From positions 1,123,332 through 1,187,331 of the forward strand of contig AZIN01000001.1 in assembly GCA_000511875.1 (NCBI GenBank): a DNA stretch of 64,000 nt, in the 5' to 3' direction. A program made the position numbers and the translations under genes. The DNA comes from Gammaproteobacteria bacterium MOLA455 (lineage in GTDB: Bacteria > Pseudomonadota > Gammaproteobacteria > Pseudomonadales > Porticoccaceae). Below the pieces are notes generated by a model, which ran no database searches, was not told the DNA's origin, and saw only the letters and a list, made by a program, of their open reading frames with translations. This document shows positions 1 through 64,000 of this stretch, piece after piece (the first letter of the stretch is position 1; every line of letters starts with the position of its first letter).

Positions 1-17
1 TTTAACGCTGATTCCAT
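1..17 (-). CDS. rpoS: Probable start of rpoS (partial, runs off the left edge)
   Basis: An ATG on the minus strand at 17-15 opens a frame reading M-E-S-A-L before the window ends. It is preceded by an AAGGGA ribosome-binding sequence (complement of 28-33), with about 11 nt to the ATG, which is slightly long. The call rests mainly on synteny: nlpD is followed by rpoS, the stationary-phase sigma factor, in most gammaproteobacteria, and the orientation and distance fit. Five codons cannot identify a protein, so this is an inference from position. Confidence 0.3.
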
Positions 18-241
18 AACGTTATCATCCCTTTAGTGTTACTCCATGTTCCAAGCCACCATCTAGTGACCTCTCCAGAACTGTACCGCTTCCTTTTTTA
101 CATACTGCTCTTTTTTAACTGCTATTAACTTTACTACCTACTACTTGCGTTGAGTTTGCTCAACAAGGCTGACGATGTCGCTGTCCGATTTATCAACCTC
201 TTATCTGAATAGCCTTTTTACTTCGACAGACTCTTTCAGCT
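18..241 (-). other. nlpD-rpoS spacer / probable mRNA leader
   Basis: This 224-nt spacer has no convincing gene. It contains a perfect small hairpin at 149-164 (stem GTTGAG/CTCAAC, loop TTTG on the plus strand). No U-tract follows it on the minus strand, so it does not look like a terminator. If the next gene is rpoS, this stretch would be its 5' leader, a region where other gammaproteobacteria place translational control. That role is inferred. Confidence 0.3.
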
Positions 242-1036
242 CTACTTTAAATAGGCTTCAGGATCCACTGGATAGCCATCTTTGCGTATCTCGAAATACA
301 TCGTACCATCAGAACCCAGTCGAGAGATAATGTCGGTCTGTCTAACTCTCTGACCCTCTCTGACCATAATCTGGTCATTGTAGGCATAGGCGCTCAACAA
401 TATCTCGCTGTGCTTAATGATAACCAGCTTACCATACCCGCGTAAACCCTCTCCGGCATAAACTACAATCCCCGGGGCTGAAGAGCGCACCGCTGCTCGG
501 CTGACGGACTTAATTTTTATTCCCTTGTGGAGCTTAGGAAGGCTATACGACTCGACTATTTTGCCGTTAATAGGCCATTTCCACTGCCAATTAGTCCCAT
601 ACACCACCGGACTGGAGGTAGATTTAGGCTTGTTAGCAAGGTTTTTTGTGACTGCTGGAGGGTTTGCAGCAACACGAGATTTGACGTTTGGCGCTGCTAT
701 TTTAGTCTTTGCCACTGATTTGTTGACCGTCTTGGCCGCCGTGTTACTAATTTTACTGGTATCTAATAGCAGCAGTTGGCCGCGACTAATAACAAAGGGG
801 TCTCTTATGCCATTGGCCCGCGCCAACTTGCGGAAATCCAGATCATAGCGCCAGGCGATAGAGTACAGGGTCTCTCCAGATTCAACCTGATGCACCGATA
901 TGCGGTCGCTCGGCGGCGCTGAACGGCTGCTCACAGGCGCCGCGTTATGACTGCTACAGCCAGTCACTAAAATGATGGCTGTCAGCGCTAGAGCAGAGAC
1001 GAAACGAGAGACTAATGGTGCCGACTTGGTTGTCAA
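242..1036 (-). CDS. nlpD: NlpD-like LysM/M23 murein hydrolase activator lipoprotein
   Basis: This is an envelope lipoprotein that in E. coli activates the amidase AmiC during septum splitting. A signal peptide ends in the lipobox LVTGC (Cys27). A LysM peptidoglycan-binding domain spans about residues 46-91, a low-complexity linker follows, and a LytM/M23 domain covers about 160-262. The M23 domain has lost its zinc ligands: SAYAYND stands where SAYAHN is usual and MYFEIR replaces LHFEIR. It should therefore be a regulator and not an enzyme, as in the known NlpD family. The start is TTG; no in-frame ATG lies upstream of the lipoprotein signal. It is the last gene of the truD-pcm-DUF368-nlpD run. 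Confidence 0.9.
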   Translation of the reverse strand: MTTKSAPLVSRFVSALALTAIILVTGCSSHNAAPVSSRSAPPSDRISVHQVESGETLYSIAWRYDLDFRKLARANGIRDPFVISRGQLLLLDTSKISNTAAKTVNKSVAKTKIAAPNVKSRVAANPPAVTKNLANKPKSTSSPVVYGTNWQWKWPINGKIVESYSLPKLHKGIKIKSVSRAAVRSSAPGIVVYAGEGLRGYGKLVIIKHSEILLSAYAYNDQIMVREGQRVRQTDIISRLGSDGTMYFEIRKDGYPVDPEAYLK

Positions 1037-1066
1037 ATTAGACTACCTACAGAGAGTTATAGATGT

Positions 1067-2008
1067 TTAATAGGGCTCTTCCTGAAACCTTGATCCAACA
1101 TATTCTAAACCCAGGACTAAAATCAAGCCCAACAGCATAGCACTGACACTGAGCAGAGTTTGGGCATCGGCGCCAACTAACGCAGTATATTGACTTGGCC
1201 AGAGATTTTGCGACGCTAACACTATGGTCTTGCCCGAGTGGCTAAGGACTGAATCGAGCACCAATTTCCACGGCCAGATAATATTTAAACTCCCCACCAA
1301 AAAGCCGCACATGGTGGCAATAACCGAGACTTCGTAACGCGCCAAGAGCCAGGAGAGCAAGCGACTAAACAGCGCCAAACCTATGACGCCGCCGAGGGCA
1401 AATACACTGAGAATATCCAGTTGCAACCCGGCAATGGCGCCAATGAAAACTGGATAGAGTCCAAGTAGAACAAGGATAAAAGAACCTGATATGCCAGGCA
1501 AAATCATGGCACAGAGAGCAATGCTGCCGGCAAAAAACATGGTTACAAGACCACTTTCAAACTGCACAGCTGGCGCCACTGACAGAGACCAGGCGATAGC
1601 TACACCGATCACGAATAGCAGCATATCCCGCCAGCGAGCAATGCGATATTGACGCAGCAGATAGATCACTGAGCCGGCAATCAAACCAACAAAAAATGAC
1701 CACACTGGCAGCGGGTGTTGTGCCAGAAGGTACTGCATTGCCACCGCCAGAGAAAACAGACTGGTTAAGATGCCGCTGACCAAGGTAATCAGAAAATTGC
1801 CGTTAATATGTCGCCAAGCGGCGGCGAGCCCTTGAGACCTTAGGGTCTTGAGTGCCTGAAGATTCAAAGACTTAATGCTGTCAATTAGCTCCATATAGAT
1901 GCCACTGACAAAGGCTATTGTGCCGCCCGAGACACCGGGAACCACATCGGCAGCGCCCATAGCCAACCCTTTGGAGAAAAGTAACAGGTATTGTTTAAAA
2001 CTGCGCAT
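1067..2008 (-). CDS. DUF368 membrane protein, undecaprenyl-phosphate translocase family (PopT-like)
   Basis: This polytopic inner-membrane protein of about 313 residues starts with the family hallmark GLAMGAADVVPGVSGGT and has a second inverted-like motif, CAMILPGISGSFILVLLG, in the C-terminal half. DUF368 proteins are reported to recycle undecaprenyl phosphate across the membrane for cell-wall and surface-polysaccharide synthesis. I chose the ATG at 2008 over a GTG 51 nt upstream because it matches the family's usual N-terminus; the preceding sequence TTGGGGTAG is only a weak ribosome site. The gene sits between pcm and nlpD, where the usual cluster has no such gene. Family membership is clear; function comes from the family. 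Confidence 0.85.
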   Translation of the reverse strand: MRSFKQYLLLFSKGLAMGAADVVPGVSGGTIAFVSGIYMELIDSIKSLNLQALKTLRSQGLAAAWRHINGNFLITLVSGILTSLFSLAVAMQYLLAQHPLPVWSFFVGLIAGSVIYLLRQYRIARWRDMLLFVIGVAIAWSLSVAPAVQFESGLVTMFFAGSIALCAMILPGISGSFILVLLGLYPVFIGAIAGLQLDILSVFALGGVIGLALFSRLLSWLLARYEVSVIATMCGFLVGSLNIIWPWKLVLDSVLSHSGKTIVLASQNLWPSQYTALVGADAQTLLSVSAMLLGLILVLGLEYVGSRFQEEPY

Positions 2009-2075
2009 GGCTACCCCAAGGCTTATTCTATAAATGTCTTTTGTGCGTTTTCCATGCACCCAGTAGCCAATGGCT

Positions 2076-2717
2076 TTATTGGGCTAGGCCACCCAGCAAT
2101 GGGACAAATTTAACCTGCTCAATAATCTCTTCTTCAAACTCGGATGAGCTACCGATGCGGCGCAGAACCCGCAGATCTTGGACATCGCCAGTACCCACTG
2201 GAATCACAAGTATTCCATCCGCTGCCAACTGATGAAGCAGCTCATCTGGAATCGCCTGGGGCGCTGCAGTAGTAATAATGCCGTTGTAGGGCGCGTGGCG
2301 TTTCCAGCCGAAACTGCCATCGGAGAGTTCAGCGGTGATATTGCGTAAACCGAGCTTTCGAAAACGTTCTTTGGCCTTTATCAGGAGTGGCTCTATACGC
2401 TCCACTGAATAAACCTTATCCACTAACTGCGCCAGAATAGTCGCCTGAAAACCAGAGCCTGTGCCGATCTCAAGAACATTTTTAAGCGGTCCGCCAGAGA
2501 GCAAAATCTCAGTCATCCGTGCAACTATGTAGGGCTGGGAAAGGGTTTGAGAAAAGCCTATAGGCAGAGCCGTATCTTCGTAGGCGCGATGAGCCAGTGC
2601 TTCGTCGAGAAAGATATGCCTAGGTGTAACCCTGAAGACATCGAGAATCCGTTGATTGGTGATACCCTGATCTTTCAACCGCTGAATCAGCCGCTCACGG
2701 GTACGCTGAGAGGTCAT
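2076..2717 (-). CDS. pcm: Protein-L-isoaspartate O-methyltransferase
   Basis: This cytoplasmic SAM-dependent enzyme methylates L-isoaspartyl residues so that aged proteins can be repaired. The N-terminus [14 protein letters not shown] and the segment [19 protein letters not shown] are typical. The SAM-binding motif I is [11 protein letters not shown], and the C-terminus ends in FVPLLGG. The ATG at 2717 matches the usual start; a GTG 30 nt upstream would add ten residues and cannot be excluded. In related bacteria surE lies immediately upstream, but here truD does, with about 98 nt between. Downstream is the DUF368 gene. Confidence 0.93.
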
Positions 2718-2815
2718 GCCGACACCAGCCAAATCAATTGAGTTCACACAAAATCCTCTATTCTCAAAGACACCTAACGCTTATAGGGTTGGTTTAAAAT
2801 TAGCCTGCAAATATA

Positions 2816-3859
2816 TCACAGGGATTCTACTGGAGGGCGGAATAATTCAGCGATCTCACGGAGTATCACCGTTGCAAAACAGCCCCCAGAGAGATCGAAA
2901 CTGAGTTCCAACTGATCCACAGCCAGTCTCTGCCAGTGCATATTTTGCGGTTTAAGTATCAGTGCCCGACGCTCTTGCTTGAGCCCAGCGTGCTCCAGTG
3001 CATAGCACCAGGGCTGCCATGGCGCTAAAACCGCCTGCTCTAACAGTTCGAGATCACCACTGGCCGCTGAGCGACCGCGACCCCAGAGCGGACCCCTAGG
3101 TTCAGGCTCATGCTCAAAGCACTGGGACCAGTTGTTCTGCTGAAGACGCTCGGCCAGTACAAGGTTAAACAGCCAAGATCGCGCCGCCGAAAGAAAGATG
3201 CCCGTGCCACGGCGATTACCTTTAAGTTGATCGCGCTCGATCAGATCCTGTGCCTGATGAAGATTGCCACCATCGTGGCCAAAGCGCTGCTCACCAAAAT
3301 AGTTAGGCACGCCGTTGCTGGCGATAGTTTTGAGCCTAGCGTCAATATCGACGAACTGCTGGTCCAGCGAAGCAAACTCTCTGAGGATCAGTTTAAAGGT
3401 ATTGGCCTGATGCATACCGCGGCGCAATTTTTTATTGTTCCTCGCCATACTGAGAATTTCAAAATCACCGTGGACTAACTGTTCTGGGAGAAGTTCTTTG
3501 CCAGGTAAATAGAGGCTGAACCACTGGGTGGTCAGGGCAAAGCGATCTTTCATGCCACAGTAGCTCACATCATGGCGTTTAATACCGGCAAGCTCAGCCA
3601 GCAGCCCCGCCACCCATTGCGTATTTTGATCGCGCTTGCGGATATGCACAAACAGATGTTCACCCTCACCGCTGGGCTCAAAGCCGAGTATCTCATCGAC
3701 CTGAAAATCCTCTGGCTGACTGCGGTACTGAGCGCGGCCAAAGGTTGCCGGAAACAAGCGCGGGAGACGCTGAAAATCGAATGCTTGAGACGTTTGTGCT
3801 TGAGAATCTTGCGTTTGAGATCCGAGGGCTTGAGAGTCGATGATATTTAGTCCGAGCAA
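2816..3859 (-). CDS. truD: tRNA pseudouridine(13) synthase
   Basis: TruD converts U13 of tRNA-Glu to pseudouridine. The catalytic aspartate is D105 in the motif CGMKDRFALT. GVPNYFGEQRFG and GIFLSAARSWLFN are conserved TruD blocks. The encoded 347 residues match the family length only if the TTG at 3859 is not far from the true start. Residues 8-27 are a degenerate repeat (DSQA, SQTQ, DSQA, TSQA) absent from E. coli TruD, so the N-terminus is uncertain and a downstream non-ATG start is possible. It is followed by pcm and preceded by ispF, 56 nt upstream. Confidence 0.9.
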   Translation of the reverse strand: MLGLNIIDSQALGSQTQDSQAQTSQAFDFQRLPRLFPATFGRAQYRSQPEDFQVDEILGFEPSGEGEHLFVHIRKRDQNTQWVAGLLAELAGIKRHDVSYCGMKDRFALTTQWFSLYLPGKELLPEQLVHGDFEILSMARNNKKLRRGMHQANTFKLILREFASLDQQFVDIDARLKTIASNGVPNYFGEQRFGHDGGNLHQAQDLIERDQLKGNRRGTGIFLSAARSWLFNLVLAERLQQNNWSQCFEHEPEPRGPLWGRGRSAASGDLELLEQAVLAPWQPWCYALEHAGLKQERRALILKPQNMHWQRLAVDQLELSFDLSGGCFATVILREIAELFRPPVESL

Positions 3860-3915
3860 AGTTGTGTTTCGGTGGAGCTGATAATGTCAGCTGCTGTATA
3901 GCCTTTAAAAAGCGT

Positions 3916-4389
3916 CTAACAAGAGACCAATAAAGCTACGGCATGGCAGGCGATACCTTCCTTGCTCCCGGCAAAGCCCAGTTCTTCAGTGGTCGTCGCC
4001 TTGATATTAATTTGATCAATATTACAGCCTATATCCGCCGCCAGATTGAAGCGCATCTTGTCCAGATGGGGCAACATTTTTGGCTGTTGGGCGACAATAG
4101 TCATATCAGCGTTGCTCAGTTTATAGCCTTTACTGGTGAGCATGGCGACCACCGCGACTAACAGCTGGCGACTATTGGCACCCCGCCACTTAGCATCTGT
4201 GTCAGGAAAATGCTGACCTATGTCTCCCAGCGCCAGGGCGCCGAGCAACGCATCGATCAGGGCATGAATCAAGACATCGCCATCTGAATGGGCAACAAAG
4301 CTATGCTCATAGGGAATACTCACCCCGCCCAGTATCAGCTGATTCCCAGGACCGAATTTGTGCACATCGTAACCATGCCCTATGCGCAT
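3916..4389 (-). CDS. ispF: 2-C-methyl-D-erythritol 2,4-cyclodiphosphate synthase
   Basis: IspF is the fifth step of the MEP isoprenoid pathway and forms the cyclic diphosphate with loss of CMP. The N-terminus RIGHGYDVH carries the metal ligands D8 and H10, with H42 in [24 protein letters not shown] and the tail [17 protein letters not shown] are signature blocks. The length of 157 residues is normal. It overlaps the end of ispD by 10 nt, so the two are translationally coupled and act in successive pathway stages. Confidence 0.96.
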
Positions 4390-5093
4390 TGTTCAGCCTC
4401 CTGTTGATTCATGATCGCCGCAGCGATAATCAGATCTTCACGGTGAGTAATTTTTATATTGTCGCGACGACCTTCGACAACTTTTGCCTGCTCACCCAAA
4501 TACTCTATGGCCGAGGCTTCATCAGTGGGCATCTGGCCATCACTTAGCATGGTCTCAAGGGCTTTCAGCAGCAGGCCATAGCGAAACATCTGTGGCGTTT
4601 GCGCTGCGCGATAGAGGCTGCGGTCTGGGGTTGCTTGAATATGATTGCCGGCGTCCACTGTTTTCAAGGTATCAGTTACCGAGGTGGCGAGTATGCCACC
4701 TACAGCATGATCGACTAACTCGCCGATCAACTTATTAATATCACCACTGGTAATACAGGGTCGCGCCATATCGTGAACTAACACCCAGTCATCGCTGTTA
4801 GCTCGGTCACGGATAGCCAGCAACCCCTGCAGCACAGAGTGCACTCGTTCGACACCACCGGCCACAAGCTCGACCCGAGTATCAGCGGCCGCTGGAACCT
4901 GCTGCCAATAGGGCGAGGTCATATCACTGGGAACAATAATTTTCGTAATGCAGGAAATAGTTAACAGGCGACTCAGACTGTGCTGAGCGACTAAATGATC
5001 ACCGAGACACTGAAACTGTTTCGCGACCTCAGTATCAAAGCGCTGACCACTTCCAGCGGCGGGAACAATGGCCCAATAGTTGGCAGCAGTCAT
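4380..5093 (-). CDS. ispD: 2-C-methyl-D-erythritol 4-phosphate cytidylyltransferase
   Basis: IspD activates MEP with CTP in the MEP isoprenoid pathway. The nucleotide-binding loop is PAAGSGQRF (11-19) with the conserved lysine in VAKQF. The block VHDMARPC corresponds to the usual VHDAARP, with Met replacing the first Ala. The tail [10 protein letters not shown] is typical. The length is 237 residues. It overlaps ftsB by 4 nt (ATGA) and ispF by 10 nt, giving a tightly coupled ftsB-ispD-ispF operon, as in other gammaproteobacteria. Confidence 0.95.
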
Positions 5094-5398
5094 GGCTTAC
5101 TGTCCTGAGTTGACCGCATTGGCTGATTTTTATCAATCACCAAATAGAAGGTCTCACCCTGCTTGATCATACCCAGGTCGGCACGGGCTTTTTCTTCAAT
5201 GGCATCGAGATTATTTTTTAGGCTTTCAACATCAGTGGCAATCTGCTGATTACGCTGACGCAGAGCTAGGTTTTCATCTTCCTGCTGCTTTAGCTGACGG
5301 TTGAGCTCTGCGCGGTGGGCGAGACTGCCCTCACCGACCCACAGTCGCCACTGTAGACCGGCCAGAAGAACAACTAAGATAATGATTAACCAGCGCAT
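5090..5398 (-). CDS. ftsB: Cell division protein FtsB
   Basis: This small bitopic divisome protein works with FtsL and FtsQ to activate septal peptidoglycan synthesis. It has one membrane segment (about residues 3-18, WLIIILVVLLAGLQW), then a polar coiled coil with many Q/E/N residues (about 28-72), and the conserved tail motif ARADLGMIKQGETFY. The length of 102 residues is normal. It lies about 110 nt downstream of eno and starts the ftsB-ispD-ispF group. The eno-ftsB spacer shows no clear terminator. Confidence 0.93.
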   Translation of the reverse strand: MRWLIIILVVLLAGLQWRLWVGEGSLAHRAELNRQLKQQEDENLALRQRNQQIATDVESLKNNLDAIEEKARADLGMIKQGETFYLVIDKNQPMRSTQDSKP

Positions 5399-5508
5399 GC
5401 AGGCATTCTATTCGCTTTTTGGATATTTGCCCAACAACCGCTGCGCTCTTCCCCTGAAAATCAGCAGAGAGCACAACAGCCGCCGGGCGATAATGCCAAC
5501 GCAGGAAA

Positions 5509-6804
<1,296 letters not shown>

Positions 6805-6883
6805 TTACTATTTTCTCCAATATCTATGGTGATATGCGCAAAGAGGACTGCACATGGTAATCGGTAACAATTGGCCTCACTAA

Positions 6884-6928
6884 GCCCTGAGTTAATCATT
6901 GAGAGCCGAGGGTAAAACGTCTCAGGGC
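6884..6928. repeat. 8-bp inverted repeat in the kdsA-eno spacer
   Basis: GCCCTGAG at 6884-6891 pairs with CTCAGGGC at 6921-6928, separated by 29 nt. It lies just downstream of the kdsA stop and upstream of eno. There is no U-tract, so it is not a classical terminator. It could be an operator-like dyad or a weak stem in the intercistronic mRNA. Confidence 0.35.
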
Positions 6929-6932
6929 GACT

Positions 6933-10993
<4,061 letters not shown>

Positions 10994-10997
<4 letters not shown>

Positions 10998-11251
10998 AGC
11001 TGCTGCTCGGCATCTTGTTGCTCGGCCTGATGTTTTTTGAATTGATGACGGGTCAATAAATTACAGTTCTCCGTGGCCGGATCAAAGGTAATCAATACAT
11101 CGCCCTTGCTCAGCTGACGCTTCACCTGGTCAATTTTGCTCTCCAAACTGACCTCCTGTGAGCCGTAATCAGTGCCCTCACGCAAGATAAACTCTTCGAT
11201 AATGCCATAGAGGACTTCTGCACTTAACATTTCTGCGGGGATTTCTATCAC
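10994..11251 (-). CDS. YheU/UPF0270 family small protein
   Basis: This 85-residue acidic protein matches the YheU family: IEFVLREGTDYG-type sequence (here EEFILREGTDYGSQEVSLE), then KIDQVKRQLSKGDVLI. E. coli YheU is a small protein of unknown function. The C-terminal tail (KKHQAEQQDAEQQL) is longer and more glutamine-rich than usual. The stop overlaps the tilS TTG start by 3 nt, suggesting translational coupling. The function is unknown. Confidence 0.85.
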
Positions 11252-11415
11252 TTTTTAAGTTTCCTAAATTGCATTAACGCTCTATTGAGTTTGCTTGAGG
11301 GCATTGGTTGATCAAGGGACTGATTAAAACATATTTAGCCAACCAGACAGTTTCAGATTCATCTGACCTACATAATAGTGCCATAATCATTTGCAGTTAA
11401 GCAGAGGAACGAAAA

Positions 11416-11928
11416 ATGACAGATTATCTCGTACTAACGGTTATCGCCGATGACCGCGAAGGCATAGTTGAACAGATTTCCCAGACTATCATTGACCACG
11501 GTGGCAACTGGATGGAAAGCAGTATGGCGCGCCTGGCAGGAAAGTTTGCCGGCATCCTACTAGTCGAGGTTGAGCCTGCGATGCATGCCGATCTAGAGCA
11601 GGCTTTGACCGCACTCGCGGCCCATGGCATAAAGATTGTTGTCGAGCAGAGTGCGCCAAGTCAGGAAAAAGACGCAGATGTAAGCTGTATCGAAATTGTC
11701 GCCAATGATCGCCCAGGTATTGTCGGTGAAATTTCAACATTGCTGGCGAGCCACAATGTAAGCCTCATTTCTCTGGAAACCTTCTGTGAAAGCACACCTA
11801 TGTCAGCCGGCATGATGTTCTACGCCCACACCTATCTGCAGCTGCCAGAGGGAATGACTGGAGAGCAGTTAACCGCCATTCTCGAAAGCCTATCGGATGA
11901 TTTAATGGTGGAGATTGTCGACGCCTAA
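11416..11928 (+). CDS. GcvR-type tandem ACT-domain regulator
   Basis: The 170-residue protein consists of two ACT domains (about 4-75 and 90-168), each starting with a [11 protein letters not shown] or [11 protein letters not shown] signature. In E. coli GcvR binds glycine and restrains the activator GcvA at the glycine-cleavage operon. The first domain has [19 protein letters not shown], typical of this family. No gcvA or gcv gene is nearby, so the target here is unknown. An AGAGGA ribosome site precedes the ATG. It is divergent from yheU-tilS. Confidence 0.8.
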
Positions 11929-11947
11929 GTCGCCTCTTAAAAAAACC

Positions 11948-12412
11948 ATGCTCGATATTGTTTTATACCAGCCAGAAATTCCGCCCAATACAGGTAATAT
12001 TATTCGCCTCTGCGCCAATACCGGTTTTCGCCTCCATCTAATTGAACCCCTGGGCTTCGATCTGGATGATAAAAAATTGCGCCGCGCCGGTCTCGACTAT
12101 CGCGAGTTTCAATCGTTAAAAGTCCACGCCAGTCTAGAGGACTACCAGCAGAGCCAGCAGCCGAAAAAGATTTATGCCCTCAGTACCAAGGGGACAATTT
12201 GCTACTCCTCGGCCCGTTTTGAAGCGGGGGATGCACTGTTATTTGGCCCTGAAACTCGCGGACTGCCTGAAGATGTTCGCGATGATTTGGGCGCAGAGCA
12301 AGTATTGCGCCTACCAATGCAAAAAGAGAGTCGCAGTCTCAATCTCTCTAACACAGTCTCAATTATTGTCTATGAAGCTTGGCGACAGCTGGATTTTGTC
12401 GGCGGCTCCTAG
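11948..12412 (+). CDS. trmL: tRNA (cytidine(34)-2'-O)-methyltransferase TrmL
   Basis: TrmL 2'-O-methylates the wobble base of tRNA-Leu isoacceptors. It is a minimal SPOUT methyltransferase: [18 protein letters not shown] near the N-terminus, [10 protein letters not shown], and the knot motif [20 protein letters not shown]. The ATG at 11948 gives 154 residues, the usual length. A TTG 33 nt upstream that overlaps gcvR would add an unmatched tail. It starts 19 nt after the gcvR-like stop, so the two are probably co-transcribed. Confidence 0.93.
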
Positions 12413-12513
12413 AATACACAGCCAATAAGGCCATTCCGTGACACCGACAGAGCAGGTATCATACTTCGCTGACACGCAGTGTAAAAAACTACTCTTAGCT
12501 TGAGAAAAATTTA

Positions 12514-13047
12514 ATGAGTTCAGAAATCGGCCTATTTTACGGCAGCTCGACCTGCTACACAGAAATGGCTGCGGAGAAAATTTGTGCCCAGATTAACAGC
12601 CAATACAGCGACAGCGTCAGCCTGCACAATATCGCCGATCAACCCCTAGCCCTGATGGCGAATTACAACCTGCTAATACTCGGCATCCCCACCTGGGACT
12701 ACGGCGAGCTGCAAGAGGACTGGGAGAGTCACTGGGACGAACTGGAGCAGATCGATTTTACCGGCAAGCGCGTGGCGGTTTATGGTCTCGGTGATCAGAT
12801 CGGCTATCCGGAATGGTTCCAAGATGCCCTGGGCTATCTCTGGGCCAAGGTGAAAAATCGCGGTGCCGTCATGGTCGGCGAATGGCCCAATCAAGGTTAT
12901 GAGTTCGACGAGTCCAAGGCCCTCACCGACAACAAAGCGCATTTTGTCGGTCTGGCACTGGATGACGAGAACCAGCTGGATCTCAGCGATGGCTATATTA
13001 AGCGCTGGTGCATGCAAATCTGCTCTGAATTCGACCTCGGGCAATGA
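12514..13047 (+). CDS. fldB: Flavodoxin FldB
   Basis: This is a long-chain flavodoxin, an FMN electron carrier in the cytoplasm. The FMN phosphate loop is YGSSTCYTEMAAEKI, which is the FldB form and differs from the GSDTGNTE form of FldA. ILGIPTWDYGELQEDWE and YGLGDQIGYPEWFQDALG are the isoalloxazine loops. The length is 177 residues. Its stop overlaps the start of the MnmC-like oxidase by 4 nt (ATGA), so the two proteins are translationally coupled. Confidence 0.93.
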   Translation: MSSEIGLFYGSSTCYTEMAAEKICAQINSQYSDSVSLHNIADQPLALMANYNLLILGIPTWDYGELQEDWESHWDELEQIDFTGKRVAVYGLGDQIGYPEWFQDALGYLWAKVKNRGAVMVGEWPNQGYEFDESKALTDNKAHFVGLALDDENQLDLSDGYIKRWCMQICSEFDLGQ

Positions 13048-14324
13048 GTAAACCGCAACCTAGCGCTATGCCCTGGTTTGACAGCGCCAATCCGCTGCCC
13101 CGAACGCGCAAAACAGTCACTGTTATAGGTGCCGGAATCTCTGGCTGCACAGTGGCTGCGGCATTAAAGCAGCGCGGCTTTCACGTAACGGTTGTCGACC
13201 GCCACGGCCACGCTGGTGCCGAAGCCTCAGGTAATCCTGAAGGCATTGTCTACCCCAAGTTATCACCCCTAGACGATCTCTTGCCCCGCGTTAATCTCGC
13301 CGCTATTCAATTTGCCAGCACCTATTACCAACCCTTTTGGGACAGTGGCTTGGGTCGCCAGTGCGGTGTGCTGGTGGTGCCAGAAAATGACAAGGCTCGC
13401 AGAGACTTCAAGCTGATTAGCCAGCGCTATGCCGATAAGACCGAGATGGTTGAAAGCATTGCTCATGAGCAGCTGGAAGCATTGAGCGGCGTTGCTCTAC
13501 AGGCTGAGTCAGCTCTTTATTTCCCCAAATTGGGCTGGCTGCCACCGCAGCTTATCTGCCAACAATTGCTTAAGCTAAATGATATTCCCTTAGTGCAGGC
13601 GGATATCCAACGTCTCGAATACAGTGAGCAACAGCAGAGCTGGCAGCTGCGCGACACCAATCAGCATTTGGTCCTGGAAGGCCACAGCGAAAGTCTGATT
13701 ATTGCCAGCGCCTTCGACTGCAAACAGTTTAGCCAGACAGCTTATTTGCCCCTGCAGAAAATTCGCGGGCAGATCACCCAACTGCCCTGCACCCCAGAGA
13801 GCAGCAAAATGAAAATGGTGATCTGTGGGGAATGCTACATCACCCCCGCCGAAAAGGGATTGCACGGCTGCGGCGCAACCTATAACAAAGACCTATTTAT
13901 CACCGAACTTCGGGATATAGATCATCAGACCAATCTGGCACAGATCGCAGCCACAGATGCCGGACTAGCAGCAGTGCTGGGTAACCCAGCCAAAGAGAGT
14001 TTAACCGGACGGGCTAACTTTCGCTGCACCACCTCGGACTATCTGCCGATTGCCGGCCCGGTACCGGATCGAACAGCAATGCTTAGGGATTACGCCAAAT
14101 TGCGCCGCGATGCTAAGACCCCTTTGACAACCCCCGGAGCCTACCTGCCTAATCTCTATGTCAATTGTGGCATGGGGTCTAGAGGTCTGAGCTATGCACC
14201 ACTAACAGCAGAATTACTGGCTGCAGAGATTGCCGGTGAAACACCCGCACTCTCTCAAGAGCTCTGCCAGGCTATGCATCCGGTGCGGTTTTTAATTCGA
14301 GATCTAAAAAGAAATCGTATTTAA
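13044..14324 (+). CDS. mnmC: FAD-dependent cmnm5s2U34 oxidoreductase, MnmC C-terminal domain only
   Basis: This 426-residue protein corresponds to the FAD-dependent half of MnmC, which removes the carboxymethyl group from cmnm5s2U at the tRNA wobble position. The Rossmann motif is VIGAGISGCTVAAAL (28-42). GAEASGNPEGIVYPKLS and FRCTTSDYLPIAGPVPD are MnmC2 blocks, and NLYVNCGMGSRGLSYAPL closes the FAD fold. The methyltransferase half (MnmC1) fused to it in E. coli is missing. Its overlap with fldB suggests a functional partner, perhaps as electron acceptor or donor, but that is inferred. Confidence 0.85.
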   Translation: MSKPQPSAMPWFDSANPLPRTRKTVTVIGAGISGCTVAAALKQRGFHVTVVDRHGHAGAEASGNPEGIVYPKLSPLDDLLPRVNLAAIQFASTYYQPFWDSGLGRQCGVLVVPENDKARRDFKLISQRYADKTEMVESIAHEQLEALSGVALQAESALYFPKLGWLPPQLICQQLLKLNDIPLVQADIQRLEYSEQQQSWQLRDTNQHLVLEGHSESLIIASAFDCKQFSQTAYLPLQKIRGQITQLPCTPESSKMKMVICGECYITPAEKGLHGCGATYNKDLFITELRDIDHQTNLAQIAATDAGLAAVLGNPAKESLTGRANFRCTTSDYLPIAGPVPDRTAMLRDYAKLRRDAKTPLTTPGAYLPNLYVNCGMGSRGLSYAPLTAELLAAEIAGETPALSQELCQAMHPVRFLIRDLKRNRI

Positions 14325-14368
14325 AGGGAACGCTGTCTAGAGTAAGTTTTATTGAGAGCAACCGGCGG

Positions 14369-14884
14369 TTAAAGAGACGTACCGCCATGACGGTGGATAT
14401 AGCTGGCCATAACCGTATCCATGGTGACTATATGATTGAGCAGCCACTTGGGAAATCTGTCTGCTGCGTAAATACTGAGATGGTTGATTGTTTCAATACT
14501 GCAATCTCTGCTCCAGAGACTGTGCTCATCCTTCATCCACTGCAATACTCGCCGATGCTCTTCACTGTGCTCCCCTCGAGCAGGAAACCCATATTCCTCC
14601 ATCGACTCTTCTTCCAGTTCAAAATGGCGAACGGTGTCCGACAGCAGGGTCTGCATCAGCTGCTCTATTTCGTCGCTGTCGAGCTGGCTGGTCTTGATTT
14701 CCATTTCCGTCTCTATTTCATCACCAAACTCATCAAGCGCCTGAGATTCTGAGGCACCGAAAAGCCGTAGGGCCAAGGCACTATCCAACAGGCGTTTTAA
14801 GGCATTGGCATCATCAAACGCTTTGCGGTGTTCGCGGTTCATAAACTCGAGAGCTACCTGAGGAGTGCATTCAAAATCAATCAT
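14369..14884 (-). CDS. Hemerythrin-domain protein
   Basis: This 171-residue all-helical protein carries hemerythrin-type iron ligands: a histidine in NREHRKAF, HFELEEE (His and Glu), the HSEEH pair, and HIVTMD (His and Asp). Such proteins bind O2 or NO with a di-iron centre, and some act in metal or redox sensing. Which role applies here cannot be told. The ATG at 14884 was preferred to a GTG two codons upstream. It is convergent with the mnmC-like gene, and the 44-nt spacer shows no clear terminator. Confidence 0.8.
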   Translation of the reverse strand: MIDFECTPQVALEFMNREHRKAFDDANALKRLLDSALALRLFGASESQALDEFGDEIETEMEIKTSQLDSDEIEQLMQTLLSDTVRHFELEEESMEEYGFPARGEHSEEHRRVLQWMKDEHSLWSRDCSIETINHLSIYAADRFPKWLLNHIVTMDTVMASYIHRHGGTSL

Positions 14885-15038
14885 AGGCACTAAAGGGTTA
14901 TTGATTTAAGCAAGAGACTAGCAGATTTTGACGGCGAGCCTATTGATAGCCATCAAGGCCATTGGAGATTAATCCTTTTTACCTTATTATTTACAGCCTG
15001 ATACAGCTGCAGCCTAATCCCCCCGAGAATGGATCCCT

Positions 15039-15887
15039 ATGAAATATATTGGCGCCCACGTTAGTGCCGCTGGTGGCATCGAAAATGCGCCACTGAATGC
15101 CCATGCAATAGGTGCCACGGCCTTTGCATTCTTCACCAAAAATCAGCGCCAATGGCAGGCCAAGCCTCTCACTCAAGAGAGTATTGAGAAGTTTAGAGCG
15201 AACTGTGAACGCTATGATTTTTCACCTGAGCAGATCCTGCCTCACGATAGCTACCTGATAAATCTTGGGCACCCTGAAACTGAGGGGCTGGAAAAATCTC
15301 GCGAAGCCTTTGTCGATGAACTGCATCGCTGTGAGCAACTGGGGCTCAAATATCTCAATTTTCATCCCGGCAGTCATTTGCGTAAAATCTCGGAAGACCA
15401 GTGCATTGCCAAAATTACCGAGTCGATCAATCTCGCATTGGAGCAGACCTCCGGCGTCACCGCAGTGATTGAGAACACTGCCGGCCAGGGCAGTAATTTG
15501 GGGTTCAGTTTCGAACAGCTGGCAGCAATGATCGATGGTGTCGAAGATAAAAGCCGCGTCGGCATCTGCTATGACACCTGCCACGCCTTTGCCGCAGGCT
15601 ACGACATGCGCAGTACCGATGGCTGTGAAAAAGTCTTTGATGATTTTCAGCGCATAGTCGGCTTTGACTATCTCTGCGGCATGCATCTAAATGATTCACG
15701 CTCTGAATACGCCAGCCGAGTCGATCGCCACCACAGTCTTGGCCACGGCAATCTGGGGCTAAATGTCTTTCAATTTATTATGCAGGACAAGCGCTTTGAC
15801 GGAATTCCACTGGTTCTGGAAACCATAGATCCGTCAATCTGGGCCGATGAGATAGAGTTGCTGCGGAGCTTTCAAACCGCGGCTTAA
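15039..15887 (+). CDS. nfo: Endonuclease IV
   Basis: This zinc-dependent AP endonuclease acts in base-excision repair and cleaves 5' of abasic sites. The family signatures are visible: GAHVSAAGG at the N-terminus, [57 protein letters not shown] and PLVLETID, which together supply the three zinc sites. The length of 282 residues is standard. It is a single-gene unit, ending 13 nt before the end of the convergent hemY. Confidence 0.97.
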
Positions 15888-15900
15888 CCGCTAATTACTC

Positions 15901-17106
15901 TTACTCTGATTTGAGTGTGGACAGTAGGCCCTGTTTATAGACCTCGGCGCTGGCTTGGCGGTCGCCGATCTTTTCCAGCACAGTCGCCAGATAGATCGAA
16001 GCCTGAACCGAGGGGCGTAACGCAACGGCGGCCGTAAGATAGTCTTTGGCCTTGCCCCAGAACTGCAGTCGCTGACAGATCCGCCCTAACGCCAATAGCA
16101 GGTCAGCATCTTCACTGTGCTGCCCAAACCACTTTTCAGCTACCATTAGCTGCTTTTCTGGGTTCGCTGATTCGAGTTCGCCGAACTGCGTGACCAGCAG
16201 TGGATGCCACTGTCGATTTAGCGCTTTGATCACCAGCGCCTGCTGTTTTTCCACCAACTGCACCCTGCCTAGACTGGCAGCGTAGCTGGCGATAATCAAT
16301 GGGTCGCGCTGCTGCTTTCTGGGAATTAGGCACCAGATATTCTCTAGCTGAGCTTGCTTTTCTCTAACTGAATCGCTGCCCTCAACCACCAGGCTGTCAA
16401 GTAAATTGCAGTAAACGTCCTGTTCTAGACTCGCCAAATCCTGCTCACTGACAGCGTGAAAACGTTTCAGATCGCGCAACATTTTTTGCACAGCAGCCCA
16501 GTCATGAGACAGATAGTGGGCATCGGCCAAGAGTCGTAAAAGAGCTTTGTCACGAGGATTTTCAGCATAGACTCCCTGCAGAATTTTCAACGCTTCCTCG
16601 GGCTGTTCTTGCAGCAGGTAGGTTTCCGCCAGGGCCTTGTCGGCCATAAAACTGCTCTTTGGATAGGCCATTTTTAATCGCTGCAGAATCTGCCGAGCCT
16701 GATCAAACTGTTCATTGTCTGCGGCCGCTCGGGCAGCGAAAAGCAAGTTAACCACTGGCATAGACGATTTGTCCGCAGACTGAGACAGCAGCTTTGCTGC
16801 CTCCTGCCAATCGTCACCGGCAAATAATAATAGCCCCTCGGCAGTCTGATTCTGATAGCGTGCACTGCGGCGATTGCGCCACCAGGACCTAAAGCCGCCA
16901 GCGCCCATGATCCAGCGCCAGGTTAACAGCAACCAGAACAGCAGCACTGTGGCGGCTACATAGATAAGCAGCCCAGTCCAGGCGCTCATCTCAATAGTGA
17001 ACTCAGCAAAACTTAACAGCACATAGCCAATGCCAAACTGCAACACCCAGACTGCCAGCGCGCCCATAAGTAGGGCCAGCACCAACAATAATAAAAGCTT
17101 TCTCAC
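15901..17106 (-). CDS. hemY: HemY-like inner-membrane TPR protein
   Basis: This 401-residue protein belongs to the HemY family encoded with heme genes in gammaproteobacteria; it is not the Bacillus protoporphyrinogen oxidase of the same name. Two membrane segments (about 3-23 and 40-67) precede a basic stretch and a long helical TPR array. Its exact biochemical role in heme synthesis is unsettled. It overlaps hemX by 4 nt, completing hemC-hemD-hemX-hemY. Confidence 0.9.
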   Translation of the reverse strand: MRKLLLLLVLALLMGALAVWVLQFGIGYVLLSFAEFTIEMSAWTGLLIYVAATVLLFWLLLTWRWIMGAGGFRSWWRNRRSARYQNQTAEGLLLFAGDDWQEAAKLLSQSADKSSMPVVNLLFAARAAADNEQFDQARQILQRLKMAYPKSSFMADKALAETYLLQEQPEEALKILQGVYAENPRDKALLRLLADAHYLSHDWAAVQKMLRDLKRFHAVSEQDLASLEQDVYCNLLDSLVVEGSDSVREKQAQLENIWCLIPRKQQRDPLIIASYAASLGRVQLVEKQQALVIKALNRQWHPLLVTQFGELESANPEKQLMVAEKWFGQHSEDADLLLALGRICQRLQFWGKAKDYLTAAVALRPSVQASIYLATVLEKIGDRQASAEVYKQGLLSTLKSE

Positions 17107-18314
17107 TGTTCAGCTCCCTCGTCAACAGCGCTGCCATGACGCAAATTCAGGGCTGTTTGAATCGCATTCTGCGATCCAGAGATATCCACAAGCTGCTGGC
17201 TCACGGAGCGTTCGGCAAGGGCTTGCAGCCTCGCGATCAAGGCTTCGGATTCACTGTTTAACTGAAAGTAACGACGCAACAATGCCTCAGTTTTATTGAG
17301 ACTGCTGCTATAGATTATTTGCTCTTCACGAAGCAGTGCACTCTGCGCCTGCTCCAGTAGCAGATAGACATTCTGACGCACCATGGCACGTTCGGCGCGG
17401 CTGAGCAGAGGCTCAATTGGTTGCTGGCGCTTTTGCAAAACAATTAGGTTGCCAAATTTTTCACTGAAGCGTTCAAGAGTTTCGATCAAGGAGCCCGGCG
17501 CCTGCTGACTATTTTGTACAGCCTGAGCCTGTTGAATAGCCTGAGCCTGTTGAATAGCCTGAGCCTGTTGAATAGCCTGAGGCTGTTGAGTCGCCTCGGT
17601 ATCAGCATGGGGCTGAAGAATAGACAATGTTTCAAGGGCCGATGAAATCGCCTGCAACTCTAGGTAGATACCTTCTCGATCGACTATTTCAGTCATCCGC
17701 AGAGCGGCAATATCAATCGCCAAGGCATTGCGTACCGCCAGCAATTCGGGATCATTGATCTGAATAAAAATACTATCGACGCTTTCTAAAATCGCCAGAG
17801 GATTTTCTATACTGCGTTCTACCTGGAGGCGTTGATTGGCTAACCGAACTAAATAGGTAGCCTCAGCCAACAGCCAATCACCTCGAGTCGCGGTGCCCAG
17901 GGTTAATATCTGTTCAGCCTGACGATTAGTCAGCAGACGCAGTGAGTAGAGTTGGTCCTGTAAAGCTTTGATAGTTTGCGACTGCTCTTGGCTAGCGCGA
18001 ATCATAGCTTGCTGCTGTCTATTAACATTGTTTTCAAAAGCGATTAAATTGCTTTGCAGACTCTCGGCTAAAACCGAGCGCTGCTGCCACTGCATCCAAC
18101 CAAACCAAGAAGACCCGGCCAGAGCGCTGATAAGCAACACTAAAAGAATAGTTTTAAACCAGGGGAAGGAGGTTTTAGGGGATTTATTCACAGGGGCTTG
18201 AGAGGCCTTGGCCTTGCTCTTGGCAGAGGGCTTATCGGCTCCCGAAGAACCGGTCTTCGCGGAGTTTGTCTTGTCGCTGGCCGCAGCTGCAGCGGGTTTT
18301 TTCTCAGTCACCAT
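17103..18314 (-). CDS. hemX: HemX-like membrane protein (uroporphyrinogen-III C-methyltransferase-like family)
   Basis: This 403-residue protein has a Lys/Ala/Ser-rich cytoplasmic N-terminus (1-48), one membrane segment (about 52-71, ILLVLLISALAGSSWFG), then a long coiled-coil-forming periplasmic part. The family is annotated from a weak link to uroporphyrinogen methyltransferase, but no methyltransferase motif is visible. A glutamine-rich stretch near residues 240-265 consists of repeated QQAQAI units encoded by 18-bp tandem repeats. It lies between hemD (135 nt upstream) and hemY (4-nt overlap). Confidence 0.88.
   Translation of the reverse strand: MVTEKKPAAAAASDKTNSAKTGSSGADKPSAKSKAKASQAPVNKSPKTSFPWFKTILLVLLISALAGSSWFGWMQWQQRSVLAESLQSNLIAFENNVNRQQQAMIRASQEQSQTIKALQDQLYSLRLLTNRQAEQILTLGTATRGDWLLAEATYLVRLANQRLQVERSIENPLAILESVDSIFIQINDPELLAVRNALAIDIAALRMTEIVDREGIYLELQAISSALETLSILQPHADTEATQQPQAIQQAQAIQQAQAIQQAQAVQNSQQAPGSLIETLERFSEKFGNLIVLQKRQQPIEPLLSRAERAMVRQNVYLLLEQAQSALLREEQIIYSSSLNKTEALLRRYFQLNSESEALIARLQALAERSVSQQLVDISGSQNAIQTALNLRHGSAVDEGAEQ
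17521..17592 (-). repeat. 18-bp tandem repeat inside hemX
   Basis: The unit GCCTGAGCCTGTTGAATA (plus strand) occurs three times without change at 17521-17574, followed by a diverged fourth copy at 17575-17592. It encodes QQAQAI repeats on the minus strand. Because the unit is a multiple of three, copy-number change would lengthen or shorten the protein without frameshift. Confidence 0.95.
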
Positions 18315-18338
18315 GTTCCCTCTTTTATTGCCTGTCTC

Positions 18339-18371
18339 TTTAACGCCGATTTAACGCCGATTTAACGCCAA
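18339..18371. repeat. 11-bp tandem repeat in the hemD-hemX spacer
   Basis: Three copies of TTTAACGCCGA run head to tail, the third with one change (last two bases AA). They sit in the 135-nt spacer upstream of hemX. No promoter match was recognised in them; they look like a simple duplication. Confidence 0.9.
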
Positions 18372-18449
18372 TCTCATAATCATTAAAACGCAAAATGTAT
18401 TTATTCATTAGTCAAAGAATAGCTCGCCAGCGGCTTTTGACGCAATAAA

Positions 18450-19181
18450 TTACAATGCCTTCTGCACCGCGGCCAACATCGACTCCGGCAGTGCATTTTC
18501 GGCACTGACAATATTCCTATAACCTAATTCGCGGGCAATCTCTGCCACGCGCTCACTGGGAACCACAACTGCCGTTTCAGCGCCCAGTTCTCCAAACTGT
18601 TCACCCAAGGCCACTAGCAATTCGCCGCTATGCGCTACCAAACAATCACTCTGCGGCAACTGCTGGCGCGCTAACAATGCCTGCCCTGAGTTGATTACCC
18701 GTTTATAGAGTTCACAGTAATCAACTCTAGCGCCGCGCTTAACAAGAGTATCACCAAGAATTTCTCGACCGCCCTGGCCGCGAAAAATAACCACCCGCTG
18801 ACCACTCAAGTCCTGCAACTCAGCCAGGCCCAAGAGCGCTTCACTATTTTGTCGCCCGCTCGGTGACAGCGCAGCAATATCTGCAGCAGCAAGAATTTGC
18901 GCCGTCTGCTGCCCGACAGCAAAAAACTCTATGCCCACAGGCTGCATAGGCCAGTAGCGGTCCAGCCACTCAATGGTCAACTCCGCAGCATTGCCGCTGA
19001 CACAGATGGCCTTGTCAAAATTATCCACATCCAGAATTAGGTTTTTAATCGACTGGCCATCAACTATTGGCTCAATGGACATCACCGGGGTCTGACATAC
19101 CTGAGCACCTGTCTGCTCTAGCAATGCAATAAATTGATCTGCCCGTCGCGAGGGTCTGATCACTAGGATGCGTTGCGCCAT
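18450..19181 (-). CDS. hemD: Uroporphyrinogen-III synthase
   Basis: HemD cyclises hydroxymethylbilane with inversion of ring D to give uroporphyrinogen III. The family is poorly conserved; what supports the call is length (243 residues), the N-terminus ILVIRPSRRADQFIALLEQTGA, the central FFAVGQQTAQ and the tail SGELLVALGEQFG, together with position directly after hemC (one-base overlap). It belongs to algZ-algR-hemC-hemD. Confidence 0.9.
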   Translation of the reverse strand: MAQRILVIRPSRRADQFIALLEQTGAQVCQTPVMSIEPIVDGQSIKNLILDVDNFDKAICVSGNAAELTIEWLDRYWPMQPVGIEFFAVGQQTAQILAAADIAALSPSGRQNSEALLGLAELQDLSGQRVVIFRGQGGREILGDTLVKRGARVDYCELYKRVINSGQALLARQQLPQSDCLVAHSGELLVALGEQFGELGAETAVVVPSERVAEIARELGYRNIVSAENALPESMLAAVQKAL

Positions 19182-20116
19182 TAGCCTGTCCCGTAAACCT
19201 CGGCGAGAATTTCACCAGCACCTGCGGCCAGCAAGCGCTCGGCCAGTTCAATACCCAATTTTTCTGCCTGCTCTAGCGGAGCTGAGAGCTGGTCTTGCAG
19301 AATATGTGTGCCATCGACACTGCCGACCAGACCGCGCAACGTTAGACAATCGCCAGGTTCATCCAGCTCGGCGTAACAGGCAATAGGCACCTGACAGCCA
19401 CCTTCTAAGCGTCGATTAAGGGCGCGCTCGGCGGTGACGCGAATACGTGTCTGACTGTGCTCTAAGGGTTGTAACAGATCGATAGTGGCCTGGTCTTCAA
19501 GCCGGCATTCGATCCCAACAGCGCCCTGACCGCCAGCAGGCAGGCAGAGTTCAGGCTCCAGACGGGAGGCAATTCTCGCCTCCATTCCCAACCGCATTAG
19601 TCCAGCACTGGCGAGAATAATGGCGTCATAATCACCGTAATCGAGCTTCGCCAACCGCGTATTCACATTGCCGCGCAGATCTTTGATCTGCAATTCTGGA
19701 AAGGTCGCACGAATCTGGCACTGACGACGAAGACTGGACGTTCCCACCACAGATCCGGGAGGCAACTCGGCAAGATTGGTATAGCTATTAGAGACAAAGG
19801 CGTCCAGGGGGTCTTCACGCTCACAGATAACCGTTAAACCGAGTCCCGGAGGAAATTCCATGGGCACATCTTTCATCGAGTGCACAGCAATATCGGCGCG
19901 ATTCTCCAGCATCGCCACTTCGAGCTCTTTGACAAACAGACCTTTGCCGCCGACTTTTGCCAATGGCGTATCCAGCAGCACATCACCGCGGGTGGTCATG
20001 GCCACTAACTGGACCTCGAGCTGTGGGTGATGTTTAAGTAATTCGGCTTTTACAAACTCGGCCTGCCAAAGTGCCAAGGGGCTCTTTCGCGTCGCAATTC
20101 GGATCGTCTGAGGCAC
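19181..20116 (-). CDS. hemC: Hydroxymethylbilane synthase (porphobilinogen deaminase)
   Basis: HemC polymerises four porphobilinogens. The motifs [49 protein letters not shown] and RGNVNTRL are diagnostic. The cysteine that holds the dipyrromethane cofactor lies in [13 protein letters not shown] chose the GTG at 20116 because a good AAGGAA ribosome site stands 6 nt before it and the N-terminus then matches the family; an ATG at 20161 would add 15 residues without a visible ribosome site. It overlaps hemD by one base. Confidence 0.95.
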
Positions 20117-20205
20117 TGAAATTCCTTCGCTGTGATTGACTAGGCGGACATTATCGATCATTTGGCTGCGCTTGGGCAGCTGAATTTCACCGCTCTAGGG
20201 CAGCT

Positions 20206-20925
20206 TCAAAGCTGGGGCAATAATTGGCGTAATTTCGACTCCAGACGACGGCTGACAATGGGCTGAATAGCTATGCCACGGAGCTTTACCGCCAGGTGAC
20301 CCTCGGCATAGGTCAACCCTTCAATGGCATTGCGGGCAACCAAGGCACTGCGATGCACGCGAACAAAAAACTGCGAGAATTCCTTTTCAATATCCTTAAG
20401 CGTGTCGGAAAGCACGCTCTCACCCTCGACGGTGTAGGCAGTGACATATTTCTGATCGGCCTGTAAAAGGCGAATTTTTTCCACTGCGACCAGCTCAAGA
20501 CCATTATGAGTTCTACTGCAAAGATGTCGCCGGTGACTCGAGGTTTGACCATCGAGCTGCGCACGGGTTGCGCTGGCAGCGCGCTGCAGCGCTCCATCTA
20601 GCTCACTGGATTTGATTGGTTTAAGCAAGTAGGCAAAGGCTTTGGCATCAAATGCGCGCAACGCGAAGTCTTCAAATGCAGTGCAGAAAATAACCGCCGG
20701 GGGCGGCACCATTTTGGCAATTTGCCGCGCAGCCTCGAGGCCATCCATCTCCGGCATGCGCACATCCATTAGCACAATTCCCGGCAGATATTGATGCGCC
20801 ATCCGCACCGCTTCGAGGCCATTTCTCGCCTCTCCAACAATTTCTATATCCGGTTTTTTGTCGAGTAGACGCTGCAGGCGGATCCGCGCCAGCGATTCAT
20901 CATCTACGATCAATACCTTGATCAT
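20206..20925 (-). CDS. algR: LytTR-family response regulator AlgR
   Basis: This has an N-terminal receiver (1-120) with phosphorylation site D54 in IVLMDVRMP and the lysine in YLLKPIK, and a C-terminal LytTR DNA-binding domain (about 135-237) with FVRVHRSALVARNAIEGL. In Pseudomonas AlgR controls alginate, twitching and other virulence traits, and lies in the same argH-algZ-algR-hemC order. The start follows the algZ stop by 2 nt. Its targets in this organism are unknown; the polysaccharide locus at 36-64 kb is a reasonable candidate but no binding site was identified. Confidence 0.9.
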   Translation of the reverse strand: MIKVLIVDDESLARIRLQRLLDKKPDIEIVGEARNGLEAVRMAHQYLPGIVLMDVRMPEMDGLEAARQIAKMVPPPAVIFCTAFEDFALRAFDAKAFAYLLKPIKSSELDGALQRAASATRAQLDGQTSSHRRHLCSRTHNGLELVAVEKIRLLQADQKYVTAYTVEGESVLSDTLKDIEKEFSQFFVRVHRSALVARNAIEGLTYAEGHLAVKLRGIAIQPIVSRRLESKLRQLLPQL

Positions 20926-20927
20926 TT

Positions 20928-21992
20928 CTAACCCTCCAATGGTTTGAATAGGATCCTAGTATGGTAGTGATTTTTGAATACAGTTTCCTGTAACTCGGCG
21001 CCGCCACTAAAATAAGCATCGAGTCGACAGCGCAAATTATTAAGCGCTAATTGGTAGCCAGAGGTAATTCCAGATAGCGCGACTTTATTATCGCCAGGCC
21101 TTGGGAGACTGTTAACCAGATCTATAATCAGCCAAGCGCCACAGCGGTAAATAGTGATGTAAATTGAGCCTCCCTTAATCGCAGGTTGCACGCCATGGAA
21201 AACCGCGTTTTCAATTAATGGTTGCAAGATCAAAGGGGGAACACGAACTGTATTGAGGTCGATTTTAATATCCCAACTGTACTCAAGGCGTTCATCGAGG
21301 CGTAGCTTTTCGATTTCCAGGTAGCCCTGACAGGCATCCACTTCTTCTTGCAAAGTCACTGAGGCACTATCTTTTAGGGCATAGCGAAAAAGATCGCAGA
21401 GATTCTCAACGGTTTTTTCTGCCTTGTCCGCGTCGATTCGGATAAGCGTCGCGAGACTGTTCATGCAATTGAATATAAAGTGTGGCCGAATGGTAGCTTG
21501 CAATGCCGCCAACCGCGCTTCGAGACCGGCACTCTGCTGTTGGTGCAGGCGCTGCTGCAGATAGTAAAGTCGCAAAATTACGCCAGCGGGAATCGCCGCG
21601 ATGAGCACAGTATTCAGAATTGAGAGCGGATCTACCTGCCAAATCCCGCCGACAGAGTACTTGTTCCAGTATTCTGCGGCGACGGCACAGATAGCTGCGG
21701 CCAATAGAACCAAAAGGTAATTGATGAGCGCTGCGTGAGGCAGGCTAAGACGCGTTAAATAGGTGCGCGCAGCACATAGAAACAGGGCGCTGATTAAGGC
21801 AATCCAGCATACGAACAGCGTAATTTTGCCCAGCCAGAGAAAATCGAAGTCGCCAATACCATTATTGACAAGTGCCATTAGCAACGCCGACAGGGCCGCA
21901 ATCACAAATATTCCCAACAAACCCTGCCCGCGACAGAGGTCAGGAATAAAATAATTGCCTATTTGAGTCTGATTTTCCCCTGAATCACTCAT
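20928..21992 (-). CDS. algZ: Sensor histidine kinase AlgZ/FimS (His_kinase family)
   Basis: Four membrane segments lie between about 25 and 150, with no large periplasmic domain. The kinase core is of the LytS type: phosphoacceptor H171 in TIRPHFIFNCMNSLATL, then the ATP-binding N box in LQPLIENAVFHGVQP. It pairs with AlgR next door. The gene is divergent from argH with only 70 bp between the start codons, so the promoters are close or overlapping. Confidence 0.9.
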   Translation of the reverse strand: MSDSGENQTQIGNYFIPDLCRGQGLLGIFVIAALSALLMALVNNGIGDFDFLWLGKITLFVCWIALISALFLCAARTYLTRLSLPHAALINYLLVLLAAAICAVAAEYWNKYSVGGIWQVDPLSILNTVLIAAIPAGVILRLYYLQQRLHQQQSAGLEARLAALQATIRPHFIFNCMNSLATLIRIDADKAEKTVENLCDLFRYALKDSASVTLQEEVDACQGYLEIEKLRLDERLEYSWDIKIDLNTVRVPPLILQPLIENAVFHGVQPAIKGGSIYITIYRCGAWLIIDLVNSLPRPGDNKVALSGITSGYQLALNNLRCRLDAYFSGGAELQETVFKNHYHTRILFKPLEG

Positions 21993-22000
21993 TCGAGTTA

Positions 22001-22027
22001 TTGCTCATCCCTGTGATTAGCTATAAT
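22001..22027 (+). promoter_or_regulatory. Candidate sigma70 promoter for argH
   Basis: A good -10 element TATAAT (22022-22027) is preceded by TTGCTC at 22001-22006, spaced 15 bp, which is short. The alternative TTATTG at 21998-22003 gives 18 bp. Transcription would start about 28 nt before the argH ATG. It also lies just upstream of the divergent algZ start. Confidence 0.4.
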
Positions 22028-22062
22028 CCTAGTCGCGATATAACCACTGAGCAAACAAGTCG

Positions 22063-23490
22063 ATGAGTAATAACGAAAACAGCGAGACCAAGAACGCCGC
22101 AGCCACACAAACTAATCAAGCGTGGGGTGGCCGCTTTAACGAGCCGGTGGATGATTTTGTCGCCCGCTTTACCGCCTCGGTGAATTTTGATCAGCGCCTC
22201 TATCGCCAAGATATCCAAGGTTCTGTGGCCCACGCCAACATGCTCTGCAAAGCCGGCGTGTTAACCGAAGACGAGCGCGATCAGATTCTGCTCGGACTGC
22301 AGGAAATTGAAGCTCAGATCGAGGCCGGTGAATTTCCCTGGTCGGTGGATCTAGAAGATGTGCATATGAACATCGAAGCGGCTCTCACCGCTAAAATCGG
22401 CATTGTCGGCAAGAAATTACACACCGGCCGCTCGCGCAACGATCAGGTGGCAACCGATATTCGCCTTTGGCTGCGTGACCAGATCGATCACATAGCGCCG
22501 ATCTTGACCCGCTTACAGGATGGCTTAATCGGCCTGGCGGAGCGTGAAGCCAACACAATCATGCCCGGCTTCACCCATTTGCAAACCGCCCAGCCAGTAA
22601 CCTTTGGTCACCATTTATTGGCCTGGAATGAAATGCTCGAACGCGATTACAGTCGCCTGCAAGATTGCCGCACACGACTCAATCAAAGTCCGCTGGGTGC
22701 TGCAGCCCTAGCGGGAACAACCTATCCTATCGACCGACAGTTTACCGCTCAGGCGCTGGCGTTTGACAAGCCCACCGAGAACTCTCTCGACTCTGTCAGC
22801 GATCGAGACTTTGCCATCGAATTCTGCGCCTTTGCCAGTATTCTGATGACTCATATGTCACGTATGTCTGAAGAGTTAGTGCTCTGGACCTCGGCGCAAT
22901 TCCAGTTTATCTATCTGCCTGACCGCTTCTGCACTGGCTCGTCAATTATGCCGCAGAAGAAAAATCCCGACGTGCCCGAATTGGTACGTGGCAAAACTGG
23001 CAGGGTCAATGGCCACTTAATCTCTCTGCTAACTCTGATGAAAAGCCAGCCACTGGCCTACAACAAAGACAATCAAGAAGATAAAGAACCGTTGTTTGAT
23101 ACCGTGGATACAGTGCGCGACTGCCTGCGTGCATTTGCCGATATGATTCCGGCCATCGAATCCCGTGAAGATATGATGTATGAAGCGGCCCGCCGCGGTT
23201 TTTCAACAGCCACTGATCTAGCCGATTATCTGGTTCGCAAAGGTATTGCCTTTAGAGACTCCCACGAGATTGTCGGCAAATCTGTCGCCTATGGGCTAGC
23301 TGAAAATAAGGATCTCTCGGAAATGTCACTGGAGGAGCTGCAACAGTTTTCCACTGAGATCAGTGCCGATGTGTTTGAGGTTCTGACCCTAGAGGGCTCT
23401 GTTGCGGCCCGCGATCACCTTGGCGGCACAGCACCTGCTCAGGTTGTGGCTGCGGCTCGTCGCGCCAAGGCGCGGCTCGACGAACGTTAA
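22063..23490 (+). CDS. argH: Argininosuccinate lyase
   Basis: ArgH splits argininosuccinate into arginine and fumarate, the last step of arginine synthesis. The superfamily signature [19 protein letters not shown] is present, with [32 protein letters not shown] and [12 protein letters not shown] as further blocks. The length of 475 residues is slightly long because of a 17-residue polar leader ([18 protein letters not shown]). It is convergent with cyaY; the 57-nt gap carries a tandem repeat and T-runs. Confidence 0.97.
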
Positions 23491-23508
23491 GAAGAGTCAT
23501 GACTGGCA

Positions 23509-23550
23509 CCTAGAATGCTTTTTTATACCTAGGATGCTTTTTTATACTTA
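23509..23550. repeat. 19-bp tandem repeat between argH and cyaY
   Basis: The unit CCTAGAATGCTTTTTTATA (23509-23527) is repeated at 23528-23546 with one change (A to G), and a third partial copy continues into the cyaY stop region. It contains T6 runs and might help end transcription, but no stem is apparent. Confidence 0.9.
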
Positions 23551-23868
23551 GAAGTCGAACCCGACAGCTTCCCCTGACTGAGCCAGGCAGGCTTGACTGA
23601 GCATATCAATCAGCGGCTCGCCGCTGACTGTATTGCGCCAAATGCCCTCTTCCAGCTTAAAGTGAAAACCACCGGATTTCGCCGCCAGCCAAATCTCACC
23701 TACAGCCGCCTGTCGTGACAGAATAATCTGCGTACCATTGGTTTCGCAGGTGATTGTGAGCATGCCGGCACTGTTCTCGTAATCTATATTTGCACCGCTG
23801 TCATCAATGCTCTCTTCGATGGAAAACATCAGCTCGTCTGCCAACTGATTAAACTGCGCTTCATTCAT
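23548..23868 (-). CDS. cyaY: Frataxin-like iron-binding protein CyaY
   Basis: CyaY binds iron and modulates Fe-S cluster assembly by IscS/IscU. The protein has 106 residues: an acidic first helix (FNQLADELMFSIEESIDDSG), the frataxin sheet (GMLTITCETNGTQIILSRQ, then QIWLAAKSGGFHF-like sequence with E for Q), and a conserved SGEPLIDMLSQA tail. Its divergence from lptM-lysA-dapF is the arrangement usual for gammaproteobacteria. Confidence 0.93.
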   Translation of the reverse strand: MNEAQFNQLADELMFSIEESIDDSGANIDYENSAGMLTITCETNGTQIILSRQAAVGEIWLAAKSGGFHFKLEEGIWRNTVSGEPLIDMLSQACLAQSGEAVGFDF

Positions 23869-23933
23869 TTATTAGATCCAGTACTTGGTCAGAGCCAAGT
23901 GAGTGATAGATTGGGCTCGCGCCGCATATTTGT

Positions 23934-23963
23934 TTGAGTGTCGTCGGCCACTGCCGCTATACT
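23934..23963 (+). promoter_or_regulatory. Candidate sigma70 promoter for lptM-lysA-dapF
   Basis: TTGAGT (23934-23939) and TATACT (23958-23963) are separated by 18 bp and stand about 55 nt before the lptM ATG. Both hexamers are close to consensus, and they point into the operon. Confidence 0.5.
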
Positions 23964-24018
23964 GAGGGTCATATGTCAGATAGTAATACAGTCTCGTCGA
24001 CGGCAGGAATTATAAACT

Positions 24019-24237
24019 ATGTATCGTTATTTACTTGCGCATTTATTTAGCAATCTAACGCGGATCAATAGAGATGCCGCGCGGCGATCTGCTGGCGTCT
24101 TTTTTGTCGCCACAATTATCTCCGGCTGCGGCAACAAGGGCGATCTATATCTTCCAGACGATATAGCGACCACCTATCAGGCATCTAGCTCTTCAATACG
24201 AAGCGATCAAACACTAGCCAATCAGAATAAAGACTAA
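24019..24237 (+). CDS. lptM: LPS assembly lipoprotein LptM (YifL family)
   Basis: This tiny lipoprotein has a lipobox ISGC with Cys37 followed by the family signature CGNKGDLYLPDD. LptM is known from E. coli to help LptD adopt its correct disulfide pattern in the outer-membrane LPS translocon. The segment before the lipobox (36 residues with a charged RINRDAARR stretch) is long for a signal peptide, so an internal start is possible. It is 6 nt upstream of lysA, the standard neighbour. Confidence 0.88.
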   Translation: MYRYLLAHLFSNLTRINRDAARRSAGVFFVATIISGCGNKGDLYLPDDIATTYQASSSSIRSDQTLANQNKD

Positions 24238-24243
24238 ACAATT

Positions 24244-25518
24244 ATGCATCATGCCGTTAGCTCCCAGGATGGGAACCTGTTTATTGAGAGTACGCCGCTC
24301 TCTGCTATTGCCAGCCAGTTCGGCACACCTTGCTACGTCTATAGCAAAGCCGCTCTCAGTAATAATTTTCTCGCCTATCAATCGGCACTGGCCGACAAAG
24401 AGCATCTAATTTGCTACGCGGTAAAGGCCAATTCCAATATTGCCGTGCTGCAAACCCTCGCCGAACTGGGCGCGGGCTTCGATATCGTCTCTATTGGCGA
24501 ACTTGAGCGAGTGCTGCGCGCCGGCGGTGATCCAGCTAAAGTGGTTTTTTCTGGTGTCGCCAAGACTGCCAGTGAGATGCAGCGTGCCCTAGAACTAGGC
24601 ATTCACTGCTTTAATGTCGAATCCGAAGCTGAGCTTGAACTACTCAACCGCACTGCAGCCAGCTGTGGCGCCATTGCGGCAGTGTCTCTGCGGGTAAATC
24701 CAGATGTGGATGCCCAGACCCACCCCTATATATCGACAGGCCTGAAAGAAAATAAGTTTGGTGTAGATATCAATCTTGCCGCTCAGGTCTATCAGCACGC
24801 TGCCCAGATGGCACATATTAAGGTCATCGGCGTAGACTGCCATATAGGCTCACAGTTGGTGGACATAGCGCCCTTTGTGGCTGCACTGGAACGCTTGCTC
24901 GCGCTGGTGGACGAATTGGCAGGGCTGGGTATAACACTGCAACATATTGATATTGGCGGTGGTCTTGGCGTGCGCTATGAAAATGAAGAGCCCCCTTCGC
25001 CCCAGAGCTATATGTCAGCAATTTTGCCCCTCTTGGCGGATCGCAACGAGATCCTAGTGTTAGAACCAGGCCGGTCGATTACAGCCAATGCTGGAGTCAT
25101 GTTGACTCAGGTGCAGTATTTGAAAAGCAACGGTGAGAAGAATTTTGCCATTGTCGACGCAGCCATGAACGATATGATTCGGCCTGCGCTGTATCAGGCG
25201 TGGATGGATATCCAACCAATTTCAGCCGGCAACTCTGGGAGTGCTGTAGCCGAGAGCGCCGTTTACGATGTGGTCGGCCCTGTCTGTGAGACCGGTGATT
25301 TTCTCGCTAAAAACCGATCTCTGGCGATCTGCGCCGGCGATTATCTGTGCCTGATGTCAGCTGGTGCCTACGGTTTCGTAATGAGCTCAAATTACAACAG
25401 TCGCCCGCGGGCGCCAGAGGTCATGGTCGATGGCGACCAGGTACATTTGGTCAGACGACGAGAAACTATCGAAGATCTCCTCAGCGGCGAAAGTTTGCTG
25501 CCCGCGGCAGTGAGATAA
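24244..25518 (+). CDS. lysA: Diaminopimelate decarboxylase
   Basis: LysA decarboxylates meso-diaminopimelate to lysine with PLP. The PLP lysine is in CYAVKANSNIAVL, the glycine-rich phosphate loop is DIGGGLGVRYENEEPP, and the catalytic cysteine is in VGPVCETGDFLAK. SAGAYGFVMSSNYNSRPRA closes the family signature. The length is 424 residues. It is co-transcribed with lptM, dapF (6 nt downstream) and a DUF484 gene, placing the last DAP and lysine steps together. Confidence 0.97.
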   Translation: MHHAVSSQDGNLFIESTPLSAIASQFGTPCYVYSKAALSNNFLAYQSALADKEHLICYAVKANSNIAVLQTLAELGAGFDIVSIGELERVLRAGGDPAKVVFSGVAKTASEMQRALELGIHCFNVESEAELELLNRTAASCGAIAAVSLRVNPDVDAQTHPYISTGLKENKFGVDINLAAQVYQHAAQMAHIKVIGVDCHIGSQLVDIAPFVAALERLLALVDELAGLGITLQHIDIGGGLGVRYENEEPPSPQSYMSAILPLLADRNEILVLEPGRSITANAGVMLTQVQYLKSNGEKNFAIVDAAMNDMIRPALYQAWMDIQPISAGNSGSAVAESAVYDVVGPVCETGDFLAKNRSLAICAGDYLCLMSAGAYGFVMSSNYNSRPRAPEVMVDGDQVHLVRRRETIEDLLSGESLLPAAVR

Positions 25519-25523
25519 CGCTG

Positions 25524-26354
25524 ATGTTAATGAAATTCACCAAAATGCACGGTCTCGGCAACGATTTTGTCGTCATAGATGCTGTCACCCAGAATGTCCG
25601 CATAACTGCCTCTATGGTGCGACGCCTGGCCGATCGCAAGACCGGTATCGGCTGCGATCAAGTATTAATTGTCGAACCGCCCTCTGCTGCGGATATTGAT
25701 TTTGACTACCGTATCTTTAACTGCGACGGCGCGGAAGTTGAGCAATGTGCCAATGGAGCTCGGTGTCTGGCACGCTTTGTCCACGATCGTCAGCTGACCG
25801 GCAAAAAGTCGATTCGGGTGCAGACCTCAAATCGTGTAATGACACTGAATCTGATCAATAAGAACCTGGTTGCCGTGGATATGGGTGCCCCAGAGCTGGA
25901 TCCTCCGGCGATTCCCTTTCAGGCCGACGAACCCGCCCTGCTCTACGATATTGACATTAATGGACAGGTTCAGTCTATTGCTGCGGTCTCTATGGGCAAC
26001 CCCCATGCGGTGCTAACAGTAACTGATGTAGACACAGCACCGGTGGCGGAATTGGGTGCAGCGCTTGAGACCCACGAACGTTTTCCCAATCGTGTAAATG
26101 TTGGCTTTATGCAGATTATCAATCGCACTGAGATTAAGCTTAGAGTGTTCGAACGCGGCGCTGGCGAAACCGAAGCCTGTGGTTCTGGCGCCTGCGCAGC
26201 AGCAGTTGCATCCATTCAGCAAGAGCTAGTCGACTCACCAGTCACAGTGCACCTAACAAGAGGATCTCTGAAAATAGACTGGCAAGGTGCCGGCCATCCA
26301 CTGATAATGAGCGGACCAGCGAAGACAGTTTTTCACGGACGTATAAGAATATGA
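25524..26354 (+). CDS. dapF: Diaminopimelate epimerase
   Basis: DapF interconverts LL- and meso-diaminopimelate, needed for lysine and peptidoglycan. The start MLMKFTKMHGLGNDFVVID at 25524 matches the family; the open frame extends 59 codons into lysA but without similarity. The two catalytic cysteines lie in EQCANGARCLARF and EACGSGACAAAV. The length is 276 residues. It overlaps the next gene by 4 nt. Confidence 0.97.
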   Translation: MLMKFTKMHGLGNDFVVIDAVTQNVRITASMVRRLADRKTGIGCDQVLIVEPPSAADIDFDYRIFNCDGAEVEQCANGARCLARFVHDRQLTGKKSIRVQTSNRVMTLNLINKNLVAVDMGAPELDPPAIPFQADEPALLYDIDINGQVQSIAAVSMGNPHAVLTVTDVDTAPVAELGAALETHERFPNRVNVGFMQIINRTEIKLRVFERGAGETEACGSGACAAAVASIQQELVDSPVTVHLTRGSLKIDWQGAGHPLIMSGPAKTVFHGRIRI

Positions 26355-27037
26355 GTAAAGACGTAGAAACCGAAGCCGACCCAATCGAAAAAGTAGTGCG
26401 CGAATTCCTTCGCAATAATCCGGACTTTTTGGACAAAAATACCGATATTCTCGAAACTATGGTTCTGCCTCACAATAGCGGTAAGGCAGTTTCCTTAGTT
26501 GAGCGTCAGGTTGGTGTAATGCGCAATCGCAACAAAGAGATGCGTTCGCGATTGGATAATATGCTGCAGACCGCCAAGGAAAATGATCTGCTGTTTGAAA
26601 AATCCAAACGTCTGGTACTCAACCTGCTAGAGGCCAAAACCCTGAGTGCGTTGATCGAAGCAGTCTATGACAGTCTCGGTAAAGATTACGGAATCGAATT
26701 TTATAGCCTAACTCTATTCGGCGATGAGAAGAAGCTGCCCCGCACTATGGCACGCATTGCCAGCACAGAAAAAGCCAATGAGCGCGTTGGTACTTTGATC
26801 GGCGCCAATCGTGCGGTCTGCGGCATTCTCCGCGAAGACGAAATGATGTTTTTGTTTGGTGAACGTGGCCGTCAGGTAGGATCAGTGGCCGCGGTACCTT
26901 TGCGTTATGATAGCCTCTACGGCATTTTGGCGGTGGGCAATCGCGACCCCAACTTTTATAAGAGCAGCATGGGTACACTATTTCTCAGCTATATCGCCGA
27001 GGTACTCAATCGCGTGTTACCCAACCATTTAAAATAA
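26351..27037 (+). CDS. DUF484 family protein
   Basis: This 228-residue protein begins with VVREFLRNNPDFLDKN and has the VERQVGVMRNRNKEMRSRL coiled stretch, both typical of DUF484, followed by a GAF-like domain (about 90-220). The function is not known. In many gammaproteobacteria it is followed by xerC; here the operon ends at a terminator and xerC is absent. Its start overlaps dapF by 4 nt. Confidence 0.88.
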   Translation: MSKDVETEADPIEKVVREFLRNNPDFLDKNTDILETMVLPHNSGKAVSLVERQVGVMRNRNKEMRSRLDNMLQTAKENDLLFEKSKRLVLNLLEAKTLSALIEAVYDSLGKDYGIEFYSLTLFGDEKKLPRTMARIASTEKANERVGTLIGANRAVCGILREDEMMFLFGERGRQVGSVAAVPLRYDSLYGILAVGNRDPNFYKSSMGTLFLSYIAEVLNRVLPNHLK

Positions 27038-27040
27038 CTT

Positions 27041-27071
27041 TTTAGTCGGGCTCTTTAGTCGGGCTCTTTAG
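27041..27071. repeat. 13-bp tandem repeat after the DUF484 gene
   Basis: TTTAGTCGGGCTC is present twice (27041-27053 and 27054-27066), followed by a partial third copy TTTAG. It lies just before the terminator hairpin. Confidence 0.9.
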
Positions 27072-27096
27072 ACCAGCTATCTAGAACCGCTACTTT

Positions 27097-27133
27097 AAGC
27101 CTAAAAGCCGAATCAGCTTTTAGGCTTTTTCTT
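27097..27133 (+). terminator. Rho-independent terminator of the lptM-lysA-dapF-DUF484 operon
   Basis: A 12-bp perfect stem (AAGCCTAAAAGC / GCTTTTAGGCTT) with a 7-nt loop is followed on the plus strand by TTTCTT. The minus strand lacks a T-run. It overlaps the last codons of rnr, whose stop codon (27113-27115) is at the loop. Confidence 0.85.
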
Positions 27134-29566
27134 GGCCGCGGTACCCGCTTTAGGCGCATTGCGACGGCGCTTCGAGCCAGGTGCTGAACCTTTGCCACCA
27201 GATCGAGCACCAGCCCCACGTTTCTTTTTTCCTTTGGAGCCGGTTTTGGAATCTTGCTCACGTACCTTGCCTGCAGCTTTTCCGGCAAATTTTCCAGCTG
27301 GCCGCCTAGCCCCTGGATGGTTGGCGGAATTCTCCTCCCCTGCCAATTCGAAATCAATTTTCCGCTCATCGAGATTGACCCGAACCACCTTCACTCTGAG
27401 TTTGTCACCGAGCCGGAATACACGACCGGTGCGCTCGCCAACCATACGATGCTGAGCAGCTTCATGGTTGTAATAATCTTTCGGCAGACCGGTGACATGA
27501 ATCAGCCCCTCGACATAGAGCTCGTCGAGCATAACAAACAGACCAAACCCGGTCACAGCAGTGACTACACCAGAGTATTCTTGACCGACTCGATCAACTA
27601 AATACTCACACTTTAGCCAGTTGACCACATCGCGAGTCGCTTCATCAGCGCGGCGCTCAGTGACTGAGAGATGTGCTCCAGTTTCATCGAGACGAGGCAG
27701 CTCGTAGGGATAAATATCAGTTTTGGCAATCTCTCTAGCACCATCAACCCGCACTACACCAGAGACTTTTTTACTGCTCCGAATCAGACTGCGAAGAGCG
27801 CGATGAACCAACAGATCGGCATAGCGGCGAATCGGCGAGGTGAAGTGGGTGTAACCCTCAAAGGCGAGCCCAAAATGGCCAAGATTCTCAGCCTGATAAA
27901 CTGCCTGACTCATGGATCGCAGCAGCACTGATTGAATAACCGAAGCATCATCACGATTTTTGGCCGACCTCAAAACGCGCTGATAGTCCTCTGGCTGTGG
28001 GTCGTCGCCGCCACCCAAGCCCATTCCAAGTTCACCGAGAAAGTCGCGTACTGAGGAGAGACGGTCTTCGCTAGGCCCTTCGTGAACCCGATAGAGTGCC
28101 GGTAGCTTAGATTTTTCAAGAAATTGCGCAGTGCAGACGTTGGCGGCCAACATGCACTCTTCAATCAAGCGGTGTGCCTCGGTGCGTTTAACTGGAATAA
28201 TTTGACTTATCTTGCGCTGACTATCAAACAGGATGCGAGTTTCCTGAGTATCGAAGTCAATGGCACCGCGCTCACTGCGACGTTTGTGCAGCACGCGATA
28301 GAGGTCATGCAGCGAATCGATCTGCGGCAGAATGCTGGCAAATCGATCGCGGATATTAACGTCTTCGGCGGAGCCCCGCTCTTCAATAATCTGAGCCACC
28401 TGAGTGTAGGTCATGCGCGCATGAGAATACATCACCGCTTCGTAAAACTGGTATTTGGTAACGTCCCCTTCACGACTGATCTGCATCTCGCAGACCATGC
28501 ACAGACGATCTTCATGGGGGTTCAGTGAACAGAGACCGTTGGACAGTTTCTCCGGCAACATGGGCACAACATGGTTGGGGAAATAGACCGAGTTACCCCG
28601 TTCAAATGCTTGAATATCTAAAGCACTACCAGGTTTTACATAATGTGATACATCGGCGATGGCAACAATTAATTTCCAGCCACCCCGCACCTTGGGCTGG
28701 CAGTAAACCGCATCATCAAAATCCCGAGCATCTTCGCCATCAATAGTAACCAGTGGCAGCGCGCGCAGATCAACACGAAATTCTTTATCTGTAACATGGT
28801 CCGGTATGGCATCGGTTTCTGCTTGAACTGCATCATTCCACTGATGAGGAATGCCATAGTTGCGAATTGAGACCTCAATCTCTAGGCCGGGATCTAAGTG
28901 GTCGCCCAATACTTCAGCGATGTGGCCACTGGGGGGACTGTTGCGCGACGGGGCATCAGTGATGCCAACCAATACGATCTGACCCGGCGCAGCGCCATTA
29001 AGCCGGTCGGCGGCAATCAGTATGTCCTGACTGATGCGCGGATTATCGGGACGTACAAAGTGAATACCGCTCTCACAGAAGTAACGTCCGACCAACTCTG
29101 TGGTCTTGCGCTCCACGACATCCACCAACGTGCCCTCAGGACGTCCGCGGCGATCGCGGCCGGCAATTCTTACCAAAACAATATCGCCGTCAAAGACGCG
29201 ACGCATCTGGCGGCTAGAGAGATAGATGTCTTGCTCACTCGCTTCCAGTGGTGAGACAAAACCATAGCCTTCTGGATGACCTATAACGCGGCCTTTGACC
29301 AAATTTAACTTATCCAAAGTACCGTAGCCATCAGCTCGATTGCGAGCAATCTGACCATCTCGCTCCATAGCCCGAAGACGCCGACGCATAGCTTCAATCT
29401 GCTCGTCATCAACCAACTGCAAACCCACACAGACTTCCTCGTGAGTCAATGGCCCAACACTTTCCCGAAGATAGTCGAGAACAAACTCTCGGCTCGGCAC
29501 AGGCCTTTGGTACTTGGATGCTTCACGACTAGCATAGGGATCGGTCGGTTTTTCTTTTCGAGACAT
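27113..29566 (-). CDS. rnr: Ribonuclease R
   Basis: This is a 3'-5' exoribonuclease that degrades structured RNA, including rRNA and tmRNA-tagged messages. The order is: winged-helix start (SREFVLDYLRESVGPLTHEEV), two cold-shock OB domains, the RNB catalytic domain with the aspartate cluster DGEDARDFDDAVYC and the HFTSPIRRYADLLVHRAL block, an S1 domain (EYSGVVTAVTGFGLFVML), then a very basic Lys/Arg/Gly/Ala-rich tail of about 70 residues. The length is 817. It is convergent with the DUF484 gene. Upstream, 75 nt separate its start from the terminator of the Csr-like RNA. Confidence 0.96.
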   Translation of the reverse strand: MSRKEKPTDPYASREASKYQRPVPSREFVLDYLRESVGPLTHEEVCVGLQLVDDEQIEAMRRRLRAMERDGQIARNRADGYGTLDKLNLVKGRVIGHPEGYGFVSPLEASEQDIYLSSRQMRRVFDGDIVLVRIAGRDRRGRPEGTLVDVVERKTTELVGRYFCESGIHFVRPDNPRISQDILIAADRLNGAAPGQIVLVGITDAPSRNSPPSGHIAEVLGDHLDPGLEIEVSIRNYGIPHQWNDAVQAETDAIPDHVTDKEFRVDLRALPLVTIDGEDARDFDDAVYCQPKVRGGWKLIVAIADVSHYVKPGSALDIQAFERGNSVYFPNHVVPMLPEKLSNGLCSLNPHEDRLCMVCEMQISREGDVTKYQFYEAVMYSHARMTYTQVAQIIEERGSAEDVNIRDRFASILPQIDSLHDLYRVLHKRRSERGAIDFDTQETRILFDSQRKISQIIPVKRTEAHRLIEECMLAANVCTAQFLEKSKLPALYRVHEGPSEDRLSSVRDFLGELGMGLGGGDDPQPEDYQRVLRSAKNRDDASVIQSVLLRSMSQAVYQAENLGHFGLAFEGYTHFTSPIRRYADLLVHRALRSLIRSSKKVSGVVRVDGAREIAKTDIYPYELPRLDETGAHLSVTERRADEATRDVVNWLKCEYLVDRVGQEYSGVVTAVTGFGLFVMLDELYVEGLIHVTGLPKDYYNHEAAQHRMVGERTGRVFRLGDKLRVKVVRVNLDERKIDFELAGEENSANHPGARRPAGKFAGKAAGKVREQDSKTGSKGKKKRGAGARSGGKGSAPGSKRRRNAPKAGTAAKKKPKS

Positions 29567-29641
29567 AGAGATTTTGCTATCAAGTTAATAAGTGGCCAGT
29601 CTATGTCTTATAGGCTATGGAGTAAAAGAAATTCGACGACG

Positions 29642-29680
29642 AAAAAAACCCAGACTTGGCAAGTGCCACGTCTGGGTTTT
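29642..29680 (-). terminator. Strong rho-independent terminator, minus strand
   Basis: On the minus strand an 11-bp stem with AAAACCCAGAC and GTCTGGGTTTT arms (29645-29655 with 29670-29680) extends through a one-base mismatch into TGGCA/TGCCA and ends in TTTTTTT (complement of 29642-29648). It lies downstream of no protein gene on that strand and so marks the 3' end of the untranslated RNA described next. Confidence 0.9.
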
Positions 29681-29717
29681 AAGGGAGGTACCAATGATGT
29701 TAACAGATACTTACTTT

Positions 29718-30037
29718 CACCATCCTTGATGCAGAACGTCCATGTTCCGATGCATCCATCAATATCGGCGGTGCCAAAACGGCTAGTGCTAATTTGACCT
29801 GTTTCCCTAACCAGCCAACTCCCTGTCAGCTGTGCCTCAAGCGTCCTGCTTATCAGCGCCGTCTGTATAATAAATATTGACTCGCACCATCCTTGGTGCA
29901 CGACCTCCTAGTCGCCATGTACTTACACAAAATCGGTAGTGACAAAACGGCTATTGCTAATTTGGCCTGTTTCCTTTCTAGCCAACTCCCTGTCAGCTAT
30001 GCCTCAAGCATCCTGCTTATTAGCGCCGTCTGTATAA
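29718..30037 (-). repeat. Direct duplication of a module of about 166 nt within the RNA gene
   Basis: Module 1 (29718-29870) and module 2 (29884-30037) align over their whole length with 166-167 nt period. The blocks AGCCAACTCCCTGTCAGCT and GCGCCGTCTGTATAA (plus strand) are identical; the middle has diverged. A single-base indel (CCCTAACC versus CCTTTCT) shifts any reading frame. Each module begins on the minus strand with TTATACAG, a possible -10 element, so they may also be two tandem RNAs. Confidence 0.9.
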
Positions 30038-30207
30038 AAAGCAGTGTAGGACTGTAATCTATTCACCACTACCATCCCTTTGTACGCATCATGCTAGGGA
30101 GCCAATACAGGGTTCTATAATAGGCCTGAGTTTTATAAAAGAAAATCACACTGACGAACTAATACTAAAGGATTAGTTTTGGCCCTGAAGGATTAGACGG
30201 CGATAGT

Positions 30208-32451
30208 CTAAGAGGCGAGAAAATCATTAATATGCTGACGTATTTGCTTGACCCGCAAAAGGTTTTTCTCGGCATTGAGAGAACTATAGTCTGCCCTAAA
30301 GGCCAGCACCATCTCCCGCAGTTCGGTCATACCGTATAGGCCGGAGAGACCCATCAGGTCATGAACTATTTCACGCAAGCTACCATTTTCATTATTTCGC
30401 AACTGCTCGTCGAGCTTGTCGAGACTTTGGTAGAGCGCCTGTTTGAGCTCCTCTACTGGAACCACTGTAGACAGCAGCCCCGCTCCTTTGGGCACTGCGC
30501 TATCTTTAGAATTGGTGATAACCTGATTCAGGCTATTGATCAATTCGCTCTCATTGACCGGTTTCAGTAGCAGCATTGCCGCGCCAGCCTTAATGATGCG
30601 CTCTTGCTCCACCATTGTGACATCTGCAGTCAACGCTATAATCGGCGGACTCTCACCAGACTGCTGAATAATCGTTTCACTGGCGATGACACCATCCACA
30701 ATTGGCATATGGATATCCATTAGAATTGCATCCACATGTAACTCACTGGCGATCTCAATCGCCTCTTGACCATTGTTAGCAGTCAAGCAGCTAGCGCCAT
30801 AGCCTTTGAGTAATCCAACGATCAGCTTCTGATTAAACGCATTGTCCTCAGCAACCAAAATGGTCATTCCGGCCAACACATTTTCAGCAGGGACAATGTC
30901 TCGGGATGCGCCAATCAGGGCCTCGGCGTTTGGCGCGGTGCTTAGAGATAGCTGGCAGGTAAATGAAAAAGTCGAGCCTTGACCGACTTTGCTGCGAACC
31001 TGTATCCGCCCACCCATAACCTGAACGAGGTTTTTGCAAATCGAGAGGCCGAGCCCAGCGCCGCCAAAGCGTCGATTTATTGAAGTATCCTCCTGAGAAA
31101 ATGGATCGAATAGTGTTGGGATCTTAGCCTCCTCAATTCCCTTACCTGTGTCGGCAACTGAGCAGTATAAGGTCACCTTGCCGTCACGGTTACTGAGGCA
31201 GCGAATAGCGACATTTATAGAGCCTGCGTCAGTAAATTTTATGGCATTGCTTAACAGATTACTGATTACCTGAGTAAACCTAACAGGATCACCCACCAGT
31301 GCCTGAGGGACCGTCTTATCAATGGTGTAACTCAGAGTCAGCCCCTTTTCTTCTGCTCGCTGGCGCTGAATTGACATCAGGTCGGTGATCCAAGATTCGA
31401 TATAGAAGGACACTTTTTCCAGGGCAAAGCCGCCAGCACGCGCTTTCGAAAACTCGAGAATATCGTCAATCATTGTCAGCAGCATGTTCGATGACATATT
31501 AATAATGCGCAGATTCTCATCGCGTTTCTGCGCATCGGTCTCGATCGAGAGCAACTTAGAAAAGCCAATTACAGCGGTCAATGGAGTTCGCAGTTCATGG
31601 CTCATTCTGGCGAGAAACTGATCCTGAGCCTCCATTGCCTCTTCCAGTTCAATCAATGTTATCTGCAGCTGTGCCGTTGCGCGAGCCACCTCACTTTGCA
31701 TGCGTACATTAGACTGCCTGACAGTGGTCGCCAACTGATTGATACCTGAGGCCAGTTTGCGCACTTCCACAGGCCCAGCCTCCACCGCTAGGTTATTGAG
31801 ACTCCCCGCCTCCATGGACTCAACAACGCCGGTTAGCAATTCCACCGGATGAGAAATGCTTCGCCCGATTCGCATGGATAACCAAGCAGCCATGAGCAAA
31901 CCTAGAGTGGAGACCAGCACAATGGCAAAGATACCTTCGCGATACTGTTCTTCGAGTATTTCATCGGTCAGTGAAACAACCACCCAGCCTAAAACATCGG
32001 GAGCCGGTTGCTGACCCTCGTCGTAATCTTCAAGGGCTGGTGGCGTCAATATCACGCGCGAGTAAAAATACCAGTTGTGATCTCTGTAGACCGGCTTAGC
32101 AAATTCATATTTCTGGGGGCTAACGATCATATCTGGATCCAGTTCGCCTATAGAGACACTGGTATTTTGACTAGCGTTGAAGAACAACAGACCATTCACC
32201 GCCGGAATATCGAGCACCGACTCACCCAGATCCCTTAGCATTTTCCGGTTGTTGGAATACACCGCGAATTCCGCATTAGATGAAATCTGCTGCGCTGCTA
32301 TAGAACCTGTGTTGTGAAGATTAGCCAATAACACGGCGCGCTGACTGGAGATCATATAGCTCGCCAACACTATGCAAAGCAATGTCAGGGGCAACAGCGA
32401 TGTGATTAATAGCCGCGAATGGATACTTGAAAACTGTTGTTTAGCTGCCAT
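30208..32451 (-). CDS. Hybrid sensor histidine kinase of BarA/GacS architecture
   Basis: Domains in order over 747 residues: membrane segment 15-33, periplasmic sensor (about 34-172), membrane segment 174-193, HAMP (195-245), HisKA with phosphoacceptor H285 in MSHELRTPLTAVIGF, HATPase with GGAGLGLSICKNLVQVMGG, a receiver with the phosphorylated Asp in AILMDIHMP, and a C-terminal HPt domain with VHDLMGLSGLYG. This order, and the LGWVV...EEQYREGIF segment before TM2, resembles BarA/GacS, the kinase that drives csrB/rsmY-Z transcription in gammaproteobacteria. It is not proven to be that ortholog: its cognate regulator and binding-protein neighbours argue for a local system. It starts directly after the stop of the binding-protein gene. 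Confidence 0.88.
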   Translation of the reverse strand: MAAKQQFSSIHSRLLITSLLPLTLLCIVLASYMISSQRAVLLANLHNTGSIAAQQISSNAEFAVYSNNRKMLRDLGESVLDIPAVNGLLFFNASQNTSVSIGELDPDMIVSPQKYEFAKPVYRDHNWYFYSRVILTPPALEDYDEGQQPAPDVLGWVVVSLTDEILEEQYREGIFAIVLVSTLGLLMAAWLSMRIGRSISHPVELLTGVVESMEAGSLNNLAVEAGPVEVRKLASGINQLATTVRQSNVRMQSEVARATAQLQITLIELEEAMEAQDQFLARMSHELRTPLTAVIGFSKLLSIETDAQKRDENLRIINMSSNMLLTMIDDILEFSKARAGGFALEKVSFYIESWITDLMSIQRQRAEEKGLTLSYTIDKTVPQALVGDPVRFTQVISNLLSNAIKFTDAGSINVAIRCLSNRDGKVTLYCSVADTGKGIEEAKIPTLFDPFSQEDTSINRRFGGAGLGLSICKNLVQVMGGRIQVRSKVGQGSTFSFTCQLSLSTAPNAEALIGASRDIVPAENVLAGMTILVAEDNAFNQKLIVGLLKGYGASCLTANNGQEAIEIASELHVDAILMDIHMPIVDGVIASETIIQQSGESPPIIALTADVTMVEQERIIKAGAAMLLLKPVNESELINSLNQVITNSKDSAVPKGAGLLSTVVPVEELKQALYQSLDKLDEQLRNNENGSLREIVHDLMGLSGLYGMTELREMVLAFRADYSSLNAEKNLLRVKQIRQHINDFLAS

Positions 32452-33564
32452 CTACCTATTCCCGCCGTGCAACTTGTCACGGTAAAAATGCTCATCCTTT
32501 ATCACTACATCGAGACTTGCAGCTACCGAATAATTGAAGTGCATCGAAAAATATTTAGGCGGATAAGCCTGCCCCTGATCACCGCCATCCAAGTCTGCGT
32601 CAGCAATCCACTCGACAGTCTGCAGCGCCACGTTTTGCGGCGATGAATAGATCGCGGCAAGGGCTCCGGCCTCCACATAAGTCCGTGAAAACGCGACAAC
32701 TGGCACCTTGTGCCTATAGCTGAGGCGCAATATCCACCTCGCCGTTGCAATATTAATTAGACGACTGTCGGGCACGGGAATAAATACATCAGCCTCACCT
32801 ATCACCGGATCGATTTTAGTAATCGGGTTATCTTTGGTACCAATTGTGACAAATTCTGATGTCATGCCCAGATCACTAATACTCTCAGCCAGCTCCTGTT
32901 GCTTCGCAGCTGAAGAATACCCCAGCATCACCCCGGCTTTCTTCGCCTTCGGCAAAAGTAATTTTGCCAGGCGAATACTGCGGCTAGTGGGCTGATCAAT
33001 CGAGATTGCTGACACCTGGTGAGCAAAGGCCCGATTCACAGAGCCAAAATGCTTCCTCGAGAGAGCGGCAAAAGCGCTGTCTGTTATCAGGACACTCACA
33101 ATCGGCGCTCTGATTTTGTTCTGCTGAGCTTTTGCTTCTAAAGCACTTAGTTCAGAAGAGTTTGCTTGAAGGGCCCTTAGTTGCAGGGTTTTGGATTCAA
33201 TTGATTTGGATTCGAGCGCCCTCTCTCCATAGGCACTATCCGCAGCAGCTGTGCCCACAGTCACAATTAGATCAGCATTAGCCGTTGTCTGAAAAGCAGT
33301 GTTTTGAGTGGCTGGACGCTCCGAAACGAACTCAACGGTATACTTATATTTATCAGGATATGTTTTATTTAGCTCATCTTGAACAGTTGTCATTATGTTC
33401 AAGTAGTCCTTTGTCGGCTTGGTAACCAAGAATAACAGGTCGATCTGATCAGCTGAAACCCTAGCACCAAACAGCATTATCACGGCAAAAAGTATACACA
33501 CCGACCACCCTGAGTTGGGTCGATCTCGACGATATACTGTATTTTGTGACAGGGTACGTCTCAT
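32452..33564 (-). CDS. Orphan periplasmic ABC-type substrate-binding protein (ABC_sub_bind-like)
   Basis: This 370-residue protein has a basic start and a signal peptide (about 20-38, cleaved near VSA-DQ), then an ABC_sub_bind-like fold: ADLIVTVGTAAADSA, TSRSIRLAKLLLPKAKKAGVML, DVFIPVPDSRLIN and the HKVPVVAFSRTYVEAGALAAIYSS block. No permease or ATPase gene is nearby. It sits between a TonB receptor and a hybrid kinase, a context that suggests ligand sensing. Residues 119-150 are a degenerate Leu/Ser/Glu/Lys-rich repeat that looks like an inserted linker. The ligand is unknown. Confidence 0.75.
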   Translation of the reverse strand: MRRTLSQNTVYRRDRPNSGWSVCILFAVIMLFGARVSADQIDLLFLVTKPTKDYLNIMTTVQDELNKTYPDKYKYTVEFVSERPATQNTAFQTTANADLIVTVGTAAADSAYGERALESKSIESKTLQLRALQANSSELSALEAKAQQNKIRAPIVSVLITDSAFAALSRKHFGSVNRAFAHQVSAISIDQPTSRSIRLAKLLLPKAKKAGVMLGYSSAAKQQELAESISDLGMTSEFVTIGTKDNPITKIDPVIGEADVFIPVPDSRLINIATARWILRLSYRHKVPVVAFSRTYVEAGALAAIYSSPQNVALQTVEWIADADLDGGDQGQAYPPKYFSMHFNYSVAASLDVVIKDEHFYRDKLHGGNR

Positions 33565-33633
33565 ATATGACTCAATAATTCATCTGATATTTCCGCTATC
33601 CCAATTCAATGGCAACAGCCCCCTCGGGAATGC

Positions 33634-35709
33634 CTAGGGCATTAAAACTTTCAATCCCAAAACATATTGAGTTTTAAATTGATGATAAAAATAAAACTCG
33701 CTATAGGGATCACCGGCATTTTGGACGGTCAATGACAGATCAATATTTGCCTTGTTAATAGCCCAACGCTTACTGGCTTTAAGATCGATGCGCGTATAAT
33801 TTTCGGCAGCAGTGCCACGATAATGTTTTGTTGCCGAACTGTAAGAGGCCATTGAACTCAGTGTGACGCCGTTATCAAAGCCATAGCTAGCGAGCAGACC
33901 TGCACCATGCTTGAGGCTATGCCATCCGAGATCGCGAACCTCAAGGGCTGGCGGTGACGTGTAAATCGTCTCGCCACTGATGTCTGAGTAGCTATAGTGA
34001 GCACGCAACAAGACCTGACTATTGGGTTTGTACTGAGTTTGAATTTCAAAGCCATCGACATTGAAATTGTCCGTGTTGTCCCGAATATTGACAAAATTAT
34101 CCAGATCCGGAAAACCGGAGCGACGTTCATTAATCACGTCAGTTAATTGTTCACGAAAGAGCCTGACATCAAAACGTAACCTGCGGTCGAATAGATAGCC
34201 AAGGTAGCCGAGCTCCATACTTCTAAGCCGCTCATTATTAATATCCGCATCTGAAATTACACTGGCATCAAGAATAATATTGTCATTGTAACGAACTACC
34301 TGCTTCTGCTGACTTTCCAAAAGCGTCGGCGATCTAAAACTACGATTAAGTGCTAGCCTAATTATATGCTCAGGATGTAATTGATAATTGCTCGCCAAAC
34401 GATAGGAAAAATAACTGGCAGCATTATTTTTTTTCTCAAGGATCAAACCGCCGTTGAGAATCAGCCCATTGGAACTGGTCCACTCAAGGTTAGTGTAAGC
34501 ACGTTGTGAAGTTTCGCTGAGTGAGTCGGGCCGATCAAACAGCTCCTGACCTTTAACTCTGTCGTAACGCACTGCAATACCGGTCACAGCGCGCAGATTA
34601 TCCCGGGGATTCACTATGCTGCGCAGCTCGAGATCCCAGCGCTCTGACTCGGCGCGATCGTACGCATCGATTACCAGCTTGTCTGGCAATCCCGGAAGCG
34701 GCCAGCCAGGCGAGTTATCGGACACTCCCAGAGCCTGAGATAAAAAGAGCGGCGTTATCTGGTCACTGGCATCCATATCATTGTGATAGAGAAGCATCTG
34801 CAATTTGCCGCCGCTGACCATCAAACGACTCCAATTTACATATTGATATTGATAGGAGAGAGTGCGCTCGATATATTCCCGTTCGCCTATACCTAGATTG
34901 CTTTCACTGATGCCAGCTTGGAACTCAAGACTGTCTCTCGCGTTAGGCGTCCACAAACCTCTAAAGGTGGCGCTAATATTGTCGGAGCTATCATTAATTT
35001 TGAGCTGCTGCCCTTGGAAAGAACTATCGTCAAAACCATCATTGCTGCGGAAACTTAGAGTGGTGCGATGACTGATCGAACCAAGATCGCCAGCGTAGGC
35101 AAGGTTTGCGTTGCGGATATCACCACTGCCTAACTGTGAGTTTAGGCTCCAGCCACTATCGACCAACGGTGATTTAGTGACAATATTTATCGATGCCAGA
35201 AATGCGTTACTGCCGTCAGCCGAGGCGTTGGCACCACGGACAATTTCAATATACTCGATGTCATCTAAAGTCACACCTATAGATGACCAATCTACAGCCG
35301 AAAACAGCGATTCATACACCGACCGCCCATCGATTTTAACCTCAAGTCGACGCGGATACTCATCACCCAGTGCATGATAAGTGGTCCCCATTCTACTGCC
35401 GTCGACGAAGTACGTCTGAAAGCCAGGTACCAACCTAAATAGATCTATAACGCCCACTGCCGCCGAGGCCTGAATAGTCTGACGATCGATAATGGTGACC
35501 GACGCAGGGGTCTGCGCCAGTGTTTGATCCATATGGGTAGCAACCTGAACAATTGGGATATCGACTAGAATATCAGTCTCTGTGAGCACCGCCGGACTTG
35601 AGGTCGATGATGCATCGTCTAACCATAGATCAGCAGCGTTAATCGAGCTCGACACTAACAACAGCAACAAATATGCCGGTCTTTTAATGTCTATCACAGC
35701 AATCACCAC
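33634..35709 (-). CDS. TonB-dependent outer-membrane receptor
   Basis: The 691-residue protein has a signal peptide, then a plug domain (ASVTIIDRQTIQASAAVGVIDLFRLVPGFQ, VKIDGRSVYESLFSAVDWSSI, IEYIEIVRGANASADGSNAFLASINIVTK), followed by a 22-strand-type barrel rich in alternating aromatic residues and ending YVLGLKVLMP with a near-terminal hydrophobic. The GTG start is supported by a strong AAAGGAGG site 6 nt upstream. It is followed by the substrate-binding protein and preceded by the response regulator, all on the minus strand. The cargo is unknown; the plug resembles vitamin B12/siderophore-type receptors only in general. Confidence 0.9.
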   Translation of the reverse strand: MVIAVIDIKRPAYLLLLLVSSSINAADLWLDDASSTSSPAVLTETDILVDIPIVQVATHMDQTLAQTPASVTIIDRQTIQASAAVGVIDLFRLVPGFQTYFVDGSRMGTTYHALGDEYPRRLEVKIDGRSVYESLFSAVDWSSIGVTLDDIEYIEIVRGANASADGSNAFLASINIVTKSPLVDSGWSLNSQLGSGDIRNANLAYAGDLGSISHRTTLSFRSNDGFDDSSFQGQQLKINDSSDNISATFRGLWTPNARDSLEFQAGISESNLGIGEREYIERTLSYQYQYVNWSRLMVSGGKLQMLLYHNDMDASDQITPLFLSQALGVSDNSPGWPLPGLPDKLVIDAYDRAESERWDLELRSIVNPRDNLRAVTGIAVRYDRVKGQELFDRPDSLSETSQRAYTNLEWTSSNGLILNGGLILEKKNNAASYFSYRLASNYQLHPEHIIRLALNRSFRSPTLLESQQKQVVRYNDNIILDASVISDADINNERLRSMELGYLGYLFDRRLRFDVRLFREQLTDVINERRSGFPDLDNFVNIRDNTDNFNVDGFEIQTQYKPNSQVLLRAHYSYSDISGETIYTSPPALEVRDLGWHSLKHGAGLLASYGFDNGVTLSSMASYSSATKHYRGTAAENYTRIDLKASKRWAINKANIDLSLTVQNAGDPYSEFYFYHQFKTQYVLGLKVLMP

Positions 35710-35737
35710 AAAAAGCCTCCTTTGATTTTAATATTCC

Positions 35738-36409
35738 CTAATTACTGGCTTCCGCGCCTTCATCGAGGCCCAGTTTTTGACCCAAAATACCTGCCTGCGT
35801 ACGATTAGCTAAACCCAGGGCGCGCAGCATAGCGCTAACATGAACCTTCACCGTATTTTCAGACAGGTCCAAATCTCGGGCGATCTGTTTGTTTGAGCGG
35901 CCCTGAGTTATGTGGCGCAAGATATCCATCTGCCGCTTGGTCATCAGCCCTGAGATAATATCCGCACTGGCTCCCGAATCGACTTCATCTATGACTTTGG
36001 CCACATCAGGCATGGCTTCACGGAGGGAATTCGGGACATACTTTTCGCCTTTTAAGGCGCGTGAAATGGCCTCAAACAATGCGTCTTTAGGAGCAGATTT
36101 TGTGACAAATCCAATGGCACCAAAATCCAAGCATTTACGGATATGGGCGGGATTTTCAGAAGCGGAAAGAACAATCACAGGAAGGTTGGGATAACTTTCG
36201 CAGAGCATCGCGATAAAGTTAAACCCACCACCTGCGCCCGGCATAAACAAATCGACTATAACTAGATCGATTTCATCCCGAGCGAGAATAGTAAGCGCTG
36301 TATCGCCGTGATCTGTGGTGGTGACGTCAATGCCTTTATATTCGTCGAGCAGTGTCGCCTTTAATCCAACGCAAACGAACGCGTGGTCATCAACTATGAG
36401 AACGTGCAT
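35738..36409 (-). CDS. NarL/FixJ-type response regulator (LuxR HTH)
   Basis: The receiver domain has acidic pair VDDHAF, phosphorylation site D53 in DLVIVDLFMPGAG and the lysine in GFVTKSAPKD. A LuxR-type HTH (about 155-215) is seen in KRQMDILRHITQGRSNKQIARDLDLSENTVKVHVSAML (given in segments: KRQMDILRHITQGRSNKQIA and RDLDLSENTVKVHVSAML). The ATG at 36409 has a good AAGGAA site 7 nt upstream; an upstream GTG does not. It is the first gene of the RR-TonB-SBP-kinase unit and so the likely partner of the hybrid kinase. It is not GacA-like in the HTH region. Targets are unknown. Confidence 0.9.
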   Translation of the reverse strand: MHVLIVDDHAFVCVGLKATLLDEYKGIDVTTTDHGDTALTILARDEIDLVIVDLFMPGAGGGFNFIAMLCESYPNLPVIVLSASENPAHIRKCLDFGAIGFVTKSAPKDALFEAISRALKGEKYVPNSLREAMPDVAKVIDEVDSGASADIISGLMTKRQMDILRHITQGRSNKQIARDLDLSENTVKVHVSAMLRALGLANRTQAGILGQKLGLDEGAEASN

Positions 36410-36579
36410 GTTTTCATTCCTTGTCTTCACGTCCCTGCGTAATTGACTTTGGCTATTCCATAGCCTCGCCTGAATATAGTGCTTATTTATAAAACAAACA
36501 ACCCAATTCTATTCACTTATAAATTCACTTCAGACGGTTTAGCAGTAACCTCCAAAGATGCTGCTATTACTTTTGCCCC

Positions 36580-38976
36580 CTACAAATCACTCAGTGCGAC
36601 GGATATTTGAGTCTGCAGCGAAGCGTCAGATAACGCCAAATCTCTCGCCCGTAGCAGCGATTTTTTCGCTTCGTCACCACGCCCCAAAAGACTCAATCCG
36701 ACGCCGCGGTGATAGTGAAAAATCGCAATTGATGGCGCCATCTTGGTTACTTTTGCTAACAGTGGCTCGGCCACTTCAGGTAACCCAGATTTAATCAGTG
36801 CCCAAGCATAGGTATCAACGAAGTAAGGTTGCTCTGAATCGGCAAAGCGTTCTGTAAGCTTTACCGCGCGACTGATATTTTTAGCAGATCCATATTCATC
36901 AGTGAGTAAACTGGCAAGATTATTTATCACTGCCTGGTGATCGGGGTTGGTCTTGAGCACTTTTTCGTAGAGCTGAACTGCCCGGTCTTTGTTGTCGAGC
37001 TTCTCATGAGCCGAGGCCAGTAATATCATTAACAGGTTACTCTCGGGCACCGCCTTGAGACCACGCTCAAGGCTTGCCATCGCCGCTTCAGGATCACCTG
37101 CGGCCCGATAATTGGAGGCCAGCGCCGTGTAGCCATTGATCCACATAGCATCCTGCTTCAGCCCTTGCTCCAAAAACTGCACAGCAGTGTCTCGATCGCC
37201 GCGCTTACTGTAAACCGACGCCATAATCGATAGAGCCATCATATTGCTCGGATTATCCGATCTAAAGCCTTTGAGGTAATCGAGCAATTTTTCCACCTGG
37301 CCAAGACGAAGATAGCAGGTAGTGAGCCCCTCAAGTGCGCGACCCAAGTCAGAGTTGATCGCAAGGGCCTGCTGATAGCGCTCAACTGCCGCCTTGTAGT
37401 CCCCCTGAGCCTGCAGCGAGCGTCCCGACAGATAATGACTAAAAGCGGGATTGCGGCCGATCTTATCGATTCGCGATACGATTTTTTGCGAGCCTTCAAA
37501 ATCCTGTTTCGACAATTTAATTTGCGCCAGAATCGATAGCAAAATATCGTTGTCCGGAGAACGTAGCAGAGCATTTTCGAGCAGCCTTTCAGAACGGTCT
37601 ACGTCCTTTTTTTCCAGAAGACTTTGAATAACCGGCACCGCTGCCTGAACATTGCCCGGATTGATATCTAATACCTTGCGGAAGGTGTCGTCCGCCAACT
37701 GACTAGACCCCGAGGACAAATAGGCATTGGCCAACATCACCAGTGCGGGTTCAGACTCAGGGTTGTTGCGCAACACGGTGCGCAGATCACTAACCACCGC
37801 ATCTATGTCTTCAGTTATGAGATGGTAGCGGGCGCGCACCAGAAGGGCCTGTTCAAAGTGCCTATCGACACTGAGCACTTCGTTAACTAATTGCAGCGCC
37901 CTATCCTTCTGTCCGTTTCGCAGCTGTAAATCAGCCTTAAACGCTTTGGCGCGAAACAGATGCTGATCTTCAAATTCATCACTGATGATTTTTTCCAGCT
38001 CAACAAGCGCTCCAGCGGTGCTGCCCCTGGCCATCAATCTGTCGATACGAAAGAAGCGCAAGTCAGCATTTTTCGAGTCTCTGGTGATATAGTGATCGAG
38101 TAATTCATCACCTGCCATGATGTCTTTACTTGAGAGCAAATCGACAATCACCATGCGCACTTCAGTATCGCTGCTATTGCGCTGCAAATAATCCTCCAGC
38201 ACCTGCACCGCGGCATCTATGCGCTGACTGTCATTGAGTAATTTTGCCAGCTTCAGGTAAAAGGCCTTCTCGTTGCGATTATTGGCAATCAGTGTGCGAT
38301 AGTCTGCTTCCATAGCCGCCAAATCATTTATTTCCTCATTGATCTCGGTGCGCAGTAGCAACAAGTGCAAATCGTCGTCTTCACGCTCAATCAGATCTGA
38401 GAGCATCGCTAGAGCAGATGCAGTGTCACCCTGTTTATGCAGAATTGAAATTTTGATCGAGGCAATATCAGCCGATTTATCATTTTTCGCCATCGCTTTA
38501 TCGATGTATTCGATCGCCACGTCATAGAGGTCTTTTTGCAAATAGGCGGACGCCTTAATGGCATAGGCCTCAGCATTATCGGAATCCAATGCGAGAATAA
38601 AATCTGCTTTTTCTAGAGCAGTGTCTGCTTGTTTCGCGAGCAAAAATAGATAGGCAAGTTTTATCTTGGCTTGGATATGATTTGGGTCCAGCTGCTCGAC
38701 CTTTGACAGATTTTTAAACAGCGCCTTCCAGTTTTGTTGCGTCTCGGCAATTAAGCCAAGGTAGTAATAGGCACTGGCCAGCTTGGGGTCGATCTGCAGC
38801 GCATTGCGCAGTTCGACATTGGCCTTAGATAGCTCGCCCTCGGTATAGAGTTCTATACCACTGTTTAAATAGCGATTGGCCGCCTCTTCTTTGGTTCCGC
38901 TGCAGGCAGATATGGATAACAAAAAAACACCGACCATTAAAAATCGACTAAGCGTCCTCATCACTTGTGCGCTCAT
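36580..38976 (-). CDS. prsT: PrsT-like TPR lipoprotein of the exosortase/exopolysaccharide system
   Basis: This is a 798-residue lipoprotein with lipobox LSISAC (Cys25) followed by about twenty TPR-like repeats (pattern YYYLGLIAETQQNWKALFKNL, repeated throughout). PrsT, a TPR lipoprotein, accompanies exosortase and EPS genes in many Gram-negative bacteria, and probably assembles or exports the polysaccharide in the periplasm. Its start overlaps the exosortase stop (ATGA), so expression is coupled. It is the last gene of the operon 43026-36580. Function is by family and context. Confidence 0.85.
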   Translation of the reverse strand: MSAQVMRTLSRFLMVGVFLLSISACSGTKEEAANRYLNSGIELYTEGELSKANVELRNALQIDPKLASAYYYLGLIAETQQNWKALFKNLSKVEQLDPNHIQAKIKLAYLFLLAKQADTALEKADFILALDSDNAEAYAIKASAYLQKDLYDVAIEYIDKAMAKNDKSADIASIKISILHKQGDTASALAMLSDLIEREDDDLHLLLLRTEINEEINDLAAMEADYRTLIANNRNEKAFYLKLAKLLNDSQRIDAAVQVLEDYLQRNSSDTEVRMVIVDLLSSKDIMAGDELLDHYITRDSKNADLRFFRIDRLMARGSTAGALVELEKIISDEFEDQHLFRAKAFKADLQLRNGQKDRALQLVNEVLSVDRHFEQALLVRARYHLITEDIDAVVSDLRTVLRNNPESEPALVMLANAYLSSGSSQLADDTFRKVLDINPGNVQAAVPVIQSLLEKKDVDRSERLLENALLRSPDNDILLSILAQIKLSKQDFEGSQKIVSRIDKIGRNPAFSHYLSGRSLQAQGDYKAAVERYQQALAINSDLGRALEGLTTCYLRLGQVEKLLDYLKGFRSDNPSNMMALSIMASVYSKRGDRDTAVQFLEQGLKQDAMWINGYTALASNYRAAGDPEAAMASLERGLKAVPESNLLMILLASAHEKLDNKDRAVQLYEKVLKTNPDHQAVINNLASLLTDEYGSAKNISRAVKLTERFADSEQPYFVDTYAWALIKSGLPEVAEPLLAKVTKMAPSIAIFHYHRGVGLSLLGRGDEAKKSLLRARDLALSDASLQTQISVALSDL

Positions 38977-40577
38977 AGGGTTCCCTCCAGGCTTTTAGCC
39001 GGTAAAAGTTGTAACAATTGATTTCGACTCGAGCGGATAAACGCCTTCGCACGCTGGTCCGCATCCATGACATCCTCATCAGGCAGCACCGGAGTCGTAA
39101 CTCTGATTAGCGAGCCATCGGTACGATTTAAAAATAGTGCATCCTTAAACAACATCCACTTTTTAATATATTCATTGGCAATTGGAACACCGCGCTCCTC
39201 AAACCAATAATAGACAATCTGATCCTGCAAACCTTTGCGAATTAAAACCCGGTTTACAGGTATCTGGTCCACTGTAGTACGCTGAAAATTAGCAATTTCC
39301 CAGCCACCCCCTGGAATACAGACCTTAGGCGAATGGGGCGATACGCCTTTACGTTGAGAGGCGTAATAGGCAACATAAAAATTAATCGGCCGCTGTTCAG
39401 GGTTGTGATAGTTGATCATCACATATTCGCTAAACCCCAGCTTATCGGCGACTTCTGCATCAATGCTGTCATCTTGACCAGTCCACTCATCAAGTTGCAG
39501 CGGAAAGGTTGCCAAGTTAATCCTCTCTAATGTCGCCGTCTCCTCGCGGGATTCAATCGACGTCAAACCAACTAGGGCTGCAAGTAACATAGGGACCGCT
39601 ACGACAACCGGCAACGGACATTTCAGGCTTGCCATACCGCCGCCAGCATACTGGTCAGCACTGACTGAGACCGGCACCGCAAATGCCTGACGGATACTCA
39701 GGCGCGTAGTGAATAGCTCCATTAGCAGCACCAACAAAAGCATCAGACCACCGCAGGCCATAAAGATTAGCCAGCCCTCGAAGTCATGCAAAAAACCCTC
39801 AGCCATTTCAGCGCCCCAGTTATCCACCAGCAGACCAGTAATCGCGATACGCAGGCTATTCATAAAAATAGTAATTGGCACTGTCGATAAAAACAGGATC
39901 ACTTTTTTCCACAGCGACCCCTGGTACAAATAGGCACCAATGAATCCTAGACTCATCAGTGGAAACAGATAACGCAACCCACTGCAGGCTTCCACGACCT
40001 GCAACTGGTAATTGCCTAGATCAATGATATTGCCACTCAAAAATACAGGTATACGACACAGACGAATGATCTCGACACCCAGCTGTGAAGAGATCAACTG
40101 AAGATTTGAGGTCAGTATCACCTCGATAAAATAGGGAAGCGGTACAGCAAAACCGAGCAGTGCAATAGGCACCCAGGTATGGCGAGTGGCTGAGCCTAAA
40201 AAGGCAATCGACAGGCCCAACAACAACAAAATAAAGGAGTAGTGAATCAGCATATACAGGGCGCTGATTTCACCGACGAGTAAAATTGCCAGTGCGAGAA
40301 CAATAATCGGGAGGCCCCACCAAGAAAAACTCTGATAGCCGGCCGCAATCTGAAAGCGCCGCTCCCAGAGGATATACAGAGAGACCAATGGAATAATATA
40401 GCCGTGGCTATACTCTTCCTGCAGCTGCCAGCGTAACACCGCTTCTGCTAGTCCATCCCAATATAGCCAGAAGCTTAGCCCCAGAGCTACGGCGAATAGC
40501 GCCATACTCAGTTTAGGCGGCATATCTGACAGCCTGTTAACTTTGGCTTCAGATCTATTTTCGTCCTTAAAACCCAT
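38973..40577 (-). CDS. Exosortase fused to an EpsI domain (XrtA/XrtD type)
   Basis: The N-terminal 300 residues form an eight-membrane-segment exosortase with all three predicted active-site residues: Cys198 in EACSGLRYLFP, Arg243 in NSLRIAITG and His264 in HDFEGWL. Residues about 320-510 form an EpsI-type domain (HSPKVCIPGGGWEI, VYYWFEERG). Exosortases cleave and anchor proteins carrying a short PEP-CTERM-like tail, coupled to exopolysaccharide export. I cannot say whether it is the XrtA or the XrtD class. No protein in the window shows a matching C-terminal tail. It lies 3 nt from the STAS-fused glycosyltransferase and overlaps prsT. Confidence 0.9.
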   Translation of the reverse strand: MGFKDENRSEAKVNRLSDMPPKLSMALFAVALGLSFWLYWDGLAEAVLRWQLQEEYSHGYIIPLVSLYILWERRFQIAAGYQSFSWWGLPIIVLALAILLVGEISALYMLIHYSFILLLLGLSIAFLGSATRHTWVPIALLGFAVPLPYFIEVILTSNLQLISSQLGVEIIRLCRIPVFLSGNIIDLGNYQLQVVEACSGLRYLFPLMSLGFIGAYLYQGSLWKKVILFLSTVPITIFMNSLRIAITGLLVDNWGAEMAEGFLHDFEGWLIFMACGGLMLLLVLLMELFTTRLSIRQAFAVPVSVSADQYAGGGMASLKCPLPVVVAVPMLLAALVGLTSIESREETATLERINLATFPLQLDEWTGQDDSIDAEVADKLGFSEYVMINYHNPEQRPINFYVAYYASQRKGVSPHSPKVCIPGGGWEIANFQRTTVDQIPVNRVLIRKGLQDQIVYYWFEERGVPIANEYIKKWMLFKDALFLNRTDGSLIRVTTPVLPDEDVMDADQRAKAFIRSSRNQLLQLLPAKSLEGTL

Positions 40578-40580
40578 CTG

Positions 40581-41720
40581 TTACTCCAACAAAAACCCTT
40601 CAACACCGTGCAGACGCATCAGCCGACGAATCCGTCGACTGATTCGAAACAAACCTAATGCGCCTCCGCGACGCACAATATTGGCTTTTAATAGCATCAG
40701 AGTTCCCAGCGCGGAACTATCAATATAGTCCAAATCCGAACAATTGATCGAAACTCTGGGAATAGTGTCTAACTGCTCGAGTATCGCGCGACAGCCAGAC
40801 TTCAGTACCACCCCATTGACCGCTGTTGCCGCTCCTCCTAGCTGCATCTCAACACTGCCACCCTCAGCATCACTTACAATCTCCATAAATAGGTTTTTGT
40901 CAGCGCGACCCTGCAGCAACTTTTGATAGAACGCCAAAGGTAGGACATGAATGGCGATAAACCGCAGAAACCACAGGCCATCAATAAAATAACGCTTCCA
41001 CAGCAGCGGCTCCTGGACTATCCGCCACAGCCATTCCAAGCCCAATTTTTGCCAGCACAGAGGGGCGCGCTGAACAGTATCGCCAACAAAATTCACCACC
41101 GCGCCGAGGTGACTGATCACCGACGTATTGAGCTTTTCGCGATTGTGCATAATCCACTGCTGACCTTTCTTTGCCCCCAGAGCCACCACTAAAAAGTCTG
41201 GGTGCGCAGTGTTAATCTGCTCGATGATTTCATTGCTGCTCATGCTTTCAACGGAACCCACTCCAGGATTGAGAGCACCACAGGCAACCATACCCACAGA
41301 AGTGCGATTAAGGTTATCGGCAGCCCGTTGCGCCACATTGCCCTGACCCCCAAAAAAGAATACCGAGATCGGCTTATTGCGCTGAGTGTTCTGCAACCTT
41401 TCAAACAGCGATGACCCAGCCACACGACTGCGCAGTGGAATACCCAACAGCTTTGCCATCCAGATCACCGGCATACCGTCGGCAACGACCAAATCGCTAT
41501 AAATCACTGATTCAAGAAAGGCCTCATCTTCCTGAGCCTGTACGATAAAGTTCAAGTTTGGCGTCGAAAGCAAGCACCTGGTTTTGCAGGCAATGGCTTG
41601 CTCAATAATCTCCAATGCCTGGTCCCTGTCTACCTGATCGAATGGCAGGCCCAATAGACTCCAGCAGGTGCGATTGGTTGCTGGAGCGGCAGAAGAGCAG
41701 CCTTGATCGGGAACACTCAA
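40581..41720 (-). CDS. WecG/TagA/CpsF-type glycosyltransferase fused to a STAS domain
   Basis: Residues about 30-220 match the WecG/TagA/CpsF (GT26) family: GLPFDQVDRDQALE, LVVADGMPVIWMAKLLGIPL, PDFLVVALGAKKGQQWIMH and SHLGAVVNFVGDTVQRAP. After a membrane-associated segment (FLRFIAIHVLPLAFY), residues about 275-379 form a STAS domain with the conserved serine site DSSALGTLM. Such GT26 enzymes transfer an N-acetylhexosamine-like sugar to a lipid-linked acceptor. STAS domains bind anti-sigma-type kinases or lipids; attached here it may be regulatory. It overlaps the nucleotidyltransferase gene by 4 nt. Confidence 0.85.
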   Translation of the reverse strand: MSVPDQGCSSAAPATNRTCWSLLGLPFDQVDRDQALEIIEQAIACKTRCLLSTPNLNFIVQAQEDEAFLESVIYSDLVVADGMPVIWMAKLLGIPLRSRVAGSSLFERLQNTQRNKPISVFFFGGQGNVAQRAADNLNRTSVGMVACGALNPGVGSVESMSSNEIIEQINTAHPDFLVVALGAKKGQQWIMHNREKLNTSVISHLGAVVNFVGDTVQRAPLCWQKLGLEWLWRIVQEPLLWKRYFIDGLWFLRFIAIHVLPLAFYQKLLQGRADKNLFMEIVSDAEGGSVEMQLGGAATAVNGVVLKSGCRAILEQLDTIPRVSINCSDLDYIDSSALGTLMLLKANIVRRGGALGLFRISRRIRRLMRLHGVEGFLLE

Positions 41721-42409
41721 AGCACGCCGCCCTTAGCTTTTCGATAATTCTCAGGTGTACCAATATCAATTACCTGGTTAATCGAATAGTTGCGCATCTG
41801 CCCTACAAGCTTGGGAATCACATCAAAACCAAGATCTGTAACAGTCGAAGCTTCAGGCTCAGGAAAATAATCAAAGATCTCAGGTTCAGCCACATAAATA
41901 CCCGCCGCAGCGTGATTTGATAATGGCTTTTCAGGCTTCTCAACAAACCCCTGAACAACGCCTTGCTCATCGATCTCAGCAATACCACAACGCTCAGGGA
42001 ATTGCGCTTCAAAAGTACCCAAGGTTAATAGTGGCCGCTGCTGTAGATGGGCGGCATAGAGATCCGCCAGATCCACATCGGAAAGGTTATCGCCATAAAT
42101 AATAAAAAACGGGCACTCACTCAAAAAGCGCCGGTTTGCGGCAAGAGTTCCAGCGCTACCAAGCAGAGTGGGCTCATAAAAAACCCTGACCTTGAGACCT
42201 TCTGGTGTCGAATGGGCAACAAAATCATCCACCTGCTCCGACAACCAATGGGTATTGATCAAGACCTCAGTAACGCCCGCAGCAAGCAACTTGTCGAACC
42301 AAATGGCTAGCAATGGCACCCCATTAATTGGCAACAGGCACTTTGGAACCGAATCTGTAAGGGGACGTAGACGCGTGCCTAAACCCGCGATTAATAAAGC
42401 CGCCTTCAT
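41717..42409 (-). CDS. Sugar-phosphate nucleotidyltransferase (HddC-like)
   Basis: The N-terminus has the GT-A fold activation loop LIAGLGTRLRPLTDSVPKCL, then GTPENYRKA near the C-terminus and the metal site YGDNLSDVD. The 230 residues and sequence style fit the D-glycero-D-manno-heptose 1-phosphate guanylyltransferase family (HddC), but mannose- or glucose-1-phosphate transferases are close relatives. With the GmhA-like isomerase and HddA-like kinase in this locus, a GDP-heptose is a plausible product. It overlaps the histidine phosphatase gene by 4 nt. Confidence 0.75.
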   Translation of the reverse strand: MKAALLIAGLGTRLRPLTDSVPKCLLPINGVPLLAIWFDKLLAAGVTEVLINTHWLSEQVDDFVAHSTPEGLKVRVFYEPTLLGSAGTLAANRRFLSECPFFIIYGDNLSDVDLADLYAAHLQQRPLLTLGTFEAQFPERCGIAEIDEQGVVQGFVEKPEKPLSNHAAAGIYVAEPEIFDYFPEPEASTVTDLGFDVIPKLVGQMRNYSINQVIDIGTPENYRKAKGGVL

Positions 42410-43026
42410 CTAGCGGTATCCAGAGACAGAGTTTGCTTTCGGGAGGCCTGCAGCGCCTCTTCACTGATCGATATTGGAAACAGCTGGCAGTTATCCACCT
42501 CAATGGACTTGTAATCAGACAGCGGCCGACCTTGTGCATAGAGAGCAACAACACGTATCACCGCAACATGGCTGACAACTAATATATTATCGCCTTTACC
42601 TTCCGGTTCAGCGTCAGCCTCGATATGGCGCATGCCGGCAATCACCCGCGCCTGCAACTGCTCCAAGGTCTCTCTGTGTCGTAGCTTCAAATCCTGAGGC
42701 CGGGAGTTCCACAGCGCCCAATCCAGAGGGTATTGTTGCTTAACTCGCGCTTCGCTGAGCCCCTCCCAGGGACCAAAAATCATTTCATTAAAGGCCTGGT
42801 CAAAGCTAACCTTTAAATTGTGTGCCGCGGCGACAATGGTCGCCGTCTGACCCGCTCGAGCCAAGGGGCTGGAGATCACTCGATCGATGGCTTTTGATGA
42901 GATCAGCTCAGCGGCCTGGGCAGCCTGCTGAAGACCCTGCGCGTTCAATGGTTCATCGCTGCGACCAGAATAGACTTTATTCAAGTTCGAATTGATTTGC
43001 CCATGGCGTAAAAAGTACCAGTTCAT
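42406..43026 (-). CDS. Histidine phosphatase (RHG/phosphoglycerate mutase superfamily)
   Basis: The catalytic RHG motif is YFLRHGQINSN with H8, and the second histidine lies in VVSHVAVIRV. E in FNEMIFGPWEG is the acid-base residue typical of the superfamily. The 206-residue length fits. Substrate cannot be deduced. It starts the five-gene unit phosphatase-nucleotidyltransferase-GT26/STAS-exosortase-PrsT (overlaps of 4 nt between most). It could do the step that GmhB, a HAD phosphatase, performs in the heptose pathway: this is context inference only. Confidence 0.8.
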   Translation of the reverse strand: MNWYFLRHGQINSNLNKVYSGRSDEPLNAQGLQQAAQAAELISSKAIDRVISSPLARAGQTATIVAAAHNLKVSFDQAFNEMIFGPWEGLSEARVKQQYPLDWALWNSRPQDLKLRHRETLEQLQARVIAGMRHIEADAEPEGKGDNILVVSHVAVIRVVALYAQGRPLSDYKSIEVDNCQLFPISISEEALQASRKQTLSLDTAR

Positions 43027-43099
43027 TTAACATTCCATTGTTAAGAAAAATCTCGTCTAGGTGACGGTCTTAGTTGTCGCAACCTTTATGCAAATTAAG

Positions 43100-44227
43100 T
43101 TAGGCTGATTTTCTGACTACATCCAGTTTCTGCATGGTTTGCTCTGCGTACTCAAGAATATCTTCAACATTGTCCTGAGCGAACAACCAGTCAACATATT
43201 CTCGAACTGAGTCAACTGGGCTGTGATTGGGCTTCCAACCAATTTCTTTGAGACGGGAAATATCCGAACAGGCATTACGCGTATCGCCAAAACGGTAGGC
43301 GCCAGGCATAACCGCCTCGGGGAGTGGTTCTGCGTAACGTTTTTGCACCTCATCGCGAACAATGTCAGCGAACTGTTTTATGGTGTAGGCCGTGCCACCA
43401 CCGACATTGAAAACCTGACCAGCCATTTTATCGTTACTCAGCGCCAGTAAATTGGCATCCACAACATCATGAATATTGACGAAATCACGACTCTGGCCAC
43501 CATCTTCATAGAGGGTTGGCGCTTTAGAGAAGTAATAATTGAGACAAAAAATGCGACAAGCTCCGCTATACGCATTGTAAAAAGACTGCCGCGCACCCTG
43601 AACAATCGAATACCTCAGAGCCACGGAGGGAATGCCATAGCGCTCGCCAAAGGTGATTGCCTGCTGTTCCTGTGAATGTTTCGATAAGGCGTAGGCATTG
43701 GGTGGTGCAACGTGCTTTTCGTCCGTCCAACTCCAATTCAAGGTAGTTTGACAATTGGGGCAACCATGCTCCCAGCGGCTAGCAATAAGGTCGTTCTCAG
43801 CACGCATCAACGGTGAGAATATTGCATGGCAGCTTTCGCAGTGATAGCTTCCCTCACCCTGAACAAACTGACTACTGGCGACAATTACCTTTTTAATTGC
43901 TAGTTTATGCTCAACAATAATTTCGTATATCAGTGCGGTGCTTACCGCATTAGTGTGTATAAAATTAGAAAGATCTGGCAAATAGTCCTGATAGGCTGCG
44001 AGATGATATATGGCATCAACCCCCTGCATTGCTTTTTGAAGGTCGCTTTTGTTACGCACATCACCAAGAATAAACTCCGCCTCTTTATTGATCCATGGTG
44101 GCATTCCCTTAAGATGCACCGGCTTTTGTAGGCAATCTAGAATGCGGACCTCATGACCCAGCTCGATTAATTTATCGACGGTATGAGAGCCGATAAATCC
44201 TGCACCACCTGTTACCAGAACCTTCAT
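43100..44227 (-). CDS. NAD-dependent SDR sugar-nucleotide epimerase with a zinc-ribbon-like insert
   Basis: This extended SDR enzyme has the NAD motif TGGAGFIGS (6-14), the catalytic Tyr179 and Lys183 in YALSK, and a serine in VASSQFVQG. Between strand and YxxxK lies an insert with CxxC pairs, Cys130/Cys133 and Cys156/Cys159 (YHCESCHAI and HGCPNCQT), which looks like a zinc ribbon. A subgroup of sugar-nucleotide epimerases including dTDP-L-rhamnose 4-epimerases has comparable inserts, as I remember the family. The substrate here is undetermined. It is 49 nt before the galE start on the minus strand. Confidence 0.8.
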   Translation of the reverse strand: MKVLVTGGAGFIGSHTVDKLIELGHEVRILDCLQKPVHLKGMPPWINKEAEFILGDVRNKSDLQKAMQGVDAIYHLAAYQDYLPDLSNFIHTNAVSTALIYEIIVEHKLAIKKVIVASSQFVQGEGSYHCESCHAIFSPLMRAENDLIASRWEHGCPNCQTTLNWSWTDEKHVAPPNAYALSKHSQEQQAITFGERYGIPSVALRYSIVQGARQSFYNAYSGACRIFCLNYYFSKAPTLYEDGGQSRDFVNIHDVVDANLLALSNDKMAGQVFNVGGGTAYTIKQFADIVRDEVQKRYAEPLPEAVMPGAYRFGDTRNACSDISRLKEIGWKPNHSPVDSVREYVDWLFAQDNVEDILEYAEQTMQKLDVVRKSA

Positions 44228-44276
44228 AACTAATCCCTGCTAGTTGTTCGTCTCAATCAACGAGTTGTTTTCAACA

Positions 44277-45263
44277 CTATTTTTTTGCATAGCCATTCGG
44301 TCTATTTTTATGCCAAGCCCAAGCTGTTCTTACAGTATCTTCGATCTTTGTATACCGAGGCTTCCAGCCCAAACGCGTCTGCAATTTTAATGGATCAGCC
44401 ACGAGCTCTGGCGCATCTCCAGGTCTGCGGCCAACTATTGTGTACTTGACCTTGTGCCCTGAAACCAACTCGCAAGCTTTGATAATATCTAGGACTGACT
44501 GCCCATTTCCGGTTCCGATGTTGTAGACTTCCTGGGTATTCTGTTCAATAGCTTCCATGGCTAAAAGGTGGGCGCTAGCCAAATCTTCAATATGCACATA
44601 ATCGCGAATGCAGGTTCCGTCTTCGGTTGCATAATCATTGCCAAATACTTTCAGTGCTTTGGGACCGTCGAGAATATCTTGCAACACCAGTGGGATAAGA
44701 TGCGTTTCAGGATGATGGTACTCGCCAAAGCGACCATCGGTTGACGCGCCGGCGGCATTGAAGTAGCGCAGTAAGGTAAAGCCCATATCGTAGGTATGAG
44801 AAAAATCTCTGATCATCCATTCCACAGCTAATTTAGTCCGCGCGTATGGACTGCATGGATCCTGCTCTGCATCTTCAGCCATTGGGCTAGAGGGATTTAA
44901 ACCATAGGTTGCACAGGTGCTAGAGAAGAGAATTTTTTTCACACCTGCTGCAACCATCGCATTTAGCAGTGACAGTGTGCCACCAACATTATTGTCATAG
45001 TGGTAGGCGGGGTTGACTACAGATTCACCCACATTGGTTGCAGCCGCAAAATGCATCACGGCTTCAATCTCGTGATCGCGCAATGTTTTTTCCAGCAACG
45101 AAGTATCACGAATATCGCCAATGACCAGATCGGCTCCGTCGACAGCATCCGCATGGCCTTCAACTAAATTATCAAAAGCTACAACGCGATGCCCTGAATC
45201 TTTGAGCAAGCGAAGGCAGGCACTGCCAACATATCCAGCACCCCCAGTTAACAATATATTCAT
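44277..45263 (-). CDS. galE: UDP-glucose 4-epimerase
   Basis: GalE interconverts UDP-glucose and UDP-galactose, supplying UDP-galactose for polymer synthesis. The NAD motif is TGGAGYVGSACL at the N-terminus; the catalytic Tyr-Lys pair lies in PYARTKLAVE, and HFAAATNVGESV and DYVHIEDLASAHLLA are family blocks. The length of 328 residues is standard. It sits inside the polysaccharide locus, 60 nt after the HddA-like kinase. Confidence 0.9.
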   Translation of the reverse strand: MNILLTGGAGYVGSACLRLLKDSGHRVVAFDNLVEGHADAVDGADLVIGDIRDTSLLEKTLRDHEIEAVMHFAAATNVGESVVNPAYHYDNNVGGTLSLLNAMVAAGVKKILFSSTCATYGLNPSSPMAEDAEQDPCSPYARTKLAVEWMIRDFSHTYDMGFTLLRYFNAAGASTDGRFGEYHHPETHLIPLVLQDILDGPKALKVFGNDYATEDGTCIRDYVHIEDLASAHLLAMEAIEQNTQEVYNIGTGNGQSVLDIIKACELVSGHKVKYTIVGRRPGDAPELVADPLKLQTRLGWKPRYTKIEDTVRTAWAWHKNRPNGYAKK

Positions 45264-45325
45264 CTTTCCCTCCTTGAAAATTAATCTTTAAATCGTTTAA
45301 AGATGGTGGCAATAAATTCTAGCTA

Positions 45326-46318
45326 TTAGGTTTTATAACGATCACTAATGAAAATAATCCTGCTACCGCGGCGGTCGACCTCGAAAGGAATCTCCCTTGG
45401 ATTGCCCAGAGCATCTCGAATTGCCTGATGCTTCTCCACCGGCGCTATTAATAACAAAAATCCGCCGCCGCCAGCGCCCAGCAACTTTCCACCCTGGGCA
45501 CCCGCTTTACGCGCGGCACTGTACCAATCATCAATGCGCTGATTAGAGATACCAAACCCCAGTGATTTTTTAAGTAACCAGCCAGAATGGAGTAAATCGG
45601 CAAACTGGTTTATATCGCCACTTCCGGAAATAACCGAACGCATTTCATCAGCGAGGTCACGCATCTCCCTAAGCACGGCAAAAGTATCTAGACGTTGCGT
45701 GCCAGCACTTTGTTTTAGCAAAATATCGTCCGCACTGCGCTGTTGCGCGGTGTAGAGCAATAGAGTCTTAGATTCCAGTTCACGCAACGTCTCAGGTTTG
45801 TAAGGCACAGGCTCAACGTCGACACTATTGTCCGGATGAAAGCGGATATAGTTAAGCGAACCATAAGCCGCTGCGTACTGATCTTGTTTTCCAATCGGCT
45901 TCTTAAGCATATCGATCTCAATCTGACAGGCTTGCTCTGCAAGTCGTTGAGGACTAGTAATTTCTCCCTTATAAGCTTTGAGAGCATTAATTAAGCCGAC
46001 TGCAAGACTACTACTGGAACCCAACCCTGTGCCAGAGGGCACATCACCAATCGTGGTGATCTCTAAATGTTTCCCCAAGTCCGTCATACGCAGTGCTTCA
46101 CGGGCAATGGTGTGCTCTATCTGGTCTAAAGAGTCGGCAATTTCCGTCTTGGTGTAGGCAATCCGAGTCGAGGTTTCAAAGCGCGGACTCACCGTGACGT
46201 ACATGTGCTGCGACAGCCCGACCGATAAGACGGCGCCCATCTCCTTCTCATAAAACGATGGTAAGTCGGTACCACCACCAGCAAAGCTGACCCGATAGGG
46301 AGTCTGTGAAATAATCAT
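45326..46318 (-). CDS. GHMP-family sugar kinase, HddA-like (D-glycero-D-manno-heptose 7-phosphate kinase-like)
   Basis: The N-terminus ISQTPYRVSFAGGGTDLPSF is diagnostic of the HddA group, and the ATP loop is PSGTGLGSSSSLAVG. LLGAGGGGFLLL is the C-terminal GHMP motif. HddA phosphorylates the C1 of heptose 7-phosphate in the GDP-heptose branch. In a locus with GmhA-like and HddC-like proteins this is the most likely role, but fucokinase-like activity is a possible alternative. It starts one base inside the end of the next GT gene (46318). Confidence 0.8.
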   Translation of the reverse strand: MIISQTPYRVSFAGGGTDLPSFYEKEMGAVLSVGLSQHMYVTVSPRFETSTRIAYTKTEIADSLDQIEHTIAREALRMTDLGKHLEITTIGDVPSGTGLGSSSSLAVGLINALKAYKGEITSPQRLAEQACQIEIDMLKKPIGKQDQYAAAYGSLNYIRFHPDNSVDVEPVPYKPETLRELESKTLLLYTAQQRSADDILLKQSAGTQRLDTFAVLREMRDLADEMRSVISGSGDINQFADLLHSGWLLKKSLGFGISNQRIDDWYSAARKAGAQGGKLLGAGGGGFLLLIAPVEKHQAIRDALGNPREIPFEVDRRGSRIIFISDRYKT

Positions 46319-47568
46319 TAGCCAGTTCCTTTAGCGTTATGCTTTTTAATATTCTGTCTAAACTTATTAAGCAGTGACTCGAGACAATGCGACAAATCAA
46401 ACTCACTTTTAACCTTCTCTCGGCCCGACTCTGAAAACCTGTCGCGCAGTGATTTATCACTTATCAGGCGCCCAATTTTTTCGGACAAATCATCTGCATC
46501 ATTTGGCTCCGCAAGCAGGCCCGTTTTTCCGTCTTCTATAAGGTCTGCAATACCCACCAGCCGTGTCGAAATCACTGGCACACCGCAGGCCATAGCTTCC
46601 ATTAACATCTGCGGCAAGCCATCCACGTCACCGTCACTGGCCCAGACACAGGGCAAACAATAGATATCGCCACTACGCATAAAATTGGGAATATCCTCTT
46701 GCAGCAAGGGAAGACCGGTTAAAGAGACGCGACCAGCCAAATTGTGCTGAACAATTTGCTCCTCAAGCTGATTGAGTAAGGGTCCGTCACCAGCGATAAC
46801 ACATTCGAAATCAACACCTTTTTCCGCGAGAGTCTTACAGGCGGATATAAGATACTTAAAGCCTTTTTTCTCTACCAATCGTGCTGCTGATAATAGCCGC
46901 AACGGACGCCCCTGAGATTTTTCCACATCCGGATCAGTAGTGCAGATAGGTGAAAACTGACTGGTATCAATACCGCAATAATTGATCATCAACTTATCGG
47001 GATCGGCACCCTCAGCAATATAAAAATCGCGATGAAAAGAGGATATACAAACGATAAATTCGGCCCGAGCTATTTTGTCTTTCAGTGCACAGCGCTCGCG
47101 AAATAGATCAGCCGCATGGCCGGTAAAACTGAATGACTTACCAAGCAGCCAAGCCGCATACATGCCCACGGTTCCACAGGAATTAATCCATTGTGAATGA
47201 ATATGTGAAACTCGCTGATGACGCAAATCCCGCGCCCAGGCACAGGCGACACAGAAATGCAGAAGGGATTTGAGCCGAATCGTAAATGACTCCTTGCGTC
47301 CAAATAGACTATTCCACAGCGCGGGGAAAAAATGGCGTGGAAATAAAAACGGCGCCAGCAGCACACTAACAATCACCCGCGCAGCGCCAAGAGGGTAAAT
47401 ATAATTGGTCTGGCTTGCGATCTCCTCGACGCGCCCGGATTTAAAAAAAGTTGAGGTCGGTTGACGCAGAGAGTGCAGGCGAAACGGGATATCTTGATCT
47501 GCTAGAGACATAAGCTCATTGCCTACCCAAGCATTGCCGACACCCGTACTGGTTATATAGTGAATCAT
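46318..47568 (-). CDS. Glycosyltransferase family 4 (GT-B)
   Basis: This 416-residue protein has two Rossmann-like domains. The GT4 core signature VPVISTRLVGIADLIEDGKTGLLAEPNDADDLSEKIG (in parts: VPVISTRLVGIADLIEDG and GLLAEPNDADDLSEKIG) and RLVEKKGFKYLISACK are visible. It should transfer a sugar from a nucleotide donor onto a lipid-linked intermediate; donor and acceptor are unknown. It shares one base with the downstream HddA-like kinase and is 29 nt from the GT2 gene upstream. Confidence 0.85.
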   Translation of the reverse strand: MIHYITSTGVGNAWVGNELMSLADQDIPFRLHSLRQPTSTFFKSGRVEEIASQTNYIYPLGAARVIVSVLLAPFLFPRHFFPALWNSLFGRKESFTIRLKSLLHFCVACAWARDLRHQRVSHIHSQWINSCGTVGMYAAWLLGKSFSFTGHAADLFRERCALKDKIARAEFIVCISSFHRDFYIAEGADPDKLMINYCGIDTSQFSPICTTDPDVEKSQGRPLRLLSAARLVEKKGFKYLISACKTLAEKGVDFECVIAGDGPLLNQLEEQIVQHNLAGRVSLTGLPLLQEDIPNFMRSGDIYCLPCVWASDGDVDGLPQMLMEAMACGVPVISTRLVGIADLIEDGKTGLLAEPNDADDLSEKIGRLISDKSLRDRFSESGREKVKSEFDLSHCLESLLNKFRQNIKKHNAKGTG

Positions 47569-47597
47569 CCTAATTCCTTGAGCGACTCCGCGCCTTA

Positions 47598-48650
47598 CTA
47601 TAACTGTCTGTATTCAATGATTTTGCTTGCCTTACCGCGCATACGATTTAAGTAATACTTGAAGACCCCCTGAGCCTCGGGGAGCTTGCCCAGCACAATA
47701 AAAAAAGCGTATAAAAATCGCTGTTTAGTCGAGTTGTAGGGATCAGATTTGGCCCATAGAGCGCGCTGGCCAATACGCACATAGAATGAGATCACCAACA
47801 GTTGGGCCAGAACTAAAAATAACTGGCCAGTTTCTGAAACCAGCAATGTTGCCTGCATCGCCATAAGCAGAATCATTAATACCGGAAATACGATTCCGTA
47901 AGCCAGAGTACTAAATAACGCTTTTTGTCTGTAATGGGGGATGCCTTTCACGCTATCTCGACGATGTAAATCATACCCCTGAGCATAGGCATGGCCGCAG
48001 CGGACTGAGCGACACCACCACTGAGAGAATCGCTGCATATTGGCATCATGAATAGTCATGGGGCTATTAAGACGCATCAACTGCCAGCCCTGATACCCCA
48101 GACGTAAGCAGAGTTCGGCCTCTTCCCCGGCGATCATAGCCTCATTAAACTGGCCTACCTGTCGGAAACTCTCAATTCGATAGATAGCGTCACCGCCGCA
48201 AGCATCGACCTCGCCAGCACCGCCCTGCCACTCTAAAGCAATCAATTGGTTATACAGGGTCGCCTGAGGAAAGCGTTCATTGCGATTACCGCAAACTCCA
48301 GCATATCTCGGGTGCTGGTCAAGAAACTGTACTCCCCGATCAATCCACCCCGCAGCCATCTCACAGTCACCATCGACAAACTGCACAAACTCGCAATCTG
48401 GATAATGTTCGACTAGATAATTAAGACCTGCATTGCGCCCTCTAGCCATAGTAAAAGGCCGTGTCATATCGAGATCCACAACTTCCACACCAACCGACTG
48501 GGCGTGCTCAACACTGCCATCACTTGACCCCGAGTCCACATAGACAATCGGAGCCTGATGCTGAGCCAAAATCGACGCCAGGCAGCGCTTTAAACGCTCA
48601 CCCTCGTTGCGTCCGATAACCACTACACCAATTTTCACCTTGTCAGTCAC
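47598..48650 (-). CDS. Glycosyltransferase family 2
   Basis: The GT-A motifs VVIGRNEGERLKRCL, VDSGSSDGSVEHA and the DxD-type VQFVDGDCEM are visible, with GEEAELCLRLGYQGW as the catalytic base region. Hydrophobic segments at about 250-290 suggest membrane association. The length is 350 residues. The gene overlaps the GmhA-like isomerase gene by 8 nt, so the two are coupled. Confidence 0.85.
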   Translation of the reverse strand: MTDKVKIGVVVIGRNEGERLKRCLASILAQHQAPIVYVDSGSSDGSVEHAQSVGVEVVDLDMTRPFTMARGRNAGLNYLVEHYPDCEFVQFVDGDCEMAAGWIDRGVQFLDQHPRYAGVCGNRNERFPQATLYNQLIALEWQGGAGEVDACGGDAIYRIESFRQVGQFNEAMIAGEEAELCLRLGYQGWQLMRLNSPMTIHDANMQRFSQWWCRSVRCGHAYAQGYDLHRRDSVKGIPHYRQKALFSTLAYGIVFPVLMILLMAMQATLLVSETGQLFLVLAQLLVISFYVRIGQRALWAKSDPYNSTKQRFLYAFFIVLGKLPEAQGVFKYYLNRMRGKASKIIEYRQL

Positions 48651-49239
48651 ACTGAGCCTCTGCAGCTACACGCTGGTTTGCATAGGCCATAATGTATTGG
48701 GTAGTGACATGCATAAGACTCTGGTGGGCATCTTCCGCCATGCCGTAATTTTCAATCGGAATCCACACACAGTGCTTGGCAATATCGCGTAGCTTACCGC
48801 CCTTAAACCCAACAAAGGCAATCGTTGGCACACCGCGGCTATTAGCGTATTCGCAGGCTTTAACCACATTGGGCGAGTTGCCGCTGGAACTCACCAGCAA
48901 CAACGCATCATTTTTTCCGAGATAATATTTAAGCTGCTGGCTAAAAACCTGCTTGTAATCAAGGTCATTGCCCAGGGCCGTTAACATAGCCGTATTCGAT
49001 GTCAGGGAAATCGACTTAATCGTCGGCTGACCCTCTGTATGAGTGCCTTTGGTTACATCGCACACAGTGTGATCACCAATCGCTGCACTGCCCCCGTTGC
49101 CAGCCACCCAAAGAGTGCCACCTTTGTCTCTAACATCGAGAAAGGTATCCAACACAGGTTCGAGAGATGACTTATCGAACGCGTTCAGCACCCGAATATA
49201 TTGCTGGTAGTAATCCTCTACAAACTCCATGAAATCCAT
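48643..49239 (-). CDS. SIS-domain sugar-phosphate isomerase, GmhA-like
   Basis: The 198-residue protein is a single SIS domain with GNGGSAAIGDHTVCD and LLLVSSSGNSPNVVKACEYA, typical of phosphoheptose isomerases. GmhA converts sedoheptulose 7-phosphate to D-glycero-D-manno-heptose 7-phosphate. A second copy for LPS core may exist elsewhere; here it joins the HddA/HddC-like proteins. GmhA's His/Glu catalytic residues cannot all be assigned by eye, so DiaA-type regulators remain possible. Confidence 0.75.
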   Translation of the reverse strand: MDFMEFVEDYYQQYIRVLNAFDKSSLEPVLDTFLDVRDKGGTLWVAGNGGSAAIGDHTVCDVTKGTHTEGQPTIKSISLTSNTAMLTALGNDLDYKQVFSQQLKYYLGKNDALLLVSSSGNSPNVVKACEYANSRGVPTIAFVGFKGGKLRDIAKHCVWIPIENYGMAEDAHQSLMHVTTQYIMAYANQRVAAEAQCD

Positions 49240-49284
49240 TTCTATTCTCCTTGTTATGTTTCTGCTGCTTCTTTCATAAACAAC

Positions 49285-50595
49285 TCAAGCGCTAACTATA
49301 TGATCTGCAGAAGCGAAGCAGCCTCTTGTATCGACAATCAGTCGAGCGTGCGTTTCAAGCATTGGATAATCAAAGCAATCATGATTTGTTGCCAACAAGA
49401 CACAGTCATAAGACGCAACCACAGACTCTGTAAGCTCAACAGATTGCAGTTCAAAGTGGTATTTCCGCATGGATGGAAAAACTGGCACGTAAGGATCAGC
49501 ATAGTCAACAATTGCACCCTTATCCGCTAACAGCTGCATCAGTTCTACGGAAGGTGATTCGCGCATATCGTCAACGTTCTTTTTGTAAGCAATACCCAAG
49601 ACAAGAACTCGACTGCCTTTAACCGGCAGAGATCGCTCATTTAGTGCATCGGTTAATTTTGATATAACCCATTCAGGCATAGCAGTATTGACCTCACCCG
49701 CAAGCTCGATAAAGCGGGTATTTAGGCCGTATTCTCTGGCCTTCCAGGTGAGGTAGAAAGGATCGATCGGAATGCAATGGCCACCTAATCCCGGACCAGG
49801 GTAATAGGCTGTGAAGCCAAACGGTTTGGTTGCGGCAGCACTGATCACCTCATGAATATCGATACCCATGCGGTCCGCAACAATCTTCATCTCATTTACC
49901 AAGCCTATATTCACTGCGCGATGGATGTTTTCTAACAACTTGGTTAATTCGGCAACCTTGGTTGAACTAACCATCACCACACGATCAATAGCTCCTGCAT
50001 AGAGAGCCTCGCCCACATCTCGGCAATTTTCCGTATGGCCGCCGCAAATCTTGGGGATCGTCTTCGTTTCAAAACTTTGATTACCCGGATCTTCACGCTC
50101 CGGGGAATAAACCAAAAAGATATCATCACCAACAGAAAAACCCTTTGACTCAAGCCTGGGCAGCAGCTCTTCCTCAGTGGTTCCTGGATAGGTAGTGCTC
50201 TCAAGGGAGACAATTTGCCCCGTTCGAACATAGGGAAGCATGAGCTCGACAGTAGAGGTAACAAAACTGAGGTCAGGTTCACGACTCTTGTTTAGCGGTG
50301 TGGGGACACAAATAATCAGTGCATCAGCCTGGGAAACTTTAGCGAAGTCTGTAGTAACCGATAGTCCTGAACTAATCGCGGATGCTATTTTTAGATCGTC
50401 TATATGCTTAAAATAAGACTTTCCGCTTTCAATAGCAGTTATCTTTACTTCATCTGTGTCAAATCCAATGACCGAAAACCCAGCATCAACAAACCTTATA
50501 GCCAGTGGAAGGCCAACATACCCCAGACCAAAAATCCCAATTACAGCAGATTTATCAGTGAATTTTTCTAGCAAGTTCCTTTTGATACCGTCCAT
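49285..50595 (-). CDS. UDP-sugar 6-dehydrogenase (WbpA/WecC-type nucleotide-sugar dehydrogenase)
   Basis: This family oxidises C6 of a UDP-hexose or UDP-HexNAc to the uronic acid. The NAD fold begins at [13 protein letters not shown]; the catalytic cysteine is in [27 protein letters not shown] and YADPYVP mark the C-terminal domain. I placed the start at the ATG 50595 (437 residues) because a GGAAGAC ribosome site precedes it; the open frame continues upstream into the neighbouring GT gene without family match. The product would make the polymer acidic. Confidence 0.88.
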
Positions 50596-50612
50596 ACCGT
50601 CTTCCGTGTTAG

Positions 50613-51566
50613 CTAAGCTTTGTAAGGGATGTCGTAGCCTTTTTTCTGTGGCTGCCAAAATCCCGCGCGCTCTTCGTTGAGCTTTGCCGTGGCTGCTTTC
50701 TTGCCATTCAATAGGCATTGCCACTGATAGCGTTTCATCAGCCGAATCATCTCAGGGTCTTTGAGACGTTCGACTCCTGTTAGAGCACTCTTGATATATC
50801 CCCAAAGCATAGCCAAGGCACCCGAGATGTAGGGCCTTTTATTTAACCTATAAACTGTAGAAGCCAATATGTAGGCTATTCCAGTACCCATGTAATACTG
50901 GCCAAAACCATGGCGAACCCGGCCCGTTAAAATACCCGACTGGCTTGACCCCATGGGCCTAAGGTGAATAAAGCGGATATCGTCTTCGTCCCAGCTAAGC
51001 GATATCCAGCCAAGCAATCGGCACCTATGGCTGTCAATACCATCCCACATAACTTGGCGCACGAAACCACCAATTTGCTTGAAGCAAGCTACTCGATAAA
51101 ACTTGGCGGCACCAATTGATGACTCATCACTGCATTCTTCAGGGAATAATCTATCTGAACCTTTAACTCTGAAGTAAGTCTTGCCACTGCAGGTTCCAAG
51201 ACGAGGCTCGCAGTCCATCCGCCCAATCATCTTCTCAAAATAACGCGGAGGCATGATCAGATCTAAATCCAACTTGCAGATATATTGATAGTCATCCAGA
51301 TCAATCACATCCAAACCGGCATAAAAAGCTTCAATAACCCCAGGTCCAACGCTGCGATGACCGCGATTATTACGAGTGACGATTTCGATAAAGTCGTACT
51401 TCTCAGAATATTGACGAAGAATGTCTGGCGTGGCGTCAGTAGAGCCATCGTCGACAATAATCCATTTGGCAGGGCGGAGCGACTGACTAACAACGCTATC
51501 TAACGTCTTCACCATAAACTCAGCTTCATTTCGGCAAGGCGAAATCAGTAAATAAGAATCGTCCAT
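50613..51566 (-). CDS. Glycosyltransferase family 2
   Basis: It has GT-A motifs [23 protein letters not shown] and DLDLIMP (DxD-type) in 317 residues. The C-terminal half contains hydrophobic segments and a basic stretch. It is the first gene after a 223-nt spacer and is followed at 17 nt by the dehydrogenase. Donor and acceptor are unknown. Confidence 0.83.
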
Positions 51567-51789
51567 ATATTCTCTATGAGTGCTATCGAAATCCTTTGTC
51601 GGGCTAAAACAATCAAACTAAAAGCAAGCTTACTTAACACTAACTACCAAGGGAACATTAAAGAAGGTTTGAGACAGCCTTTTACTTTGTTTAGCCAACT
51701 AGTTCACATTATGCATTACATCTATAAATATAGCCGATTATTAGATTTTCGGTTCATTGATCTGTCCTAAAAAATACTAATAGAACAGC
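51567..51789. other. A+T-rich spacer between polysaccharide genes
   Basis: This 223-nt stretch holds no gene I can support. It is clearly richer in A and T than the core genes and may carry the promoter for the minus-strand run beginning with the GT2 gene at 51566. No terminator hairpin was recognised. Confidence 0.5.
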
Positions 51790-52803
51790 TCAGGTATTTT
51801 TTCCTGTAAAGATAGAATAGATAAATGATTTGATAGAAACTAAAGCAGATCTCTTCTTAACGACTCGGCCAGCTTGATAGATGATAAATACAACACTGAC
51901 TCTTATAACTTCAAAGATCCCAAAAAAAGAAGGTTTACTACCGCTGGCTTGAAATCCACAAAGCTGAAGATCGCTCCCGATAATTTTTTCAATAATCCAT
52001 GTTTCTGTGGACGTTAGATTCTGCTCCTTCTTATTTTTAAATGATGAATTTTTCTCCTTTACCAACATTTTAGTTGGGACAGAAAGGCCTAAATATCGAG
52101 CAACTTCAGCCGCTGAGTCAGACGGCGACTTTACAAGATCATCGAATTTAAGAACTAATGAATCATAGCCCTGGCTCTGAAAATCCCTGATTTTCGCAGC
52201 GCAGGACTTCCAGTACAGTGAATAGGCAACCGGATGATATTGTTTTGGGTTGCCGTCCTTACTATGGACATATTTAAGAGATCTCATCATGTCTCGAGGA
52301 TCTCGCTGCACGAAGATAAATTTTACTCCTGGGAACACCCGCGACAACATAGCCGTATGAAGGAAGTCTTGAGGAGCCTTGTAGCCCCAGTGCGACGCTC
52401 CCTGATTGATGGCTAACCGCATCATCCATTCCTCCAAGAGTTGAAACCAAGTAACGTCAGCCTCCTTGTAAAGCTCATATAGAGCGGCCATTACTTGATC
52501 TACATCTTCCATCTTCATATCAGGTATAGAAAATGTCCCATGTCTTATCCTTGCTCTAATCTGCCAACCTAAAAAAAACAATAACTTATCAAGCTGACTG
52601 GCATTTAAATAGCCATTGTCAGCACCGATAGCCTTCGCCTCTCTGTACAAATATAAGTCATCAAAAACATACAGCTCTGGTATCTGGCTTAGGATATCTG
52701 AAACAAACGAGGTGCCACTGCGAGGCAACCCGACCACGATTACTGGAGGCCCCATTGAAACTGATTCTCTAATACTCCGCGATGAAAGTAGTAAAGGATG
52801 CAT
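51790..52803 (-). CDS. Sulfotransferase family protein
   Basis: PAPS-dependent sulfotransferase features are visible: the 5'-phosphosulfate loop GLPRSGTSFVSDIL and the 3'-phosphate region FIFVQRDPRDMMRSLKY. WGYKAPQDFLH is another family block. The length is 337 residues; the last 60 are hydrophobic and basic and could attach it to the membrane. It sits 2 nt from a second, different sulfotransferase. It probably sulfates the sugar chain made by this locus. Confidence 0.85.
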   Translation of the reverse strand: MHPLLLSSRSIRESVSMGPPVIVVGLPRSGTSFVSDILSQIPELYVFDDLYLYREAKAIGADNGYLNASQLDKLLFFLGWQIRARIRHGTFSIPDMKMEDVDQVMAALYELYKEADVTWFQLLEEWMMRLAINQGASHWGYKAPQDFLHTAMLSRVFPGVKFIFVQRDPRDMMRSLKYVHSKDGNPKQYHPVAYSLYWKSCAAKIRDFQSQGYDSLVLKFDDLVKSPSDSAAEVARYLGLSVPTKMLVKEKNSSFKNKKEQNLTSTETWIIEKIIGSDLQLCGFQASGSKPSFFGIFEVIRVSVVFIIYQAGRVVKKRSALVSIKSFIYSIFTGKNT

Positions 52804-52805
52804 TA

Positions 52806-53675
52806 TTATTTTCCTATGCGCGAGAAGTCATTAAAGTCCAAGCAGCTAAGCTCAAAGCCAAACCAGTCAAAAAGAAGCTTAAGGTCTTGGTCAAATATTT
52901 CAGTGACCTTAGCTAACTGGGATTCCGATAACTGGGGTCTAAGCCCCATTGTCAAACGCCCTTTTATTCGGTCTCTTAAGGGTTGAGGAATAAAGGTCTG
53001 CCTTAACCACGTCATAAACATCGAATTAATGATAAATTCAGAGCCATAAAATCGCCTTATACGATTTTTCGAGACATTATCTCGCCCACTCTGTTCGTTC
53101 CAATAGAGGCTTTCGGGATCTGGGACTCCAATAAACCTACCAATTGTCTCCAATGACACTTGAGGTGCGGACTTCAGGTCATTAAAGAACACAGGCAACA
53201 GAGCTTCTTCCCCAAAGGCTTCAACGAAAGGGGCCATCTGCTCGCCATAGCAACTATAACTAATCAGCTCGGGATGGCGATCAATTGCCTTGTTGATATC
53301 ACAGTTAATGACACCTTCGGACCACTGATGTATGTAGTGGGAGACAAGCCTATCCACAGGATGACGCATCACATAAATCAGTTTAGGATTATTAATAGCA
53401 TCCTTTAACCGTTGAACAGTACGCGGATAATCGGGAAGTTTGGTGTAATGGGTACTCGACTCCCCACAAATATCATTATCTCGTGCAGCACTAAAAAGGC
53501 CTCGATACCAATCCAACCCCTTTCTATAAATAGGCTCATCACTAAAAAAATTAGGTTCTTTTGGGCTCGACATAAAAATCCCAGGCTGGACACTCAGCTG
53601 ATTATGTAGGGTACTGGTAGCGCTCTTCATGGAGCCAATAATAATAAAATCAGGAAGACGGCCAGCTTTTCTCAT
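52806..53675 (-). CDS. Sulfotransferase domain protein (heparan-sulfate-type)
   Basis: The PAPS loop is FIIIGSMKSATSTL, the 3'-phosphate site IYVMRHPVDRLVSHYIHQW, and FFSDEP with the catalytic-type Lys in SSPKEPNFF. This is the heparan N-/O-sulfotransferase-like branch, different from the neighbour. The length is 289 residues. It overlaps the rhamnosyltransferase-like gene by 4 nt. Confidence 0.87.
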   Translation of the reverse strand: MRKAGRLPDFIIIGSMKSATSTLHNQLSVQPGIFMSSPKEPNFFSDEPIYRKGLDWYRGLFSAARDNDICGESSTHYTKLPDYPRTVQRLKDAINNPKLIYVMRHPVDRLVSHYIHQWSEGVINCDINKAIDRHPELISYSCYGEQMAPFVEAFGEEALLPVFFNDLKSAPQVSLETIGRFIGVPDPESLYWNEQSGRDNVSKNRIRRFYGSEFIINSMFMTWLRQTFIPQPLRDRIKGRLTMGLRPQLSESQLAKVTEIFDQDLKLLFDWFGFELSCLDFNDFSRIGK

Positions 53676-54646
53676 AAGTAATTATCCGGATGAATATATG
53701 GGGCTGTAGGATTCAAGAAGTTAGTCCAGACATCTAGCCACTGCTTTTCGCAAATATTGGGCTGGTAGCTTCGATCCAAGGCTTTACGGAACATTGCCAC
53801 CAGCCAACCTAAATGCCAAAAAATATTTGCCCTGAATAACCCAAAGCGGCCAAAGTGCTTGTAGTAATAACGTGTTCGCGATTCATAAAAATATCCCGGC
53901 AAACGCTTTTTCTTCGCTGCCTGGCTTTTTACTGTAGAGCTACCTCCACGTAAATGAACAACATGCGCTGCAGGGTTATGAGCAATATTCCAGCCAGCAT
54001 CACGCGCGCGCTTACAAAAATCTACGTCTTCAAAGTACATAAAGAACTCCTCATCTAGAAGGCCTATATCTTCGAATACCTTGCGGCGAATGAGCACACA
54101 GGCAAAACTTGTCCACTCGGGGTGAGAGACTTCAGGAGAGACGCGTAGGGGCACCTCATAACATTTGAGAAGCTTTGTAATTGGTCCCGTTGCAGCTGAC
54201 CTTATCAACTCATTAACAGGTCGATGAAACCTAAAGCAGCTTTCCTGCGGACTTCCATCAGGCCATTCTAGGCGGGGACTAGCTATACCTACCGTAGGAC
54301 TATCGTCCAAGGTTTTAACTAGCAGCTCTACAGCGCCAGCTCGGACTAGGGTGTCGCTGTTAAGGAGCAGAACATAATCGCTTGTAGACGCATTGATACC
54401 GATGTTATTGCCGGCAGAGAAGCCTTTATTAGAAGCGGATACAAAGACCGAGGTCTTATGCCAGTTATTTTGCATTATCGCGCTATTGATTCTGTTGATC
54501 GAGTCGTCACCTGAAGCATTGTCAATAATTATTATGCGTGGACAAGTCTCATTTGTATGTAAAGATTTCAAGCTGCCAATGCAAAGGTCAGGGGTTTTGT
54601 AATTAACTATCAGAGTAGTCAGCGAGCTTGAATCGGGGATTTTCAT
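53672..54646 (-). CDS. Glycosyltransferase family 2, rhamnosyltransferase-like
   Basis: The motifs TLIVNYKTPDLC, IDNASGDDSI, KGFSAGNNIGI, LLLNSDTLVRAGA and FMYFEDVDFCKRARDAGW are those of WbbL-type rhamnosyl/galactofuranosyl-like GT2 enzymes. The length is 324 residues. A hydrophobic segment near 275-290 is likely peripheral. Exact sugar unknown. It overlaps the sulfotransferase by 4 nt. Confidence 0.85.
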   Translation of the reverse strand: MKIPDSSSLTTLIVNYKTPDLCIGSLKSLHTNETCPRIIIIDNASGDDSINRINSAIMQNNWHKTSVFVSASNKGFSAGNNIGINASTSDYVLLLNSDTLVRAGAVELLVKTLDDSPTVGIASPRLEWPDGSPQESCFRFHRPVNELIRSAATGPITKLLKCYEVPLRVSPEVSHPEWTSFACVLIRRKVFEDIGLLDEEFFMYFEDVDFCKRARDAGWNIAHNPAAHVVHLRGGSSTVKSQAAKKKRLPGYFYESRTRYYYKHFGRFGLFRANIFWHLGWLVAMFRKALDRSYQPNICEKQWLDVWTNFLNPTAPYIHPDNYL

Positions 54647-54770
54647 AGGTTGAGCTACTATTATTAAAAATTAAAAACATGAATGACAAAAAACATGTCA
54701 ACACCTGTCTCAATAATAGTAGTCCATAATAAGAGGTATCTTTGAATTTTATAGTCGGCTTACCCGCACA

Positions 54771-56696
54771 CTATTCACAAGTGATGTTTCCGTAGCCCTC
54801 TCGAATATAGGCATTAATTCTATCGACGGAGAGTGTCTCGTCCCAGGAGTTCACTGCTCGATTAGAAACAGTCTCAACAAAAGTATCTATCGAAAGCATT
54901 CCGATTGAATTCAGATAGCCATCAAATGTCCGCTCAGGGCTACTAAATATTTCTTCAGCTGCTTCTGAGCCTAAATCACCAGAAACTACATTCCAGCCTT
55001 GAATGTCATAGTTGACCCCTCCAGATCGAAACCATTCAACGTTATCCAAAGATGAGAAATACTTATTTCCTTCAAAGACAACTGAATCTAACTGATCTAC
55101 AACCAAAACACGCATATTACTGTCGACGAGCTGAATATTATTTTCCGAGATAGTGATGTTTTCTTTAGCTTCCGCATCAACACTTATAGCGCCGGTCTTT
55201 GATCCGGGATTCTGCGCAATCAATCCATGTATTGTATTTTTGGTGATCGTCACGTCATTACTATGTCCGGACAACCTAATGCCTGAAAGGTTAGTGACCT
55301 GGGGGTTATCGCTATGCAATAGGTAGTTCCCACATATCAAGCCGCCATCCCAATCTGTGGCATCAATATTCCAGCCTAGCGTTCTGTTAGTTGGCTGATC
55401 CCGACCAATCGCCAACATGATGTTATTAATGATGGTTACACTTCTCCAACGTGGGCCCGTATCGTAGTCGGTATTACCTCCAGCGCTAATGCCAACTTCG
55501 CCGCCAACATAGAGATTATCTTCCATCCATAAATCATGCGCTTTTATTGAATCAACAGTGCTGTCCGAGTCAGAGTTTGCAGTCCATTTATTTTGAATAC
55601 TCGACGAGCGGAGAAAAATATTTCCAATGAATTTGGAATTAAACGAGTCAGAGAAATAAGTATTGTGATTGAACATGGTTGCCTGCCCCTGGTCCTTATC
55701 ATTACCCGAACCAACCTGAGGCTTATACCAGCCATTATGATCAAAAATATTTTCTTCTAAGAGTACCGAAGCTCGGAAAGCATATATACCCTGAGAATGG
55801 TTATCTTCGCTGTAGGAATTACGAATAGTATTTCGCCTAATGACTACATCTAGAACATCACCGCCGCCATTTATACTGATACCTTTACTGAAGTAATTAA
55901 AGTCATTCCCCTCGATCAATATAGTTCCCAAAGCCGTGTCCTTAGGAGAATAAATTCGAATGCCCGTCGATTCAGCAGCCTGGCCCCACCCAGAAAACTG
56001 ATCAGATTCAGGATCCCTCTTATAAGCATAAAATCTTATACCAGTGATAGCGATAAAGGTCCTTTGCGACCAAATTCTAAAGGTTTCTTCGGCATCACTC
56101 TTAATCATTGGGCGTTGATCGCTTGGCCCATAAGATGTAACAACTGAGCGTTCTGATACCGAACGACCTGTTTTTAGTTGAATCTGCTCATGAACTTCCC
56201 ATATATCTCCTCGACGAAGAAGAATCCAATCAGGGTAGCCTTCCCGAGCATTTAAATATGCCGCCCCAATAGTTTTATAAGGCTTGATCATGCCTGGCTC
56301 TTGAATATTATCTATATCACGAGGCGCATAGAACTCAGCCGTGGCATCATCACCGGTGGAGGAACTCACGTAAATGAGCCTAGAATCTTCAGATGGGATG
56401 ATTATTGACCAACCACTTGCGTCCCAGCCAGTCGTGTCACGGGAATATAAATTAAACTCACCAGGCTGAACACGATAGGGATCTTTCACAACTTCGCTAC
56501 TGCCGCCGGTATCTGCTGTGCTTGTTACCTGCGCTTGCTGCAAATCCTGACTGGAATCACCCGACAAAGCCTCACTATTAGCCACAGGAGTAGAAATTAT
56601 GGATGCCGTTTGCTCTCCATCACCCGTAGGGCTCGATTTACAAGCAGTAATTGCAATGAGGATTAGAATGTAGACAAGGTGTTTAACTTTCAGCAT
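54771..56696 (-). CDS. Secreted right-handed beta-helix lipoprotein
   Basis: This 641-residue protein has a lipobox IAITAC (Cys19) and a Ser/Thr/Gln-rich linker to about 70. From about residue 130 it shows the repeat style of parallel beta-helices (GIRIYSPKDTALGTILIEGN, GISINGGGDVLDVVIRRN, TIRNSYSEDNHSQG, NTIHGLI, ISENNIQLV). PYKTIGAAYLNAREGYPDWI is the entry typical of DUF1565-like helices. Such proteins often modify or bind polysaccharides (lyase, epimerase), but no catalytic residues can be assigned. A single Cys at the end (NITCE) is notable. It is adjacent to a divergent Tat-GMC pair. Confidence 0.7.
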   Translation of the reverse strand: MLKVKHLVYILILIAITACKSSPTGDGEQTASIISTPVANSEALSGDSSQDLQQAQVTSTADTGGSSEVVKDPYRVQPGEFNLYSRDTTGWDASGWSIIIPSEDSRLIYVSSSTGDDATAEFYAPRDIDNIQEPGMIKPYKTIGAAYLNAREGYPDWILLRRGDIWEVHEQIQLKTGRSVSERSVVTSYGPSDQRPMIKSDAEETFRIWSQRTFIAITGIRFYAYKRDPESDQFSGWGQAAESTGIRIYSPKDTALGTILIEGNDFNYFSKGISINGGGDVLDVVIRRNTIRNSYSEDNHSQGIYAFRASVLLEENIFDHNGWYKPQVGSGNDKDQGQATMFNHNTYFSDSFNSKFIGNIFLRSSSIQNKWTANSDSDSTVDSIKAHDLWMEDNLYVGGEVGISAGGNTDYDTGPRWRSVTIINNIMLAIGRDQPTNRTLGWNIDATDWDGGLICGNYLLHSDNPQVTNLSGIRLSGHSNDVTITKNTIHGLIAQNPGSKTGAISVDAEAKENITISENNIQLVDSNMRVLVVDQLDSVVFEGNKYFSSLDNVEWFRSGGVNYDIQGWNVVSGDLGSEAAEEIFSSPERTFDGYLNSIGMLSIDTFVETVSNRAVNSWDETLSVDRINAYIREGYGNITCE

Positions 56697-56910
56697 AGCG
56701 CGCCACTCTCAGACAAATAATGCGTTGATAGTAGTGATCTCTGCACTGACTGTCTTTGGATGCACACAAGAGGCGTGATCCAGTCTTACTAATTCCCTTC
56801 TGATTTCTGAAATGGCTCACACTTACAACTTGAACCATAAAAAAAATCGCTGAACTTGCCAGTACATCTATATAGGCTATTCTTAAGTGATCAATATAAG
56901 GACATAAAGT

Positions 56911-57123
56911 ATGCCTAAAGCTATAAACCGACGGATATTTCTCAATACCCTTTTCTTCGCTACCATCACACCGTCGATTTTTGCCAAAAAACCGCACTCC
57001 AAGGCAAGTTCTAGAGCTGCCGCTCAACATCGGTTGGATAAACTTGATGTGATAGATAATGATTTTTCCTCTGTGGATGGTTGGATTCTACCCACTAAAA
57101 TTCTGACTAAAGGGGCCGTTTAG
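56911..57123 (+). CDS. Small Tat-signal protein, probable partner of the GMC oxidoreductase
   Basis: This 70-residue protein has a twin-arginine-type leader (NRRIFLNTLFFATITPSIFA) after a short polar start, and a remainder with the motif DVIDNDFSSVDGWILPTKIL. An AAGGAC ribosome site precedes the ATG. It ends 1 nt before the GMC gene. Small Tat-tagged subunits are known to carry an untagged FAD dehydrogenase across the membrane in gluconate/GMC-type enzymes; that role is inferred from size, signal and position. Homology to a named family was not established. Confidence 0.6.
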   Translation: MPKAINRRIFLNTLFFATITPSIFAKKPHSKASSRAAAQHRLDKLDVIDNDFSSVDGWILPTKILTKGAV

Positions 57124-57124
57124 T

Positions 57125-58561
57125 ATGCTCTTTGACTTTAATATGCAGACCACTATAGATAAAGTTTACGATATTTGTATTGTTGGTACGGGCCCTGCGG
57201 GGATCACTTTAGCTAGAAAATTAGCCCAATCTGGCAAGCGAATTATTCTTCTCGAGGCCGGAGGGCTAGATTACTCGGAGCAGTCACAAAATTTCTATGA
57301 ATGTGAGTCAGTCGGCAACGATGCCTGGCCAAAGTTTACTCGGCTACGCTACTTTGGCGGGACATCAAACCACTGGTCAGGCCGCTGTAGGCCCTTCGAT
57401 AGTTCAGACTTCGATAGCCAAAAAATCAATGGCCTACCTGGTTGGCCAATCCGCTACAGCGCCCTTGAGCCCTACCTTAGAGAAGCCATGGAAATTCTTG
57501 ACCTTAATGCAGAGCAAGGATTTCAAGCTATCAATGACGATTTTCTGAATAGCCACTTTAATCCGGACGCCTTTAGTCAAAGCCCCCCTACTCGCTTTAA
57601 AGCTAAATACCAATCCGAAATAGAAGCGGCCGAAAATATCGACTCTTTTTATCATGCCACTGCGATTGACCTGGAATTAGACCAGCTTAAGAGATCGGTA
57701 CATAAGCTTAAGATTACTAATTACAAAGAAAAGCAAGCTACTGTTAAGGCCGATAAATTTATCCTCTGCTTGGGCGGTATTGAAACACCACGATTTTTAT
57801 TGAACTGCAATAAACAAATGACCTCAGGTGTGGGAAATGCCACCGACATGGTAGGGCGATGCTTTATGGAGCATCTCAATGTGCCAATGGGATCTTTTAT
57901 TTATCGTGATTTAGACAATACTGCTGACATGCAATTTTATGCCGATGATGAGTTTGTCAGTGACAAAGACATCGGTAAATCTAATATCAGTCTCGGAATA
58001 GTCTCCAAAGTAAAGTCTTATGGGCGGACAAAAGCGGTAAAGAATTTCTTTAAGAATATCGCATGCCAAATGGAGATAGAAGATAAAGTTCAGTTTATAA
58101 GTGATTTTAAGTGCCCAGGCATGGGCAATATTAGTACGCTACTCGAGCAATCTCCCAATCTCGATAGTAGAGTATCACTCAGTCACGACACTGATGATCT
58201 AGGTATCAACAGAGCCAAATTTGACTGGCAGATTAGTGACTATGACCGAAAAACCATCAGAGAGACAGGGCTGGCGATGGCAAAAGAATTTAGCCGAGCT
58301 GGCTTAGGAGTGGTTCGTCTCGCTGACTTTATGCTGGATGAAAGCATCGACATTCAATTTGGGCATCACGCCCACCATATGGGGACAACCAGAATGTCAG
58401 ATGACCCGAGATATGGCGTCGTTGATAAAAATTCTAAGGTTCACGACATAGATAATCTTTATGTCGCAGGCAGTAGTGTATTTTCGACAGGAGGGGCCTG
58501 TAATCCAACTATGCCAATTGTCCAGCTCTCTCTGAGGTTAGCAGATCATCTGAGTGGCTGA
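57125..58561 (+). CDS. GMC-family FAD oxidoreductase
   Basis: The FAD loop is IVGTGPAGITLARKLAQ near residue 20, then LEAGG, and RLRYFGGTSNHWSGRC. The C-terminal block HHAHHMGTTRMSDDPRYGVV and NLYVAGSSVFSTGGACNPTM contain the GMC His/Asn type motif. The length is 478 residues. The protein itself lacks a Tat signal although its FAD domain would need folding before export, which fits transport with the small upstream protein. Substrate unknown; alcohols or polysaccharide sugars are possible. Its last 53 nt overlap the 3' end of the minus-strand GT gene. Confidence 0.85.
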   Translation: MLFDFNMQTTIDKVYDICIVGTGPAGITLARKLAQSGKRIILLEAGGLDYSEQSQNFYECESVGNDAWPKFTRLRYFGGTSNHWSGRCRPFDSSDFDSQKINGLPGWPIRYSALEPYLREAMEILDLNAEQGFQAINDDFLNSHFNPDAFSQSPPTRFKAKYQSEIEAAENIDSFYHATAIDLELDQLKRSVHKLKITNYKEKQATVKADKFILCLGGIETPRFLLNCNKQMTSGVGNATDMVGRCFMEHLNVPMGSFIYRDLDNTADMQFYADDEFVSDKDIGKSNISLGIVSKVKSYGRTKAVKNFFKNIACQMEIEDKVQFISDFKCPGMGNISTLLEQSPNLDSRVSLSHDTDDLGINRAKFDWQISDYDRKTIRETGLAMAKEFSRAGLGVVRLADFMLDESIDIQFGHHAHHMGTTRMSDDPRYGVVDKNSKVHDIDNLYVAGSSVFSTGGACNPTMPIVQLSLRLADHLSG

Positions 58562-59657
58562 TGTCTGCACCCACTAAATCTAAGAGTGCCTGCTCTAAAA
58601 TCCCGGCAGATACATCCCAATCAAATCGTTTAACATAGGCTGCACTATTGCAGCTCATCTGCATCCAGGATTGAGCATCCATAGTGACGACTTTACTTAT
58701 ATAACCAGCCATGACCTGAACATCATCAACATCCACCAAATATCCATTATGTCCATGCTTAACATAATCTTCAGGCCCTCCACATCTAGTGGTCACTATT
58801 GGCGTTCCGCAAGCCGCCGCTTCTAAACCAGGCATTCCAAAACCCTCAAGGGTTGAAGGCATGAGCCAACAATCGGTCTGACGATATAATTGAGGAATAA
58901 GTTCTTGGCTTGGTCTGAAATGATATTCGAAGTTATCAGGGAGTCTGTCCATAGAATCTAGGGGGTGAGAACCAAAACAAATAACCTTTAAGTTGGGAAT
59001 CCGAGTTTGCGCAAGGCGTATGGCCTCGAAGGCAGTCTTAACACCTTTCCACGGGACAACACCATAGAGCAACCCAACGGTAGGCACGGCCTGCTTGGGC
59101 CGCACTTGAAAATTAAACTGCTCCCAGTCGACTCCATTTGGCACCAGTGTTGAGTCGTTATCGCCATACTCTTCGCCCATAAGCCTTTTAAGCCAGTTAG
59201 CGATAACCAGCTTTTTAAAAGGCAACTTATAGGTCTCAATAACCTTAGTAGAATCCCCTCCATGTAACTCATGATGTCGGATAAAATAGGCTTTTTTTCC
59301 CTTTGATTTAGGCCATTCCTTAATCCAATGTGCAGTCTCCCACCAAGTAGCGATGGTGACATCTGCATCCGGAGCATCTTCTTGATAAATCGGCTGATGA
59401 CATATGGGGAGTAATTCGGCAGTGCTTTTCTCCAAATGATGCTGCTGTTTATTTCGAGATCTATACCGATTTAACCAATACCTCAGCAATTTACGCATCC
59501 TATGTAAGGGGGGCATCCGCCCTGGAACACTGGCGTACAGTATCGACACTCTATGCCCTCTTCGAACCATAGCTTCAGCAATGAGGCGATTAGACTTTAC
59601 CCCTCCAGATAGGCTTGGCCTTGGAAGTACCCAGTTGATACGCAAAGACTTAGTCAA
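58509..59657 (-). CDS. Glycosyltransferase family 4
   Basis: The N-terminus INWVLPRPSLSGGVKSNRLI and the GT4 signature STLEGFGMPGLEAAACGTPI with VVPWKGVKTAFEAIRLAQ are visible. The length is 382 residues. It is 9 nt from the flippase on the minus strand and overlaps the plus-strand GMC gene by 53 nt at the 3' end. Donor and acceptor are unknown. Confidence 0.82.
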   Translation of the reverse strand: MTKSLRINWVLPRPSLSGGVKSNRLIAEAMVRRGHRVSILYASVPGRMPPLHRMRKLLRYWLNRYRSRNKQQHHLEKSTAELLPICHQPIYQEDAPDADVTIATWWETAHWIKEWPKSKGKKAYFIRHHELHGGDSTKVIETYKLPFKKLVIANWLKRLMGEEYGDNDSTLVPNGVDWEQFNFQVRPKQAVPTVGLLYGVVPWKGVKTAFEAIRLAQTRIPNLKVICFGSHPLDSMDRLPDNFEYHFRPSQELIPQLYRQTDCWLMPSTLEGFGMPGLEAAACGTPIVTTRCGGPEDYVKHGHNGYLVDVDDVQVMAGYISKVVTMDAQSWMQMSCNSAAYVKRFDWDVSAGILEQALLDLVGADISHSDDLLTSERAGQLA

Positions 59658-59666
59658 AATTTTATC

Positions 59667-60998
59667 CTATCCATTGATAACCCAAAGACCCAGCCCAATA
59701 GCTAGAGCAGAGGAAATAATTGCTAGTAGATCTAAACGTGGCCACCAAACTTGATGTTTTTTTACCAAGAAAGCTAATATCGGATAACACAGGAACTTTG
59801 AAGCCGCTATGCCCGATATCAGTCCAACAATACCAAAGTAGTGAGAACCAAAAGTCATACAAGCCAAAAGTAATAGGCCCCTGGCGACCTGGAACAACAT
59901 AAACCCATAGGAGTCTCCAAAAGCTAACAGAGCATTTGCTGTCGTAACCGTTATAATGCTTCCGATAGTGCCGACTGCTAATATTTGCAACATCCATCCA
60001 GCAGAGCTGTAACGAGAATCATATAAAAAGTCTATTACGAACTGCCCCCCAACCACCAAAACCCATACCAGCGGCAGCGTTCCTAACAACAAGTATAGTC
60101 GTGTCTTTCGGACTGATAATTTACTGTCCTCATTACCCTGCCGCCCAATGTCTGAATAAAGCGGCAGTAACACCAGCTGATTAATCTTTAATAGTAATTC
60201 TAGGACTACCTTCGACCATATTGCCGCAATTGCGAAAACACCTAAGTTCTCCTTGGTAAGAAATGCCCCCAAGATCAACACATCACCTTTGTTAATAAAA
60301 AATGAAATGAATGAGCTTACAAAAATCCACTTACCAAAATTGTATATGTTTTCTGCTGCCTCCGGCTCTAGTCGGAAACGTGGCCTGATTGATGGAAGAA
60401 GTCGATAGGAAAGTATTAATGTCACAACAGCTCCCAATAATCCACCAAAGGCGATCGCCCAAATAGAGCGGAAGTACCATGCCAATAGTAAAGTCGAAGC
60501 CACAGCTACTGATTGGCCAATCAATTCCCAAACAATCAGAGGCTTTAGCCTAACGTGGCGTTTCAAAATCATGACGCTAGGGGTATAAAAACCATGAATC
60601 AATGCCGACAAGCCAACAACTGGTATCAATAAAGCCAATTCAGGCGCTTCATAGAAAGCAGCCAGAGGGTAAGCTATCATCCAACATAACAGCCAAATCA
60701 TCGCACCACGGATAACTTGTAGTGTCCATGCGGTATTCAGATATTCAGGGTCATCGCCACGCTTGTCGCGCACTACTGAAGTCGAGATCCCAATATCAGA
60801 GAGCATTTGGATAGCTCCTAAAACGACTTGAACCAGTGCCATAAGACCGAAGACCTCAGGAAACAGAAGTCTAGTTAGTATTAAATTGCTCCCCAAACGA
60901 AGAACTTGACTACCACCAAAGCCAAACAATGCCCAAAGTGAACCAGACATAGCTCTTCCGCTCAGAAGGGCCAAAGGGTTGACTATTTTTTTATCCAA
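59667..60998 (-). CDS. Oligosaccharide flippase (Wzx-like polysaccharide exporter)
   Basis: The 443-residue protein has about 12-14 membrane segments and the N-terminal GSLWALFGFGGSQVLRLGSNLILTR, typical of the polysaccharide-transport branch of the MOP superfamily (SPLF block: GRAMSGSLWALFGFGG). It would move lipid-linked repeat units across the inner membrane. It stands next to the polymerase/ligase-like gene, divergently. Confidence 0.85.
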   Translation of the reverse strand: MDKKIVNPLALLSGRAMSGSLWALFGFGGSQVLRLGSNLILTRLLFPEVFGLMALVQVVLGAIQMLSDIGISTSVVRDKRGDDPEYLNTAWTLQVIRGAMIWLLCWMIAYPLAAFYEAPELALLIPVVGLSALIHGFYTPSVMILKRHVRLKPLIVWELIGQSVAVASTLLLAWYFRSIWAIAFGGLLGAVVTLILSYRLLPSIRPRFRLEPEAAENIYNFGKWIFVSSFISFFINKGDVLILGAFLTKENLGVFAIAAIWSKVVLELLLKINQLVLLPLYSDIGRQGNEDSKLSVRKTRLYLLLGTLPLVWVLVVGGQFVIDFLYDSRYSSAGWMLQILAVGTIGSIITVTTANALLAFGDSYGFMLFQVARGLLLLACMTFGSHYFGIVGLISGIAASKFLCYPILAFLVKKHQVWWPRLDLLAIISSALAIGLGLWVING

Positions 60999-61161
60999 GT
61001 GAGTATTCTCTAATGTAAGGATTGATGCTCTTTTTATGTAAGTTTAAAAAAATATGGCAATGAAGAGGCACAATGATTGTTATTTAAGTCTAGTATAGAG
61101 GGAGGATTAGTCAATTTAGAGTACGTCTGATTAATAGATAAGAAAGAACAGGAACGTTCAA

Positions 61162-62682
61162 ATGCCAGAATATCTTCGCGCCTACATAGTAGTATTGTTG
61201 CTATTTTTTATTTCATTTTGGTTTGTAAATAAAATTAGGCCGGACTTTATATCTCGTATCGAACTTAAAACGTGGCGTAATTACTGGATCCTAATAACTT
61301 CCATCGCATTTCTTAGCCCAAATATTTGGGTTTATATTGCAGCTCTTGCGCTTCTTTTAATATCCGTTCGTTTACCTCCATCCGATAAAACGATTTTTTT
61401 TCTGGTAATCTTGTGCGCATCTCCGCTTTTCCATTACACAATTCCAGGTTTCGGCGTTATTAATTTTCTTATCACTCTTAATTACACTGACACCTTAGTC
61501 TTGTTTTTATTACTTCCAGCATATATGGCAGTACAAAAAGAAAGAAACTGGTCGTTAAACAATTTCGATAAGTGCGTTATAGCCTATGTAGCTCTCATAT
61601 CCATGCTAGCTCTTGCCCAAACATCGATCACACATGGAATTCGGTTGGCATTCAACTATTCATTAGCTATTGCCTTGCCTTACCTCGTATTTAGTAGAGT
61701 AATAAAGCACACCAAGACTCTACAAAAAATGTCTTTTGCATTGTTATTTTGCTTGATTCCAATGGCATTAGTTGGCTGCTTCGAATCACTTAAATATTGG
61801 AAGCTATACTCGTCCGCCTTCGCGCATGTGCTCGGAGATGGAAATTATCTATCCTATCGACTTAGAGGTGACTCGTTGCGTGCAAACGCATTATATGCAA
61901 GCCCTATTGTTTTGGGTTATGCCATGGTTATTGGCTTAGGATTTCTTATTTACATCAAGAAATATGTCACCAACAAAAATATCATTCGATTCATTGGCCT
62001 GATTTTTTTGGCCTCGCTATATTTCACAAAGGCAAGGGGACCTTGGCTCGGGCTCGCCGTCCTAGGATTTTTATATATTTGGTCAGGACCACATAAATTC
62101 AGCAATTTAGTCAGATTGGCACTACTCACAAGCCTACTAGCAATTCCTCTAAGCTTAACGCCGGCAGGGAATAAATTTTTCGATATGCTTCCATTCTTAT
62201 CATCAGAAGAATCCCATGAAACCTCAACTGTTGACTACAGATTTAGGCTGCTCGAACAGGGATGGCTAGTATTAAAGAAAAGTCCAATTCTAGGTTCAAT
62301 TAATTACCGTGACACTCCAGAAATGGAGGTCATGCGACAGGGTCAGGGAATTATTGATGTAGTTAACTCGTACATCCATATAACGCTAAGCTATGGATTA
62401 ACTGGCCTTTCACTATTTCTATTTATATTTATTGGCCTATTATTCAGCTTGCAAAAAACTATCAAATCACTTCCGTCTACGGAAGCAGAGCTTGTTCATA
62501 TCGGTCGGGTATTATTCGCAGTCATGGGTGCAATGATTTTCATAATATTTACAGTGAGCTCGATTGACTTCATTCCTTATTTTTATTGGTCCATTGCTGG
62601 TATCTGTTCTGCATACCTTAAAATCTGTAGAAATCGGCAGGTCGATTTACACAAAAAATTCGTTAGCAGTCCACTACCATAA
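61162..62682 (+). CDS. O-antigen polymerase/ligase-like membrane protein (Wzy-like)
   Basis: This 506-residue protein has about 11 membrane segments and a periplasmic loop around 290-400, with the family region YFTKARGPWLGLAVLGFLYI and HITLSYGLTGLSLFLFI. Such proteins join repeat units or ligate them to a carrier. An AGGAAC site precedes the start. Base composition is strikingly A+T-rich, unlike the core genome. Its 3' end overlaps the ATPase gene by 20 nt (convergent). Confidence 0.8.
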   Translation: MPEYLRAYIVVLLLFFISFWFVNKIRPDFISRIELKTWRNYWILITSIAFLSPNIWVYIAALALLLISVRLPPSDKTIFFLVILCASPLFHYTIPGFGVINFLITLNYTDTLVLFLLLPAYMAVQKERNWSLNNFDKCVIAYVALISMLALAQTSITHGIRLAFNYSLAIALPYLVFSRVIKHTKTLQKMSFALLFCLIPMALVGCFESLKYWKLYSSAFAHVLGDGNYLSYRLRGDSLRANALYASPIVLGYAMVIGLGFLIYIKKYVTNKNIIRFIGLIFLASLYFTKARGPWLGLAVLGFLYIWSGPHKFSNLVRLALLTSLLAIPLSLTPAGNKFFDMLPFLSSEESHETSTVDYRFRLLEQGWLVLKKSPILGSINYRDTPEMEVMRQGQGIIDVVNSYIHITLSYGLTGLSLFLFIFIGLLFSLQKTIKSLPSTEAELVHIGRVLFAVMGAMIFIIFTVSSIDFIPYFYWSIAGICSAYLKICRNRQVDLHKKFVSSPLP

Positions 62683-63586
62683 ACCCAGGTAGCATTGCAC
62701 TAATATTCACCCCCTTAACCTCCTGTAGCCAATGAGCAACGTCCTGAACTTCCTTTGCCTGAAGCGCTGTAGGCCTAATCACCGCAGACAGATTGCGATC
62801 TTTGATTACATCGATAATGAGCTGGGCATTGATGGTTTTTCGCTCATCGGCAAAGGCATAAACCAAAGCCATGTCGCAAAGAGTGTTAATCCTTCTGGGG
62901 ACCCCCTCTGAAAAGCAGAAGATGGCGGCAATCGCATCACTGGTAAAGATTGATTTGGTGCTGCCAGCAACCTTCAGGCGATGAAAAATGTATTTCCCTG
63001 TATCCACATAGTCCATGGGACGCAGATGGAAGTCGACACCTATGCGCTGGGCGAACTGGGTGAGTCTTGGGTCATTGAGCTTTTCTATCAACTCTGGCTG
63101 GCCAATGAGTATCAACTGGAGAAATACGTCGCTGGCGATGTTTATATTAGAGATCAAGCGCAACTCTTCAAGGGTTTCTTCAGAGAGGTTTTGAGCCTCA
63201 TCGATCACCAGTAATACACGCTTGCCTTCGGCGTACTGGTCCATAATAAATTCGGTGAATTTTCGTAGTTTCTTGGCGCTCTCTGGGCTGGGTTCTTCGA
63301 GATCAAAGGCGTCTAGGATCCATGACATAAGATTGCCAAATGATGCGTGGGTGTTGTTGATCACGCCTATCACTACGTCGTCACCCTCTTGGGCTAGAAG
63401 GTAGTTCACTAATGTGGTCTTGCCTGCGCCTATATCGCCGGTGATCACGGTGAAGCCGGCCTGGCTGTGAAAGCCATATTCGAGCATGGTCTGGGCGCGT
63501 ATATGATTTTTACTCAGAAAAAGAAATTCCGGGTCTGGATTCAGACTAAACGGTTTTTCTTTTAAGTTAAAAAACTCTTTGTACAT
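62663..63586 (-). CDS. Exosortase-locus AAA ATPase (putative secretion ATPase, ExeA-like)
   Basis: The 307-residue protein has Walker A GDIGAGKTT (50-58) and Walker B VLLVIDEAQNLSEE, with sensor-type SEGVPRRINTLCDMAL. The N-terminus MYKEFFNLKEKPFSLNPDP is typical of the exosortase-associated ATPase family related to GspA/ExeA. It is encoded next to the EPS tyrosine kinase in many such loci and probably works in assembly of the export machinery. It follows the kinase at 32 nt on the minus strand. Confidence 0.88.
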   Translation of the reverse strand: MYKEFFNLKEKPFSLNPDPEFLFLSKNHIRAQTMLEYGFHSQAGFTVITGDIGAGKTTLVNYLLAQEGDDVVIGVINNTHASFGNLMSWILDAFDLEEPSPESAKKLRKFTEFIMDQYAEGKRVLLVIDEAQNLSEETLEELRLISNINIASDVFLQLILIGQPELIEKLNDPRLTQFAQRIGVDFHLRPMDYVDTGKYIFHRLKVAGSTKSIFTSDAIAAIFCFSEGVPRRINTLCDMALVYAFADERKTINAQLIIDVIKDRNLSAVIRPTALQAKEVQDVAHWLQEVKGVNISAMLPGFMVVDC

Positions 63587-63618
63587 AGGTTATTCAATCC
63601 CTGAATAGATACTGGGCT

Positions 63619-64000
63619 CTATGCCTGGTAGGGCATATACCCTGACTCGACGGTTTGTGACTTATTGACCACTGTGCCGATAATATTGGCCTTCTGCATT
63701 GACTGCATGGCTTTGCGAATTTCGGCCTCTGAGTTGCGCCCTTCTTCGATTACCATTAAAAAACAGTCAACATTATTCATTGCGGTGAGTACATCGTCCC
63801 GGGGCAAGATCGCGGGCATGTCATAGATAACAATGCGCGATTTATAGCGCTGGGTAAGTTCGTGAAATAACGACACCATGCGGGGGCTAGATATCAGCTC
63901 GGAGGAGTTATCGAGACTGCCGCGACCCGGCAGTAACAGCAAGCGGTCGACGCCAGGATTAATCAGTAGATCTCCAATTTCTGCGTCGCCCTGCAGGTAA
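63619..64000 (-). CDS. Exopolysaccharide tyrosine autokinase (C-terminal part; cut at the right edge)
   Basis: The open frame continues to the end of the window, giving about 126 residues of a BY-kinase C-terminus: YLQGDAEIGDLLINPGVDRL, LLLLPGRG, the Walker-B-type VIYDMPAILPRDDVL and VIEEGRNSEAEIRKAMQSM. It has few tyrosines at its C-end (GYMPYQA). BY-kinases control polymer chain length and export with Wzc-type proteins. Walker A lies outside the window. A shorter start inside the window has no support. Confidence 0.85.
   Translation of the reverse strand, partial: YLQGDAEIGDLLINPGVDRLLLLPGRGSLDNSSELISSPRMVSLFHELTQRYKSRIVIYDMPAILPRDDVLTAMNNVDCFLMVIEEGRNSEAEIRKAMQSMQKANIIGTVVNKSQTVESGYMPYQA

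Follow-up and report, generated by a model that had tools for sequence, protein, structure and literature searches.

On the minus strand of the window, by which is meant the whole 64,000-nucleotide stretch of DNA analysed, an RNA-like element lies between the gene for a BarA-like hybrid sensor kinase and rnr (Table 1), and in the loci of relatives the order kinase, RNA, rnr is found wherever both flanks are present. The element is most likely an independent small RNA of the SAR92/HTCC2207 genus, with its transcription predicted from the sequence. An earlier, sequence-only reading of the region had described a decoy RNA of the Csr/Rsm type, spanning 29642-30085 and built from two tandem modules that are closed by a strong terminator. 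The modules are real, as is the terminator-like inverted repeat, which has a 3' run of seven T, four of them within the arm. However, the covariance-model match to unit 1 (29874-30108, minus strand; G000:C1:1153205-1153439, G000 being the genome of the window) places the predicted start of the RNA at about 30108, some 23 nt further 5', and a 5' domain that is not duplicated had been missed. A scan of the locus for consensus promoters and terminators returned neither a sigma-70 pair nor a terminator. The rnr gene appears to have a promoter-like stretch of its own, and a similar stretch, again judged by eye, precedes rnr in relatives that do not have the RNA or in which rnr stands beside an rplS-like gene. 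Open reading frames of 97 and 118 aa overlap the region, but a protein-coding role was rejected given the 1-nt indel between the modules and the fact that conservation tracks the stems.

Table 1. Features of the RNA locus in the window, with the loci of the diverged form in relatives.
Feature	Position	Strand	Remarks
rnr	27113-29566		flanking gene
Promoter-like stretch of rnr (CTTTTACTC ... TATAAGACATAGACTG)	29597-29628	minus	3' of the terminator; read by eye
Whole predicted RNA	29641-30108	minus	covariance-model match to unit 1, second module and terminator; both ends approximate
Terminator-like inverted repeat	29645-29680	minus	17-nt arms, 94% complementary
Module 2	29717-29866	minus	H-A 29839-29851, H-B 29813-29831, H-C 29734-29747, H-D 29717-29732
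Module 1 H-D, GCACC-AAGGAT-GGTGC	29884-29899	minus	A-U to G-C in 9/19 sequences
Module 1 H-C, CGAC-TAGGAG-GTCG	29901-29914	minus	no both-side changes among single units
Module 1 H-B, loop AGGGA	29980-29998	minus	both-side changes in 3/7 pairs
Module 1 H-A, AAGC-AGGAT-GCTT	30006-30018	minus	both-side changes in 2/3 pairs
P3 hairpin ACAGTCCTACACTGC	30041-30055	minus	loop complementary to the csrA Shine-Dalgarno region
P2 5' strand (GGTAGTGGTG)	30064-30073	minus	pairs with the stretch around CACTACC, 29935-29941
P1 5' strand (TTGGCTC)	30099-30105	minus	pairs with 29877-29883; both-side changes in 2/8 pairs
-10-like element TATTATAG	30115-30122	minus	similar A/T-rich element at the same place in relatives, by eye
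Palindrome CTAATCCTTTAGTATTAG	30159-30176	minus	candidate activator site; its centre is about 60 bp 5' of where the RNA is predicted to start
BarA-like hybrid sensor kinase	30208-32451	minus	Pfam HAMP, HisKA, HATPase, receiver
LuxR/NarL-type response regulator	35738-36430	minus	candidate partner in the same gene cluster; 85 bits against a UvrY cut-off of 280
Diverged RNA form in small-genome relatives	L204, L205, L206, L207, L208, L078		

The element is a conserved, covarying structured RNA. The 446 nt of the minus strand fold with a z score of -4.25 relative to dinucleotide shuffles, none of 100 of which is as stable. The RNA consists of two domains, a single 5' domain followed by a 3' GGA module, and the same architecture was recovered when two clades (11 and 10 sequences, with G044 excluded) were folded separately. 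In order, this comprises the closing helix P1, a 5' hairpin, the long-range helix P2, the hairpin P3, the helix P4 and the hairpins H-A, H-B, H-C and H-D. RNAalifold on the homologous spacers, proposed in the sequence-only reading as a check of its hairpins, found them conserved: in an alignment of 19 units (A1, from which G040, G029 and G044 were left out) the structure of 43 pairs, taken without P2, is paired in 98.5% of cells. Both sides have changed in 15 of the 43 pairs, and none of 500 shuffles reaches either that value or the 98.5% pairing; slid controls pair at 28-40%. Of five fold measures one, the number of further pair types, is not above the shuffles (446/500 as high). P2 was recovered independently in both clades with different letters in each; it is nearly invariant within the second clade, and in the first its register is approximate, the clade fold and the fold of a single sequence placing it differently. 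The P3 loop, CCUACACUGC, is near-invariant across the units.

The two tandem modules of the window are spaced by 167/168 nt, from which follows the 1-nt indel between copies that had been claimed. The hairpin pair for which compensatory changes were described is located at the equivalent positions of the two modules, with GAAC-ATGGAC-GTTC as H-C of module 2, so that the H-C pairs do change between the modules of this genome. The third hairpin pair, where H-D of module 2 reads GCATC-AAGGAT-GGTGA, is likewise as described. As the 5' third is not duplicated in the window, the RNA is made up of one 5' domain and two copies of the 3' module. Tandem repetition of the 3' module is seen in four genomes, with two copies in the window's own, three in G023, four in G037 and at least two in G001, where the contig is cut and the count is a lower bound. 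Where the 5' part is present (G000, G023 and G037) no second 5' domain accompanies the repeated modules; in G034 the whole unit is doubled. At the start of the G001 contig (L007 1-36) part of the RNA leader stands in inverted orientation, which probably reflects misassembly at the tandem repeat.

The sequence-only reading had taken the GGA content of the minus strand as a signal of a decoy. The same counts were obtained, 13 GGA triplets on the minus strand of 29640-30090 and two on the plus strand, but 13 is within chance for this G-rich strand: mononucleotide shuffles have a mean of 9.9, and 799 of 5000 reach 13. Windows near 54.9-55.2 kb show an equal or larger strand bias. The raw count was therefore dropped as evidence, leaving the position and conservation of the triplets as the signal. 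The claim that they sit in the loops of small hairpins was borne out, and GGA is presented in the hairpin loops of the RNA. Of 60 trinucleotides only one has a higher mean unpaired probability than GGA (0.73, compared with 0.41 in shuffled sequences), and in 18 of the 22 units the unpaired probability of GGA exceeds that of all 15 shuffles. The loop GGA is kept in 18/22 units for H-A, 21/22 for H-B (as GGGA), 21/22 for H-C and 22/22 for H-D. Several GGA in hairpin loops or otherwise unpaired are thus found, as looked for in a Csr/Rsm decoy. Single units carry five to eight GGA and, counted from the start of the RNA as far as the first run of T, there are 13 in G000, 19 in G023 and 21 in G037; across lineages the number ranges from 3 to 21.

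The P3 hairpin has a conserved complementarity, established by computation, to the Shine-Dalgarno region of csrA, with which it is predicted to pair. The csrA starts could be read in 41 genomes of the genus. An exact AGYAGTGTAGG stands just before csrA in 22 of the 24 RNA-bearing genomes with a readable csrA start, the exceptions being G026 (9 of 11 letters) and G029 (10 of 11), and in none of 16 genomes without this form of the RNA, which score 6-8 of 11. The site of G048, which has a diverged RNA and belongs to neither class, matches at 10 of 11. G013 and G032, the latter with an RNA truncated at a contig end, were counted for the csrA site and lie outside the 22 units (G013 also gives a model match), while G001 has the RNA and no csrA was found. 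AGYAGTGTAGG followed by 4-10 nt and ATG is present in 26 of the 50 genomes of the genus, in 22 of them at csrA; matches away from csrA occur in G024, G029 (three), G031 and G033. Within the 22 genomes no gene start other than that of csrA is matched, save that in G013 a second match falls on the strand complementary to the RNA gene.

For 19 of the 22 units the duplex of P3 with its cognate csrA start is predicted at -23 to -29 kcal/mol, compared with means of -11 to -14 kcal/mol for shuffles, of which at most 1 in 200 is as low. The duplexes of G026 (-17.7 kcal/mol) and G029 (-18.9 kcal/mol) are weak, and G002, whose loop reads UUCUACACU, was not correctly scored. Full-length duplex energies were not used since they mix in other pairings. 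In the genome of the window P3 scores -28.9 kcal/mol with csrA and -20.3 kcal/mol with the best of 56 ORF starts of the window; P3 of three RNAs against the csrA starts of the 16 genomes without this form of the RNA gives -6.5 to -20.0 kcal/mol. The contiguous Watson-Crick run with csrA is 12-14 in 13 of the 22 units and 7-10 in the other nine, among them G016, where a mismatch leaves a run of 8. The longest run in the window's genome is 9, a length also reached by another stretch of the RNA, and becomes 12 with one G-U pair, which 11 of 100 shuffles reach; for the eight units with a G-U-allowed run of 11 or 12, between 7 and 30 of 100 shuffles do so. In predictions for four csrA leaders by themselves, the site is no more than partly open.

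A CsrA match is found in 42 of the 50 genomes of the genus. In the window's genome (L063 1501-1617) the first 39 of 53 profile positions are in one frame, which is broken afterwards, possibly by a sequencing error; the other 41 matches cover 52 or 53 positions. The csrA leaders of RNA-bearing genomes (L105-L126) are long and similar to one another; they contain several GGA, and a hairpin precedes the start codon, which suggests that CsrA may regulate its own synthesis. By eye, the long shared leader is absent from relatives without the RNA.

Upstream of the RNA the palindrome and its flank occur once per genome in 24 of the 94 genomes searched, the window's own included, all of them of the genus; the palindrome is also present in G005, G036 and G048, which do not have the main form of the RNA. 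The GacA-type box has the consensus TGTAAGN6CTTACA. No such box, allowing up to three mismatches to this consensus, was found upstream of the RNA, and the window as a whole holds 19 matches compared with 22.5 expected. None of the 50 genomes of the genus has a UvrY/GacA protein over the NF007018 cut-off, which one of 14 control genomes exceeds. The best NCBIfam match of the adjacent kinase is BarA at 418 bits, below the cut-off of 890. In at least 20 of the 25 RNA-bearing genomes, that of the window included, a LuxR-type match of 72-89 bits is found at a distance of 5.4-5.7 kb from the RNA, and the kinase and the LuxR-type regulator may together drive the RNA. Beside this regulator in the window (36580-41720, minus strand) are genes for a TPR protein, an exosortase-like membrane protein and a WecG/TagA-like glycosyltransferase, named by eye, so that an exopolysaccharide-type cluster adjoins the probable CsrA antagonist RNA.

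The RNA is confined to a narrow group. A DNA search gave a match in 21 of 93 relatives besides the genome of the window, 20 of these in the genus, and the lone match outside it covers just a short hairpin repeat. The covariance model (19 units) has a strong match (E < 1e-11) in 25 of the 50 genomes of the genus, that of the window among them, and in none of 241 other relatives; weak matches occur in 11 of these 241, the best at 3.7e-5. A locus was read in six of these 11 genomes. Five of them (G057, G095, G096, G112 and G235) have a GGA-hairpin repeat that shares or resembles H-D, the G120 locus shows none, and homology outside the genus was rejected because an H-D-like repeat is seen and never the whole RNA. 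Of 21 matches to a sequence pattern, 20 fall in SAR92, HTCC2207, Porticoccaceae or related uncultured Pseudomonadales/Cellvibrionales records, and the other, a Butyrivibrio record, is taken for chance. HTCC2207, which we take to be an isolate, carries the RNA with a single module.

The GGA-hairpin repeat is intergenic in other genera of the family (L069 2209-2238 and 2390-2419, read as L030; L199; L200; L202), and a similar one is present in another family (L201). It mostly ends in GCACCNNGGATGGTGCGAGTCAAT or a close variant, which is nearly identical to the H-D hairpin plus the 3' strand of P1. The exact core of the repeat, GCACCNNGGANGGTGCGAGTC, is found in five of nine genomes searched, including that of the window, with up to five copies in one. 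Judging by its sequence, the repeat may have given rise to the 3' end of the RNA or may be a scattered family of CsrA sites.

A streamlined subclade of small genomes (G036, G010, G008, G043 and G005) has a diverged RNA at the same place, and in G014 of this subclade the diverged RNA is without the 5' part. These RNAs have a P1-like helix by eye and three to five GGA in all; the H-D loop reads AUAGAU or AUAGAC and an H-C-like loop AGGGUA, so that GGA is lost from two loops. Pairing with the cognate csrA was not clearly beyond chance in any of the four tested, the best being G008, where 6 of 100 shuffles reach it. Either this subclade gave up both a role of the RNA with CsrA and the csrA site, or the RNA had an older role of another kind. 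In G048 (L051) the palindrome is intact, the RNA is diverged (H-D-like loop ATAGAC) and one letter of the csrA site is mismatched, which may point to a recent loss of function. On a tree of rnr, built from one 250-residue stretch and changing in shape with the sampling, absence or divergence of the RNA falls in about three lineages and coincides with loss of the csrA site. As these are few independent events, the apparent co-loss of RNA and csrA site is suggestive.

Covariance models of the known families gave no support for the classification first proposed. The Rfam models CsrB, CsrC, RsmX/Y/Z and TwoAYGGAY have no match in the window, and a search of 18 homologous loci at E values up to 1 returned four matches, all to other families and all below gathering. 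With no csr/rsm model matching, and with neither a GacA box nor a UvrY/GacA protein over the cut-off, the RNA is not filed in an Rfam family. As far as the sequence can say, it would nevertheless work like a Csr/Rsm decoy: the proposed type stands as regards the conserved RNA, its loop GGA, the BarA-like kinase and the presence of csrA, and falls as regards the Rfam match, the GacA box and UvrY/GacA. With CsrB/CsrC and RsmX/Y/Z the RNA shares an intergenic position, a terminator-like repeat of its own, GGA in loops, a host with csrA and a BarA-like kinase nearby. It differs from them in these same missing features, in its long-range covarying core and csrA-complementary 5' domain, and in the tandem repetition of its decoy module in some genomes.

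The reading that we prefer, with a probability of roughly 0.58, is that the RNA antagonises CsrA in two ways, as a decoy for the protein and as an antisense RNA to csrA. The upstream palindrome would be the target of a two-component pair encoded nearby, made up of the BarA-like kinase and perhaps the regulator of LuxR type. The GGA loops of the 3' module, on stems whose structure is shown by covariation, would serve as CsrA decoy sites, and some lineages have multiplied this module, while P3, through its complementarity to the Shine-Dalgarno region, would block translation of csrA. Together the two actions would leave less free CsrA and lead to less new CsrA. The fuller picture of a self-contained off-switch for the global regulator CsrA, in which a 5' antisense hairpin is joined to a 3' module present two to four times in some lineages and a local kinase and regulator take the place of GacS/GacA, is more tentative, its chances lying somewhat short of even. 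The loss of GGA and the lack of a clear csrA match in the streamlined subclade count against the two-way reading.

How much of the RNA acts on CsrA itself and how much on csrA is the first point on which other explanations turn. Were the RNA a CsrA decoy alone, P3 would be a structural hairpin and its match to csrA a coincidence or relic. The modest run in the window's genome (9 Watson-Crick pairs, 12 with G-U) and the lack of a full csrA site in G026 and G029 would fit this, whereas an unbroken run of 12-14 pairs at a shared csrA position in 13 of the 22 units, csrA as the only gene start matched in the 22 genomes (the RNA complement in G013 aside) and the low variability of CCUACACU relative to most of the RNA argue against it, and we regard it as unlikely while still worth serious attention. 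The converse, that it is mainly an antisense RNA for csrA and perhaps other mRNAs, with CsrA binding as a helper or absent, would accommodate the complementarity of P3 and a GGA number as variable as that seen across lineages. It is, however, the GGA module and not P3 that is repeated in G000, G023 and G037, where the 5' part is complete, and the stems that carry the conserved GGA loops covary, which makes this explanation improbable.

Two further explanations leave CsrA aside. In every locus with both flanks present the RNA stands immediately before rnr, in the window with the terminator between them, and this could point to a cis-acting, riboswitch-like leader or attenuator of rnr; the promoter-like stretch 3' of the terminator is, by eye, kept before rnr where the RNA is absent, and a leader or riboswitch is for that reason held very unlikely. 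A structured RNA with another protein partner or a ligand, for which the GGA loops and the csrA match are incidental, would explain why the long-range P1, P2 and P4 and the near-invariant 5' segments exceed a plain string of GGA hairpins, and why an RNA is retained in the streamlined subclade although GGA has gone from two of its loops. Against this, the exposed GGA and the match to csrA both indicate one system, and such a partner seems hardly probable.

Known Csr/Rsm decoys, to our knowledge, target CsrA as a protein, its synthesis being controlled by other means. The two-way reading has partial counterparts. The nearest dual-mode precedent is McaS of E. coli, which sequesters CsrA, pairs with mRNAs and has four GGA (PMC10729762); the present RNA is likewise proposed, from its sequence, to combine a decoy with mRNA pairing, whereas the targets named for McaS in the accessible part of that source are csgD and flhD, not csrA, and tandem modules are not mentioned there. 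SrbA of Pseudomonas aeruginosa shares a predicted pairing with a csrA-family mRNA, over the ribosome-binding site of rsmA, with lower expression reported; it is not described as a decoy in the part of the paper available, and the text of the paper does not contain the term GGA (PMC12203948). The numbers of GGA given for CsrB and CsrC in the accessible text of a further study are 22 and 14, and the same text describes the marine Csr RNAs Pf1, Pf2 and Pf3 of Pseudoalteromonas fuliginea with 25, 21 and 9 GGA, along with a separate antisense RNA, sRNA0654, predicted to regulate csrA mRNA (PMC11882849). By that description, decoy and csrA antisense are separate RNAs in this organism. In the open-licence literature, as far as its texts were available, no report was found of one RNA as both CsrA decoy and csrA antisense, nor was a CsrA or small-RNA paper found there for SAR92.

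SAR92 is an abundant coastal marine clade. If the two-way reading is true, the clade gains a post-transcriptional regulator, and an RNA with both actions would make a sharper and longer-lasting CsrA switch. The relatives would then form a natural series in which extra copies of the GGA module, alongside one antisense part, tune the decoy capacity. Because HTCC2207, presumably an isolate, carries the single-module RNA, the two-way idea is directly testable.
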